Shown here one piece after another: positions 1-34,851 of a DNA stretch of 34,851 nucleotides. A program made the position numbers and the translations under genes. Origin of the DNA: a virus; the IMG/VR virus record IMGVR_UViG_3300029309_000139, positions 1-34,851 of that record; one strand, given 5' to 3'. Under the pieces are notes generated by a model. That model did no database searches and was not told the origin of the DNA. It saw only the letters and a list, made by a program, of their open reading frames with translations. Position 1 is the first letter of the stretch. Every line of letters begins with the position of its first letter.

Positions 1-464
1 AGCTTTGCCACGGTCAGGTCAGCCGAGCCGTTGGCAATCTGGTTAGCGGCCAGCATCGAGGTGCTGGTCGAACCGGACTTGCCTGTCTTGGCGGTTCCTG
101 TGGCGGCGGTGATGATGGCATCGTCCATCGCCCGGCCCATTGCAGCAGCAGCTGCCTGAGCATAAGTCGATGTCGGATCAATGAGCATCTTGACCTTGTC
201 GACATCATCGATCAGGTCTGCCCATTCATACGAATCCATCGTGACCATTCTCCTCGAATGAGGGGTCTCGACGACGGGAGTATCCCCGTGGCGCGAGGTG
301 CGCTTCACAGCAGCTGCGGCTCCGACCTGGTCGAAGAACGCCTTTTCGCCCGTGACGCTCTCCTCAGATACGCCGCCCCGAAGAATGGAGCCACGCTGCT
401 GAGACAGGAGCTGGACGTTGGTCGAAAACTGCTGGGAAAACGCGGTGGTGATTTGAGCACTCAT
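1..464 (-). CDS. Major capsid protein, exon 1, 5' part (partial at window edge)
   Basis: N-terminal 154 codons of the major capsid protein, which forms the icosahedral shell. Translation starts at ATG 464-462 after an AAGGAG ribosome site and begins MSAQITTAFSQQF. The Ala-rich helix with GRAMDDAIITAATGTAKTG followed by LTVAK at the window edge is typical of coat proteins of T7/P22-like podoviruses. The protein continues at the other end of the window (34851-34779), is interrupted there by a group I intron, and ends in exon 2 (34574-34307). Direct joining of the window ends gives a frameshift and skips conserved residues, so 3n+2 bases are missing from the window (estimate 70-80). The gene follows the scaffold gene, the usual order. 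Seen: frame, start and sequence. Inferred: circular joining. Confidence 0.88.
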   Translation of the reverse strand, partial: MSAQITTAFSQQFSTNVQLLSQQRGSILRGGVSEESVTGEKAFFDQVGAAAAVKRTSRHGDTPVVETPHSRRMVTMDSYEWADLIDDVDKVKMLIDPTSTYAQAAAAAMGRAMDDAIITAATGTAKTGKSGSTSTSMLAANQIANGSADLTVAK

Positions 465-552
465 GTTGCTCTCCTTTCACACTAGCGTTTTGATTGCTCG
501 CTACCCGGCGACCGCCGGACGAAAGGTTCGTACAGTTTACGGCTGCGTCCGC

Positions 553-614
553 CAGGGGCCTGGGGCTTGTCCTGGTTTTTGTGTCTGTGTTTGCAGGGGC
601 CGGAGCTTGTCCTG
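553..614. repeat. Imperfect direct repeat in the scaffold-capsid gap
   Basis: Two copies of a 21-22 bp GC-rich sequence (553-574 and 594-614) lie in the 159-bp gap between the scaffold stop and the capsid start. Both begin CAGGGGCC and end GCTTGTCCTG. In the late transcript each copy starts CAGGAC and ends CCCCTG, so each can form a short hairpin in the 5' leader of the capsid gene. The rest of the gap (465-552, 615-623) shows only the capsid ribosome site. A role in processing or attenuation would be speculation. Confidence 0.6.
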
Positions 615-623
615 CGTTACAGA

Positions 624-1454
624 CTAGGCAGAGATGGCTGCGATCTTCTCTTCGATCTCGTAAGCCCTCCTTACCTGGAAGTCGTGCTCTGGATGCCTGT
701 TGTCCCAGTACGGGGTGCCAGGTGCGCGCAGCTGAGCCAGCTCTTCACGCATTTCGTCAGGCGTCTGACCGCCTGTCATCTTCACCCCTTCGAGCGTGTC
801 CTCCGACACTTTCTCATGGATGAAAGATCCGATGTTTGCCAGGAACCGGATGAAGGACGGGTGATCGCCCAGCATCGTGCCGTCCGGCATGGGTGTCTCT
901 GCGAAGTCGAGCTCACCGAAAGTCTCGAGCGCTGCGTTGGCCAGGCCCAGCTGATCCTCGTAGGCCTCGCCCCACTCGCGCTTGAGCTCGAGCTCGGTGT
1001 CCGCCTGGATCTGCTCGGTATGTGCATTGTCCTGCCCGACCAGCTCGCCGAGCCGTCCGCCATAGCGATCCATGATGATTTGAGCCTGGGTGTTGTTGAG
1101 CCCGGCCTCATGGGCCACGCCCATAAACCACTGAACCACCCCGTCGTCGGGCTGTACGCCCTCTGGAGGGGTGTAGTTGATCTGATAGCCACTAGGGTCC
1201 TCTGGACGCCCGAGCTTGCTGTAGACGGCGTTCCAGTCGTCAGCAGTGGACGATTTACCTGGGAGCGCAATCTTGTCAGCGCCGATCATGGATTGTGCAT
1301 GGACAAAGCCCTTCGCCAGGCTGCCCACGTCTGCAATCGTTGAAAGAGATTTGTGATCCCGGATCTCCTCGGGGATCTGAGAGCGCCAGTCTTCGCTGGT
1401 GCCAGACGGGGCTACCTCCTCGGTGGAGACCTCCGCTACCTGTTCTTCACTCAT
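624..1454 (-). CDS. Scaffolding (capsid assembly) protein
   Basis: A 276-residue protein that templates procapsid assembly and is absent from mature particles in related phages. It has the usual make-up of the family: an acidic, flexible N-terminus (MSEEQVAEVSTEEVAPSG), a middle part with EEIRDHKSLSTIADVGSLAK and GRPEDPSGYQI, and a helical charged C-terminus. The phrase on a short K/L-rich segment followed by RPEDPSGY is a recurrent signature of podovirus scaffold proteins that I recognise. It sits between the portal block and the capsid gene, exactly where T7-like phages keep gene 9. Its start overlaps the end of the Bbp19-like gene by 8 bases, implying coupled translation. Family assignment is from sequence pattern and position, without an alignment. 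Confidence 0.85.
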   Translation of the reverse strand: MSEEQVAEVSTEEVAPSGTSEDWRSQIPEEIRDHKSLSTIADVGSLAKGFVHAQSMIGADKIALPGKSSTADDWNAVYSKLGRPEDPSGYQINYTPPEGVQPDDGVVQWFMGVAHEAGLNNTQAQIIMDRYGGRLGELVGQDNAHTEQIQADTELELKREWGEAYEDQLGLANAALETFGELDFAETPMPDGTMLGDHPSFIRFLANIGSFIHEKVSEDTLEGVKMTGGQTPDEMREELAQLRAPGTPYWDNRHPEHDFQVRRAYEIEEKIAAISA

Positions 1455-1671
1455 TCTGTGCCATTTCCTCTAGCTGTTTCTGGTCGCGCAGCATCGACTT
1501 GATGAACAGAACCACCGTGCGCTGCCCCTCACGGTAGGCTGTCTCGTTGGGATCTACAGAGAAGGTTGAAGAATATTCACAAAACCTCACGCCCAAATCC
1601 TCGAGGATCCGCTCCCCTTGAACTGACGTGAAGACCTCCTTGTAGAGCTCCTTGGTATCTTCCGGCGTCAT
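1447..1671 (-). CDS. Bbp19-like small virion-module protein
   Basis: A 74-residue protein, MTPEDTKELYKEVFTS..., with the pattern of a small family between portal and scaffold in many podoviruses (resembling Bbp19 of Bordetella phage): an N-terminal helix, a short stretch on a conserved aromatic (VRFCEYSSTF), then a helix ending in FIKSMLRDQKQLEEM. Function is not known; position suggests a role in head assembly. The start ATG (1671-1669) overlaps the portal stop and its end overlaps the scaffold start, so the three genes are translationally coupled. The family name is from memory of the pattern and needs a profile search (result with the Bbp19-type domain would support it). Confidence 0.7.
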   Translation of the reverse strand: MTPEDTKELYKEVFTSVQGERILEDLGVRFCEYSSTFSVDPNETAYREGQRTVVLFIKSMLRDQKQLEEMAQNE

Positions 1672-3272
1672 TGCTTGGTCGCCTCAATGAACGGCGCGGC
1701 TGCCCCAGCTGCCTGGGCTTGCTCGGTCAGCTGCTGCTGCTGTGCCTGGGCTTGCTGTGCCTGGGCGCGTTGCTGGCGCTCGAGGGTGACTTGTTGGTCG
1801 CCCTTGATGGCTGTTGCCGGGATCCCAAGCACCTTGATGATGTGCTTCGAGACGCCGTCTGTGTCGATGTAATCCATGATGGATGGATCGAGCTGGGTGA
1901 GCGGCATCATCAGCTCGAGCAGCCTGGTAAGTGCCTGGATGTCGCCCTGGCGCTGTGCTTTGGCCAGTGGGCTCACATATTCGATCTCGATGTTTCTGTC
2001 GCGCATAAACTCCGGTGCCGGCGCAAAAGCCTTGTTTCTGGCCAGGATGTTGTAGGTTCTGCTGATAAGCGGCTGCAGCAGCTCGGCTTGCATCCGGCCC
2101 ATAACCGGGCCGAGCAGTCTCATCTTCTCCTCTGTCCGCTGCACGACCTCGGTGGCCGTCATCTGCGGTCCCTGGCCGAGGATCAGCTGATCGACATAAA
2201 AGGCTGCCCTGATTGCCTGGCGGCGCTGCTCCTCCATGTTGAGGCCCAGCGGGTTGTTGGCTCCGATGTTGAGCGGCTCGATGCGGTCGCGTGTACCGCT
2301 GCGATAGAAGTTGAGGCCACCTGGCACGGTCCTGACCGGCAGGATGAAGCCGTCGTCTGGCACCAGGAGCGGCGGATCCACCTGTTTCTGTGCAGCGCGG
2401 ATCGTCACCTCGGACATTTTGTTGAGCATCTTGATGTCAGCCAGGGCTGTCATGCTCGGGCTGCGGCCGTATCCGATCTCGAAGGAGCTCTTGAGGAACC
2501 TGGGCGCCATGTAGGGGAACTCATCAAAGCCCCCCTCGCTGATGATGATCTTCTCCTCGGGATCCAGGTAGACCGATGCGATGGGCTTGTTCTGGCTGTC
2601 CACCTTGGTCACGTCCCGCTCGTCGCGCTTATAGACGGCGTGGATCAGCGTCATCATCTGGTAAGGATCTGTGTCGGCTTTCTTCAGCATCTTCGGGCTG
2701 ACGTTCTCAGCGCCAAAGCGCGCCATGACGGCCCTCGCCGGCATTTTGAACTTGCGATAGACGGTATCGACGCGGCCGTTCTGATCTTCTGAGAGATAGC
2801 ACTCGGAGATATGCCTGGTCGAAAAGCGCAGACTGAAATCCTCGTCTGCCTCAACGAACATGACAGCCGTGCCGAATGTAATCAGATCGTGATACAGCTC
2901 GTGGATCTGCTCCTGGAAGTTGGAGCGATTAAAGCTGTTATACATCACGTCTTCGACAGACTGCAGCCACTCCCTGGCTTCGTCATCGCCATCGAGCTCG
3001 CGGTCGCCAAAGCTCAGCGAGAACCAGCTGGTCGAAGCGTTGGTCAGCATCCCGTGAAGGGACGCGCTCAGCAGCTCGGCCGCATGGATGGCGGTGCCAT
3101 CAAAGATCAGCTCGGAGCGCTTGTCGCCAGGAGATCTTACCTTTGTCACGTCTGCCTTGCGCGGCACGACGTAATCAGCGATCTCTTGCCAATGGCTTTC
3201 CCAGGTTTGACGCTGGTTCTCCAGGCTGCCAAAGCGTTTCAACAGCATGGCTGCGTTTTCATCGACGGCCAT
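1668..3272 (-). CDS. Portal protein (head-tail connector, T7 gp8 family)
   Basis: A 534-residue connector that forms the dodecameric ring at the packaging vertex, through which DNA enters and leaves. The N-terminus (LLKRFGSLENQRQTWESHWQ, then EIADYVVPRK) and the following SELIFDGTAIHAAELLSASL and HGMLTNASTSWFSL are hallmark segments of the T7 gp8-like connector family; the length is also typical (about 500-550). The C-terminus (roughly residues 490-525) is a Gln/Ala-rich low-complexity helix, common in this family. The gene lies downstream of terL, separated by two small disordered proteins, and its end overlaps the next start by four bases. Very likely an essential head gene; the assignment rests on motifs and gene order. 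Confidence 0.93.
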   Translation of the reverse strand: MAVDENAAMLLKRFGSLENQRQTWESHWQEIADYVVPRKADVTKVRSPGDKRSELIFDGTAIHAAELLSASLHGMLTNASTSWFSLSFGDRELDGDDEAREWLQSVEDVMYNSFNRSNFQEQIHELYHDLITFGTAVMFVEADEDFSLRFSTRHISECYLSEDQNGRVDTVYRKFKMPARAVMARFGAENVSPKMLKKADTDPYQMMTLIHAVYKRDERDVTKVDSQNKPIASVYLDPEEKIIISEGGFDEFPYMAPRFLKSSFEIGYGRSPSMTALADIKMLNKMSEVTIRAAQKQVDPPLLVPDDGFILPVRTVPGGLNFYRSGTRDRIEPLNIGANNPLGLNMEEQRRQAIRAAFYVDQLILGQGPQMTATEVVQRTEEKMRLLGPVMGRMQAELLQPLISRTYNILARNKAFAPAPEFMRDRNIEIEYVSPLAKAQRQGDIQALTRLLELMMPLTQLDPSIMDYIDTDGVSKHIIKVLGIPATAIKGDQQVTLERQQRAQAQQAQAQQQQLTEQAQAAGAAAPFIEATKQ

Positions 3273-3273
3273 A

Positions 3274-3882
3274 TTAGCTCCCTAGAAGCTGTTTCTTTTC
3301 TGTAGGTGCAGCGCCCAGGACGCCGCGTGAGCTCGTCAGGATGCTTCTGGTACGTCTGCCCCGCCTGTATGGGCTTGCCCTGCCCCTGGCTGCTGCTGCG
3401 GTCTCTGTGGCGTCCCTAACAACCGAGCGAGGCTGAATAGGGTCCGCCGCCGGCGCTGCCGGGCCGGAGGAGCCTGGCGCGCCACCATTGGGAGATGAAC
3501 TCGGCGGACTTGCCGGCGGCGGAGCTGGAGGCGTGGCAGCTGGAGGCGGAGCTGCAGCTGGCGCTGTTCTTGGCTGATCGTCGTCACTGCTGTTGCCTGG
3601 CGGGGCGAATGGGTCATAGCCAGGCCGGCCTGAATAGACCCTGCCGCCCATCTGATTCCTGTTAATGACGCCCACGATCTGGCCGCGCTCATCCCTGACC
3701 GCTTCACCACCGAGCTCCAGGCCTCGTGTAATATTACGGCGGTTCATGTCGCCCAGCGCGCCCTGGATGGCCCCAAAGGTCCCTGGCAAGCGATTTGCCT
3801 CAGCTGTGCGTTGCCTGGCTTGAACCTGTGCAATGGCAGCACGATTATCGCGGCCGCTGTCTTCTGCTACCGGGCCGCCCAT
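3274..3882 (-). CDS. Pro/Ala-rich conserved virion-module protein, function unknown
   Basis: A 202-residue protein between terL and portal. The N-terminal half has predicted helices with Gln/Arg/Ala (QVQARQRTAEANRL) and a VRDERGQIVGV turn. The centre (about residues 95-150) is almost wholly Pro, Ala, Ser and Gly and is surely disordered. The tail, RSILTSSRGVLGAAPTEKKQ then LLGS, matches a short C-terminal signature (T-I-L-T-S-x-x-G-...-K-K-x-L-L-G) that I know from small proteins in this position in many proteobacterial phages. No enzymatic motif is visible. It begins with an ATGA overlap on the previous gene and ends two bases before the portal ATG, so it belongs to the head-assembly transcription unit. 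Confidence 0.8.
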   Translation of the reverse strand: MGGPVAEDSGRDNRAAIAQVQARQRTAEANRLPGTFGAIQGALGDMNRRNITRGLELGGEAVRDERGQIVGVINRNQMGGRVYSGRPGYDPFAPPGNSSDDDQPRTAPAAAPPPAATPPAPPPASPPSSSPNGGAPGSSGPAAPAADPIQPRSVVRDATETAAAARGRASPYRRGRRTRSILTSSRGVLGAAPTEKKQLLGS

Positions 3883-4127
3883 CAGCTGGTCTCCTTCTTC
3901 TTCGCCTTGCCCATCAGGCTGGCATATTCCAGGGGTGCGTCCTCGATGACGCCGCGCGCAGTGGTTGCGACGGTCTTTCGCCGGCTCACAGCCTTCGGAT
4001 CCTTGGCCCTGCGCTTGGCAACCTCGACAGGATCATTCGGCCTGACCTTTGGCTCAGGGACCACGGGCGGTGGAGGTGGCGGCGGAGGCGGTGGAGGTGT
4101 CGGGATCTTTGGTCTTAGAACGCTCAT
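3882..4127 (-). CDS. Small basic protein with an 11-proline tract
   Basis: An 81-residue protein: MSVLRPKIPT, then eleven consecutive prolines (about residues 11-21), then VVPEPKVRPNDP and a Lys/Arg-rich remainder ending in MGKAKKKETS. The proline run is encoded by a GGT/GGA/GGC mixture on the plus strand, so it is not a pure mononucleotide or triplet repeat and has been kept at protein level. Such a run should form a stiff polyproline II helix and would probably need EF-P for efficient translation. It overlaps terL by four bases (ATGA) at its start and the next gene at its end. Small proteins of this kind occur after terL in some marine podoviruses; the role is unknown. Confidence 0.78.
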   Translation of the reverse strand: MSVLRPKIPTPPPPPPPPPPPVVPEPKVRPNDPVEVAKRRAKDPKAVSRRKTVATTARGVIEDAPLEYASLMGKAKKKETS

Positions 4128-5404
4128 AAACTAACCCCCAGTGGGTTGTACTTACTGTCGGCCATGATCTGCGGCGGCCGGTCGGACCAGTTATTCTCGC
4201 GTAGCCCTACCGCCAGATAGCGGAAAGCATCCGCCGCATGTGACGACCAATCGTGGACAGGCGTGTTCCTAAAGCTTCGAAGCCTCTCGTTATAGGCCCG
4301 GTGATACTGCCTGAGCGCCTCGAGCCCCGGCTTGGTGAGCTCTGCATCGAACCAGCACCGAGGGATCAGCATCTGTGCAGCATGGATGCCGTCCTCGAGC
4401 GGGAGCTTCGGAACCACCCTAAAATTTATTCCTAGATCCCAGGCAGTCTCTCGGCGGCTCTTGCCAGAGCCCAGCTCGCGGACCTCGATGTCGTGCGGCG
4501 CGTTGTGGGTGCCGTAAAAATAATCCCGCTCCTGGAGCACCTTCGCATAATGCGGGAGGCCCTCCCCCCTGTTCTCGTAAAAATCTATGACGTGGATCGC
4601 CCTGCCAACCGACTGCGTGAACCAGATGGCCGTGCTGTCGCCAACACCAAGATCCCACCAGGTATCCACCCTGCAGCTCGGGTCGTAAGGGACCGAACCG
4701 ATGCGGCCCTTCTCATGAGCCTCCTGCATCTCCTTGCCAAAAACAGCCCCCGGTACATTCGCCACCCAGCTGCACTCATACTCCTGGGCAAACTGGTCAG
4801 CCGTCATCATCGACCTGGCTGCCTCGAGCTCCTCATCATCAAGGATCGATGTCTCGCTCGCCCGATAGATCGCTGTGTGCCACTCAGACTGGCCCTCAGC
4901 GGCCGTATAAAGCTCGTAGAAGGCGTTGTGGCCCCTGGGTGTACCAATGAACAGCGCCCAGCCTTTGCGGTCGCTCAGAGCCGGCCTGATGATCTCAGGG
5001 AACAAGCTCTCCGGCATGTCAGCCATCTCGTCCAGGACAGCCCCGTCCAGGTAGATCCCGCGCAAGCTGTCAGGGTTCTCAGCACCCAGGAGCTGGATCC
5101 TTGCACCATTCGGCAGATCCGCTCGCAGCTCGGTCTCGTGGAAACGCACCATAGGCACAGCGCCAGCAAACTGCTTGAGATAATCCCAAGCCACAGCCTT
5201 GGCCTGCCGATAGGTGGGCGCAATGTACGCATACCTGGGATTAGGCTCAGCGCAGAGGATCGCATCCCTCAGCAGATGGTTGATCGCCATGACCGTCTTG
5301 CCAAAGCGCCGATGACATACAACGACGCCCCAGCGCTTGCTCGATAGCTCACCGTGGAGCTGACCCTGCAGCGGCCTGGGAGCGTAGGGGATCTCGATCT
5401 GCAT
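4124..5404 (-). CDS. terL: Terminase large subunit (packaging ATPase and nuclease)
   Basis: A 426-residue packaging motor. It pumps DNA into the procapsid through the portal and cuts the concatemer. The ATPase domain shows a Walker A variant, CHRRFGKT (residues 30-37), and Walker B with catalytic acid, GAVLDEMAD (D125, E126), followed by the coupling motif near FIGTPRG. The RNase H-like nuclease domain has WWDLG with D251 and the last acidic residue in HAADAFRYL near residue 400. Length is typical for the shorter podovirus/siphovirus type. The start at 5404 has a rather distant AGGAG within a GACAGGAGCCTGTC inverted repeat, which could modulate translation. It follows terS after an unusual 261-bp gap. 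Confidence 0.96.
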   Translation of the reverse strand: MQIEIPYAPRPLQGQLHGELSSKRWGVVVCHRRFGKTVMAINHLLRDAILCAEPNPRYAYIAPTYRQAKAVAWDYLKQFAGAVPMVRFHETELRADLPNGARIQLLGAENPDSLRGIYLDGAVLDEMADMPESLFPEIIRPALSDRKGWALFIGTPRGHNAFYELYTAAEGQSEWHTAIYRASETSILDDEELEAARSMMTADQFAQEYECSWVANVPGAVFGKEMQEAHEKGRIGSVPYDPSCRVDTWWDLGVGDSTAIWFTQSVGRAIHVIDFYENRGEGLPHYAKVLQERDYFYGTHNAPHDIEVRELGSGKSRRETAWDLGINFRVVPKLPLEDGIHAAQMLIPRCWFDAELTKPGLEALRQYHRAYNERLRSFRNTPVHDWSSHAADAFRYLAVGLRENNWSDRPPQIMADSKYNPLGVSL

Positions 5405-5455
5405 GTGAGAGACAGGCTCCTGTCAGGCTATATATGTATATAGATCCGGCGGCCG

Positions 5456-5529
5456 GGTCTGGGGGTGGTAGGGGTCCTCGGCTGCCAGGCAAAGCCCCCT
5501 GGTGCGGGAGCCGATCCCGCGCCCAGACC
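5456..5529. other. 74-nt self-complementary cloverleaf-like element
   Basis: The ends pair perfectly (GGTCTGGG 5456-5463 with CCCAGACC 5522-5529). Inside are a CCAGG/CCTGG hairpin (about 5484-5502) and a GCGGG/CCCGC hairpin with a 7-nt loop (5504-5520). Length and three-arm layout recall a tRNA, but the T-loop has no TTC, the middle loop has 8 nt and no clear D-arm exists, so it is not called a tRNA. It could be a decayed tRNA, a structured RNA in the terS-terL leader, or a DNA site for packaging. Confidence 0.4.
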
Positions 5530-5541
5530 TAGCAAAGCCGG

Positions 5542-5576
5542 GCATCACAGAGCGCTGCATCACAAGCGCATCACAG
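5542..5576 (-). repeat. Three copies of the integrase-arm-type motif TGTGATGC
   Basis: Three copies of GCATCACA(G/A) at 5542-5550, 5557-5565 and 5568-5576, which read (C/T)TGTGATGC on the minus strand. The last two are 11 bp apart, the same spacing as the paired copies on both sides of attP (15981/15992 and 16189/16200). This is the only other cluster I noticed in the window. The protein that binds here is unknown; the integrase is one candidate. Confidence 0.6.
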
Positions 5577-5665
5577 AGCTGCGATGAGTAAACTGAAAAC
5601 TGGTTGACATGCCTGGTCTGCCTCGTGCGCGCGAGCCCTGCCACTCAGCCAGGATACTACACTGC

Positions 5666-6076
5666 TCACCCCGCAGTAACCGCACCGCCTTGCCAGCTCA
5701 GCGTGATCGTCCCGCTTGTCTGCTGCTTGTCGTCTGCTTTGTCTCTGATCCCGAGCGGCTGCATCTGCCTGATGTGCTTATCCTTGTGGTCAGCCTCGAG
5801 CCTTCTGCGCTGCACCTCAGCCATAGCCAGCTTCGGATCTGTCGGCAGCTCAGCCTCGACCAGGTCAATGATCTGGTCACGCATGACCTCACACTGCAGA
5901 GCCCTGGCCCTACGATAAGCGCTGTAGGCATCCTCATCGTCCTGGACATAGCGCAGCATGGTCCGCCAGCTCGGCAGATGTTCGCTGTTGTTGCAGATCC
6001 TGGTCAGGCTTTCGCCTTCCGCAATGCGGTCACAGATCTCCTGCAGCTGCTGCTTTGTAACCTTACGCTTTGCCAT
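5666..6076 (-). CDS. terS: Terminase small subunit (DNA recognition)
   Basis: A 136-residue protein that binds the packaging site and loads the large subunit. The N-terminal half is a helix-turn-helix of the Sf6-type small terminase family: QLQEICDRIAEGESLTRICN followed by LPSWRTMLRYVQDDEDAYSA and YRRARALQCEVMRDQIIDL. The second half is a charged helix (AEVQRRRLEADHKDKHIRQM) thought to build the ring, and a short beta-like tail. Length is typical. Start ATG 6076 has GGAG five bases upstream; this ribosome site directly abuts the T-tract of a terminator (6115-6085), so terS is the first gene after a transcriptional block. It is the first gene of the presumed late transcript. Confidence 0.88.
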   Translation of the reverse strand: MAKRKVTKQQLQEICDRIAEGESLTRICNNSEHLPSWRTMLRYVQDDEDAYSAYRRARALQCEVMRDQIIDLVEAELPTDPKLAMAEVQRRRLEADHKDKHIRQMQPLGIRDKADDKQQTSGTITLSWQGGAVTAG

Positions 6077-6084
6077 GCTTCTCC

Positions 6085-6115
6085 AAAGAAAAGGACCAGG
6101 TTCGAGACCTGGCCC
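6085..6115 (-). terminator. Rho-independent terminator ahead of terS
   Basis: On the minus strand a hairpin GGGCCAGGT / ACCTGGTCC (one G-U pair, loop CTCGA) is followed directly by TTTTCTTT. The wobble pair exists only in the minus-strand RNA, which fixes the direction. It stands between the putative late promoter (6214-6186) and the terS ribosome site, so it would stop late transcription unless overridden. Confidence 0.82.
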
Positions 6116-6185
6116 AGTTAAGAGGTAAGGAAGTCACTGTCCTGCAAGCCCGAACTGCAGGGAGCAGAACTCGAGCTTGCTGGAG

Positions 6186-6214
6186 ACTGTACGCTTTTCA
6201 CGACAATCGTGCAA
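6186..6214 (-). promoter_or_regulatory. Putative late promoter (PR'-like) with palindrome
   Basis: On the minus strand TTGCAC (6214-6209), a 17-bp spacer, and TACAGT (6191-6186) match a sigma-70 promoter (4 of 6 at each box by eye). Start would be near 6179, giving a leader of about 65 nt before the terminator at 6115-6085. A palindrome CACGA-CAA-TCGTG (6199-6211) overlaps the -35 box and spacer and may bind a regulator. The layout promoter, short leader, terminator, late genes is the lambda PR'-tR' arrangement. Confidence 0.55.
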
Positions 6215-6241
6215 GCCCTGTCGATTATTACGTTAAGACCC

Positions 6242-6270
6242 TTGGCATATTATGCCACGATGCTTATATG
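6242..6270 (+). promoter_or_regulatory. Early plus-strand promoter with repressor operator
   Basis: TTGGCA (6242-6247), 17 bp, TATATG (6265-6270). The -35 box is inside the perfect 15-bp palindrome TGGCATATTATGCCA (6243-6257), one of five similar operators in the window. Drives the operon 6291-7645; the ribosome site AAAGGAGG follows at 6278-6285. Repression in the lysogen is inferred from the shared operator. Confidence 0.75.
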
Positions 6271-6290
6271 TATAGTGAAAGGAGGTGCCG

Positions 6291-6521
6291 ATGAAAAAGA
6301 CCAAGCGACCAACCGGCAAGACCTGGCAGACAGCCAAGCTGTTCAAGGTCTATCTGGGCATGAAGGCACCAGCTGGGGCTGCAGGGCTCAGGCTCATGTG
6401 GGCCATTGTTGGCCACAAGTGGGTCAGGTGCTGCACACCGATCACCAACGTCAAATTCAAGATGCGGCGCGCCATGTGGGACGAGCTCCCAGCTGGCGAC
6501 CGTGAACTCATCAGAGCTTAG
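6291..6521 (+). CDS. Small basic early protein, function unknown
   Basis: A 76-residue protein beginning MKKTKRPTGKTWQ and rich in Lys, Arg and Trp; it contains AAGLRLMWAIVGHKWVRCC, a short hydrophobic stretch with two cysteines, probably too short for a membrane segment. ATG 6291 is chosen over the in-frame GTG at 6285 because AGGAGG (6280-6285) then has a 5-base spacing. First gene of a five-gene early operon directly behind a repressor-controlled promoter, so it should be made early after infection or induction. Genes in such positions often counter host functions or defence, but nothing in the sequence shows which. I do not recognise the family. Confidence 0.75.
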   Translation: MKKTKRPTGKTWQTAKLFKVYLGMKAPAGAAGLRLMWAIVGHKWVRCCTPITNVKFKMRRAMWDELPAGDRELIRA

Positions 6522-6532
6522 GAGGACTGCGA

Positions 6533-6880
6533 ATGATTCAGTTTTACAACGAAGAGCTGGCGTATCAGACGGCCGGCAAGGTGACACAGAGCACCCTGGA
6601 CTTCGATCCAGCTGAGCACAAGACAGCAGAAAGTGCTGCAAAGGGCATGTACGAGGCCCTGGTCAAGGCCTGTAAGGCATACGGCCAGGACCCGGCTTGG
6701 GAAGTCCACATAAAGACGCCCGAGGAATACAAAGCCTGGGGCGGTGGTTGTGAGGCCTGGTATGTCAGCTGGGAGGCTGGGCCCTGGGAATGGGCAATCA
6801 GTGCGAGCTTCGAGGCCACTGGCCCTGGTTGGCACACTGAGCCTTACCACGGCTTTGATCTTGTTTTCTACGACGACTGA
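6533..6880 (+). CDS. Acidic early protein, function unknown
   Basis: A 115-residue acidic protein (MIQFYNEELAYQTAGKVTQS...), rich in Trp, Tyr, Glu and Gly in its second half (EAWYVSWEAGPWEWAISASF), where alternating hydrophobic residues suggest beta strands. No known motif is visible. Size, acidity and operon place are like phage proteins that mimic DNA or bind host enzymes, but this is only an analogy. The start has AGGAG with good spacing and lies 11 bases after the previous stop. The gene is in the repressor-controlled early plus operon. Confidence 0.75.
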   Translation: MIQFYNEELAYQTAGKVTQSTLDFDPAEHKTAESAAKGMYEALVKACKAYGQDPAWEVHIKTPEEYKAWGGGCEAWYVSWEAGPWEWAISASFEATGPGWHTEPYHGFDLVFYDD

Positions 6881-6891
6881 GGAGGACTGAC

Positions 6892-7170
6892 ATGACAGTG
6901 ATGACCAAAGAAGAACAACGCGCGCGGGACGCTCGGCTCTACCGCGACGAGCTCGAGTTTCAGCAGAGCCTGGGCGAGCTCAACGGGATCGAGGCATACG
7001 CCAAAGCCACAGATCAGCAGAAGGGCATCATCGCCTTTGGCATGACGCCGGTCGAGCTGTTCCCCGAGACATGCGAGTACGGGGGCGTGGCTGACCACCA
7101 TGCCTGGAAGAAGGGCTTTGCCCTGGGCCTGATGACTGCAGCCAAGAACGCTAAAGCGATGGTGGTCTGA
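6892..7170 (+). CDS. Early protein, function unknown
   Basis: A 92-residue, mostly helical protein (MTVMTKEEQRARDARLYRDE...) with a charged first half and a C-terminus HAWKKGFALGLMTAAKNAKA. Ribosome site GAGGAGG precedes the ATG; a second in-frame ATG (fourth codon) could also be used. The stop overlaps the next start (TGATG). It is the third gene of the early plus operon. No family recognised and no catalytic pattern seen; the WKKGFALGL segment resembles helices in phage ribosome-modulation-factor-like proteins only loosely. Confidence 0.72.
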   Translation: MTVMTKEEQRARDARLYRDELEFQQSLGELNGIEAYAKATDQQKGIIAFGMTPVELFPETCEYGGVADHHAWKKGFALGLMTAAKNAKAMVV

Positions 7171-7349
7171 TGGCGATTACCGTGTTTGACATCGACAGAG
7201 AGGTGGAGCGGCTCAAGCGCCGCCCACTGTGGGAGCTCAAGGCAATGGTCAAAGCCCTGAGCTTTCATCGCTGGTGCAATACCAGCGAGGAGGAGCTGCG
7301 GCTCGAAGCGGCCAAGCTAGTTATGAAACAGAAAAGGAAGCGCAAATGA
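7170..7349 (+). CDS. Small charged early protein, function unknown
   Basis: A 59-residue protein: MAITVFDIDREVERLKRRPL..., then a helix with CNTSEEELRLEAAKLVMKQK and a basic end (RKRK). The start ATG overlaps the previous stop by one base and its stop TGA overlaps the following ATG (ATGA), so it is surely translated by coupling although it is short. The heptad-like spacing of Leu and Val suggests a helical hairpin or dimer. Function unknown. Confidence 0.7.
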   Translation: MAITVFDIDREVERLKRRPLWELKAMVKALSFHRWCNTSEEELRLEAAKLVMKQKRKRK

Positions 7350-7645
7350 AAACAGAGACAGCCTTTGACATGATCCGCGACCTGGGCAAGGCGTTTCGAA
7401 CGGCTTGCATTGAGCGTGGATACGAGCCCCAGGGTGGCTGGGATGGCGACCTGATGAGCGGCCTTGCCGGCTTCGTCAAGCTCGAGCTCACAGACAAGGA
7501 CATCCCTGGCATCACCGAGGCGTACAGCATCGTCATGGAGAAAGCAGCAAAGCTCTGCTTCGAGACAGCTCAGCAAGCTGCAGCTGAGGACTTCATCGCT
7601 GACCAGGACACGGTGGACCAGGTCACAGCCGGTAATACAGCCTGA
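7346..7645 (+). CDS. Early protein, function unknown; 3' end overlaps the opposite operon
   Basis: A 99-residue acidic protein (MKTETAFDMIRDLGKAFRTA...), predicted helical, with the conserved-looking GYEPQGGWDGDLMSGLAGFV and an Ala/Glu-rich second half. The start overlaps the previous stop (ATGA), with GGAAG as ribosome site; longer upstream starts are not supported. Last gene of the early plus operon. Its final 23 bases overlap the 3' end of the minus-strand gene 7623-8012, and no terminator lies between them, so the two early transcripts must run into each other. No family recognised. Confidence 0.75.
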   Translation: MKTETAFDMIRDLGKAFRTACIERGYEPQGGWDGDLMSGLAGFVKLELTDKDIPGITEAYSIVMEKAAKLCFETAQQAAAEDFIADQDTVDQVTAGNTA

Positions 7646-8012
7646 CCAGCGCGTCCTTGTAACGCCGCTTTACGATCCTCGGGTCATTCAGCCCGAGGAT
7701 TTGTGCAATCCGAGACCACCTCGGGCCCCGCTGCCGGAAGGCAGCGCTCTGACATACAGCCCAGACCAGGCGCCGATCCTCGATATCCATGTAGCGTAGC
7801 GCCAGATCCAAAGCCATTTCCCAGCGATCAATCTGCTCCCCGGTAGGCTTGAGCCTGGGCACCTCCATCGCATTGTAGCCGTAGGCCATGCCGTCCCTGG
7901 GATAGTCAGGCCAGCCTGACATGCGCTGTCTGCGAAAGGCAGCCGGGAGCTTGCGCTCAGTCTCTGCAGCCTCGAGGAACAGCTCATTTAGCTCTGTCAT
8001 GCTTAGCCGCAT
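7623..8012 (-). CDS. DUF6362-like HTH protein, candidate late regulator
   Basis: A 129-residue protein resembling the DUF6362 family of alphaproteobacterial prophages, recognised by pattern only. The N-terminal half is helical with the RRQRMSGWPDYPRD segment; the C-terminal part reads VWAVCQSAAFRQRGPRWSRI, AQILGLNDPRIVKRRYKDAL, a plausible helix-turn-helix like sigma region 4 or phage late regulators. It is the last gene of the early minus operon, the place occupied by Q-type antiterminators in lambdoid phages, and it faces a promoter-terminator pair ahead of terS. A role in switching on late genes is therefore inferred. Start ATG 8012 (AGGAG, spacing 7) is preferred to ATG 8000; it overlaps the upstream gene by 29 bases. 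Confidence 0.75.
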   Translation of the reverse strand: MRLSMTELNELFLEAAETERKLPAAFRRQRMSGWPDYPRDGMAYGYNAMEVPRLKPTGEQIDRWEMALDLALRYMDIEDRRLVWAVCQSAAFRQRGPRWSRIAQILGLNDPRIVKRRYKDALVRLYYRL

Positions 8013-8253
8013 CGAGCTGCTCCTGCATGGACAGCAGCCAGAACTGCCTGTCGAAAGGTGAAAGACTGGAGACCTCGATGATCAGCTGCGCGTATCGATC
8101 CGAGCTGTAAGTCGGGCGGAGCCGGCGCATGACGCGCCGCTGCAGCTCGTCCAGCGGATTGGCCCTGGACCGTGCTATAGCTGAGCGATAAGCAAAGCTA
8201 GTCCGCTTAGCCACGTTCTGAATAATAAGTTTAGTTTGATTATGCTCAGGCAT
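7984..8253 (-). CDS. Small basic early protein, function unknown
   Basis: An 89-residue basic protein, MPEHNQTKLIIQNVAKRTSF..., with many Arg (DELQRRVMRRLRPTYSSDRY) and a helical end. No clear ribosome site is visible before ATG 8253; the region just upstream holds an inverted repeat (8274-8292). The 3' end overlaps the next gene. The Arg-rich N-terminal region could contact nucleic acid. No family recognised. Confidence 0.65.
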   Translation of the reverse strand: MPEHNQTKLIIQNVAKRTSFAYRSAIARSRANPLDELQRRVMRRLRPTYSSDRYAQLIIEVSSLSPFDRQFWLLSMQEQLDAAKHDRAK

Positions 8254-8273
8254 AGCGCTTAGCTCAGCGCAAA

Positions 8274-8292
8274 GCTTAGCGCTTTGCTAAGC
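8274..8292. repeat. Inverted repeat between early genes
   Basis: GCTTAGC - GCTTT - GCTAAGC (8274-8292), within a patch of repeated AGCGCTTAGC-like words (8253-8292). It lies about 20 bases upstream of the 8253 start and downstream of the previous stop. No T-tract follows on either strand, so a terminator is not supported; translational control or protein binding is possible. Confidence 0.4.
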
Positions 8293-8329
8293 TGCGGCTG
8301 CGCCGATTTTATCGAGGCCGACATATCTG

Positions 8330-8554
8330 TCAAGCCCCATGACCAAATCCGAGGGCGAGCATGACACGGCGCCACCAGGGCTGTGGGGCAGGCTTTTGCT
8401 CCACATCGAAGCTGGTAGAGTGTTGCTGACCCCCCAGATAATTAGGCTCAGTTTTCTGCTTCGCCCTTTTCTTGCGAGCCTTCTTCTCTGCCCAATGCGC
8501 TTTCATTGCCCTGCTCTGCGCTTCGCGGCGAGCTTTTGTCCATTCTTTGGCCAT
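8330..8554 (-). CDS. Small Lys/Arg-rich protein, function unknown
   Basis: A 74-residue basic protein, MAKEWTKARREAQSRAMKAH..., whose first half is a strongly charged helix (AEKKARKKRAKQKTEP) and whose end has PWWRRVMLALGFGHGA, a possible short amphipathic or membrane-touching segment. AAGGAG stands seven bases before ATG 8554, a very good site. Its first third overlaps, in another frame, the end of the gene 8448-8699. Function unknown. Confidence 0.65.
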   Translation of the reverse strand: MAKEWTKARREAQSRAMKAHWAEKKARKKRAKQKTEPNYLGGQQHSTSFDVEQKPAPQPWWRRVMLALGFGHGA

Positions 8555-8699
8555 CCGTTTTCTCCTTGTACCATTTCGTCATCACACGCCAGCAAACATC
8601 GTTTGCACAAACCAGGTCACCGCTGGCGAGCATGACCCAGGTGCCAGCTTTGACGTGGTGCTGGCGCCCACAAGCGACACAATTCTCAAAGCTGGTCAA
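8448..8699 (-). CDS. Small Cys-containing protein, overlaps the next gene
   Basis: An 83-residue protein with a zinc-finger-like pattern: CVACGRQHH near the N-terminus and CANDVCWRV about 20 residues later, giving Cys-x2-Cys and Cys-x4-Cys plus histidines. The start ATG overlaps the previous stop (ATGA). The last 107 bases lie in a second frame over the start of gene 8330-8554; that part is low-complexity and charged, and may simply be a tolerated extension. The first half is the credible conserved part. Function unknown; DNA or protein binding is possible. Confidence 0.6.
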   Translation of the reverse strand: MTSFENCVACGRQHHVKAGTWVMLASGDLVCANDVCWRVMTKWYKEKTDGQRMDKSSPRSAEQGNESALGREEGSQEKGEAEN

Positions 8700-8992
8700 C
8701 CAGCCCTCCTCAGATGCGTGAAGCCTTGCTTGGCGTCCTCGCGATCCCAGATCTCCTCGACCTGGTCAGCGAGCTGCTCCTGCAAATAGCCCAGGGTCAA
8801 CGTCCCTGGTTGGCCCTGCAGATACTCCGGCAGCATCAGGTGGTTCGTATCGAAGCTCGAGAAATATCTGCTGCCATGCCGGCGCACCGGGATCCGGTAC
8901 AGCTCGGCGATCAGGAACAGGCCCATGCCCTCGAGCTCGAGCCTTCGGATCTCCCTGGCAGCTTCTGCCAATGCTGCAGCGCGCCTAGTCAT
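8696..8992 (-). CDS. Early protein, function unknown
   Basis: A 98-residue protein: MTRRAAALAEAAREIRRLEL (amphipathic helix), a central hydrophobic part GMGLFLIAELYRIPVRRHGS, then FDTNHLMLPEYLQGQPGTLT and an acidic helix. No motif recognised. Start overlaps the end of the upstream gene; end overlaps the next start by four bases. It sits in the middle of the early minus operon between a Cys-containing protein and a protein with a CNVCGSF motif. Confidence 0.7.
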   Translation of the reverse strand: MTRRAAALAEAAREIRRLELEGMGLFLIAELYRIPVRRHGSRYFSSFDTNHLMLPEYLQGQPGTLTLGYLQEQLADQVEEIWDREDAKQGFTHLRRAG

Positions 8993-9278
8993 CGCGCCGC
9001 CTTGTAGCCGTAGACCACCTCTCTAGTTGAGCAAGCGTTGTCACATCGGGCTCAAGCTGAATACGAATATTCAAGTCACCGGCGAACTTTCGACCCTTGT
9101 GGCTTTTGATCTTCTCAGTGACTTCTTCGATAATCCGTTGTCTGTCGAGTGGGGTGTCAGACAGCATATGCTTTGGATATGAAAATTTCACAGTCCGGCC
9201 TTTGGCGTTGCGGAATGATCCGCAGACATTGCACCTCACGCCCCAGGTGCTGATATAAAGATTGCCGTCACACTTCAT
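8985..9278 (-). CDS. Early protein with a half zinc ribbon, function unknown
   Basis: A 97-residue protein. The N-terminus MKCDGNLYISTWGVRCNVCG carries three cysteines (C3, C16, C19), suggesting a partial zinc ribbon, followed by basic residues and a helical part DRQRIIEEVTEKIKSHKGRK, then a beta-like LNIRIQLEPDVTTL. Neighbouring early genes also encode Cys-x2-Cys proteins. Overlaps both adjacent genes slightly. No known family identified. Confidence 0.68.
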   Translation of the reverse strand: MKCDGNLYISTWGVRCNVCGSFRNAKGRTVKFSYPKHMLSDTPLDRQRIIEEVTEKIKSHKGRKFAGDLNIRIQLEPDVTTLAQLERWSTATRRRDD

Positions 9279-9459
9279 CGTCCAGCCTCACAAAGCCATC
9301 GCCGTTGCAGGCCTCGCACTCCATCTCTTTTTCTGTGATGTCGCCGCCGCGCATGTAGTCAGGGACAGCGACCTCATAGACCGCCCTGCCTTCGCCTTGG
9401 CACTCCTGGCACTCCTTGGCCTCCTCCCAGACGCCAGGGATCACCATGACCCTCACCAT
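9268..9459 (-). CDS. DnaJ-type zinc-finger mini protein
   Basis: A 63-residue protein with two DnaJ central-domain repeats, CQECQGEG and CEACNGDG (Cys-x2-Cys-x-Gly-x-Gly), separated by about 26 residues. This is one complete zinc-binding pair of the DnaJ cysteine-rich module with no J domain. Small phage proteins of this type are common and may bind DNA or unfolded protein; the role is not established. Start could also be the internal ATG a few codons later. It overlaps the VRR-NUC gene by seven bases, and its end overlaps the next gene. Confidence 0.78.
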   Translation of the reverse strand: MVRVMVIPGVWEEAKECQECQGEGRAVYEVAVPDYMRGGDITEKEMECEACNGDGFVRLDDEV

Positions 9460-9842
9460 GACGCCCTCAGCTGGACGTGCATGTCCAAAGCCTCAGCGAC
9501 CTGGTCAACCGACCTGGCCAGATACCAGTGACAGCCGGCCTCCTCGAGCTCGTCTCGAATCTGTTTCTGGTTGGCGCTCAGGCTGCCGCCCTTGGGGCGC
9601 TTGAGCTCGATGAAGATCGCGCAGCTGACCCCGCCGGTGGCCTGGTCGCCTGGCACAAAGATCTCGAGATCCGGCCAGCCAAACCTGGTGCCCAGGCGCT
9701 TGAGCTTCTGTTTGAAAGCGACGTGCCTGGTGCCCTCGTTTGGGGAATGATGGAAAACACAGCCAGGCGGCAGTGCGAGCTGCAGCCAGTCAACGACCTG
9801 TCGCTGCAGCTGGTCCTCAGTCACGGGCCATGTAGAAGTCAT
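9453..9842 (-). CDS. VRR-NUC domain nuclease
   Basis: A 129-residue nuclease of the VRR-NUC branch of the PD-(D/E)XK superfamily, as found stand-alone in many phages, probably acting on branched DNA. Motifs in order: TEDQLQRQVVDWL with the N-terminal Glu/Gln, HHSPNEGTR (residues 31-39), GWPDLEIF with D58, FIELKRPKG with E79 and K81, and SANQKQ. The length is normal for the single-domain form. Start ATG 9842 overlaps the cro-like gene by 26 bases; an in-frame GTG at 9824 with only an 8-base overlap is a good alternative. A junction-cleaving nuclease fits a phage that relies on recombination. Confidence 0.9.
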   Translation of the reverse strand: MTSTWPVTEDQLQRQVVDWLQLALPPGCVFHHSPNEGTRHVAFKQKLKRLGTRFGWPDLEIFVPGDQATGGVSCAIFIELKRPKGGSLSANQKQIRDELEEAGCHWYLARSVDQVAEALDMHVQLRASW

Positions 9843-10029
9843 TCGGCATGACCTCGCCCCCCGTCACCTCGATGATCCTCGCCATGTAGGTTCGACCAGG
9901 TATCACCTGGCCGTCGCCGCCTGGGCGGATGCACCACCTGGTCACGTCCTTCGCGTGGCTTGCGCCGAGCTTTCGTGCCAGCTGGGCCTTCGACCAGCCC
10001 TTTTTTAATCGCCATTGCTCAAGTGTCAT
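9817..10029 (-). CDS. Cro-like helix-turn-helix regulator
   Basis: A 70-residue DNA-binding protein with an XRE-type helix-turn-helix at the N-terminus (LEQWRLKKGWSKAQLARKLG, then ASHAKDVTRWCI) and a short C-terminal part that could form a dimer strand. It is transcribed divergently from the larger repressor gene (10118), the cI/cro arrangement. Its promoter (TTGGCA, 17 bp, TTACAA at 10066-10038 on the minus strand) would start transcription at or within a few bases of the ATG, so the mRNA is probably leaderless. It is the first gene of the early minus operon. Role as Cro is inferred from context. Confidence 0.82.
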   Translation of the reverse strand: MTLEQWRLKKGWSKAQLARKLGASHAKDVTRWCIRPGGDGQVIPGRTYMARIIEVTGGEVMPNDFYMARD

Positions 10030-10037
10030 AGCGGTGT

Positions 10038-10107
10038 TTGTAACACAGCTTGACAGAATATGCCAAGCTGCTTATCTCAATGACAATGGGTTGGCAAACA
10101 ATGCCAG
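10038..10107. promoter_or_regulatory. Divergent repressor/cro control region with two operators
   Basis: Operator A is TTGACAGAATATGCCAA (10050-10066) and operator B is TTGGCAAACAATGCCAG (10091-10107, perfect TGGCA-AACAA-TGCCA core), centres 41 bp apart. Operator A supplies -35 boxes both ways: TTGACA on plus with TTATCT about 16 bp on (repressor), and TTGGCA on minus with TTACAA 17 bp on (cro-like). Operator B touches the AGGAG of the repressor gene (10106-10110), so it could shut off the repressor itself. Confidence 0.75.
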
Positions 10108-10117
10108 GAGAATTATT

Positions 10118-10813
10118 ATGACATCCATGCCAAATAACCTTGATGCAATGATTGCCCGGTCGGGCATGTCGAAAAGAGAAGTGGCGGCGCTGAAAGGCAT
10201 TACGCCAGAAACGCTGTCGCGCCAGGTCCACGGCAAGATACAGATGACGCTGCAGGACGCCGAGTATTACGGCAAGATCCTTGACTGCTCAGCTCAAGAT
10301 ATCCTTTTTGCTACGCGGCCAGTGCCAATCATTGGCTACTGTCACATCGTTTCGTGCGACCACGAAGACCCACATTGTCCGGCGCATGGGGCTCATGTCG
10401 AGCGCCGAATCTCAGCCGGTGAAACGATGGGCAAAGTCTATTTGCAAAGTTACATGCAGCAAGGCACCGGTGCTGTCCTATGGTCGAAAGCCGAGGGCTA
10501 TTCTGGCATATGGGATCACTGGCACAGTGCTGTAGAATTTATTGAGCTTGGTCCAGTTGAAAACGGTTTCGTGTCGAAAAACGCTATACAGCAAGGCTGC
10601 TATGCTTTGCTCGAAGATCCTATCGAAATGTACGGCAAGGAACAAAGGCTGGTCCACGGCACCCTTTTCCCCGAGCCAGGTGGTCTGTACACCGTCCACA
10701 GCGCCGAAACCCAAATATCCGTTAAAGGACAAAAGTTGGCCTGGGCCTCGGCGGTGCTGGACATATCGTTCCAGCCCAAATTAAGAGGGATGCAGATAAT
10801 ACTAAACAAGTGA
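10118..10813 (+). CDS. Prophage repressor (CI-like, HTH N-terminal domain)
   Basis: A 231-residue regulator. Residues 1-65 form an XRE-like helix-turn-helix: NNLDAMIARSGMSKREVAAL, KGITPETLSRQVHGKIQMTL. The rest starts at PVPIIGYCHIVSCDHEDPHC and has a beta-rich end, GTLFPEPGGLYTVHS, that loosely recalls the S24/LexA C-terminal fold, but I cannot place a catalytic Ser-Lys pair. It may therefore be induced other than by RecA-driven self-cleavage. ATG 10118 follows AGGAG. The gene is divergent from a cro-like gene, flanked by operators on both sides (10050, 10091, 10815), and probably represses all early operons and the integrase promoter. Confidence 0.82.
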   Translation: MTSMPNNLDAMIARSGMSKREVAALKGITPETLSRQVHGKIQMTLQDAEYYGKILDCSAQDILFATRPVPIIGYCHIVSCDHEDPHCPAHGAHVERRISAGETMGKVYLQSYMQQGTGAVLWSKAEGYSGIWDHWHSAVEFIELGPVENGFVSKNAIQQGCYALLEDPIEMYGKEQRLVHGTLFPEPGGLYTVHSAETQISVKGQKLAWASAVLDISFQPKLRGMQIILNK

Positions 10814-10814
10814 C

Positions 10815-10841
10815 TTGACATAATACGTCATGCTCTAATAC
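10815..10841 (+). promoter_or_regulatory. Promoter and operator of the recombination operon
   Basis: TTGACATAATACGTCA (10815-10830) begins two bases after the repressor stop. It is one of the five operator copies and contains the -35 box TTGACA; TAATAC (10836-10841) lies at a slightly short 15-bp spacing and would be the -10 box. The ribosome site GTGGAG at 10861-10866 follows. Repression by the adjacent repressor is inferred from the operator match. Confidence 0.68.
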
Positions 10842-10872
10842 GCTCCTCCGCAAGTTATTTGTGGAGATGGCA

Positions 10873-11802
10873 ATGTTACTTGATACCCCTGAGTGGGCAG
10901 CTAGGCATCATTATTTCTGGCATCACAATCCCACCCGAGAACGGGCGAAGGCTTTCTTCGACAAAGCGCACGTCCGGCCCCAGGTCAACAAGGCCTGGGA
11001 AATAGTCCAAAATCCCGACAGCACACCTGGTCAGAAGGCAAAAGCCTGGAAGACCATCAACCGGCTCAAGACCGGCAGCTCGGCCGCCATGAAGGGCGGC
11101 ATCGATGTGCAGACCTGTTGTGACGCCATCCTCCTCGAAGGAGCGGATCCAGCTGAGGCCATTGCAAAACAGCTTGCCTCCTATCGCGATTACAAGCCCC
11201 GTGAGTGGGATGATGGATCCGATGCAGCAAGGCACCAGAAGTATATCGAAGAGCTGCCAGCGGTCATTGAACACGCCCTGGCGGGGCTGCGAGAGGCAAT
11301 GGCTCGGGAAAACCGGATCCTCGGTGAGATCGAGCTGCTCGACACGCTGCCTGGGCTCGCGCTGCCGCATAACACCAGGCCGGATTACAACCGCCGGGGC
11401 GATCTCAAGACGAAATGGTCGAGCCCTGACAAGCGCGCCAAGTCTGGTTTCAAAGCCGCTGCGATCCCCAAGTCTCTGACCGGCATGTTTGACATGAAGA
11501 ACGTCTTCCAGGCGGCCGGCTTCTGGGCGCTCAACGGTAGGCAGCCGCCTTTCCTGGTGTACGCCAGCGCCTCGAACTATCAGATATTCACGCCTGAAAA
11601 CTGCGACGAGCTCAAAGATGACTTCCTGGCTGACGTGGTCGAGGAGATCAAGGTCCAGCACCGCTGCACCGAGAACCTCCTGCAAGCCGCCGAGACCAAA
11701 GAGCAGCTCCTGGGCATGGTCGCACCCGACTTCAAAAACATCATCTGGAACGAACCGCCCGGCTACCTGGCCGAGGCCAAACGCGTATGGGGGTTAGCAT
11801 GA
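10873..11802 (+). CDS. PD-(D/E)XK exonuclease (YqaJ/RecB-like)
   Basis: A 309-residue putative recombination exonuclease. The centre carries the PD-(D/E)XK core: GEIELLDTLPG (E152 on the first helix), then TRPDYNRRGDLKTKW with D171/D177 and K179, and the strand-helix pattern that follows (VFQAAGFWALNGRQPPFLVY) fits the conserved Q-x-x-x-Y/W helix of viral exonucleases. Such enzymes resect 5' ends and hand 3' single strands to an annealing protein; a candidate annealing protein is encoded three genes downstream. ATG 10873 is chosen because GGAG at 10863-10866 has a 6-base spacing; GTG 10861 and ATG 10867 are less likely. First gene of the recombination operon. Confidence 0.78.
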   Translation: MLLDTPEWAARHHYFWHHNPTRERAKAFFDKAHVRPQVNKAWEIVQNPDSTPGQKAKAWKTINRLKTGSSAAMKGGIDVQTCCDAILLEGADPAEAIAKQLASYRDYKPREWDDGSDAARHQKYIEELPAVIEHALAGLREAMARENRILGEIELLDTLPGLALPHNTRPDYNRRGDLKTKWSSPDKRAKSGFKAAAIPKSLTGMFDMKNVFQAAGFWALNGRQPPFLVYASASNYQIFTPENCDELKDDFLADVVEEIKVQHRCTENLLQAAETKEQLLGMVAPDFKNIIWNEPPGYLAEAKRVWGLA

Positions 11803-11969
11803 GACAGAAATTAATCTGGCTTCACGTCGATGACGCCGGCCGGCAGCTGCGTCCTTATTCCAGGCTGCGCGAATCACTGCGCGTCCTGGGCGTCGTTTTC
11901 TTATCGATCTTTGCCGTGTTCTCGCTTTGGTGCTTCGCGGTGCTGGTCACGCTTTTGATGGGAGGTTGA
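11799..11969 (+). CDS. Small single-pass membrane protein
   Basis: A 56-residue protein with a basic N-terminus (MRQKLIWLHVDDAGRQLRPY) and one clear membrane helix, LRVLGVVFLSIFAVFSLWCF continuing to AVLVTLLMGG at the C-terminus. The start overlaps the exonuclease stop (ATGA), so translation is coupled. Positive charge before the helix suggests the N-terminus stays in the cytoplasm. Function unknown; small membrane proteins inside lambda-like early operons sometimes act in superinfection exclusion, which is only an analogy. Confidence 0.72.
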   Translation: MRQKLIWLHVDDAGRQLRPYSRLRESLRVLGVVFLSIFAVFSLWCFAVLVTLLMGG

Positions 11970-11970
11970 A

Positions 11971-12315
11971 TTGCAGAAAGAAGTCACCTGGCCTGGCGAT
12001 CCTGGGCCGACAGCTCACAGACACGGCCCTGATACCGAGCAGCTCGCGCTCGAGTTTGTGGCCCCAAAGCTAAGTGGACTGAGGCTCAAAGCACTGCAAA
12101 GCCTCGCCTCAGCCCACCCTGGCCTAACTGGCAGTCAGGTTGCCGAAAAGATGGACGCCTGGATCTACAGCGTCAAGCCCAGGCTGACCGAGCTCGAGCG
12201 TATGGGCTTGGTCCGCGACAGCGGCGAGCGCGCAAAGAATGATCGAGGCCGGCAGGAGATCGTCTGGCAGATTACAGGGAGGGGCGAGCAATGGCTAAAA
12301 TCCCTGAGCGCCTAA
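11971..12315 (+). CDS. Winged-helix DNA-binding protein
   Basis: A 114-residue protein starting at TTG 11971 (GGAGG five bases upstream; no ATG fits). Residues about 40-105 form a MarR-like winged helix: LKALQSLASAHPGLTGSQVA, EKMDAWIYSVKPRLTELERM, GLVRDSGERAKNDRGRQEIV, with helix, recognition helix and wing. The tail EQWLKSL is helical. Winged-helix proteins in this place often serve replication initiation or regulation; the target is not known. It begins one base after the membrane-protein stop and overlaps the next gene by 25 bases. Confidence 0.8.
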   Translation: MQKEVTWPGDPGPTAHRHGPDTEQLALEFVAPKLSGLRLKALQSLASAHPGLTGSQVAEKMDAWIYSVKPRLTELERMGLVRDSGERAKNDRGRQEIVWQITGRGEQWLKSLSA

Positions 12316-12980
12316 AGCAGATCTTCCAGGAGCTGCAGCTTGAGCCCCAGGACGCCGTCTGGGACTGCCACGGTACGCCTGTGGCGTATCACAAAGCCCT
12401 TGAACAGGTCGCGGAACACCTAAAAATTGTTTTCGATCTGCCGACAATAATTGACGCGAGCGCCGAGAAAAAATACGCGGCAGTTTTGGTCTCTGGCCGG
12501 CTGGGAGATCGCTTCGAATGGTCCGTGGGTGAAGCTGCCAGCTACAACAACAAGAACAGCTATCCGTTTGCGATGGCAGAGAAACGCGCAAAAGATCGCG
12601 TAATTTTGAAACTGATTGGCGTAGCTGGTTTTGTCTATTCCGAGGAAGAGGCTGACAGCTTCAAAGAAGATCTAGCTCGCAACATAAATACTGCTGCGCT
12701 GGCGGCCCTTTCTATCGAAGTAGAACGACCCGAGCCGGCGCCCGAGCCGGCGGTAGAAGAGCCTGAGTGTAGTGCCTGGGAGACCTGGGCAAACAGCGCC
12801 ATGAACAAGATCAAGAAGCTGGCCAGCCAGGAAGGTGGTGCCTCCAAGCTGACGGGCTGGCTCAGCGGCAACATGACAGATCTGAAAGGTCTAAAGGCTG
12901 CCGACCAGCAGCTTTTCGAGCTGCTCAGGGCGTTTTACGACGAGCACTATGAGAAAGCCAACACGGGAGAAAGAACATGA
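12291..12980 (+). CDS. Probable single-strand annealing protein
   Basis: A 229-residue protein. The N-terminal 120 residues are the conserved part: LKQIFQELQLEPQDAVWDCH, FEWSVGEAASYNNKNSYPFA, then MAEKRAKDRVILKLIGVAGF and VYSEEEADSF. The segment on an aromatic-Pro-Phe-Ala-x-A-x-x-R-A-x-x-R-hydrophobic helix is typical of phage annealing proteins of the Erf/Rad52-like superfamily and of a group usually left as hypothetical. A Pro/Glu linker (PEPAPEPAVEEPE) joins a helical C-terminal domain. It follows the exonuclease in the same operon, the classic exonuclease-annealase pair. I am fairly sure of the recombination link, less of the exact family. Confidence 0.62.
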   Translation: MAKIPERLKQIFQELQLEPQDAVWDCHGTPVAYHKALEQVAEHLKIVFDLPTIIDASAEKKYAAVLVSGRLGDRFEWSVGEAASYNNKNSYPFAMAEKRAKDRVILKLIGVAGFVYSEEEADSFKEDLARNINTAALAALSIEVERPEPAPEPAVEEPECSAWETWANSAMNKIKKLASQEGGASKLTGWLSGNMTDLKGLKAADQQLFELLRAFYDEHYEKANTGERT

Positions 12981-13354
12981 GCTCACCTCACCTCAGCCGC
13001 GCCGAGATCAAGCTGCGTGAAGATATCAAAGCAGCTGCACCGAATCAGGCGCCAAACCTGTACCGGGCCACTGCCTGGATCCAGTATCGAACCGACTTCA
13101 ACGAGGACACGCGGCGCTTCGAGCCGATGACCGCCGATCAGAAGGCCAAGTGCGACGAGCTCGGCAAGATCCTGGCTGATGCCGGCGTCGAGCTCAGCAT
13201 CACGCTGTCACTCAGAGATGGCGAAGAGGTGAAGAACTTTCCCAAGGTTGCCACCTTCGCGATCTATCCGAACAAGCCTCGAGACCAGGCACCCGCCCCG
13301 GCGCCAGCTCCTGCAGCTGCACCAGCTGCCCCGGCAAGTTGGGATGCAATCTGA
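12977..13354 (+). CDS. Possible ssDNA-binding accessory protein
   Basis: A 125-residue protein directly after the putative annealing gene (4-base overlap). The globular part (residues 1-100) alternates short strands and helices: YRATAWIQYRTDFNEDTRRF, ELSITLSLRDGEEVKNFPKV. It ends in an Ala/Pro linker and a short hydrophobic-acidic tip, SWDAI, the general build of single-strand binding proteins, whose tips recruit partners. No OB-fold signature can be confirmed by eye. Call is based on layout and neighbours. Confidence 0.5.
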   Translation: MSSPHLSRAEIKLREDIKAAAPNQAPNLYRATAWIQYRTDFNEDTRRFEPMTADQKAKCDELGKILADAGVELSITLSLRDGEEVKNFPKVATFAIYPNKPRDQAPAPAPAPAAAPAAPASWDAI

Positions 13355-13602
13355 TGGTGGGCGCGATGATGACAACAGTGGAGGCCAGCCTTGTCCTATT
13401 CGGTAGTGACAGTGATGCGGCGCGTCAGAAAACAGCTCGGCTCCTTGATGCCCAGGGCATTGAGAAAATCCGAAACGGCCGGCGGTTCTACTATCGGCGC
13501 CAGGACATCGAGCAGCTCAGCGGAGCTGCTGGTATGGCCAGTGTTGGGGGAGCTGAGAGTCTTGGCCCACGGCTCGTATCTGACCAGGTCGATGACAGCT
13601 GA
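13354..13602 (+). CDS. Excisionase-like small HTH protein
   Basis: An 82-residue protein, MVGAMMTTVEASLVLFGSDS, DAARQKTARLLDAQGIEKIR, NGRRFYYRRQDIEQL. The order helix, turn, helix followed by a short wing with an aromatic-rich strand (GRRFYYRRQDIE) is that of MerR/AlpA/Xis-like excisionases and HTH_17 proteins. It lies in the operon that converges on the integrase gene and could direct excision. Start ATG 13354 overlaps the previous stop by one base; the internal ATGs at codons 5-6 are alternatives. The last 25 residues are not part of the motif. Confidence 0.65.
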   Translation: MVGAMMTTVEASLVLFGSDSDAARQKTARLLDAQGIEKIRNGRRFYYRRQDIEQLSGAAGMASVGGAESLGPRLVSDQVDDS

Positions 13603-13759
13603 GCAGCTGGATGACCTCGCGATCCGATTCCACCAGGCAGCAAAAGAAACCCGTCGCCAAGAAGCGGCGGCGGGTCTCGAGCGAGCGGAAAGAGGAGATC
13701 GTGCCCTACGGGAGTCAGGAGGAGCTCAGCGAGCTGATGGACACATGGCCGGTTACTGA
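13589..13759 (+). CDS. Small protein, end of recombination operon (frame A)
   Basis: A 56-residue reading frame starting inside the previous gene (14-base overlap): MTAEQLDDLAIRFHQAAKET, then an Arg/Glu/Ala-rich end. The first 20 residues look protein-like, with favoured codons; the rest has poorer codon use, while a second frame (13611-13808) over the same DNA then has strong GC-ending codons. Either this short protein, the second one, or a frameshifted product is real. Function unknown. Confidence 0.45.
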   Translation, partial: SMTAEQLDDLAIRFHQAAKETRRQEAAAGLERAERGDRALRESGGAQRADGHMAGY

Positions 13760-13808
13760 CCCACCCCTAAAAAGAAAGGGCCGCCAGCGCGGCCCTAATC
13801 GCCATTAA
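13611..13808 (+). CDS. Small basic protein, alternative overlapping frame B
   Basis: A 65-residue frame, Arg/Lys-rich: MTSRSDSTRQQKKPVAKKRR, then SSERKEEIVPYGSQEELSEL and MDTWPVTD. Third positions are mostly G or C, as in the other genes, which argues that it is translated. It has no good ribosome site, and its end (from 13777) runs through the hairpin of the integrase terminator. It may be a nested gene, or the second half of a product begun in frame A at 13589. Confidence 0.4.
   Translation: MTSRSDSTRQQKKPVAKKRRRVSSERKEEIVPYGSQEELSELMDTWPVTDPPLKRKGRQRGPNRH
13769..13796 (-). terminator. Rho-independent terminator after the integrase gene
   Basis: Minus-strand hairpin AGGGCCGC / GCGGCCCT (8 bp, 4-nt loop; 13796-13777) followed by TTCTTTTTAG. 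It lies 25 bases beyond the integrase stop. As a perfect stem it may also weakly stop the converging plus-strand operon, but the T-tract is only on the minus side. Confidence 0.82.
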
Positions 13809-13820
13809 AGGCATATTCGT

Positions 13821-14972
13821 TTATTCAAAGATCGAGCTCACTGCGTCCAGCATGTGGGCATCTTTTTCATCATCCTCGATCCAATGGCCGTATGTCTGCT
13901 CGGTCGTCTGGACACTCTCATGGCCCATGAGGTTGGTGATCGTCCACCAATCATTCTTGAAAGCGCGGAGCAGCTGGCTGGCGTAATAGTGCCGCAAATC
14001 GTGCCACCGGATCTTTTCGACGCCGGCCTGGGCACAGGCCTTGTCCATGTTTTCCTGGAACCGGCTGTCGCTGATGATGGCGCCCGTCCTGGTCGGGAAG
14101 ACCAGCTCGGTCTTGGCCGGCCGGCCTCGCTTGATGTACAGCTCGCGCAGCTGGATCGCCAAGCCCCTGGGCAGCGTGACCTTTCGGTAGCCCTTGGGCG
14201 ACTTCGGTGGACCGACCTCAGCCCGGTGCTTGACCGCCTTGTTGACATCGACCTTGCAGCCATCCAGGTCCAGGTCGGCCCAGGTCAGTGCGCGCTGCTC
14301 GCCCTGCCGCAGCCCGGTCGAGCTGGCGAAGGTAGCCATGAGCGCCCACCAGGGATCCATCACCCCGATGATTGACTTGACCACCGCCGGCTGGACCCGT
14401 GCGACCTTGCCGTCTGTCGCCTTGCCCTCGATCTCGCCGATGGCAACCGCGCCCTGCCAGGGATCAGTCTTCCGGCAGCCGATCAGAATCGCGTAACGGT
14501 TCATCGCGCGGAGGCTGGTGAGGATGTTCTTGACTGTCTTCTTCGTGTGACCAACAGCCATCTGATCGAGCAGCTGCAGCTGGACATGCTTCATCTCCAG
14601 GTCGCGGACCCTGAGCTGGGCGGTGCTCTTGTTGTTCACCTTGAGCGTCAGGAAGAATTTCGCGTGACGATGTTTTTCAGACCAGCTCGATTTGCTGATC
14701 TTGCCCCTCTCGTACTCGCTTTGCAGATGCTTGACCCATCCGCCGACAGGCTTGTCCTTCTCGAAGCCGAGCAGCTCGTAGAACGTCCAATCCCAGGCGC
14801 CATCTGTGTTGAGCTGCAGCTCATCCTCGAGTCGGTCGATGTAGGCATAGGCCTCCTGCTCGGTGGCGAAATACTTTTGTTCGCCATCCTCGAGGACGGT
14901 CCTTGTATCGACGCACCAGGATGCCCAGCCCTTCCGAGCTCGCGACTTGTGTTGTGTGACATCTAGCTTCAT
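13821..14972 (-). CDS. int: Tyrosine-type integrase
   Basis: A 383-residue site-specific recombinase that inserts the phage at a tRNA 3' end and, with an excisionase, removes it. The catalytic domain shows STGLRQGEQ (R222), a Lys in PPKSPKGYR (about 257-260), HDLRHYYASQLL (H324, R327), LMGHESVQTTEQTY with H351 and nucleophile Y361. N-terminal residues 1-60 include the arm-binding type segment and the middle holds the SAM-like core-binding helices (KKTVKNILTSLRAMNRYAIL). ATG 14972 follows AAGGAGG and overlaps the previous stop; a longer frame to 15080 would run through another gene and is rejected. Last gene of a five-gene operon with a repressor-controlled promoter; attP is upstream. Confidence 0.95.
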   Translation of the reverse strand: MKLDVTQHKSRARKGWASWCVDTRTVLEDGEQKYFATEQEAYAYIDRLEDELQLNTDGAWDWTFYELLGFEKDKPVGGWVKHLQSEYERGKISKSSWSEKHRHAKFFLTLKVNNKSTAQLRVRDLEMKHVQLQLLDQMAVGHTKKTVKNILTSLRAMNRYAILIGCRKTDPWQGAVAIGEIEGKATDGKVARVQPAVVKSIIGVMDPWWALMATFASSTGLRQGEQRALTWADLDLDGCKVDVNKAVKHRAEVGPPKSPKGYRKVTLPRGLAIQLRELYIKRGRPAKTELVFPTRTGAIISDSRFQENMDKACAQAGVEKIRWHDLRHYYASQLLRAFKNDWWTITNLMGHESVQTTEQTYGHWIEDDEKDAHMLDAVSSIFE

Positions 14973-15148
14973 CAGGCAGCCTCCTTCTCTTCGACCGGCC
15001 AGTAGATGATTGTCTTGCCGATCACCTTGGTTTTGTATTTGGGCTCGTGGAGGAAGAACGTCATCCAGTAATCCTCGCACTCCTCGAATGTCTCGAACTC
15101 AGCGACCTTGTAGGTCTTGCCGTTCTTCCAGCCCTCAATCAGTTTCAT
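14972..15148 (-). CDS. Small protein upstream of int, function unknown
   Basis: A 58-residue protein, MKLIEGWKNGKTYKVAEFET, then FEECEDYWMTFFLHEPKYKT and KVIGKTIIYWPVEEKEAA. Rich in aromatic and charged residues with alternating beta-like strands. It overlaps the preceding gene (ATGA) and ends at TGATG with the integrase start, so it is almost surely co-translated with int. Too small for most searches. It might assist excision or control directionality, but nothing in the sequence proves this. Confidence 0.72.
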   Translation of the reverse strand: MKLIEGWKNGKTYKVAEFETFEECEDYWMTFFLHEPKYKTKVIGKTIIYWPVEEKEAA

Positions 15149-15378
15149 GCAGCCACCCCGTTCACTTCCCAGTTGTAAATCCCAAGAGCCTCATCGAGGA
15201 TCTCGTCGTGGAAAGGCAAGCAGTTGCCTCCCTTGATCTCGACAGTCTCCTCGAGCCCGTACATCTTCATGACGTAGGCGAGAGTCTTGGCGTTATCGAC
15301 AATGCCGACGCATCCGCCTTCCTTGGTGTGGACAGCAATCTTGTTGTCCGCGACGACTTCATAGAACTCAATGGCCAT
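15145..15378 (-). CDS. Small protein in integrase operon, function unknown
   Basis: A 77-residue acidic protein: MAIEFYEVVADNKIAVHTKE, GGCVGIVDNAKTLAYVMKMY, GLEETVEIKGGNCLPFHDEI. Beta-alpha pattern with two cysteines. Start and stop overlap neighbours by four bases or fewer. No family recognised. It is in the repressor-controlled integrase operon. Confidence 0.7.
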   Translation of the reverse strand: MAIEFYEVVADNKIAVHTKEGGCVGIVDNAKTLAYVMKMYGLEETVEIKGGNCLPFHDEILDEALGIYNWEVNGVAA

Positions 15379-15659
15379 CAGGCAGTCTCCTTCTTCCAGG
15401 GATTGACGACGTTGTCCCAGAGATCGTCGTCGTAGATCATGTCATCGATGAAGTCCTTGAGCTCGGCGATGACAGCAGTCTTGGTCATCTCGTGGTAGCC
15501 GGGCTCGAGGACGAAGGTCGTCAGATGGTAGCCAGGGTGAACCCAGCCAGGCTTGAAGATTAGGTCCAGAACACCGCAATCGAAATCACAAGCCTGGACC
15601 TTGGCCCAGCGCTTGGCGCCGATGGCCTTCTTGATGGCGGCGGGAGTAAAATCAGGCAT
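15378..15659 (-). CDS. Small acidic protein in integrase operon, function unknown
   Basis: A 93-residue protein, MPDFTPAAIKKAIGAKRWAK, VQACDFDCGVLDLIFKPGWV, then an acidic helix KDFIDDMIYDDDLWDNVVNP. ATG 15659 has GGAGG about eight bases upstream and overlaps the previous stop; an upstream ATG at 15674 is less likely. Regular hydrophobic spacing suggests a folded alpha/beta domain. Function not known. Confidence 0.7.
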   Translation of the reverse strand: MPDFTPAAIKKAIGAKRWAKVQACDFDCGVLDLIFKPGWVHPGYHLTTFVLEPGYHEMTKTAVIAELKDFIDDMIYDDDLWDNVVNPWKKETA

Positions 15660-15867
15660 GGGCAGCCTCCTCATACATCAAACATTCAACACACTTGGTC
15701 TCGAAGAACTCGCACTCTTCACAGCCCTCGACAGGAGCGCAAAGCTCGGCCAGCTTTTCTTTGACTTTAATCTTGGCGAACCCAGTGCCCGGCTTGGCCG
15801 GGAGTTTTTCCAAGGCAGCAAGCACAGCCTCGCACTCTTTGACGGTCATCAACGCAGTCTTGGGCAT
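15652..15867 (-). CDS. Small Cys-rich protein, first gene of integrase operon
   Basis: A 71-residue protein. The N-terminal half is helical and basic (MTVKECEAVLAALEKLPAKP); the C-terminal part has CEECEFFETKCVEC, a Cys-x2-Cys-x6-Cys-x2-Cys zinc-knuckle-like site. ATG 15867 has GAGGAG five bases upstream. The promoter with operator lies just ahead (15922-15894). A DNA-binding or regulatory role is plausible, not shown. Confidence 0.72.
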   Translation of the reverse strand: MPKTALMTVKECEAVLAALEKLPAKPGTGFAKIKVKEKLAELCAPVEGCEECEFFETKCVECLMYEEAAHA

Positions 15868-15893
15868 CTCATCTCCTCACTAATTGACCTTAC

Positions 15894-15922
15894 ATATCAA
15901 ATATGGGGGCATAATATGCCAA
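15894..15922 (-). promoter_or_regulatory. Integrase-operon promoter with repressor operator
   Basis: Minus strand: TTGGCA (15922-15917), 17 bp, TGATAT (15899-15894). The -35 box belongs to TTGGCATATTATGCCCC, nearly identical to the operator of the early plus promoter at 6242. A TTGACA just upstream (about 15928-15923) offers an alternative -35. Integrase would thus be off in the lysogen and on during infection or induction. Confidence 0.72.
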
Positions 15923-15980
15923 TGTCAAGGGACAATCCCGCGCCCTGTCTTGCATTTTTGGAGACTGATTCTTGATATCT

Positions 15981-16244
15981 TTGTGATGCGCTTGTGATGC
16001 AGGCACAAAAAAAAGTCTCCAAAAGCTAATGCTTTCAGAGACTTACTGGTCTTAGAAATGGCGGGAGTGACGGGACTCGAACCCGTCGAAACCATGCTCT
16101 GACATGCTCTGAAACGTAGCAAAACAATCGCTTACGTCCAAGGTAAATGTCATCGAGACATGCTAGAGGTTATGTCAGAGCACCTTGCTTGTGATGGGTT
16201 TGTGATGCGGGTCGATGGGTCTGCATCACAAGGATCTGTGATGC
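15981..16244. other. attP: Phage attachment region (attP) with integrase arm sites
   Basis: The core region contains the 3' end of a tRNA gene (16095-16059, minus). On one side are TTGTGATGC at 15981-15989 and 15992-16000; on the other TTGTGATGG at 16189-16197, TTGTGATGC at 16200-16208, an inverted copy at 16223-16231 and CTGTGATGC at 16236-16244. Paired copies are 11 bp apart (one helical turn). This is the layout of arm-type sites on both attP arms. The last two copies form GCATCACA-AGGATC-TGTGATGC, a hairpin just after the late-operon stop. Also present: direct repeat of GACATGCTCTGA-like words at 16094-16111. This accounts for the 378-bp gene-free stretch 15868-16245. Confidence 0.82.
16059..16095 (-). 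other. tRNA 3'-end fragment (att core)
   Basis: On the minus strand the sequence has a complete T-arm ACGGG-TTCGAGT-CCCGT, then CACTCCC, G and CCA: the last 34 or so bases of a tRNA including encoded CCA. No matching 5' acceptor strand (GGGAGTG) or anticodon arm lies upstream, so this is not a full tRNA gene but the part of the host tRNA carried by the phage, which restores the gene after integration. The amino acid cannot be told from this part. Confidence 0.85.
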
Positions 16245-16245
16245 G

Positions 16246-16479
16246 CTACCGAAACCGCCTGGTTTTTTTCATGATGCTTTCGGGCTGCTTCGAGAACTGC
16301 TTGCCCTGGCGTTTCGCCTTGCGCTTCGCCCTGGTGGTAGCAGCATACTCGCCCGGCGTCAGGGCCTTGATCGCTGCTTCGGGCAGATACCGCTCGCCCG
16401 TCACCGAGCTCTTCTTGCCGCTCTTGGTGCGCCAGTTTTGGTCGCTCCAATTTTTTAGAGATCTTTGAGGATTTTTCAC
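16246..16479 (-). CDS. Small basic late protein (conserved in marine phages)
   Basis: A 77-residue basic protein starting at GTG 16479, which overlaps the previous TGA (GTGA), the same coupling as its neighbours. NWSDQNWRTKSGKKSSVTGE, RYLPEAAIKALTPGEYAATT and RAKRKAKRQGKQFSKQPESI are phrases I recognise from short proteins near the lysis genes of marine podoviruses. Function unknown. An ATG frame seven bases upstream (MAGEKSSKIS...) leaves the conserved frame after an A6 run and is rejected. Last gene of the late transcript. Confidence 0.75.
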   Translation of the reverse strand: MKNPQRSLKNWSDQNWRTKSGKKSSVTGERYLPEAAIKALTPGEYAATTRAKRKAKRQGKQFSKQPESIMKKTRRFR

Positions 16480-16625
16480 CGGCCATGCTCTTTCATTGCC
16501 GCTCTGTGTGATTCAGAAAATGACTTTCCCTTTCGCATCATTTTTTTCATCAGGGACATATGCTTCGACGTGTGATGGACTGAGTGTTTTTTCAGTGTCG
16601 TCTTTTGGCGTTTAGTGAGCTTCAT
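16476..16625 (-). CDS. Tiny His/Lys-rich late protein
   Basis: A 49-residue very basic protein: MKLTKRQKTTLKKHSVHHTS, KHMSLMKKMMRKGKSFSESH, RAAMKEHGR. One or two amphipathic helices with Lys, Arg and His on one face. ATG overlaps the previous stop (ATGA). The pattern K-L-T-x-x-Q-x-x-x-L-x-x-H ... H-M-x-x-M-x-x-x-M recurs in marine phages to my knowledge, always unassigned. Nucleic-acid or membrane binding are both possible. Confidence 0.75.
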   Translation of the reverse strand: MKLTKRQKTTLKKHSVHHTSKHMSLMKKMMRKGKSFSESHRAAMKEHGR

Positions 16626-16804
16626 GACCTATATCCTCCACCCGCTGCTTTATAGCGTTTAGCCAGGAGCTGAGCTTTCCGAGCTGACCACTTACCAGCT
16701 GCGGTGCCTTGAACAGCCCTGCCCAGGATCGACTTGAACATGCGCTTTCTCATGCCAGGCTTGGTGTAGTTGCCAGCCTTGTTGACGGTCGATTTCTTCG
16801 CCAT
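16622..16804 (-). CDS. Tiny basic late protein
   Basis: A 60-residue protein, MAKKSTVNKAGNYTKPGMRK, RMFKSILGRAVQGTAAGKWS, ARKAQLLAKRYKAAGGGYRS. Basic throughout; the phrase GKWSARKAQLLAKRYKAAGG is typical of a conserved short family in marine phages. ATG 16804 overlaps the previous stop (TGATG). Function unknown. Confidence 0.78.
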   Translation of the reverse strand: MAKKSTVNKAGNYTKPGMRKRMFKSILGRAVQGTAAGKWSARKAQLLAKRYKAAGGGYRS

Positions 16805-16905
16805 CACTTTTTCTTTGTCGGCTTTGGCTTCTTCTTGCCAGCCATTTTCATGATGCTTGGTTTTTTGGCCGAGCCCATCCCGCCGTAACTTCTTCCATAT
16901 GCCAT
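16804..16905 (-). CDS. 33-residue Gly/Lys-rich peptide
   Basis: Encodes MAYGRSYGGMGSAKKPSIMK then MAGKKKPKPTKKK. Although very short, it is framed by coupled starts and stops on both sides (TGATGG at each end), and the MxYGRSYGG opening followed by a Lys/Pro tail is a pattern I have seen in similar loci. Disordered and strongly basic; role unknown. Confidence 0.68.
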   Translation of the reverse strand: MAYGRSYGGMGSAKKPSIMKMAGKKKPKPTKKK

Positions 16906-17216
16906 CACGCTTTTCCTTTCTTGGATCTGTTGCGTTTGGAAATTGCTGCGCCCTTCTTGCGAGCGTCTGCCTTCGAGCTCGCCCCCCAGGCGCGCAAGCT
17001 CAGCAGTAGCCTGGTCGGCCGGCCTTTGCTGTCTCGCTCGGGACCACGCATGTTGCCCATGCGGGACAGAAAGCTGGCGCGTCTAGGGTTGTCACCCTTC
17101 TTGACGGGCGCCTTGAGGTTCATCCCCTGACGCCGAGCTGAGGCCCGGCCCTTGGCGTTCAATCCGCCTTTGGGATTTTTGCCGGCCTTGCGCTGCCAGG
17201 CTGGCGTCTTAGCCAC
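16905..17216 (-). CDS. DUF6321-like basic protein
   Basis: A 103-residue, strongly basic protein resembling the DUF6321 family: MAKTPAWQRKAGKNPKGGLN, AKGRASARRQGMNLKAPVKK, GDNPRRASFLSRMGNMRGPE, then LLLSLRAWGASSKADARKKG. The TPAWQRKxGKNPxGGLNxKGR and GDNPRRxSFLxRMGNMxGP blocks are the family's signature as I remember it. Function unknown; basic charge and conserved NPRR/RAWG suggest nucleic-acid contact. Coupled to both neighbours by 1-8 base overlaps. Confidence 0.82.
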   Translation of the reverse strand: MAKTPAWQRKAGKNPKGGLNAKGRASARRQGMNLKAPVKKGDNPRRASFLSRMGNMRGPERDSKGRPTRLLLSLRAWGASSKADARKKGAAISKRNRSKKGKA

Positions 17217-17367
17217 GGCGGACAGACCCGGTCATGCCGGCCTTCTTCGCGCCCTTGGGCCCTGCCACCTTGGTCAGTGTGCCGTAGACATAGGCGTCCG
17301 CCTTCTTGCCCTTGAGGCCCTTCTTCCTGGCCTGGGCCATCAAGCTCTTCTCGAGTTTCTCAGGCAT
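17209..17367 (-). CDS. Small Lys-rich late protein
   Basis: A 52-residue protein: MPEKLEKSLMAQARKKGLKG, KKADAYVYGTLTKVAGPKGA, KKAGMTGSVRRG. The LEKxLxxQARKKGLKGxxxDAYVYGT phrase is well known to me from marine phages, next to the endolysin. Starts eight bases inside the endolysin gene end; stop overlaps the next ATG. Function unknown. Confidence 0.78.
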   Translation of the reverse strand: MPEKLEKSLMAQARKKGLKGKKADAYVYGTLTKVAGPKGAKKAGMTGSVRRG

Positions 17368-17809
17368 CGATCAGTCCTTTCCGATAACCGTTTGTGCGGT
17401 CGTATGTGAGCAGCTCTTTGCGCGGCTCGTGAACATAGGAGCAGTGGATCCAGCCAGTGTTGCCGCCCGTGTAACACTCGAGGATGAGCTGATCGAACTC
17501 GAGGTTGTCGGCAATCCATTGCGCGACTTCCATGTTCGAGACGCCAGGCACCTCGAAGTCAGCTGCCTGGCCTTTCGCGTGTTGGCTAGTAGGCTTCGAG
17601 CCGATAGCGACACAGAGCTCAGCGCAGCGATATCCGCTTGTGATTGTGACAGGTCTATCGAAATGGTCTCTCACCGGCTGCAGGACGGCCTCACAGAGCC
17701 TCTCTAGGTGTTCGACCTGGTTAGGGTGCGGCGTATTATCGATGCCCCTGCGAAGCGCCGTCTGGCTCTTGGTCATTTCGACCAGGCTAAAATTTTTAGA
17801 CAGCTTCAT
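17360..17809 (-). CDS. Endolysin, peptidase M15 family
   Basis: A 149-residue enzyme of the M15 family (D-Ala-D-Ala carboxypeptidase / L-Ala-D-Glu endopeptidase type) that cuts peptidoglycan cross-links at lysis. Zinc ligands are visible: SQHAKGQAADFE with H77 and D84 (S-x-H-x3-G-x-A-x-D), and the third ligand in GWIHCSY (H122). ITSGYRC precedes them as in the family. No signal peptide, so it needs the holin encoded by the next gene upstream (17806-18177, 4-base overlap). Length fits single-domain M15 endolysins. Confidence 0.92.
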   Translation of the reverse strand: MKLSKNFSLVEMTKSQTALRRGIDNTPHPNQVEHLERLCEAVLQPVRDHFDRPVTITSGYRCAELCVAIGSKPTSQHAKGQAADFEVPGVSNMEVAQWIADNLEFDQLILECYTGGNTGWIHCSYVHEPRKELLTYDRTNGYRKGLIDA

Positions 17810-18177
17810 TTCTTCGCCTTGACCTTGCCGACCACGCCCTCGAGCATCCCGCCGCCGAAGTAGAACGCCAGGATGGTGAGCATTGCTTCGCCCAGGTAGA
17901 AGTCATCTATGACCTGTTTGACATTTGGGATGTTAGTCTTGCCCATCAGGGTCATCACCAGGACCAGTGCAAAGGACGCTAGAAAGGTTGCCGTGAACAT
18001 CAGAGCCAGGTAACGCTGAGCCACCTTAAAAGGGGCGAACGCTTTCATGGTGTCGATCTTGGCCTGGGCCTTGACGCGCTCCATCTCCTCGTCCGAGCTG
18101 TGGACATCATCGATTAGGTCCATGCCCTTTTTGATGACATCGCCGTTCCCAAGAATTGATGCGAGAACTCCAAGCAT
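17806..18177 (-). CDS. Holin (GTA-type 3TM holin family)
   Basis: A 123-residue membrane protein directly before the endolysin gene. KKGMDLIDDVHSSDEEMERV, KAQAKIDTMKAFAPFKVAQR and two clear membrane helices (YLALMFTATFLASFALVLVM; LGEAMLTILAFYFGGGMLEG), plus a weaker hydrophobic N-terminus, match the 3TM holin family first described from gene transfer agents. It would form holes in the inner membrane at lysis. Ends with a Lys-rich tail (GKVKAKK), usual for holins. Overlaps the endolysin gene by four bases. Confidence 0.82.
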   Translation of the reverse strand: MLGVLASILGNGDVIKKGMDLIDDVHSSDEEMERVKAQAKIDTMKAFAPFKVAQRYLALMFTATFLASFALVLVMTLMGKTNIPNVKQVIDDFYLGEAMLTILAFYFGGGMLEGVVGKVKAKK

Positions 18178-18494
18178 TATTTCTTTCCTCCGAGTGTAGT
18201 AAATCCCATGTAGGCCCCGACGATGCCGGCGCCGCTGATGTAGAAGAGGTTCGATATATCAGCCAAAGCCTCGACCCGCTCCAGCGGGATAAAGAACATG
18301 GCCAGCGTAAACGCGCCCATCGCTACCAGCGTGAAACGAGCCATCCGCAGCTGGGCCAGGTGCCGGCGCAGCTCGGTCTCTGTCTGCTTAATCTGCTTGC
18401 TGCTTTCGACCTCGGCATCGCTGACCAGGCCATCGCCATCGAGATCCCAGTCGGACGCAAACTTGCTGTCCTGCTCAAATTTTTTTTGCGTCAA
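18177..18494 (-). CDS. Membrane protein with a canonical EF-hand
   Basis: A 105-residue protein with one perfect EF-hand calcium loop, D17-L-D19-G-D21-G22-L-V24-S25-D-A-E28 (all standard ligand positions filled), a charged helix (KQIKQTETELRRHLAQLRMA), and two membrane helices (FTLVAMGAFTLAMFFIPL; ISNLFYISGAGIVGAYMGFT). It lies just before the holin and overlaps it by one base. Calcium control of membrane permeabilisation, or calcium sensing outside the cell, is possible but only inferred. Similar proteins occur beside lysis genes of marine phages, to my knowledge without assigned function. Confidence 0.8.
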   Translation of the reverse strand: MTQKKFEQDSKFASDWDLDGDGLVSDAEVESSKQIKQTETELRRHLAQLRMARFTLVAMGAFTLAMFFIPLERVEALADISNLFYISGAGIVGAYMGFTTLGGKK

Positions 18495-19189
18495 TTTCGG
18501 CTGTCCTTGATTGCCTCAAGCGCATCATAAATGTTGGGTGGTGGCGGCTGATCTATTTTCCACTGGCATAAATATTCTCGAGGCCGAAACTCACCCGGCG
18601 AGAACACAAGCAATTCCTGGGTATTATGCGCGCCGCGATATACGCAAGCAGACGTGCCGTCGTCGTCAACCTTCATGCATTTAACTAGCCGGCATACCGT
18701 CAGATCATTGGCTGCCTGGGCGGTATGCGCCTTGAGCAGCAGTACAAACCCAACAAGCGCGCCCACGCCAATAACGCCAAACACACACCAGGCAACAATT
18801 TCTATAAACTTGCGCCGGCGCTCTCGCTGTCGATACAGCGTCTCCTGGCGTTGCTTGCGAATACGCCCCTCGAGGCGGATCAGCTCGTCGGCGGCAGACT
18901 TACCCAAAGTCAACCCGATGTAATTTAATAATTCGCGTCTGTCGCTCTCTGCTTTGCGCTTCGCCGCGAACACTTGGATAGCTTCTGCTTCGACGGATTG
19001 ACCGGCAAACAACCGCTTGAACAACGGGGGGTGCTTTGCTTCGCGTTCGAGCTGGTCAAGATCGCTAACGCAGGAAACCCATTTCGACACTTGGCCGATC
19101 ATCTGCTCCAGCTCCTGCCCCGCCATAATGGCTTTGCGGACAGCGGAGTACGCGCTTGCAGCACCAGCGGCAATCGTGATCGGGTCCAT
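18491..19189 (-). CDS. Late membrane protein with coiled coil, function unknown
   Basis: A 232-residue protein. MDPITIAAGAASAYSAVRKA and ELEQMIGQVSKWVSCVSDLD open the conserved part; LEREAKHPPLFKRLFAGQSV and EAEAIQVFAAKRKAESDRRE follow, then a basic coiled coil (GRIRKQRQETLYRQRERRRK), one membrane helix (IVAWCVFGVIGVGALVGFVL) and a Cys-containing domain that should be periplasmic. I know the N-terminal pattern from many marine phages, always unnamed. Topology is like an inner-membrane spanin, but no outer-membrane partner is seen. ATG 19189 overlaps the previous stop; a longer frame upstream is rejected because another gene occupies it. Confidence 0.75.
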   Translation of the reverse strand: MDPITIAAGAASAYSAVRKAIMAGQELEQMIGQVSKWVSCVSDLDQLEREAKHPPLFKRLFAGQSVEAEAIQVFAAKRKAESDRRELLNYIGLTLGKSAADELIRLEGRIRKQRQETLYRQRERRRKFIEIVAWCVFGVIGVGALVGFVLLLKAHTAQAANDLTVCRLVKCMKVDDDGTSACVYRGAHNTQELLVFSPGEFRPREYLCQWKIDQPPPPNIYDALEAIKDSRN

Positions 19190-19368
19190 CAATACACCTT
19201 TGTTTTCTTCGGATCCACGAGCTTCGGCAAACAGTGGGACGAGATCGCCGGCGATTGTCGTGCAATCCTGACGGAGTACCAGATGCAATCCGTTAAGCTT
19301 CGGAAATACAAATCGTTTGAAACTGTTTTGCCCTCGAGCATCACGACCAGGACAAAGGCGTGGATCAC
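19189..19368 (-). CDS. Small late protein with hydrophobic start
   Basis: A 59-residue protein from GTG 19368 (overlaps the previous TGA): MIHAFVLVVMLEGKTVSNDL, YFRSLTDCIWYSVRIARQSP, then SSHCLPKLVDPKKTKVY. The pattern (hydrophobic strand, YFxSxxxCxxY helix, xxYC-x-P-K-x-V end) is one I recognise from marine phages. Two conserved cysteines could be bonded. Function unknown. Stop overlaps the next start (TGATG). Confidence 0.72.
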   Translation of the reverse strand: MIHAFVLVVMLEGKTVSNDLYFRSLTDCIWYSVRIARQSPAISSHCLPKLVDPKKTKVY

Positions 19369-19535
19369 TCGCTCAACAAAACGCCTATGAGCAGAACGAT
19401 GGTTGTTCCGGCGCTGCCAACCATGATCGTCTCGAGCCGTTTGACCCGACTAAGCAGCTCGATGAAACGCTCCTGGGACACGGCCGTAAGCGTGTCCAGC
19501 TCGGCTTTAACTGTGGTGATGGTAGGCTTGCTCAT
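19365..19535 (-). CDS. XhlA-like small membrane protein
   Basis: A 56-residue protein with an N-terminal coiled coil (AELDTLTAVSQERFIELLSR, VKRLETIMVG) and a C-terminal membrane helix (SAGTTIVLLIGVLLSE). This is the build of haemolysin XhlA-type lysis accessory proteins, one helix in the membrane and a cytoplasmic coil. It stands at the head of the lysis block. Coupled to both neighbours by 4-base overlaps. The call is from topology and place. Confidence 0.65.
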   Translation of the reverse strand: MSKPTITTVKAELDTLTAVSQERFIELLSRVKRLETIMVGSAGTTIVLLIGVLLSE

Positions 19536-19894
19536 GTCTTAGGATTGTCCGCCTTAATTTGAGCGACCTTCGTCTGCCAAGCTTCCAGACCATTCTCAGT
19601 AATATATTCAATCTGTTCTTCGGTAGTGCCATAAGCAGCTTGTCTGTTTTGCAGCCACTTTGGGCGAGGATCAGCAGCTTCTTCTATGGGCTTTTCAGCA
19701 GCAGTACGAGTTGTGCCTGCTTTTAGAAAGCTAGGCGCTTCGCCAGTCTTGAGATGCGGGGGAGTGATCCGAAACACAATGTCATCAAGGTCGGCCTCCG
19801 TCATATCCGCAGTAAGTTCAACAAATGTCCACGAACTATCGCTAAACTGAATTTTAGCAACGCCGTTGTTAATTTCGGGTATCGTGTATTCCAT
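19532..19894 (-). CDS. Tail-fibre accessory (chaperone-like) protein
   Basis: A 120-residue protein directly after the adhesin gene. N-terminal beta part (MEYTIPEINNGVAKIQFSDS, SWTFVELTADMTEADLDDIV), a loop with TPPHLKTGEAPSFLKAGTTR, and a helical end (PRPKWLQNRQAAYGTTEEQI, EYITENGLEAWQTKVAQIKA). Proteins of this shape after fibre or adhesin genes are usually assembly helpers (XkdW/Tfa-like). Assignment rests on place and general pattern. Start touches the adhesin stop. Confidence 0.55.
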   Translation of the reverse strand: MEYTIPEINNGVAKIQFSDSSWTFVELTADMTEADLDDIVFRITPPHLKTGEAPSFLKAGTTRTAAEKPIEEAADPRPKWLQNRQAAYGTTEEQIEYITENGLEAWQTKVAQIKADNPKT

Positions 19895-21135
19895 TACGCT
19901 GTGCCTCCTTGCACAGTTCCATTGTTTGTAAATGTGACATTAGACAGACCACGGATGTATTTGCCGGCTGCGCCGCCGCTAGAGCCTGACGAACCGCCAG
20001 AACCGCCAGATCCGTTTGTGTAGTTTCCGTTTCCGCCAGAATTTCCTGTAGAACCGGAATTTCCTGACGAACCAGAATTTCCGAAACTGGCTCCATCTCC
20101 GCCGCTTCCGCCGTTTCCTCCAGAGCCGCCGTTCCCAGCGTTGGTTCCACCACTGGAACCGCCAGAACCACTGCCCCCAGCAGAACCCGAACCTGCTGAT
20201 TGGTTGTAACCTTGGCCTACACCACCACTACCGCCGCTGCCACCAGAGCCACCGCTACCACCGTTGTAATATGTGTAGCTAGTGACCTGGGATCGCCTGT
20301 AGATGTAGTACCACTGGTTAGGATAGGAGTTTATCCACAGGTTACCGATGTTATATCGCTTACCGTCACTATGGACAAAATCACCGTTAGCGAAGCCGAA
20401 CTTGAAATGCCCATAACCACCGCTGGGATTCCATACCCACTTCCAAGAACCAGCATCCGCGTTGTAATGAACATAATAGCTCTTAGGGTTTCCGCCGGGA
20501 GCAGTTGCACCGGAGTATTGCTGCCAAGCATATGGACCTTCTTGATTGCCCCAACCAGTCGATGAAGTCTGGCCTTGGCCACCTGTGCCGCCAGAACCAC
20601 CACTTCCACCTTGGCCGCCACCACCGCCCCCAGCACGAATTGTGCCGTTGTTAATTAAGGTGCAAGCAGCGTCAGCCTCAAAAGCATCTCCACCCGTGCC
20701 ACCATTGGCAGACCCACCAGCACCAGATAATATCCCGTTGTTGGTGATAGTCAGCCCACCAGATAGACCGCTGTTTATCTGGAGTGCCTCTTGTGATGTG
20801 CTGGTTGCACCTAGCTCAACGCCGCTGTTGATTACAATCTCTTTCGGGTAGTTGACACCGTAGTCATCCCCAAAAACAGACGACGCATCCTGATTGGTTG
20901 CACCGCTGCTATATGTCTTGCGGAAGCCTTTAGCCGTTCCGTAAAAATCATCAAACGCAATAGCGCCGCTAGTCGGCAAATCTGCTGCTAAATTTGTGGC
21001 ATTGTTGTTTGCCGCCTTCGACCTGACATTGCTGCCGCCCCGATAGAAATCACTTAACGAGACAGCAGACGACCCGCCTATAAATTCTGTGCGAAAGTCA
21101 GACAGGCTGATCGCACCTGATCCTGCAATAGCCAT
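19894..21135 (-). CDS. Glycine-rich tail-tip adhesin
   Basis: A 413-residue protein. The N-terminal 60 residues hold two copies of a short motif (AISLSDFRTEFIGGSS and AVSLSDFYRGGSN), probably for attachment to the fibre. The rest has extended Gly/Ser/Asn runs (for example GGGGGGQGGSGGSGGTGGQG and GNSGSSGNSGSTGNSGGNGN), the hallmark of polyglycine-II bundles in receptor-binding adhesins such as gp38 of T4-like phage S16; loops between them bind receptors. An aromatic insert (SWKWVWNPSGGYGHFKFGFA, WYYIYRRSQVTSYTYY) may be the binding tip. The end, AAGKYIRGLSNVTFTNNGTV, is frequent in marine adhesins. Likely host-range determinant. Start overlaps the fibre stop by one base. Confidence 0.78.
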   Translation of the reverse strand: MAIAGSGAISLSDFRTEFIGGSSAVSLSDFYRGGSNVRSKAANNNATNLAADLPTSGAIAFDDFYGTAKGFRKTYSSGATNQDASSVFGDDYGVNYPKEIVINSGVELGATSTSQEALQINSGLSGGLTITNNGILSGAGGSANGGTGGDAFEADAACTLINNGTIRAGGGGGGQGGSGGSGGTGGQGQTSSTGWGNQEGPYAWQQYSGATAPGGNPKSYYVHYNADAGSWKWVWNPSGGYGHFKFGFANGDFVHSDGKRYNIGNLWINSYPNQWYYIYRRSQVTSYTYYNGGSGGSGGSGGSGGVGQGYNQSAGSGSAGGSGSGGSSGGTNAGNGGSGGNGGSGGDGASFGNSGSSGNSGSTGNSGGNGNYTNGSGGSGGSSGSSGGAAGKYIRGLSNVTFTNNGTVQGGTA

Positions 21136-23609
21136 TACGGTGATCCAAATGCTGTTACATCATTTGCGCTAGTCACAGCGCCATTTGAGGCCAGCTTGAA
21201 AACTGTGGTGCCGTTGTACTTAAAGAGAAGATCATTGTCGCCGGTATCAAGCTCAATACTCCACTTAGACGAACCAAACAGGATAGCGTTTCCATTGGTG
21301 TCCAAGTTGCCGGCAAGCTGTGGCGAACTATCATTTGACAGGTCAGTATTGACAGTCCCGAATGAAAGCTGGCCGCTTCCATCTGTCTTCATAAATTGAC
21401 CGGCGGAACCGTCTGCCTGGGGATGAGACAACCCGTCGATGACCACCGAGCCAGAGCCGTTTGGTGTAATCGCAATGTTTCCATTAGATGCAGAAACAAT
21501 GCTGTTGCCGTTTACATCCAGGCTGCCACCAAGGCTTGGCGAACTGTCAGCAGACACAGCGGAGATGCCAGGAGCGATCCCCTGCCATGCCGTGCCATCA
21601 TAATATTTTAGCTGGTTAGCTGTGCTGTTATACGCCAGATCACCTTCGTCAAGTGATGATGTCGGGTCAGATGATCCAACACGGTAGCGTTCTGCAAAGC
21701 TGTTTACACCAGCGATGTTTGTAGCCGTGGTGTTTATGTTTGTTAGAGCGCCGGCAACAGTGTTCACATTTGCTATTGAGCCGCCTGTCAAATTGACATT
21801 TGCAATGTTCGTCGCAACGAGGGAAATGTTGCTATCAGTGACGCTGATGGTGTTACCCATTGCGTTGCCATGAATGTAACAATAGTAACGCAATCCAGAT
21901 GAAGGCGCAGACGCCTGGACGGATATCTGTACTTTTCTATCACCAGACGATCTGCCAGCATTAAATGTTGTTACATTTACAAAGTCCGACTTTGATGCTG
22001 ATGCTCCGTTCAGAAAATAAGTAACACCCGCATCGTATTCCGAACTGCCATTTTTAAATACTAATGGATGACCATCGACGGAACTGTCATTTAAATTGAA
22101 GATGTATGTGTTGCCTCTAAACATTTCGATGGCGGGGTAGTTAACGCCATCAAGAAGAAAGACATTTACACCACCTACATTTGCGACAGTGACCGTGTAG
22201 GTCTTTTCAAGCGCACCGGCCAGGCTGGTGATGTCAGAGCTAATAGCTGCCAGAGTGTTAAGATCAGCAACGACATCTGATGTAGCCATTGTGTTCAAGT
22301 CAGACACAAAGTCACTGGTCGCCAGCGTGTTTAAATCAGACACGATGTCGGATGTCGCCAGCGTGTTGATGTCAGATACGATGTCACTGGTTGCCAGCGT
22401 ATTCAGATCGGACACAATATCACTTGTAGCAAGCGTGTTGATGTCGCTGACAATATCACTGGTCGCCAGCGTATTTAGGTCAGCGACGACATCAGTTGTG
22501 GCCAATGTGTTCATGTCACTAATGACATCAGCGTCTGCCAGCAGCGCCATGTCAGCTAATACATCAGTTGCCGCAAGCGCATTGATGTTACTTGCGTTTG
22601 CGTTAACAGCAGTTATGGCGGTCTGTTCAGAGCTGCTTGGCTTTACATCGACCCAGGCCGACCCCGTATAAACCTTCATCCCACTAGAGGGGTTGAAATA
22701 CAAATCGCCTGTATCCAGGTTGCTGCTCGGATCAGAACTAGCTGCGCCGTGGTATTGGCCCTGGAAAGTCGTCAGAGCGGTTTCCGCAGCGGTCTTTGCT
22801 GTTTCGGCATCATTCTTGTGAGTGTTGGCCGTTCCAGCAGATGTCGCCGCCTCTGCGGCCTTGGTCGTCGCTGTGGACGCGCTTGAGCTGGCCGAGCTGG
22901 CGCTGGACGCGGCGGCTGTCTGCGCGCTCGTCGCAGTAGCAACATCGACAATCAGATCATACTTGGCGCTGTTTGCGTTGCTCGTCAGCGGCTGCGCGCC
23001 CGAGCTAGTGTGGGCTGTGTTGACAAAAAAGATATTGTTTGTGCTGGTGTCCTTCACCAGGTCGCGCTGATTGTATGCAGTGCTGGCTGCCCAGTTGCCT
23101 CGGAACGTGCCGATCTCCTGGGTGACAGCCAGGTCACCAGCGCTGTCGAAAGCGAAGATCTTATTGGCACGATCTGTGGCGCTGATCGTAAATTCTGTCG
23201 AGGTGATGGTGTTGGTCACCGAGGCTTTGATCGAGCGGTCGACCTCTTCCTGGATCTGCTGTGTGATAAAGGTCAGCCGATCAAGTGCATCCTCATGGCT
23301 TTCTGCAGGAAAGGGGTCATTGGCAACGTAGTCTGTGCCCTGGGTCAGTGTCAGCTTGCGCTGAATCACAACCGTCTCGCCATTTGCCGGCGTGTTGCCG
23401 CTTGTAAAGGTTACATTGCCACCAGACGATGATCCAGCGCCTGAGACTGTGTAGTGGGTGGTCAGCGTTTTTGTTGTCTCTGTGCCTGTAGATGATCGAA
23501 TGATGACCGTCAGATCCGCGTCAGCAAAGATCTTGAAGTTGTAGGCAAAGACGGTCGTGCTGCCATTGGCACTAAAGCTGACCTTATTGCTGGTGGTAGA
23601 TACCGTCAT
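21135..23609 (-). CDS. Tail fibre protein with T7 gp17-like N-terminus
   Basis: An 824-residue fibre. Residues 1-150 resemble the virion-attachment domain of T7 gp17 (FAYNFKIFADADLTVIIRSS, PAESHEDALDRLTFITQQIQ, EEVDRSIKAS). Then come a Gly/Asn segment, an Ala/Ser-rich coil (AAASSASSASSSASTATTKA), nine 12-residue repeats (LATSDIVSDLNT type; residues about 345-452), a cupredoxin-like domain (about 468-590), a carbohydrate-binding-like YNSTANQLKYYDGTAWQGIA block, and two repeats of the SADSSPSLGGSLDVNGNSI / LSNDSSPQLAGNLDTNGNAI kind near the end. These repeat blocks are typical of marine phage fibres. The Gly-rich adhesin is encoded next. Four-base overlap with the preceding gene. Confidence 0.88.
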   Translation of the reverse strand: MTVSTTSNKVSFSANGSTTVFAYNFKIFADADLTVIIRSSTGTETTKTLTTHYTVSGAGSSSGGNVTFTSGNTPANGETVVIQRKLTLTQGTDYVANDPFPAESHEDALDRLTFITQQIQEEVDRSIKASVTNTITSTEFTISATDRANKIFAFDSAGDLAVTQEIGTFRGNWAASTAYNQRDLVKDTSTNNIFFVNTAHTSSGAQPLTSNANSAKYDLIVDVATATSAQTAAASSASSASSSASTATTKAAEAATSAGTANTHKNDAETAKTAAETALTTFQGQYHGAASSDPSSNLDTGDLYFNPSSGMKVYTGSAWVDVKPSSSEQTAITAVNANASNINALAATDVLADMALLADADVISDMNTLATTDVVADLNTLATSDIVSDINTLATSDIVSDLNTLATSDIVSDINTLATSDIVSDLNTLATSDFVSDLNTMATSDVVADLNTLAAISSDITSLAGALEKTYTVTVANVGGVNVFLLDGVNYPAIEMFRGNTYIFNLNDSSVDGHPLVFKNGSSEYDAGVTYFLNGASASKSDFVNVTTFNAGRSSGDRKVQISVQASAPSSGLRYYCYIHGNAMGNTISVTDSNISLVATNIANVNLTGGSIANVNTVAGALTNINTTATNIAGVNSFAERYRVGSSDPTSSLDEGDLAYNSTANQLKYYDGTAWQGIAPGISAVSADSSPSLGGSLDVNGNSIVSASNGNIAITPNGSGSVVIDGLSHPQADGSAGQFMKTDGSGQLSFGTVNTDLSNDSSPQLAGNLDTNGNAILFGSSKWSIELDTGDNDLLFKYNGTTVFKLASNGAVTSANDVTAFGSP
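22254..22577 (-). repeat. Nine tandem 36-bp coding repeats in the fibre gene
   Basis: Nine adjoining 36-bp units encode 12-residue repeats of the form LAT(S/T)D(I/V/F)V(S/A)D(L/I/M)NT, with a degenerate tenth unit on the low-coordinate side. DNA copies differ mostly at third positions, so the protein repeat is under selection. It likely forms a trimeric shaft; copy number may change by recombination. Confidence 0.88.
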
Positions 23610-26600
23610 CGCATCATATCCCTGATGTTGGCGTTCTTCTCTCGTAGTATGTCTATGTATGCGTCAGCTGCGCTTTCGATCTCAGGCCCATAGGTCGGGT
23701 CATTAAACAGATCCTGGCGAGCCTGTTGTCTCGCAGCCGTCACTGCGCTCTGCAGCATGTCGATACAGAGCTCTCGAGCCTCCTGGGCGTTGGTGCTTGG
23801 CGTCAGTGTCTTGTCGGCAACCTGGACATCCATCAGCGTTGTCGGCTGGCTGACCTCGTCGTTCCAGATCTTGAATAGACGCTGGAAGTTATCGCTCTCG
23901 ACCACTTGCTCGATGTACTCGAGCGACCTGGCGCCGGCGTAGATATGAAACTGCTCGATCTCCTTGGGCTTGAGGCCGACCTTGATGCCGTTCTGTGAGT
24001 AGACATCTGGGTGCTTGCCAGGGCCCCAGCGTAGCGTGATGAACAGCTGGTCAAGATCGAAGGCTCGTTGAGCTGCGTTCTCGCCCTCAGCTGCAGGGTT
24101 AGGCCCGATGGTGCTTGTGTATATTGGACTTAGAAAGTCCGGCCCCAGGGCCGGTGACAGCATGACCTTCTGGCCCCAGAAGTTGCGCTTCGCCGGCAGC
24201 GTGTTGCTAAGCCAGGGCACCTGGCTCTTGAGCTGATCGATGACAGACCTGGCTTCACGCACCAGCGGGTCTTGCATCTTCTCAGTCTGAGCAACCAGCC
24301 GTGGCACTAGCGAGCGCACAAAACTATCAACCGTGCCATTTGCATATCGACCAGGATCGTTGACGGTTGAGACCAGATTAGAGAAACCCTGCAGAAATGT
24401 TTTGTTTGTCATGTTGTAAGAAATGGCTCCGCCAGCTGCCATAAGCGCGCGCTCCCAGCTGGCGCCATCCAGGCTCGAGCTCATGCCGAGCTCAGCTGTG
24501 TCAGCTGCCAGGCCAAGCACAGTCGAGAAAGGCTCAGCCCCTGCGTAGCTTATGTATTTATCGCCGACCCGGATAGAGTAAGGCTGCCAGCCAGTGCGGC
24601 GCAGAGCGGCCTTCAGCTCGGGGTCAGCTGGTCCGGCGCCGGTAATCTGACCGTTTGCCGCCATCATGCCGACTGTCATCATTGTCATGCTGCCGACATA
24701 GATCCTGGTGCGCGCCATATCAGCCGCGGCCTTGTCGGCTGGCGATGCGCCAGGCGCCTTGCCACGTTTGATCGCTCTTGCGCTTTCGCCGTAAAACAAG
24801 CCTATCGGTGAGCGCTCGACCATCGCGTACTTCGCCGCGTTGTATGGCGTCTTAAAGAAGGGCAGAAAATATCTGACCATTGGGATCTTGCGGACCCCGT
24901 TCAGTGCTTTGCCAGCTGCATCAAGGTCAGTCTGCAAGGTGACATATTTAGCGTGAGCGTCAGCTTCTTTGAGAGCTGATGCCGGCGGGTCATAGACGAA
25001 CTCCGCGATCCTCGAGCTCAGCGCATCACCTGTCAGGCCCTCGCCCTTGGCTGTGCGATAGGCTTGCTGGTATAGACTCATCCGCTGCGCGACAACCTTG
25101 AAGAAGGTGTCCTCGAACTCAAGCATCTTTGTGGGAGCCCGGCCCAGGGTAAATACGCTGCCAAGATAATCAGCCGTGACTCCAAGCGGACCCTGCGCCT
25201 CAAAGCCTTCCGCTGAGAAAGCTCTGACCGGCCTCTTCCCGCGCTGACCGTCTATCTTCGATCCCAGGATAGGCGCCTCGCCAGTCTTGAAGGCCTTGCC
25301 TGATGCCGACCAGGCATCCTGCATGGCCATCATGGCGCCAAAGAGCTGAGCCTGGACCTCGCCGAAATAGACGCCGCCCTCGCCGCCCATAGCGCGCCTG
25401 GCGGCGCCTACGGTGGCAGCCATGCCTGTCTCGGCAACATGCGCGCCCATAATCAGGATGTTGCCGACGTTGTTTTTGATATGGGTGATGGGATTGCTGA
25501 GAAGGATGTTGATCCAGGCCTCGTAAAACGCATCAGTGAATTTTTTGAACTTACTGCCGGCCCTGGTAATCGCAGCGCGGTCTGCAACCGAGCCAGCCTC
25601 GAGATACGCCTTGGCCATGAGGCGGACATCCTCAGCCCCACCATACTCCTCGAGCAGCGTCGTGATGTCAGCCGACCTGGTCTCTGCAGCAGCGCCAGCC
25701 TGGCCACCCCTGGCCGGGATCCGAAACTGACCGAGCGCCCTGGCAATCTCTGTCTGGGCTCCCTTGATCTGCATCTGCAGCTGGGTGACCAGCTCGAGCT
25801 GCTCGCGGAAGCGCAGCGCGTCCTCGTCTGTGCCGGTCTCTGCTTTCTTGGCCAGCTCGTCAAGGAATTTGATCTCTGTGACGAGCAGATCCCTCGATGC
25901 CAGCATCGCCTCGGCCATTCCTACTGGTTGGCCATTTGGGCCAGTTAGGCTTATTGCCTGACCGGGCTTGCGCCCCAGGATTGCTTTCGAGAGCTTGTTG
26001 GCGTCCATCCCAAGGATGTCAGCCATTTGCCTGGTGGCCTCGGTGGTGATCTCGCCGCGCTTGGCCTCATCAATCTGCCCCGAGTAGGTCGAGCTGATCG
26101 CCTGGATGGTGCTCAGCACCCGGCCTTCGTCAGGGATCTTTTCATCACCCCTGGATCCGACAGCTCGGAAGTCATCCAGCATCCCGTCTGGCTGGATCTC
26201 GACCTCACGATCCACGCCCTCGATGACCATCCCCGCGCGCTCTGTATCTGCCAGCTTGGGCTTGTCGAATCTAAGGTTGGGCATCTCGCCCTCGGCCCTT
26301 AGATTTGGCAGGACGCTGCCCCGCTCATACGGCGCATAGACGCCGTCCTCGAAGGTCAGCTGCTCGCCCTCGACATCCGTGCGGCCGCTGGTATCCAGGT
26401 TGCCCCGGTTGGCCGCCATGTCATCGACTTTCTTTGCGGCATCGCCAAACGTGCCGCTGAAATCAAAGCCAATAATCCGCGCCAGGTTTTTGCTGATAGG
26501 CCCAGACATGGCCAGCTGGATTTCGTCTTGGTCGACCGTCTTGATAGGGGCTAGGAGATCGAACTCGCTGTCGGGGTCTTGGCTAAAATCAAAAGCGCTG

Positions 26601-26704
26601 GGATCAGGTTGCGTGAGCTCGGCGCCTGTTAGCGGCTCAAGGAGCCCACCCGCCAAGCCGACCTGATTCGCCAGCGCTTCGGGAGCGTTGGGATCAATCG
26701 ACAT
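23606..26704 (-). CDS. Large internal virion (ejection) protein
   Basis: A 1032-residue protein in the place of T7 gene 16, the largest ejection protein. The first 130 residues are acidic and disordered; then a long helical part (REQLELVTQLQMQIKGAQTE), and a central region with hydrophobic segments (AWINILLSNPITHIKNNVGN, IYVGSMTMMTVGMMAANGQI) and the phrase FLPFFKTPYNAAKYAMVERS, characteristic of large virion proteins in marine podoviruses. No lytic transglycosylase motif is seen. It is likely injected with the DNA and forms part of a channel across the envelope. Starts 34 bases after the previous stop; overlaps the fibre gene by four. Confidence 0.8.
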   Translation of the reverse strand: MSIDPNAPEALANQVGLAGGLLEPLTGAELTQPDPSAFDFSQDPDSEFDLLAPIKTVDQDEIQLAMSGPISKNLARIIGFDFSGTFGDAAKKVDDMAANRGNLDTSGRTDVEGEQLTFEDGVYAPYERGSVLPNLRAEGEMPNLRFDKPKLADTERAGMVIEGVDREVEIQPDGMLDDFRAVGSRGDEKIPDEGRVLSTIQAISSTYSGQIDEAKRGEITTEATRQMADILGMDANKLSKAILGRKPGQAISLTGPNGQPVGMAEAMLASRDLLVTEIKFLDELAKKAETGTDEDALRFREQLELVTQLQMQIKGAQTEIARALGQFRIPARGGQAGAAAETRSADITTLLEEYGGAEDVRLMAKAYLEAGSVADRAAITRAGSKFKKFTDAFYEAWINILLSNPITHIKNNVGNILIMGAHVAETGMAATVGAARRAMGGEGGVYFGEVQAQLFGAMMAMQDAWSASGKAFKTGEAPILGSKIDGQRGKRPVRAFSAEGFEAQGPLGVTADYLGSVFTLGRAPTKMLEFEDTFFKVVAQRMSLYQQAYRTAKGEGLTGDALSSRIAEFVYDPPASALKEADAHAKYVTLQTDLDAAGKALNGVRKIPMVRYFLPFFKTPYNAAKYAMVERSPIGLFYGESARAIKRGKAPGASPADKAAADMARTRIYVGSMTMMTVGMMAANGQITGAGPADPELKAALRRTGWQPYSIRVGDKYISYAGAEPFSTVLGLAADTAELGMSSSLDGASWERALMAAGGAISYNMTNKTFLQGFSNLVSTVNDPGRYANGTVDSFVRSLVPRLVAQTEKMQDPLVREARSVIDQLKSQVPWLSNTLPAKRNFWGQKVMLSPALGPDFLSPIYTSTIGPNPAAEGENAAQRAFDLDQLFITLRWGPGKHPDVYSQNGIKVGLKPKEIEQFHIYAGARSLEYIEQVVESDNFQRLFKIWNDEVSQPTTLMDVQVADKTLTPSTNAQEARELCIDMLQSAVTAARQQARQDLFNDPTYGPEIESAADAYIDILREKNANIRDMMR

Positions 26705-26738
26705 TTTATCTGATAATCCTACCTTTTAAGGACGTTGA

Positions 26739-28136
26739 TTACAAGCCAGGGACCGTCAGGTTGATCTGGTCGTAGATGGGTTGCCATATCGCTGCACCAG
26801 CTGTCAGAGCTTGAGCTGCTATGGCATCGCTCTGTTTGAGCAGATCCTGATATTTATCCTGCTGTTTCGGATCTTTTTCGATCTCACGGGCTTCTGCGTA
26901 GACCTTGTGCAGATCCTCTTTGATATTGCCGATTTCCTGAGAATAGATCTGCAGCTCGCCAGTTTTGCCGTTTGGCAGCTTGACCATCACCTTGCGGTCG
27001 AAGTAACCGCCAGGCTTGGCATCCCAGCCTTCATCGACAATCTCAAAATTATCGGCGAGCTTATCAACCAGGGCCTGGGCTTCGTCAGGACGATCAACAG
27101 CGATGCCGGCGCGCACGATATCGCCCAGCTGCTCAGGCGATTTGTAGCCCTTGCGCTTGACCTTCTTCTTGGCTGTCGCGGGATCCTTGAGCCCTGGATC
27201 GACAACCTTGGGCTGGTTCTCTGGTATGACTGCAGCTTCGCCCATCTCGATGGGCCGCTCAGAAAACTCCTTGAGGAATTTCACAAGATTGGCCTGATCC
27301 TCTTGAGCACCAGTGTAGATTTTGTTCAAAAGTCGATTTGTCGGCAGCTGGTCAGCCAGGTACTGCGCGCCCTTGACGACAGATCCGCCCAGCAGCGCAC
27401 TTGTGCCAGCTGCAACGGCAGTCTGTGTAAAGTCGAGCTCGCCCTGCTGGCCAGCTCCGATCTTCACATTCTGGCGCATGACATCATCAGCAGCGCCATA
27501 CGCGGCGGCCTCAAGCGAGGCTGCCGTGCCAGCGCTTCGCTTGAGGATCTCTTTGAGCCCAGCCTTGGTTGCAGTCTTGACGCCTGTACGGCCGGCAACC
27601 CCGATTCCAAAAGTCCCAAGTCCCAGGTATGTGGATGGATCTGTCAGCACCCCTGTCCAAAAGCGACGGGTGCCAGACCAGCTGATTTGCTTTTGATCGT
27701 AGAGCTCCATCAGCTCGAACAGGGCAAAGCGCTCCATGCCGCCCTCTTCCATCTGGCTGGCCTTGTAACTAATCATGCCCATCTGCGGGAGGTTGTAGTT
27801 AAACCACCCCATAAACTCCATGCCCCACTTGGCATAATCTTCGCGGGTCTTGGGCGGCTCCTGGCCGATCATCATGCCATACTGGCGATCAGCTTTGCCC
27901 TTGCCACCAAAGGCATCGAAGACGACCTTTGCAGCCGCCTGGAACTGTGGGTCAGCGATGAGCTCGTCTTCGGTCGGCCCTGATGGCTTGCCAGGATCTT
28001 TGATGTCGTTGTCATAGACATAGTCCACGTCAATCGGCATCTCGCTATTCATAAAATGCATCTGCTCATAGAGTGACTTGCCGCGCTGCGAATGACGGGC
28101 AGCGACGAAGCGCTCTATGGGATCGTTTTCCTGCAT
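26739..28136 (-). CDS. Internal virion protein with RelA/SpoT-like domain
   Basis: A 465-residue virion-module protein. The N-terminal two thirds have helical and hydrophobic segments (WTGVLTDPSTYLGLGTFGIG; TQTAVAAGTSALLGGSVVKG) like other ejection proteins. Residues about 326-400 read KRKGYKSPEQLGDIVRAGIA, then DEAQALVDKLADNF, WDAKPGGYFDRKVMVKLPNG and GELQIYSQEI: order and key residues (K329/K332, D339, K374-G-G-Y378, E394 in ELQI) follow the (p)ppGpp synthetase fold of RelA/SpoT. The domain may be a toxin-like or regulatory enzyme delivered at infection, or an inactive relic. Virion role is inferred from the neighbours; the domain call needs a profile or structure search. Confidence 0.7.
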   Translation of the reverse strand: MQENDPIERFVAARHSQRGKSLYEQMHFMNSEMPIDVDYVYDNDIKDPGKPSGPTEDELIADPQFQAAAKVVFDAFGGKGKADRQYGMMIGQEPPKTREDYAKWGMEFMGWFNYNLPQMGMISYKASQMEEGGMERFALFELMELYDQKQISWSGTRRFWTGVLTDPSTYLGLGTFGIGVAGRTGVKTATKAGLKEILKRSAGTAASLEAAAYGAADDVMRQNVKIGAGQQGELDFTQTAVAAGTSALLGGSVVKGAQYLADQLPTNRLLNKIYTGAQEDQANLVKFLKEFSERPIEMGEAAVIPENQPKVVDPGLKDPATAKKKVKRKGYKSPEQLGDIVRAGIAVDRPDEAQALVDKLADNFEIVDEGWDAKPGGYFDRKVMVKLPNGKTGELQIYSQEIGNIKEDLHKVYAEAREIEKDPKQQDKYQDLLKQSDAIAAQALTAGAAIWQPIYDQINLTVPGL

Positions 28137-29983
28137 CAGCCGCCCCTTCCCTCTATGGCGCTCAGACGTTCATTTGTGGTGCCAGCGCCACTGTCACCAA
28201 GCCCAAGGGTGCTCAAAATTCGTTGAGAGATGCTTTGATTGTTATCGCTCTCGTTGGGGCCGCCAGCGCCCCTCTCTGCGTTGCTATCGACCTTGGGCTC
28301 CAGGCCCCGCAGTCTCTCGCGCACTGCCTCCTGGATGAGCAACAAGGTCTCAAGCTCGAGCGATTTTTGAAGCGGGGTCAGCTTTGTGCTCGCGACAACA
28401 AGTTGCCCCGCTTCGTTTAGATCTTCCTGGGACCACTCGCTGAACTTTTTTAGCTTTAGTGCATTGCCAGGATTTCTTTCTGCGATCAGATCCAGGACGG
28501 TTGAGCTTGGCGCCAGAAAGGTCAGCGACTGCGTCTTCGCATCATTAAACATCCGCATCACCATTCTAAACGCTTCCTTGGGCTCAAGCGGATCCTCTCG
28601 GCCGGTGTCATGGACGAGCTGGTGATAGGTGTCGATGGCATCAGCGCGCAGCTGACCCATGAACTGAGGATCGAACTGGGCGCCGAAGTTAACGTCACTA
28701 TCACCGATGGCGCTCCGCAGCAGCTTGTTGACCCGCTTGATCTCCATAGCGCGCGGGGTCTTGTCCATTAGGCCGTTGCTGTAGGCGTTGAGGCTTAGGA
28801 AGTCTTGCAGCTGGATATCGCCGTTGGGCCCTATATGGGTCAGCGCGTCCGCCATCAGATCATCGATGTCTTCCTGGTTTTCAGCCTGATCCAGCCTTGC
28901 GTAAAAGCCGGCCAGCGTGACCGTGTTTGTGGCAGCTGCGTCCTGGCCCAGGATGGCCTTTTCGAGCGCATTGACTTGGGTATCGGTCAGCGTCCGATTG
29001 CCCTGGTGCTCGATGACATCGAGGATGCTTGGCATGGCCGCACCTTCGACGCCTTGGCGAGACTGACGCACCTGTTGCATTAGCTGGGCGAAGTTGGTGT
29101 CCTGGGTTATCTTGAGCTCTCGAGCTGCTGCAGCGTCAACCTTGGCAGCTTCTGCGTTGGCTGCGCGCCGCAGCGATACCGCCATTGTGTTGGTGCGGTT
29201 GATGAGCTGCTCGCGCTTCTCGGGTTTCATATTTGAAAACTGCTTTGGATCCTGCAGCGTAATTAAAAAACTCTCAGCGTCCTCTGCTGAGCGCCGGATC
29301 GCTATGCCGTTGAGTATGCTTTGAGCGCCGAGAAAGTCGATGCGCTGCTCTGCGGTTTGCCTCCTGGCGGCAATGTCTGTCGCCTTGATATAGCCAGCGT
29401 CAGCCATCTCCTCGAAGATGCCGGCAACTTGGGAGCCGTCAGCTGCTATGCCACCAAAAAGCTCGACCCTTGCTGCATGAGCGTCAGCTCGGCCACCTGT
29501 TGCGATGGTGTTGATCCGTTCATCGATGCGGGTATCAAAACTCGCCATGTTCTGATCGATGCCGCGAAGGCGCGCATCTTTGAAAATGGTGACGCTCTTG
29601 TTGAGCGTGGCCGTGGCGGCACTACCCTTGAAGCGGCGCTGCACAACAGGATCCTTGATGCCGCTGGTGATGGTTGCGATGGCCGCCGTCGTCTCTTGCT
29701 CATAAAGCGTTGGGACATCTTTTGGATCTGTGTTGAGCGCCTGGAGCTCGACGTTACGAAGGGTCTCAGCCAGCTGGTTCTCTGCGCTCTTGAGCTGGCC
29801 GGCACGTTCTGCTTTGAGCGACTGTTCGTACCAGGTAGAGCCGACCTTGGCTGCAGTCTGACCAAAATTTGCCAGCGCCTGGCTTTCGGCAGCCAGGGCG
29901 CCTGGGTTGGCCCTGACGTTCAGCTGACGAGCAGAGACCTCGGTGGTCCGCTTGCCCTGCGATTGGTAGGTTGGAACCCTCAT
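28136..29983 (-). CDS. Internal virion protein (T7 gp15-like position)
   Basis: A 615-residue, almost wholly helical protein: MRVPTYQSQGKRTTEVSARQ, then LAAESQALANFGQTAAKVGS and many Ala/Glu/Gln helices, several with coiled-coil spacing (NAEAAKVDAAAARELKITQD). The short N-terminal strand followed by a long helical array fits the gp15-like ejection proteins of T7-type phages, which form a tube in the periplasm. No enzyme motif. Overlaps the preceding gene by four bases; ends one base into the next gene. Confidence 0.78.
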   Translation of the reverse strand: MRVPTYQSQGKRTTEVSARQLNVRANPGALAAESQALANFGQTAAKVGSTWYEQSLKAERAGQLKSAENQLAETLRNVELQALNTDPKDVPTLYEQETTAAIATITSGIKDPVVQRRFKGSAATATLNKSVTIFKDARLRGIDQNMASFDTRIDERINTIATGGRADAHAARVELFGGIAADGSQVAGIFEEMADAGYIKATDIAARRQTAEQRIDFLGAQSILNGIAIRRSAEDAESFLITLQDPKQFSNMKPEKREQLINRTNTMAVSLRRAANAEAAKVDAAAARELKITQDTNFAQLMQQVRQSRQGVEGAAMPSILDVIEHQGNRTLTDTQVNALEKAILGQDAAATNTVTLAGFYARLDQAENQEDIDDLMADALTHIGPNGDIQLQDFLSLNAYSNGLMDKTPRAMEIKRVNKLLRSAIGDSDVNFGAQFDPQFMGQLRADAIDTYHQLVHDTGREDPLEPKEAFRMVMRMFNDAKTQSLTFLAPSSTVLDLIAERNPGNALKLKKFSEWSQEDLNEAGQLVVASTKLTPLQKSLELETLLLIQEAVRERLRGLEPKVDSNAERGAGGPNESDNNQSISQRILSTLGLGDSGAGTTNERLSAIEGRGG

Positions 29984-30483
29984 GCCATTGCCCTGATTTG
30001 ACCGATGTTAGACGCACCGGCCAGGAGGCTGCTGCCGGCGTTGATAACCCCAGCCCGGCGAGCTGCCCGGCCATACATCTGGTTGAGCTGCGATGACATC
30101 CTGGACTGGACAGCGCTCTCTCGTGCCTGAGCAGCTCCGATGCTGGCGTTGTAGTCAGCGATGGCCAGCTCTTCCTCAGCCTCGGTCGCGTTTGCCAAGG
30201 CAACCTTGAGCGGTGTACCTGTGTCAGCCATCCAGCCATTATATCGATTGGCCTGGGCTGTAGCGTCCTGCAGCCGCTGGAAGTCGTTGCGGAACTTGAT
30301 GGCCTCGAGATCTGCTGCCAGCTGGATCTGCTCGGCTTGCTGGTCGGCAGCCTTGGCGTTGCGCTGATCGATCTGGCCGTTGAAGTTGTAAGCAGCTTGC
30401 TGTGTTTTGCCGACCTGATATTGACCATAGGCCTGGACGGCGCTGCCGGCTGCTGCTGCGAATATTGCTGTTTCAATGCCCAT
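29980..30483 (-). CDS. Internal virion protein (T7 gp14-like)
   Basis: A 167-residue protein: hydrophobic N-terminus (MGIETAIFAAAAGSAVQAYG), a long Gln/Ala helix (YNFNGQIDQRNAKAADQQAE, QIQLAADLEAIKFRNDFQRL), a NRYNGWMADTGTPLKVALAN turn and a hydrophobic C-terminus (VINAGSSLLAGASNI). Size and build match gp14-like ejection proteins that enter the outer membrane first. Start lies inside the end of the GNAT-like gene (11-base overlap). Confidence 0.82.
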   Translation of the reverse strand: MGIETAIFAAAAGSAVQAYGQYQVGKTQQAAYNFNGQIDQRNAKAADQQAEQIQLAADLEAIKFRNDFQRLQDATAQANRYNGWMADTGTPLKVALANATEAEEELAIADYNASIGAAQARESAVQSRMSSQLNQMYGRAARRAGVINAGSSLLAGASNIGQIRAMA

Positions 30484-30919
30484 CTGGGAACCACGCTACC
30501 CTATAATAATCTGAGCCTTCTGGGCCATAGCGGCGCATCAGACCTTCGTTGTGAAAGCCGAAGAACTCGGCGAAGCGAAGCGCTTGCGGCCAGTCAGCCC
30601 GACAAACGCCCTGGACGCGCCAGAGGCCGTTCTCGATAGCGCAGCGGCGCATTGCACCCCTGCAGTATTCGATGACCTTCCTGGGCTTTCTGTGGATCTC
30701 CTGGCTGCCAATGAACCAGACCTCACCAGTCCCAGGCCAAAGATCCACGATCCCGGTGCAGAAAAGCACCTGGCCCTGGTCGAAGGCCGTGTAGGCCCAA
30801 CCAGGCTGCTCGAGGCGGCCGGCATATTCCATCATGTAGCCGAGCCGCTCTGCGCCAGCGTTTAGATCGCCTTCCATCAGTCGCTCGAGGTGAGCTTTTT
30901 CGTACTCGATGGTGTTCAT
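30473..30919 (-). CDS. GNAT-fold acyltransferase-like virion-module protein
   Basis: A 148-residue protein with the strand-helix order of GNAT acetyltransferases and the closing motif FAEFFGFHNEGLMRRYGPEG, DYYRVAWF, which is the usual end of this fold. Proteins of this kind sit between tail tube B and gp14-like genes in many podoviruses, at the site of T7 gene 13. Whether it binds acetyl-CoA is unclear; the pyrophosphate loop (Q/R-x-x-G-x-G/A) is not evident around RKPRKVIEYCRG. It could modify a virion or host protein, or be a structural relic. Confidence 0.75.
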   Translation of the reverse strand: MNTIEYEKAHLERLMEGDLNAGAERLGYMMEYAGRLEQPGWAYTAFDQGQVLFCTGIVDLWPGTGEVWFIGSQEIHRKPRKVIEYCRGAMRRCAIENGLWRVQGVCRADWPQALRFAEFFGFHNEGLMRRYGPEGSDYYRVAWFPDGH

Positions 30920-33189
30920 TGATCGAAAGTAATCAGACGCGGCATGATCGAAAGAATGGTCATGGGCATCGCCTGGGACTGCCTCACGACGATGAAACCG
31001 TCAGTGTCGAAACCCCCTCGGAACTCGACCTCCTTGTCGCCCGTGAAAAGCGCTAGGGCAGAGTCCATTGCATCAGCTGAAGATCTAAACGGGATCCTGT
31101 CGAGCTCGCTGGTCGAGCTGCCGACCTCGACGCCAACCGTGCGGAACAGCCGAAGCGTGACATCATGGATACGCTTGGTCTTTGCCTGGGACGTGCCTTC
31201 TGTGCCCCCGGCATCAATCCTCATGGTCTGCAGGGTCGAGCTATAGCCGAGGCCGATGTGGACGTTGGTTGCAGAAAAGTCGAGCGATATGGACCCACTG
31301 CTCACCACCTTGTCTGGGTGCGTGGCGCCATTTGCCACGATGCGGACTGTCTGCCCCTCGAGGTGATCCAGGCCGCTGATCGTCGTTGCAGCTGACCCGC
31401 TGTAGGTTAGTCCCGAATCGACAAAGTAGGCGTCAAGGATATTGTCTCCGAAATCAAAGAAATTAAAATATTCAATATATCTCTTAGTCGCTCCACCGAT
31501 AGTCCTCTTCACAATCAGATAAGTTTGGTCTTCATCCAGAGCGCCAGGTATCGTCGCAACGCTTTCGACGTGAGCGAAGCTGTCAGATCCAAAGCTGCCG
31601 CCGATCAGGTGCTCATGCCAGGCAATCACGTTCTCTTCGCGCCTGTAGGTCATGCCGACGAACTTGCCGTTCTCCAGGACGCACCAGACGACATTGTCGG
31701 GCTCCTGCTGCAGCGCCATCGCCTTGATGCCGCTTGTCGTTATGTGCTCAGCCAGGAGCGTCATGTCCGGCGCTTGATAGCTGTCTGTGTTCAGATCGAA
31801 CACCAGCTCGCGCAGCTTGCGCCTGGCGCGCTGTACGAACAGCGTGACGTTAGCCACCTGGACCGGCTGGATGTTGGCAGAGCCATAGGTTGCCTGGCGC
31901 TTGACCACCGCGTTGGTCGGGCTAAGCGGAGCATCCTCGGAGCTCGTCACAACGAACTCGCCGCCTGACGTGCCGACTAGGAGCACCCTGCCGGCCTGGA
32001 GATAGCGGATGACGTTGACCTGGTTAGATCCCAGGGTGTAAGTCAGCGCGTCAGCTGGGCCGACGCCATCTGTGAAATCCTCGAAGCTACCACCCACCGA
32101 GAAAAATATTGTCTGCGGCTGCTCAGTTGTCGAAGCGAAAACAAGGCGCTGCTCGTAGAAGGTCACTGCAGCTGGGAAGCCGGTCGTCGCTGAAAAAGCG
32201 CCCAGAGCGAAACCGCTGTCTGCCACCAGGTCGCCCGAGATCGTTACGCTCGAGCCAGCTGCCTCGTCTGTCAGATCTGCGCTAGGCGAAAGCAGCATCG
32301 TGTCCTGGGTGATCTGGACAATGATGGCGCCGCTCTCGTTGTTGTTGCTGGTGCCGGCGCCTGAGACCGAGATCTTCATGCCGACAGCAAAGCCCTGGGT
32401 CAGGAAGTTGCCGGCGCTGTCCTGGATCCGGTCATTGTGCTCGAGCCCGGTCGCAGACGGGTCACCCTCATGGAAGCTCAGGGTTGTCGCCGTGTAGCTC
32501 GGTGCGAGCTCAGCCCGGCCGTCAGCTGTCTCCTGGACGGCAGCGGTGACAGATGTGGCCGAGCTGAAGCTGGCAACCTTGGCAAAGCCGTGGTGCAGCT
32601 TGACCAGGCGGCCGACATCTGTGCTGGCAAAGGTGCTGGCGCTTGCGGTGATGGTCACCGTGCCAGTCCTGCCATTGGCGGTCAGCGTTGTGCTGGTCAG
32701 GTTGGCGTCCTGGAACGGGCCGCGCTGAAAGTCCACAGCCGTAATCGTCCAGGCTGTGTGGCTGGTGCGCGTGATCTTTCTGGGCGCATGGTTTGGGTGG
32801 ACGATATACATCACGTCCGCAGATTGTGTGAACTTGATGTCGGCGAGCTCGGTGTGGAGGTAAGGCGTCGTCACCTCGACTGGGCTGCCGCTCGATACAA
32901 CCGTGCCGCCATCCTTGTGGATTCTGAAATACTGGTCGCCGAACTCCAGGATATAGGCTTGCTCGACATTGAACTCGAAAGGGATCAGCCGGACGTTGTG
33001 TGCGCTGTTCTTGACCTCGCGGACGAAGATCGTGCCAGGCCGCCGGCTTGCGCCGCCATGCGGGTGGACGACAAAGTTCTCGAGCGTCTTGCAGCCGTTG
33101 AAATATTTCTGGATGTCTGTGCGCCCGTCTAGGCGGGGGCTCAGCTCACCGGCTGTAAAGTTGCTGAAGCTCGGGGATGCCTTGGCCAT
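30916..33189 (-). CDS. Tail tubular protein B (gp12-like nozzle)
   Basis: A 757-residue protein, the tail nozzle. The N-terminus SPSFSNFTAGELSPRLDGRT, DIQKYFNGCKTLENFVVHPH, GGASRRPGTIFV is the hallmark of this family, followed by FEFNVEQAYILEFGDQYFRI. A repeated middle with small beta domains and the conserved TFYEQRLVFASTTEQPQTIF and FFSVGGSFEDF follow, as in the family. Length typical. Stop of the preceding gp11-like gene coincides with the start; four-base overlap with the next gene. Confidence 0.92.
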   Translation of the reverse strand: MAKASPSFSNFTAGELSPRLDGRTDIQKYFNGCKTLENFVVHPHGGASRRPGTIFVREVKNSAHNVRLIPFEFNVEQAYILEFGDQYFRIHKDGGTVVSSGSPVEVTTPYLHTELADIKFTQSADVMYIVHPNHAPRKITRTSHTAWTITAVDFQRGPFQDANLTSTTLTANGRTGTVTITASASTFASTDVGRLVKLHHGFAKVASFSSATSVTAAVQETADGRAELAPSYTATTLSFHEGDPSATGLEHNDRIQDSAGNFLTQGFAVGMKISVSGAGTSNNNESGAIIVQITQDTMLLSPSADLTDEAAGSSVTISGDLVADSGFALGAFSATTGFPAAVTFYEQRLVFASTTEQPQTIFFSVGGSFEDFTDGVGPADALTYTLGSNQVNVIRYLQAGRVLLVGTSGGEFVVTSSEDAPLSPTNAVVKRQATYGSANIQPVQVANVTLFVQRARRKLRELVFDLNTDSYQAPDMTLLAEHITTSGIKAMALQQEPDNVVWCVLENGKFVGMTYRREENVIAWHEHLIGGSFGSDSFAHVESVATIPGALDEDQTYLIVKRTIGGATKRYIEYFNFFDFGDNILDAYFVDSGLTYSGSAATTISGLDHLEGQTVRIVANGATHPDKVVSSGSISLDFSATNVHIGLGYSSTLQTMRIDAGGTEGTSQAKTKRIHDVTLRLFRTVGVEVGSSTSELDRIPFRSSADAMDSALALFTGDKEVEFRGGFDTDGFIVVRQSQAMPMTILSIMPRLITFDQ

Positions 33190-33779
33190 CAGAGCCTCGA
33201 ATTGATAAAGGTATCAGCCGAGAAGTTTTGCGAGATGCTGGTGTCCGAGGTGTTGATCTGGTTGTCCTCGGTCGCATCCACGAAGCGAGCCTCCTTGAGT
33301 TTCTCCTGGTAGAACACATTCATATTCGCGCCCAGGGTGGCGCTGCCGACCAGGGGGTAAGCCAGGTCAGCTGCCAGGGCGGCTGCTATGGTCTCGATCA
33401 GCAGCGTGTCATAAGCATTGGGATCTGTGATCCGGCCGACATACTTGAGCTTGATCGTGCTCTCGTCTGTCAGGATCTTGCGGCCCTCAACGCGGAAGAT
33501 GATGTCGGGATCATCGAGGCTGAGGACGCGCAGACAAAATGGATCTGTCGGCAATGAAAACTGTTTTGCGAACTCGAAAGCCGGCGTGGCTGTATCTGGC
33601 GCCAGGGTAGTGCGCTGGATCAGGCTGTTCCAGGGGTGAGCTCGAAACACATAGTCGCGGATGAAGTCATAACGCTGGTTGCAGATCCGCGCAGCCTTGC
33701 TGTCTTCAGTCAGGCTGATGATGTTCGACGCACCGATCTGGTTCAGCGCTGAGTTACAGATATCGACGACTGATGCCAT
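33189..33779 (-). CDS. Tail tubular protein A (gp11-like)
   Basis: A 196-residue adaptor that joins portal and nozzle. MASVVDICNSALNQIGASNI, DSKAARICNQRYDFIRDYVF and RAHPWNSLIQRTTLAP are the N-terminal signature of the gp11 family. The middle holds FSLPTDPFCLRVLSLDD and the end a helix (AAALAADLAYPLVGSATLGA). First gene after a terminator (33822-33792), so tail genes may be made at lower level than head genes. Confidence 0.92.
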   Translation of the reverse strand: MASVVDICNSALNQIGASNIISLTEDSKAARICNQRYDFIRDYVFRAHPWNSLIQRTTLAPDTATPAFEFAKQFSLPTDPFCLRVLSLDDPDIIFRVEGRKILTDESTIKLKYVGRITDPNAYDTLLIETIAAALAADLAYPLVGSATLGANMNVFYQEKLKEARFVDATEDNQINTSDTSISQNFSADTFINSRL

Positions 33780-33791
33780 TCCAAGCCCCTA

Positions 33792-33822
33792 TGAAAGAAG
33801 GGGGCAGCCTGAGCTGCCCCCT
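33792..33822 (-). terminator. Rho-independent terminator between head and tail genes
   Basis: Minus strand: AGGGGGCAGC - TCAG - GCTGCCCCCT (9-10 bp, very GC-rich) followed by TCTTTCAT. It is in the 48-base gap between the decoration-like gene and tail tube A. Because the late operon has no obvious second promoter here, it is probably partial or bypassed by antitermination, favouring capsid over tail proteins. Confidence 0.8.
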
Positions 33823-33827
33823 CGTCG

Positions 33828-34292
33828 TTAGCTGATGACGTAGAGCATCGTCACGGCGATGGAGCCGGTGCCAGCGGCTCCGCCCATAGTGACCGTGACG
33901 GTCTTGCCATTCTCGTCAGCATCGACCTCCTCGCCATTCAGCAGCGCGAGCGTGGCAGCAATGTCCACGATCTGTGCTGATGTTGAGGCTGCTGCTGCCT
34001 TATAGGCTGCGGCAGATGCAGACACAGCCGTGCCGGCTGCGTTTGTGTGAGCCGCAAAACCCACAGACAGAGTTGTCGATGAACCCAACGCATCGTGAGC
34101 CAGCTGGCCCTGGAGGATGCGAGCGCCATCAGGCAGAGTGAACATTTCGATCACGTCGCCAGATGCCAGGCTCGAAGCCTCGTAGGTGCCGTGCGCCACG
34201 CGGACTTCACCGCCCAGCTCGTTGGCTTTCACGAAATCAGAAGGGTCGTCTTGAGTCAGCGTGGTTTGCTGAGTGCTATATACAGTAGCCAT
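33828..34292 (-). CDS. Capsid-associated (decoration-like) protein
   Basis: A 154-residue protein directly after the capsid gene. MATVYSTQQTTLTQDDPSDF, VKANELGGEVRVAHGTYEAS, SGDVIEMFTLPDGARILQGQ; the rest is Ala/Thr/Ser-rich beta sequence ending VTVTMGGAAGTGSIAVTMLY. The phrase GDVIxMFxLPxGARI is common in small head proteins after the coat gene in podoviruses. Probably on the outside of the head; no direct proof. Ends just before a strong terminator. Confidence 0.7.
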   Translation of the reverse strand: MATVYSTQQTTLTQDDPSDFVKANELGGEVRVAHGTYEASSLASGDVIEMFTLPDGARILQGQLAHDALGSSTTLSVGFAAHTNAAGTAVSASAAAYKAAAASTSAQIVDIAATLALLNGEEVDADENGKTVTVTMGGAAGTGSIAVTMLYVIS

Positions 34293-34306
34293 TTCTCATG
34301 CCCTCC

Positions 34307-34574
34307 CTATGCGCTCTCGTCACAATCGATTTGCACGACCTTAGCTTCTTCCATCCGGGTCGCACCGAAGGTGGCGCAGTAGTAGACCTGGGTGGAGTAG
34401 CTCTTGTCGGAGCGCTCATCGATGCGTGACATGACATCCTTACCGACAGCCAGCTTGATGCCGTCCTCGGCCCATGCGAAGCATGTGCGGATGTTGCCTG
34501 ATTTACCGAGGCGTGTGCTCATGTGGAACTGGAATCCCATGAACGTGTTGACCTCACCTTGTACAAGCGCCTTT
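34307..34574 (-). CDS. Major capsid protein, exon 2
   Basis: C-terminal part of the coat protein after the intron. The exon starts with AAAGGCGCTT; joined to the GT left by exon 1 it reads V-K-A-L-V-Q-G-E-V-N-T-F-M-G-F-Q, giving the conserved phrase DFNTVKALVQGEVNTFMGF. The rest (TRLGKSGNIRTCFAWAEDGI, KLAVGKDVMSRIDERSDKSY, STQVYYCATFGATRMEEAKV) is the usual coat-protein end in this group. Stop TAG at 34309-34307. An apparent ATG at 34582 is inside the intron and is not the real start. Confidence 0.9.
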
Positions 34575-34778
34575 CGTACCACTTCGGCTTTCGCCGCCAG
34601 CTTGCGCTGTTCGTGGTCTGGACTTTCTCTTGACCGTCGCCCTTGGCGTTACGGCCCTGCCCGTCAAGTCTCTACACCTTCCCATTTCTGGGCTTGGCTC
34701 GGGATCAGCATTTCAAAGCCTTCCCCGAATTTGAGCAGTTTTCATCTGACCGTTTCCGATCAGATAGGCAAAGTGTTT
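34575..34778 (-). ncRNA. Group I self-splicing intron in the major capsid gene
   Basis: A 204-nt intron with every helix of a small group I ribozyme. P1: exon GGU plus AAA (34781-34776) pairs with UUUGCC (34772-34767), with the U-G pair at the 5' splice site. P2: 9 bp closed by GAAA (34765-34744). P3: CUGCUC / GGGCAG (34738-34733, 34662-34657). P4: UCGGG / CCCGA (34728-34724, 34703-34699). P6a: CCCA-GAAA-UGGG. P7: GACUU / AAGUC (34670-34666, 34625-34621). P8: GCCGU...ACGGU. P9 with GCAA and GAAA loops. The last base is G (34575). P/Q elements ATTCGGGGAA and GATCCCGAGCCAAGCC match the conserved core. No endonuclease gene. Unspliced, translation stops six codons in; spliced, the capsid frame is exact. 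Closest type by eye is the small IC3-like class of bacterial tRNA introns. Confidence 0.94.
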
Positions 34779-34851
34779 ACCGTATTGAAATCGCTTGAAG
34801 TTACAGAGGTGGTGTTCAACAGCGCCTCGATTTGATCGGGCCCGACGGCGA
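34779..34851 (-). CDS. Major capsid protein, exon 1, 3' part (partial at window edge)
   Basis: Seventy-three bases encoding AVGPDQIEALLNTTSVTSSD then FNT and the first two bases of a Val codon. This joins to the part at 464-1 across the missing bases and to exon 2 after removal of the intron (phase 2 insertion, between codon positions 2 and 3). VGPDQIEALL and TSSDFNTVKALV are conserved in podovirus coat proteins; the intron sits in the latter, which fits the habit of introns to choose the most conserved sites. Confidence 0.9.

Follow-up and report, generated by a model that had tools for sequence, protein, structure and literature searches.

A conserved promoter, early -10-like hexamer and leader terminator ahead of terS suggest a Q-type late-gene switch in a temperate marine-type phage, with DUF6362 as its probable factor

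A temperate marine-type phage most likely silences its virion genes by terminating their transcript before the first gene is reached. A small protein of the DUF6362 family would switch them on by making RNA polymerase pass stop signals, in the manner of Q in phages lambda and 21. We put the probability of this reading, a Q-type late-gene switch with DUF6362 as the factor, at about 85%, on the basis of comparative sequence analysis and structure models. The DNA elements, their conservation and spacing, and their linkage to the DUF6362 gene were seen directly. The window, by which we mean the whole stretch of DNA analysed, is a virus record of 34,851 bases. Its TerL is 57% identical to HTVC010P-type pelagiphage terminases, and an integrase (13821-15080) together with a Cro/C1-type HTH protein (9929-10813) point to a temperate phage. 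The late region lies on the minus strand and runs leftwards from terS. The presumed capsid reading frame crosses the record ends (1-700 and 33650-34851) with a small frame break; the record is probably circular DNA opened at one point, a base or two having been lost, which gives a late operon of 25 kb. A group I intron (Rfam RF00028, 57.5 bits; 34595-34788, minus strand) lies within the apparent major capsid gene, at the record's right-hand end. The elements discussed below are, by coordinate:

5666-6076, minus strand: terS, with which the late operon opens; Sf6-type small terminase (PF20901, E 2.6e-21; phrog_1482)
6085-6115, minus strand: intrinsic terminator, tR'-like, 9-bp stem plus TTTTCTTT (fold and conservation)
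6145-6179, minus strand: 5' leader hairpin CAAGCTCGAG..GTTCGGGCTTG (leaders fold better than shuffles, z < -1, in 29 of 43)
6174-6179, minus strand: CAAGCT, a -10-like hexamer covering about +1 to +6 and a candidate for a sigma-dependent pause element (TAAGCT in phage 21; column conservation)
6186-6191, minus strand: -10 hexamer TACAGT (sequence)
6196-6207, minus strand: spacer element ATTGTCGTGAAA (group consensus AATGnnCnnAAA), candidate QBE analogue for a Q-like protein (TG invariant, 43/43)
6209-6214, minus strand: -35 hexamer TTGCAC of the late promoter (TTG conserved in the motif of 43/45 relatives)
7623-8012, minus strand: DUF6362 protein gene, 129 aa, proposed Q-like antiterminator (PF19889, E 1e-10)
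8306-8333, minus strand: promoter-like TTGACA-16-TAAAAT ahead of a two-gene unit ending in the DUF6362 gene (11/12 matches; consensus match only)
16013-16044, minus strand: hairpin with T8 resembling a strong terminator, where the late operon probably ends (consensus match only)
33792-33822, minus strand: terminator inside the late operon (z -2.88; follows the same gene in 25/28 relatives)

In the window, a 17-nt spacer separates the -35 and -10 hexamers of the late promoter, and the predicted transcription start at about 6179 is followed, after some 64 nt, by the terminator hairpin GGGCCAGGT-CTCGA-ACCTGGTCC (6115-6093; folding energy -16 kcal/mol, z -3.96), whose T-tract occupies 6092-6085. 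GGAG comes directly after the T-tract, and the terS ATG is at 6076. The promoter, leader and T-tract hairpin ahead of the terS ribosome site all lie where an earlier note on this DNA had first placed them. A simple sigma-70 scan did not return the promoter, which is therefore weak by consensus alone; its support is conservation. The likeness of CCAGGTTCGAGACCTGG to a T-arm, which might have made the terminator tRNA-like, is a coincidence: ARAGORN reported no tRNA, and the stem differs in close relatives.

Searches with TerS and the 7623-8012 protein yielded 133 loci carrying both genes, some of them overlapping, and promoters and terminators were counted in 45 non-redundant regions upstream of terS. 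An unsupervised motif search of these regions returned one motif, present in 43 of the 45, which comprises TTG, AATGnnCnnAAA inside the spacer, and TA....T. Column statistics revealed another conserved hexamer, TAnnnT, placed 12 nt beyond the first base of the -10 and hence covering about +1 to +6. Its second-position A and sixth-position T occupy one exact column in 40/43 relatives and are shifted by one in the remaining three; the same pair reaches at most 11/43 at other offsets from 30 to 49, and 22/43 at the -10 itself, so that the downstream hexamer is the more constant of the two. After thinning to <70% identity it was still at the exact column in 15 of 16. The distance from the TG to this hexamer is 26 nt in the group, and two relatives have TAAGCT, as in phage 21. 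The window deviates from the group in its CAAGCT and in a spacer element that lacks the consensus C; ATTG is present.

A 44-column motif model built without the window, with the window's near relatives kept in training, scored 25.5 bits at 6215-6172 on the minus strand, the best site in the genome by 15 bits; the runners-up scored 10.0 bits, then -3.8 and below. The earlier note had seen no other clear promoter in the late operon, and this held: the sole second-best motif site (26744-26701) falls on the sequence where ribosomes would bind for the gene that follows. As a second late promoter this site was rejected, since in addition to that overlap it weakens in relatives.

A strict terminator test applied upstream of terS was positive in 34/45 relatives against 7.0 +/- 2.3 in shuffled sequences. 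Elsewhere the same test was positive in 4/40 cases ahead of terL, 2/38 ahead of DUF6362, 1/44 within terS and 8/45 on the reverse strand, so a terminator precedes terS more often than chance would allow. Once long loops were allowed the count rose to 41/45, with a clear terminator missing in four. Stem sequences vary from clade to clade while the terminator is kept, which is the pattern expected from selection for a terminator as such. The strong terminator that had been noted within the operon, at 33822-33792, also proved real and stands at the same place in the 25 relatives listed above. Its conservation fits processive read-through. In this group, then, late transcription meets two terminators or more, which it must either overcome or lose transcripts to.

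Termination might instead be controlled by the leader RNA, as a riboswitch, a put- or nut-like RNA or through attenuation by a partner RNA, independently of DUF6362. Most relatives do have a hairpin after the start (29/43 with z < -1), and a CTCCC element occurs in 20/43 leaders where 4.7 are expected. However, the region has no Rfam match, and RNAalifold found no consensus structure among 18 leaders. For a conserved element of the HK022 put or lambda nut kind, one that recruits or modifies polymerase from the nascent leader, the picture is mixed: these two negatives stand beside a hairpin in the individual sequences. A motif search of the leaders returned the terminator only. The leaders vary freely, whereas the promoter spacer, the pause hexamer and the DUF6362 gene are fixed, and we consider control by the leader RNA very improbable. 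Between leader hairpin and terminator, leaders such as those of L039, L070 and L073 carry a conserved stretch, (C)CTCCCTTAAC..CCTTAC, that resembles boxA or an anti-Shine-Dalgarno sequence.

One further proposal places control at the promoter itself. CACGACAATCGTG, which covers the -35 region at 6199-6211, is perfectly palindromic about its midpoint, and the earlier note had drawn attention to it. Were it a repressor operator, derepression alone could control the late genes. The palindrome is there, but it forms no part of the conserved promoter motif and is broken in the close relatives L002 and L004; for the latter reason it is not evidence of an operator, and we rejected the operator reading, which retains barely any credibility. 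A second palindrome, TGGCATATTATGCCA, occupies 6243-6257 in the divergent promoter region. Its place is taken in other clades by TGACG-N5-CGTCA or TGACC-N5-GGTCA, as if an operator and its regulator might change together among clades.

The protein encoded at 7623-8012 matches PF19889 (DUF6362) with 42.3 bits against a cut-off of 31, and also phrog_6836; both are families of unknown function. All 38 of the relatives' proteins match the DUF6362 profile. In every locus with both genes (133/133), the DUF6362 gene precedes terS and shares its strand. The gap ranges from 137 to 2,900 bases; the window is among the loci with a longer stretch between the two genes, and opposite-strand ORFs lie within it. 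These are short plus-strand ORFs at 6285-7645 that have no PHROG match. We found no annotated phage with a close DUF6362 protein, only distant ones, and a full-text literature search found no paper that names or describes the family.

The predicted structure begins with N-terminal helices, continues with a segment of low confidence and closes with a core of four helices that ends in an HTH. Some of the most conserved residues (W34, P35, Y44 and G45) fall in the low-confidence segment, which would fit a mobile ring segment such as the one that, with a sigma region 4-like core and an N-terminal helix, characterises the 21Q fold. With the window's protein model, Q21 was the top Foldseek match among 350,542 PDB chains, at a non-significant E value of 3.0. 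VIA-align likewise placed Q21 first among full-length matches (Z 7.3, 109 residues aligned), ahead of sigma region 4. A second model, of a relative 51% identical, again gave Q21 by VIA-align (Z 6.6, 118 aligned); Foldseek ranked Q21 fourth (E 3.4, not significant). Across the two models, sigma region 3-4 chains were second-best structurally. Z values of 6.6-7.3 are middling for a helical protein, and the two models are not fully independent because their alignments share most rows. Profile comparison showed no link to Q21 at the level of sequence: the window has no match to the Q21 family PF06530, and hhalign against the Q21/QuuD alignment gave a probability of 0.2%. Neither PF03589 (lambda Q) nor PF06323 (Q82) appeared in a Pfam scan of the 38 DUF6362 proteins at E values up to 1. 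DUF6362 appears, from sequence and structure models, to be a new Q-like family with no sequence relation found to these Q families. The suggestion that this gene is the best Q-like candidate is strengthened by its constant position and by Q21 as best full-length fold match in both models.

The sigma-like matches raise the prospect that DUF6362 is a conventional activator, whose sigma-region-4-like HTH recruits polymerase while the hairpin merely ends upstream transcription. The second-best structural matches are of this kind, and the conserved element sits in the spacer beside the -35. Yet the promoter lies upstream of the terminator, and recruitment alone would produce nothing beyond the short RNA. 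No part in recruiting polymerase is known for the conserved -10-like hexamer at +1 to +6, and the second terminator inside the operon is conserved. We regard simple activation as improbable.

Among DUF6362 loci on bacterial contigs that were outside motif training, we found the site in 3 of 4. The best sites of L147, L148 and L149 scored 33.4, 21.4 and 23.3 bits with the relatives' model, on the same strand. In L148 and L149, whose DUF6362 proteins are 39% identical, the site is directly downstream of the DUF6362 gene and is followed by a hairpin with a T-rich tail, as read by eye; in L147 (56% identical) it comes just before terS, beyond an insert. The model found no such promoter at L150, which encodes a DUF6362-like protein of 28% identity, and no late-promoter site for the DUF6362 homologue of cyanophage Ssp-JY39. 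These two failures bound the claim. The Ssp-JY39 gene (L235, 3989-4675) is upstream of the terminase genes, with about 930 bases without annotated genes between.

Both DUF6362 and the motif are absent from three lytic pelagiphages whose TerL is related. Their 'DNA binding protein' genes (L316, 163-555; L317, 750-1073; L318, 155-448) adjoin a methylase gene and are separated from terL by an opposite-strand block. As an occupant of DUF6362's place, the pelagiphage 'DNA binding protein' was set aside: it matches Sf6-type small terminase in Greip and, only weakly, in Lederberg. That of Skadi-4 gave no Sf6-type small terminase match.

Q-type antitermination by DUF6362 is the most economical account of these observations, and we infer its pause, DNA-binding, loading and read-through steps from sequence and by analogy. 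Host sigma-70 RNA polymerase would start at about 6179 with no phage factor required and would pause early because sigma region 2 engages DNA a second time, at the -10-like hexamer that covers about +1 to +6. Without the factor, the RNA would end at 6115-6085, at a length of about 90-95 nt. Expression of the early minus-strand genes would supply the DUF6362 protein, which is proposed to bind the spacer element between the -35 and -10, load onto the paused polymerase and stay bound. The modified polymerase would then read through the tR'-like terminator and the internal one, allowing transcription of the ~25-kb packaging, head and tail operon. The likeness to lambda PR'-tR' that the earlier note had proposed gains from the conserved spacer element, the -10-like hexamer at fixed spacing, the terminator, and the occurrence of the site beside distant DUF6362 genes. 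Against this reading count the lack of a detectable sequence relation to Q21, the non-significant Foldseek E values, the middling Z, the window's own departures from the group consensus in pause hexamer and spacer element, the four relatives with no clear terminator, and the failure to find the promoter beside the most distant DUF6362-like proteins. A more far-reaching reading has DUF6362 as founder of a separate Q family that reached 21Q geometry by an independent or extremely divergent route, and that works with a structured leader (5' hairpin plus CTCCC), lying between pause site and terminator, as a second, RNA-borne part of the antitermination complex. We think this unlikely; if true, it would combine protein- and RNA-based loading in one promoter.

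A Q-type switch operated by DUF6362 would assign a proposed function to a domain of unknown function, and likely enlarge by one family the short list of Q-type antiterminators. It would also explain how the timing of virion genes could be set through the host polymerase in a large group of uncultured, mostly marine phages. With many natural promoters that differ in binding element and pause hexamer but keep one geometry, these phages are suited to testing how a factor loads on paused polymerase.

According to studies of 21Q, lambda Q and AlpA, such proteins require a binding element between the -35 and -10 and a -10-like initial-transcribed sequence that causes a sigma-dependent pause (PMC6606751, PMC9371919, PMC7969949). 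Both cis-elements are conserved in this group, with DUF6362 as the candidate binder. By geometry, the closest counterpart among experimentally known systems is PR' of phage 21. In annotated phage 21 (OL657228.1), the TG of QBEu lies 26 nt before TAAGCT (SDPE), the same distance as separates the TG from CAAGCT in the window. Phage 21 (21Q, PF06530) also shares the Q gene just upstream, the 17-nt spacer, the binding element within it and a terminator shortly after the start, and its Q protein is the best fold match of DUF6362, with no detectable sequence homology. It differs in having two direct-repeat subsites where we see one conserved block, and in its first late genes, which are tRNA and lysis genes rather than terS. 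In the window the terminator comes ~64 nt after the start and is preceded by a leader hairpin of its own; neither this hairpin nor the group's CTCCC element occurs in this form in phage 21. When the relatives' motif model was run on phage 21, PR' ranked third of 3422 positions, which indicates kinship in geometry rather than in base sequence.

The remaining systems were compared by description. The alpB promoter of Pseudomonas aeruginosa, served by AlpA, shares the spacer binding element, a -10-like CACGAT at -1 to +5 and a downstream terminator (PMC7969949, PMC9371919), but AlpA controls a host-borne cell-death operon rather than phage late genes. AlpA has a 21Q-like fold without sequence homology to 21Q (PMC9371919), which sets a precedent for the combination suggested by the DUF6362 models. 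GafZ of the Caulobacter gene transfer agent shares an element between -10 and -35, a sigma-like HTH and passage of terminators in a virion cluster; it differs in working with GafY and IHF, in its palindromic element and in having no reported similarity to known antiterminators (PMC11150451). Lambda Q/PR'/tR' (PF03589) shares the overall logic of a late promoter, a leader terminator and a Q gene immediately upstream, but lambda Q has only an HTH in common with the fold of 21Q, and a -35-like element is a further requirement in lambda (PMC6606751). Taken together, the logic and geometry of the proposed switch are known ones, and what would be new, judging from sequences and models, is the protein family and the large phage group that uses it.
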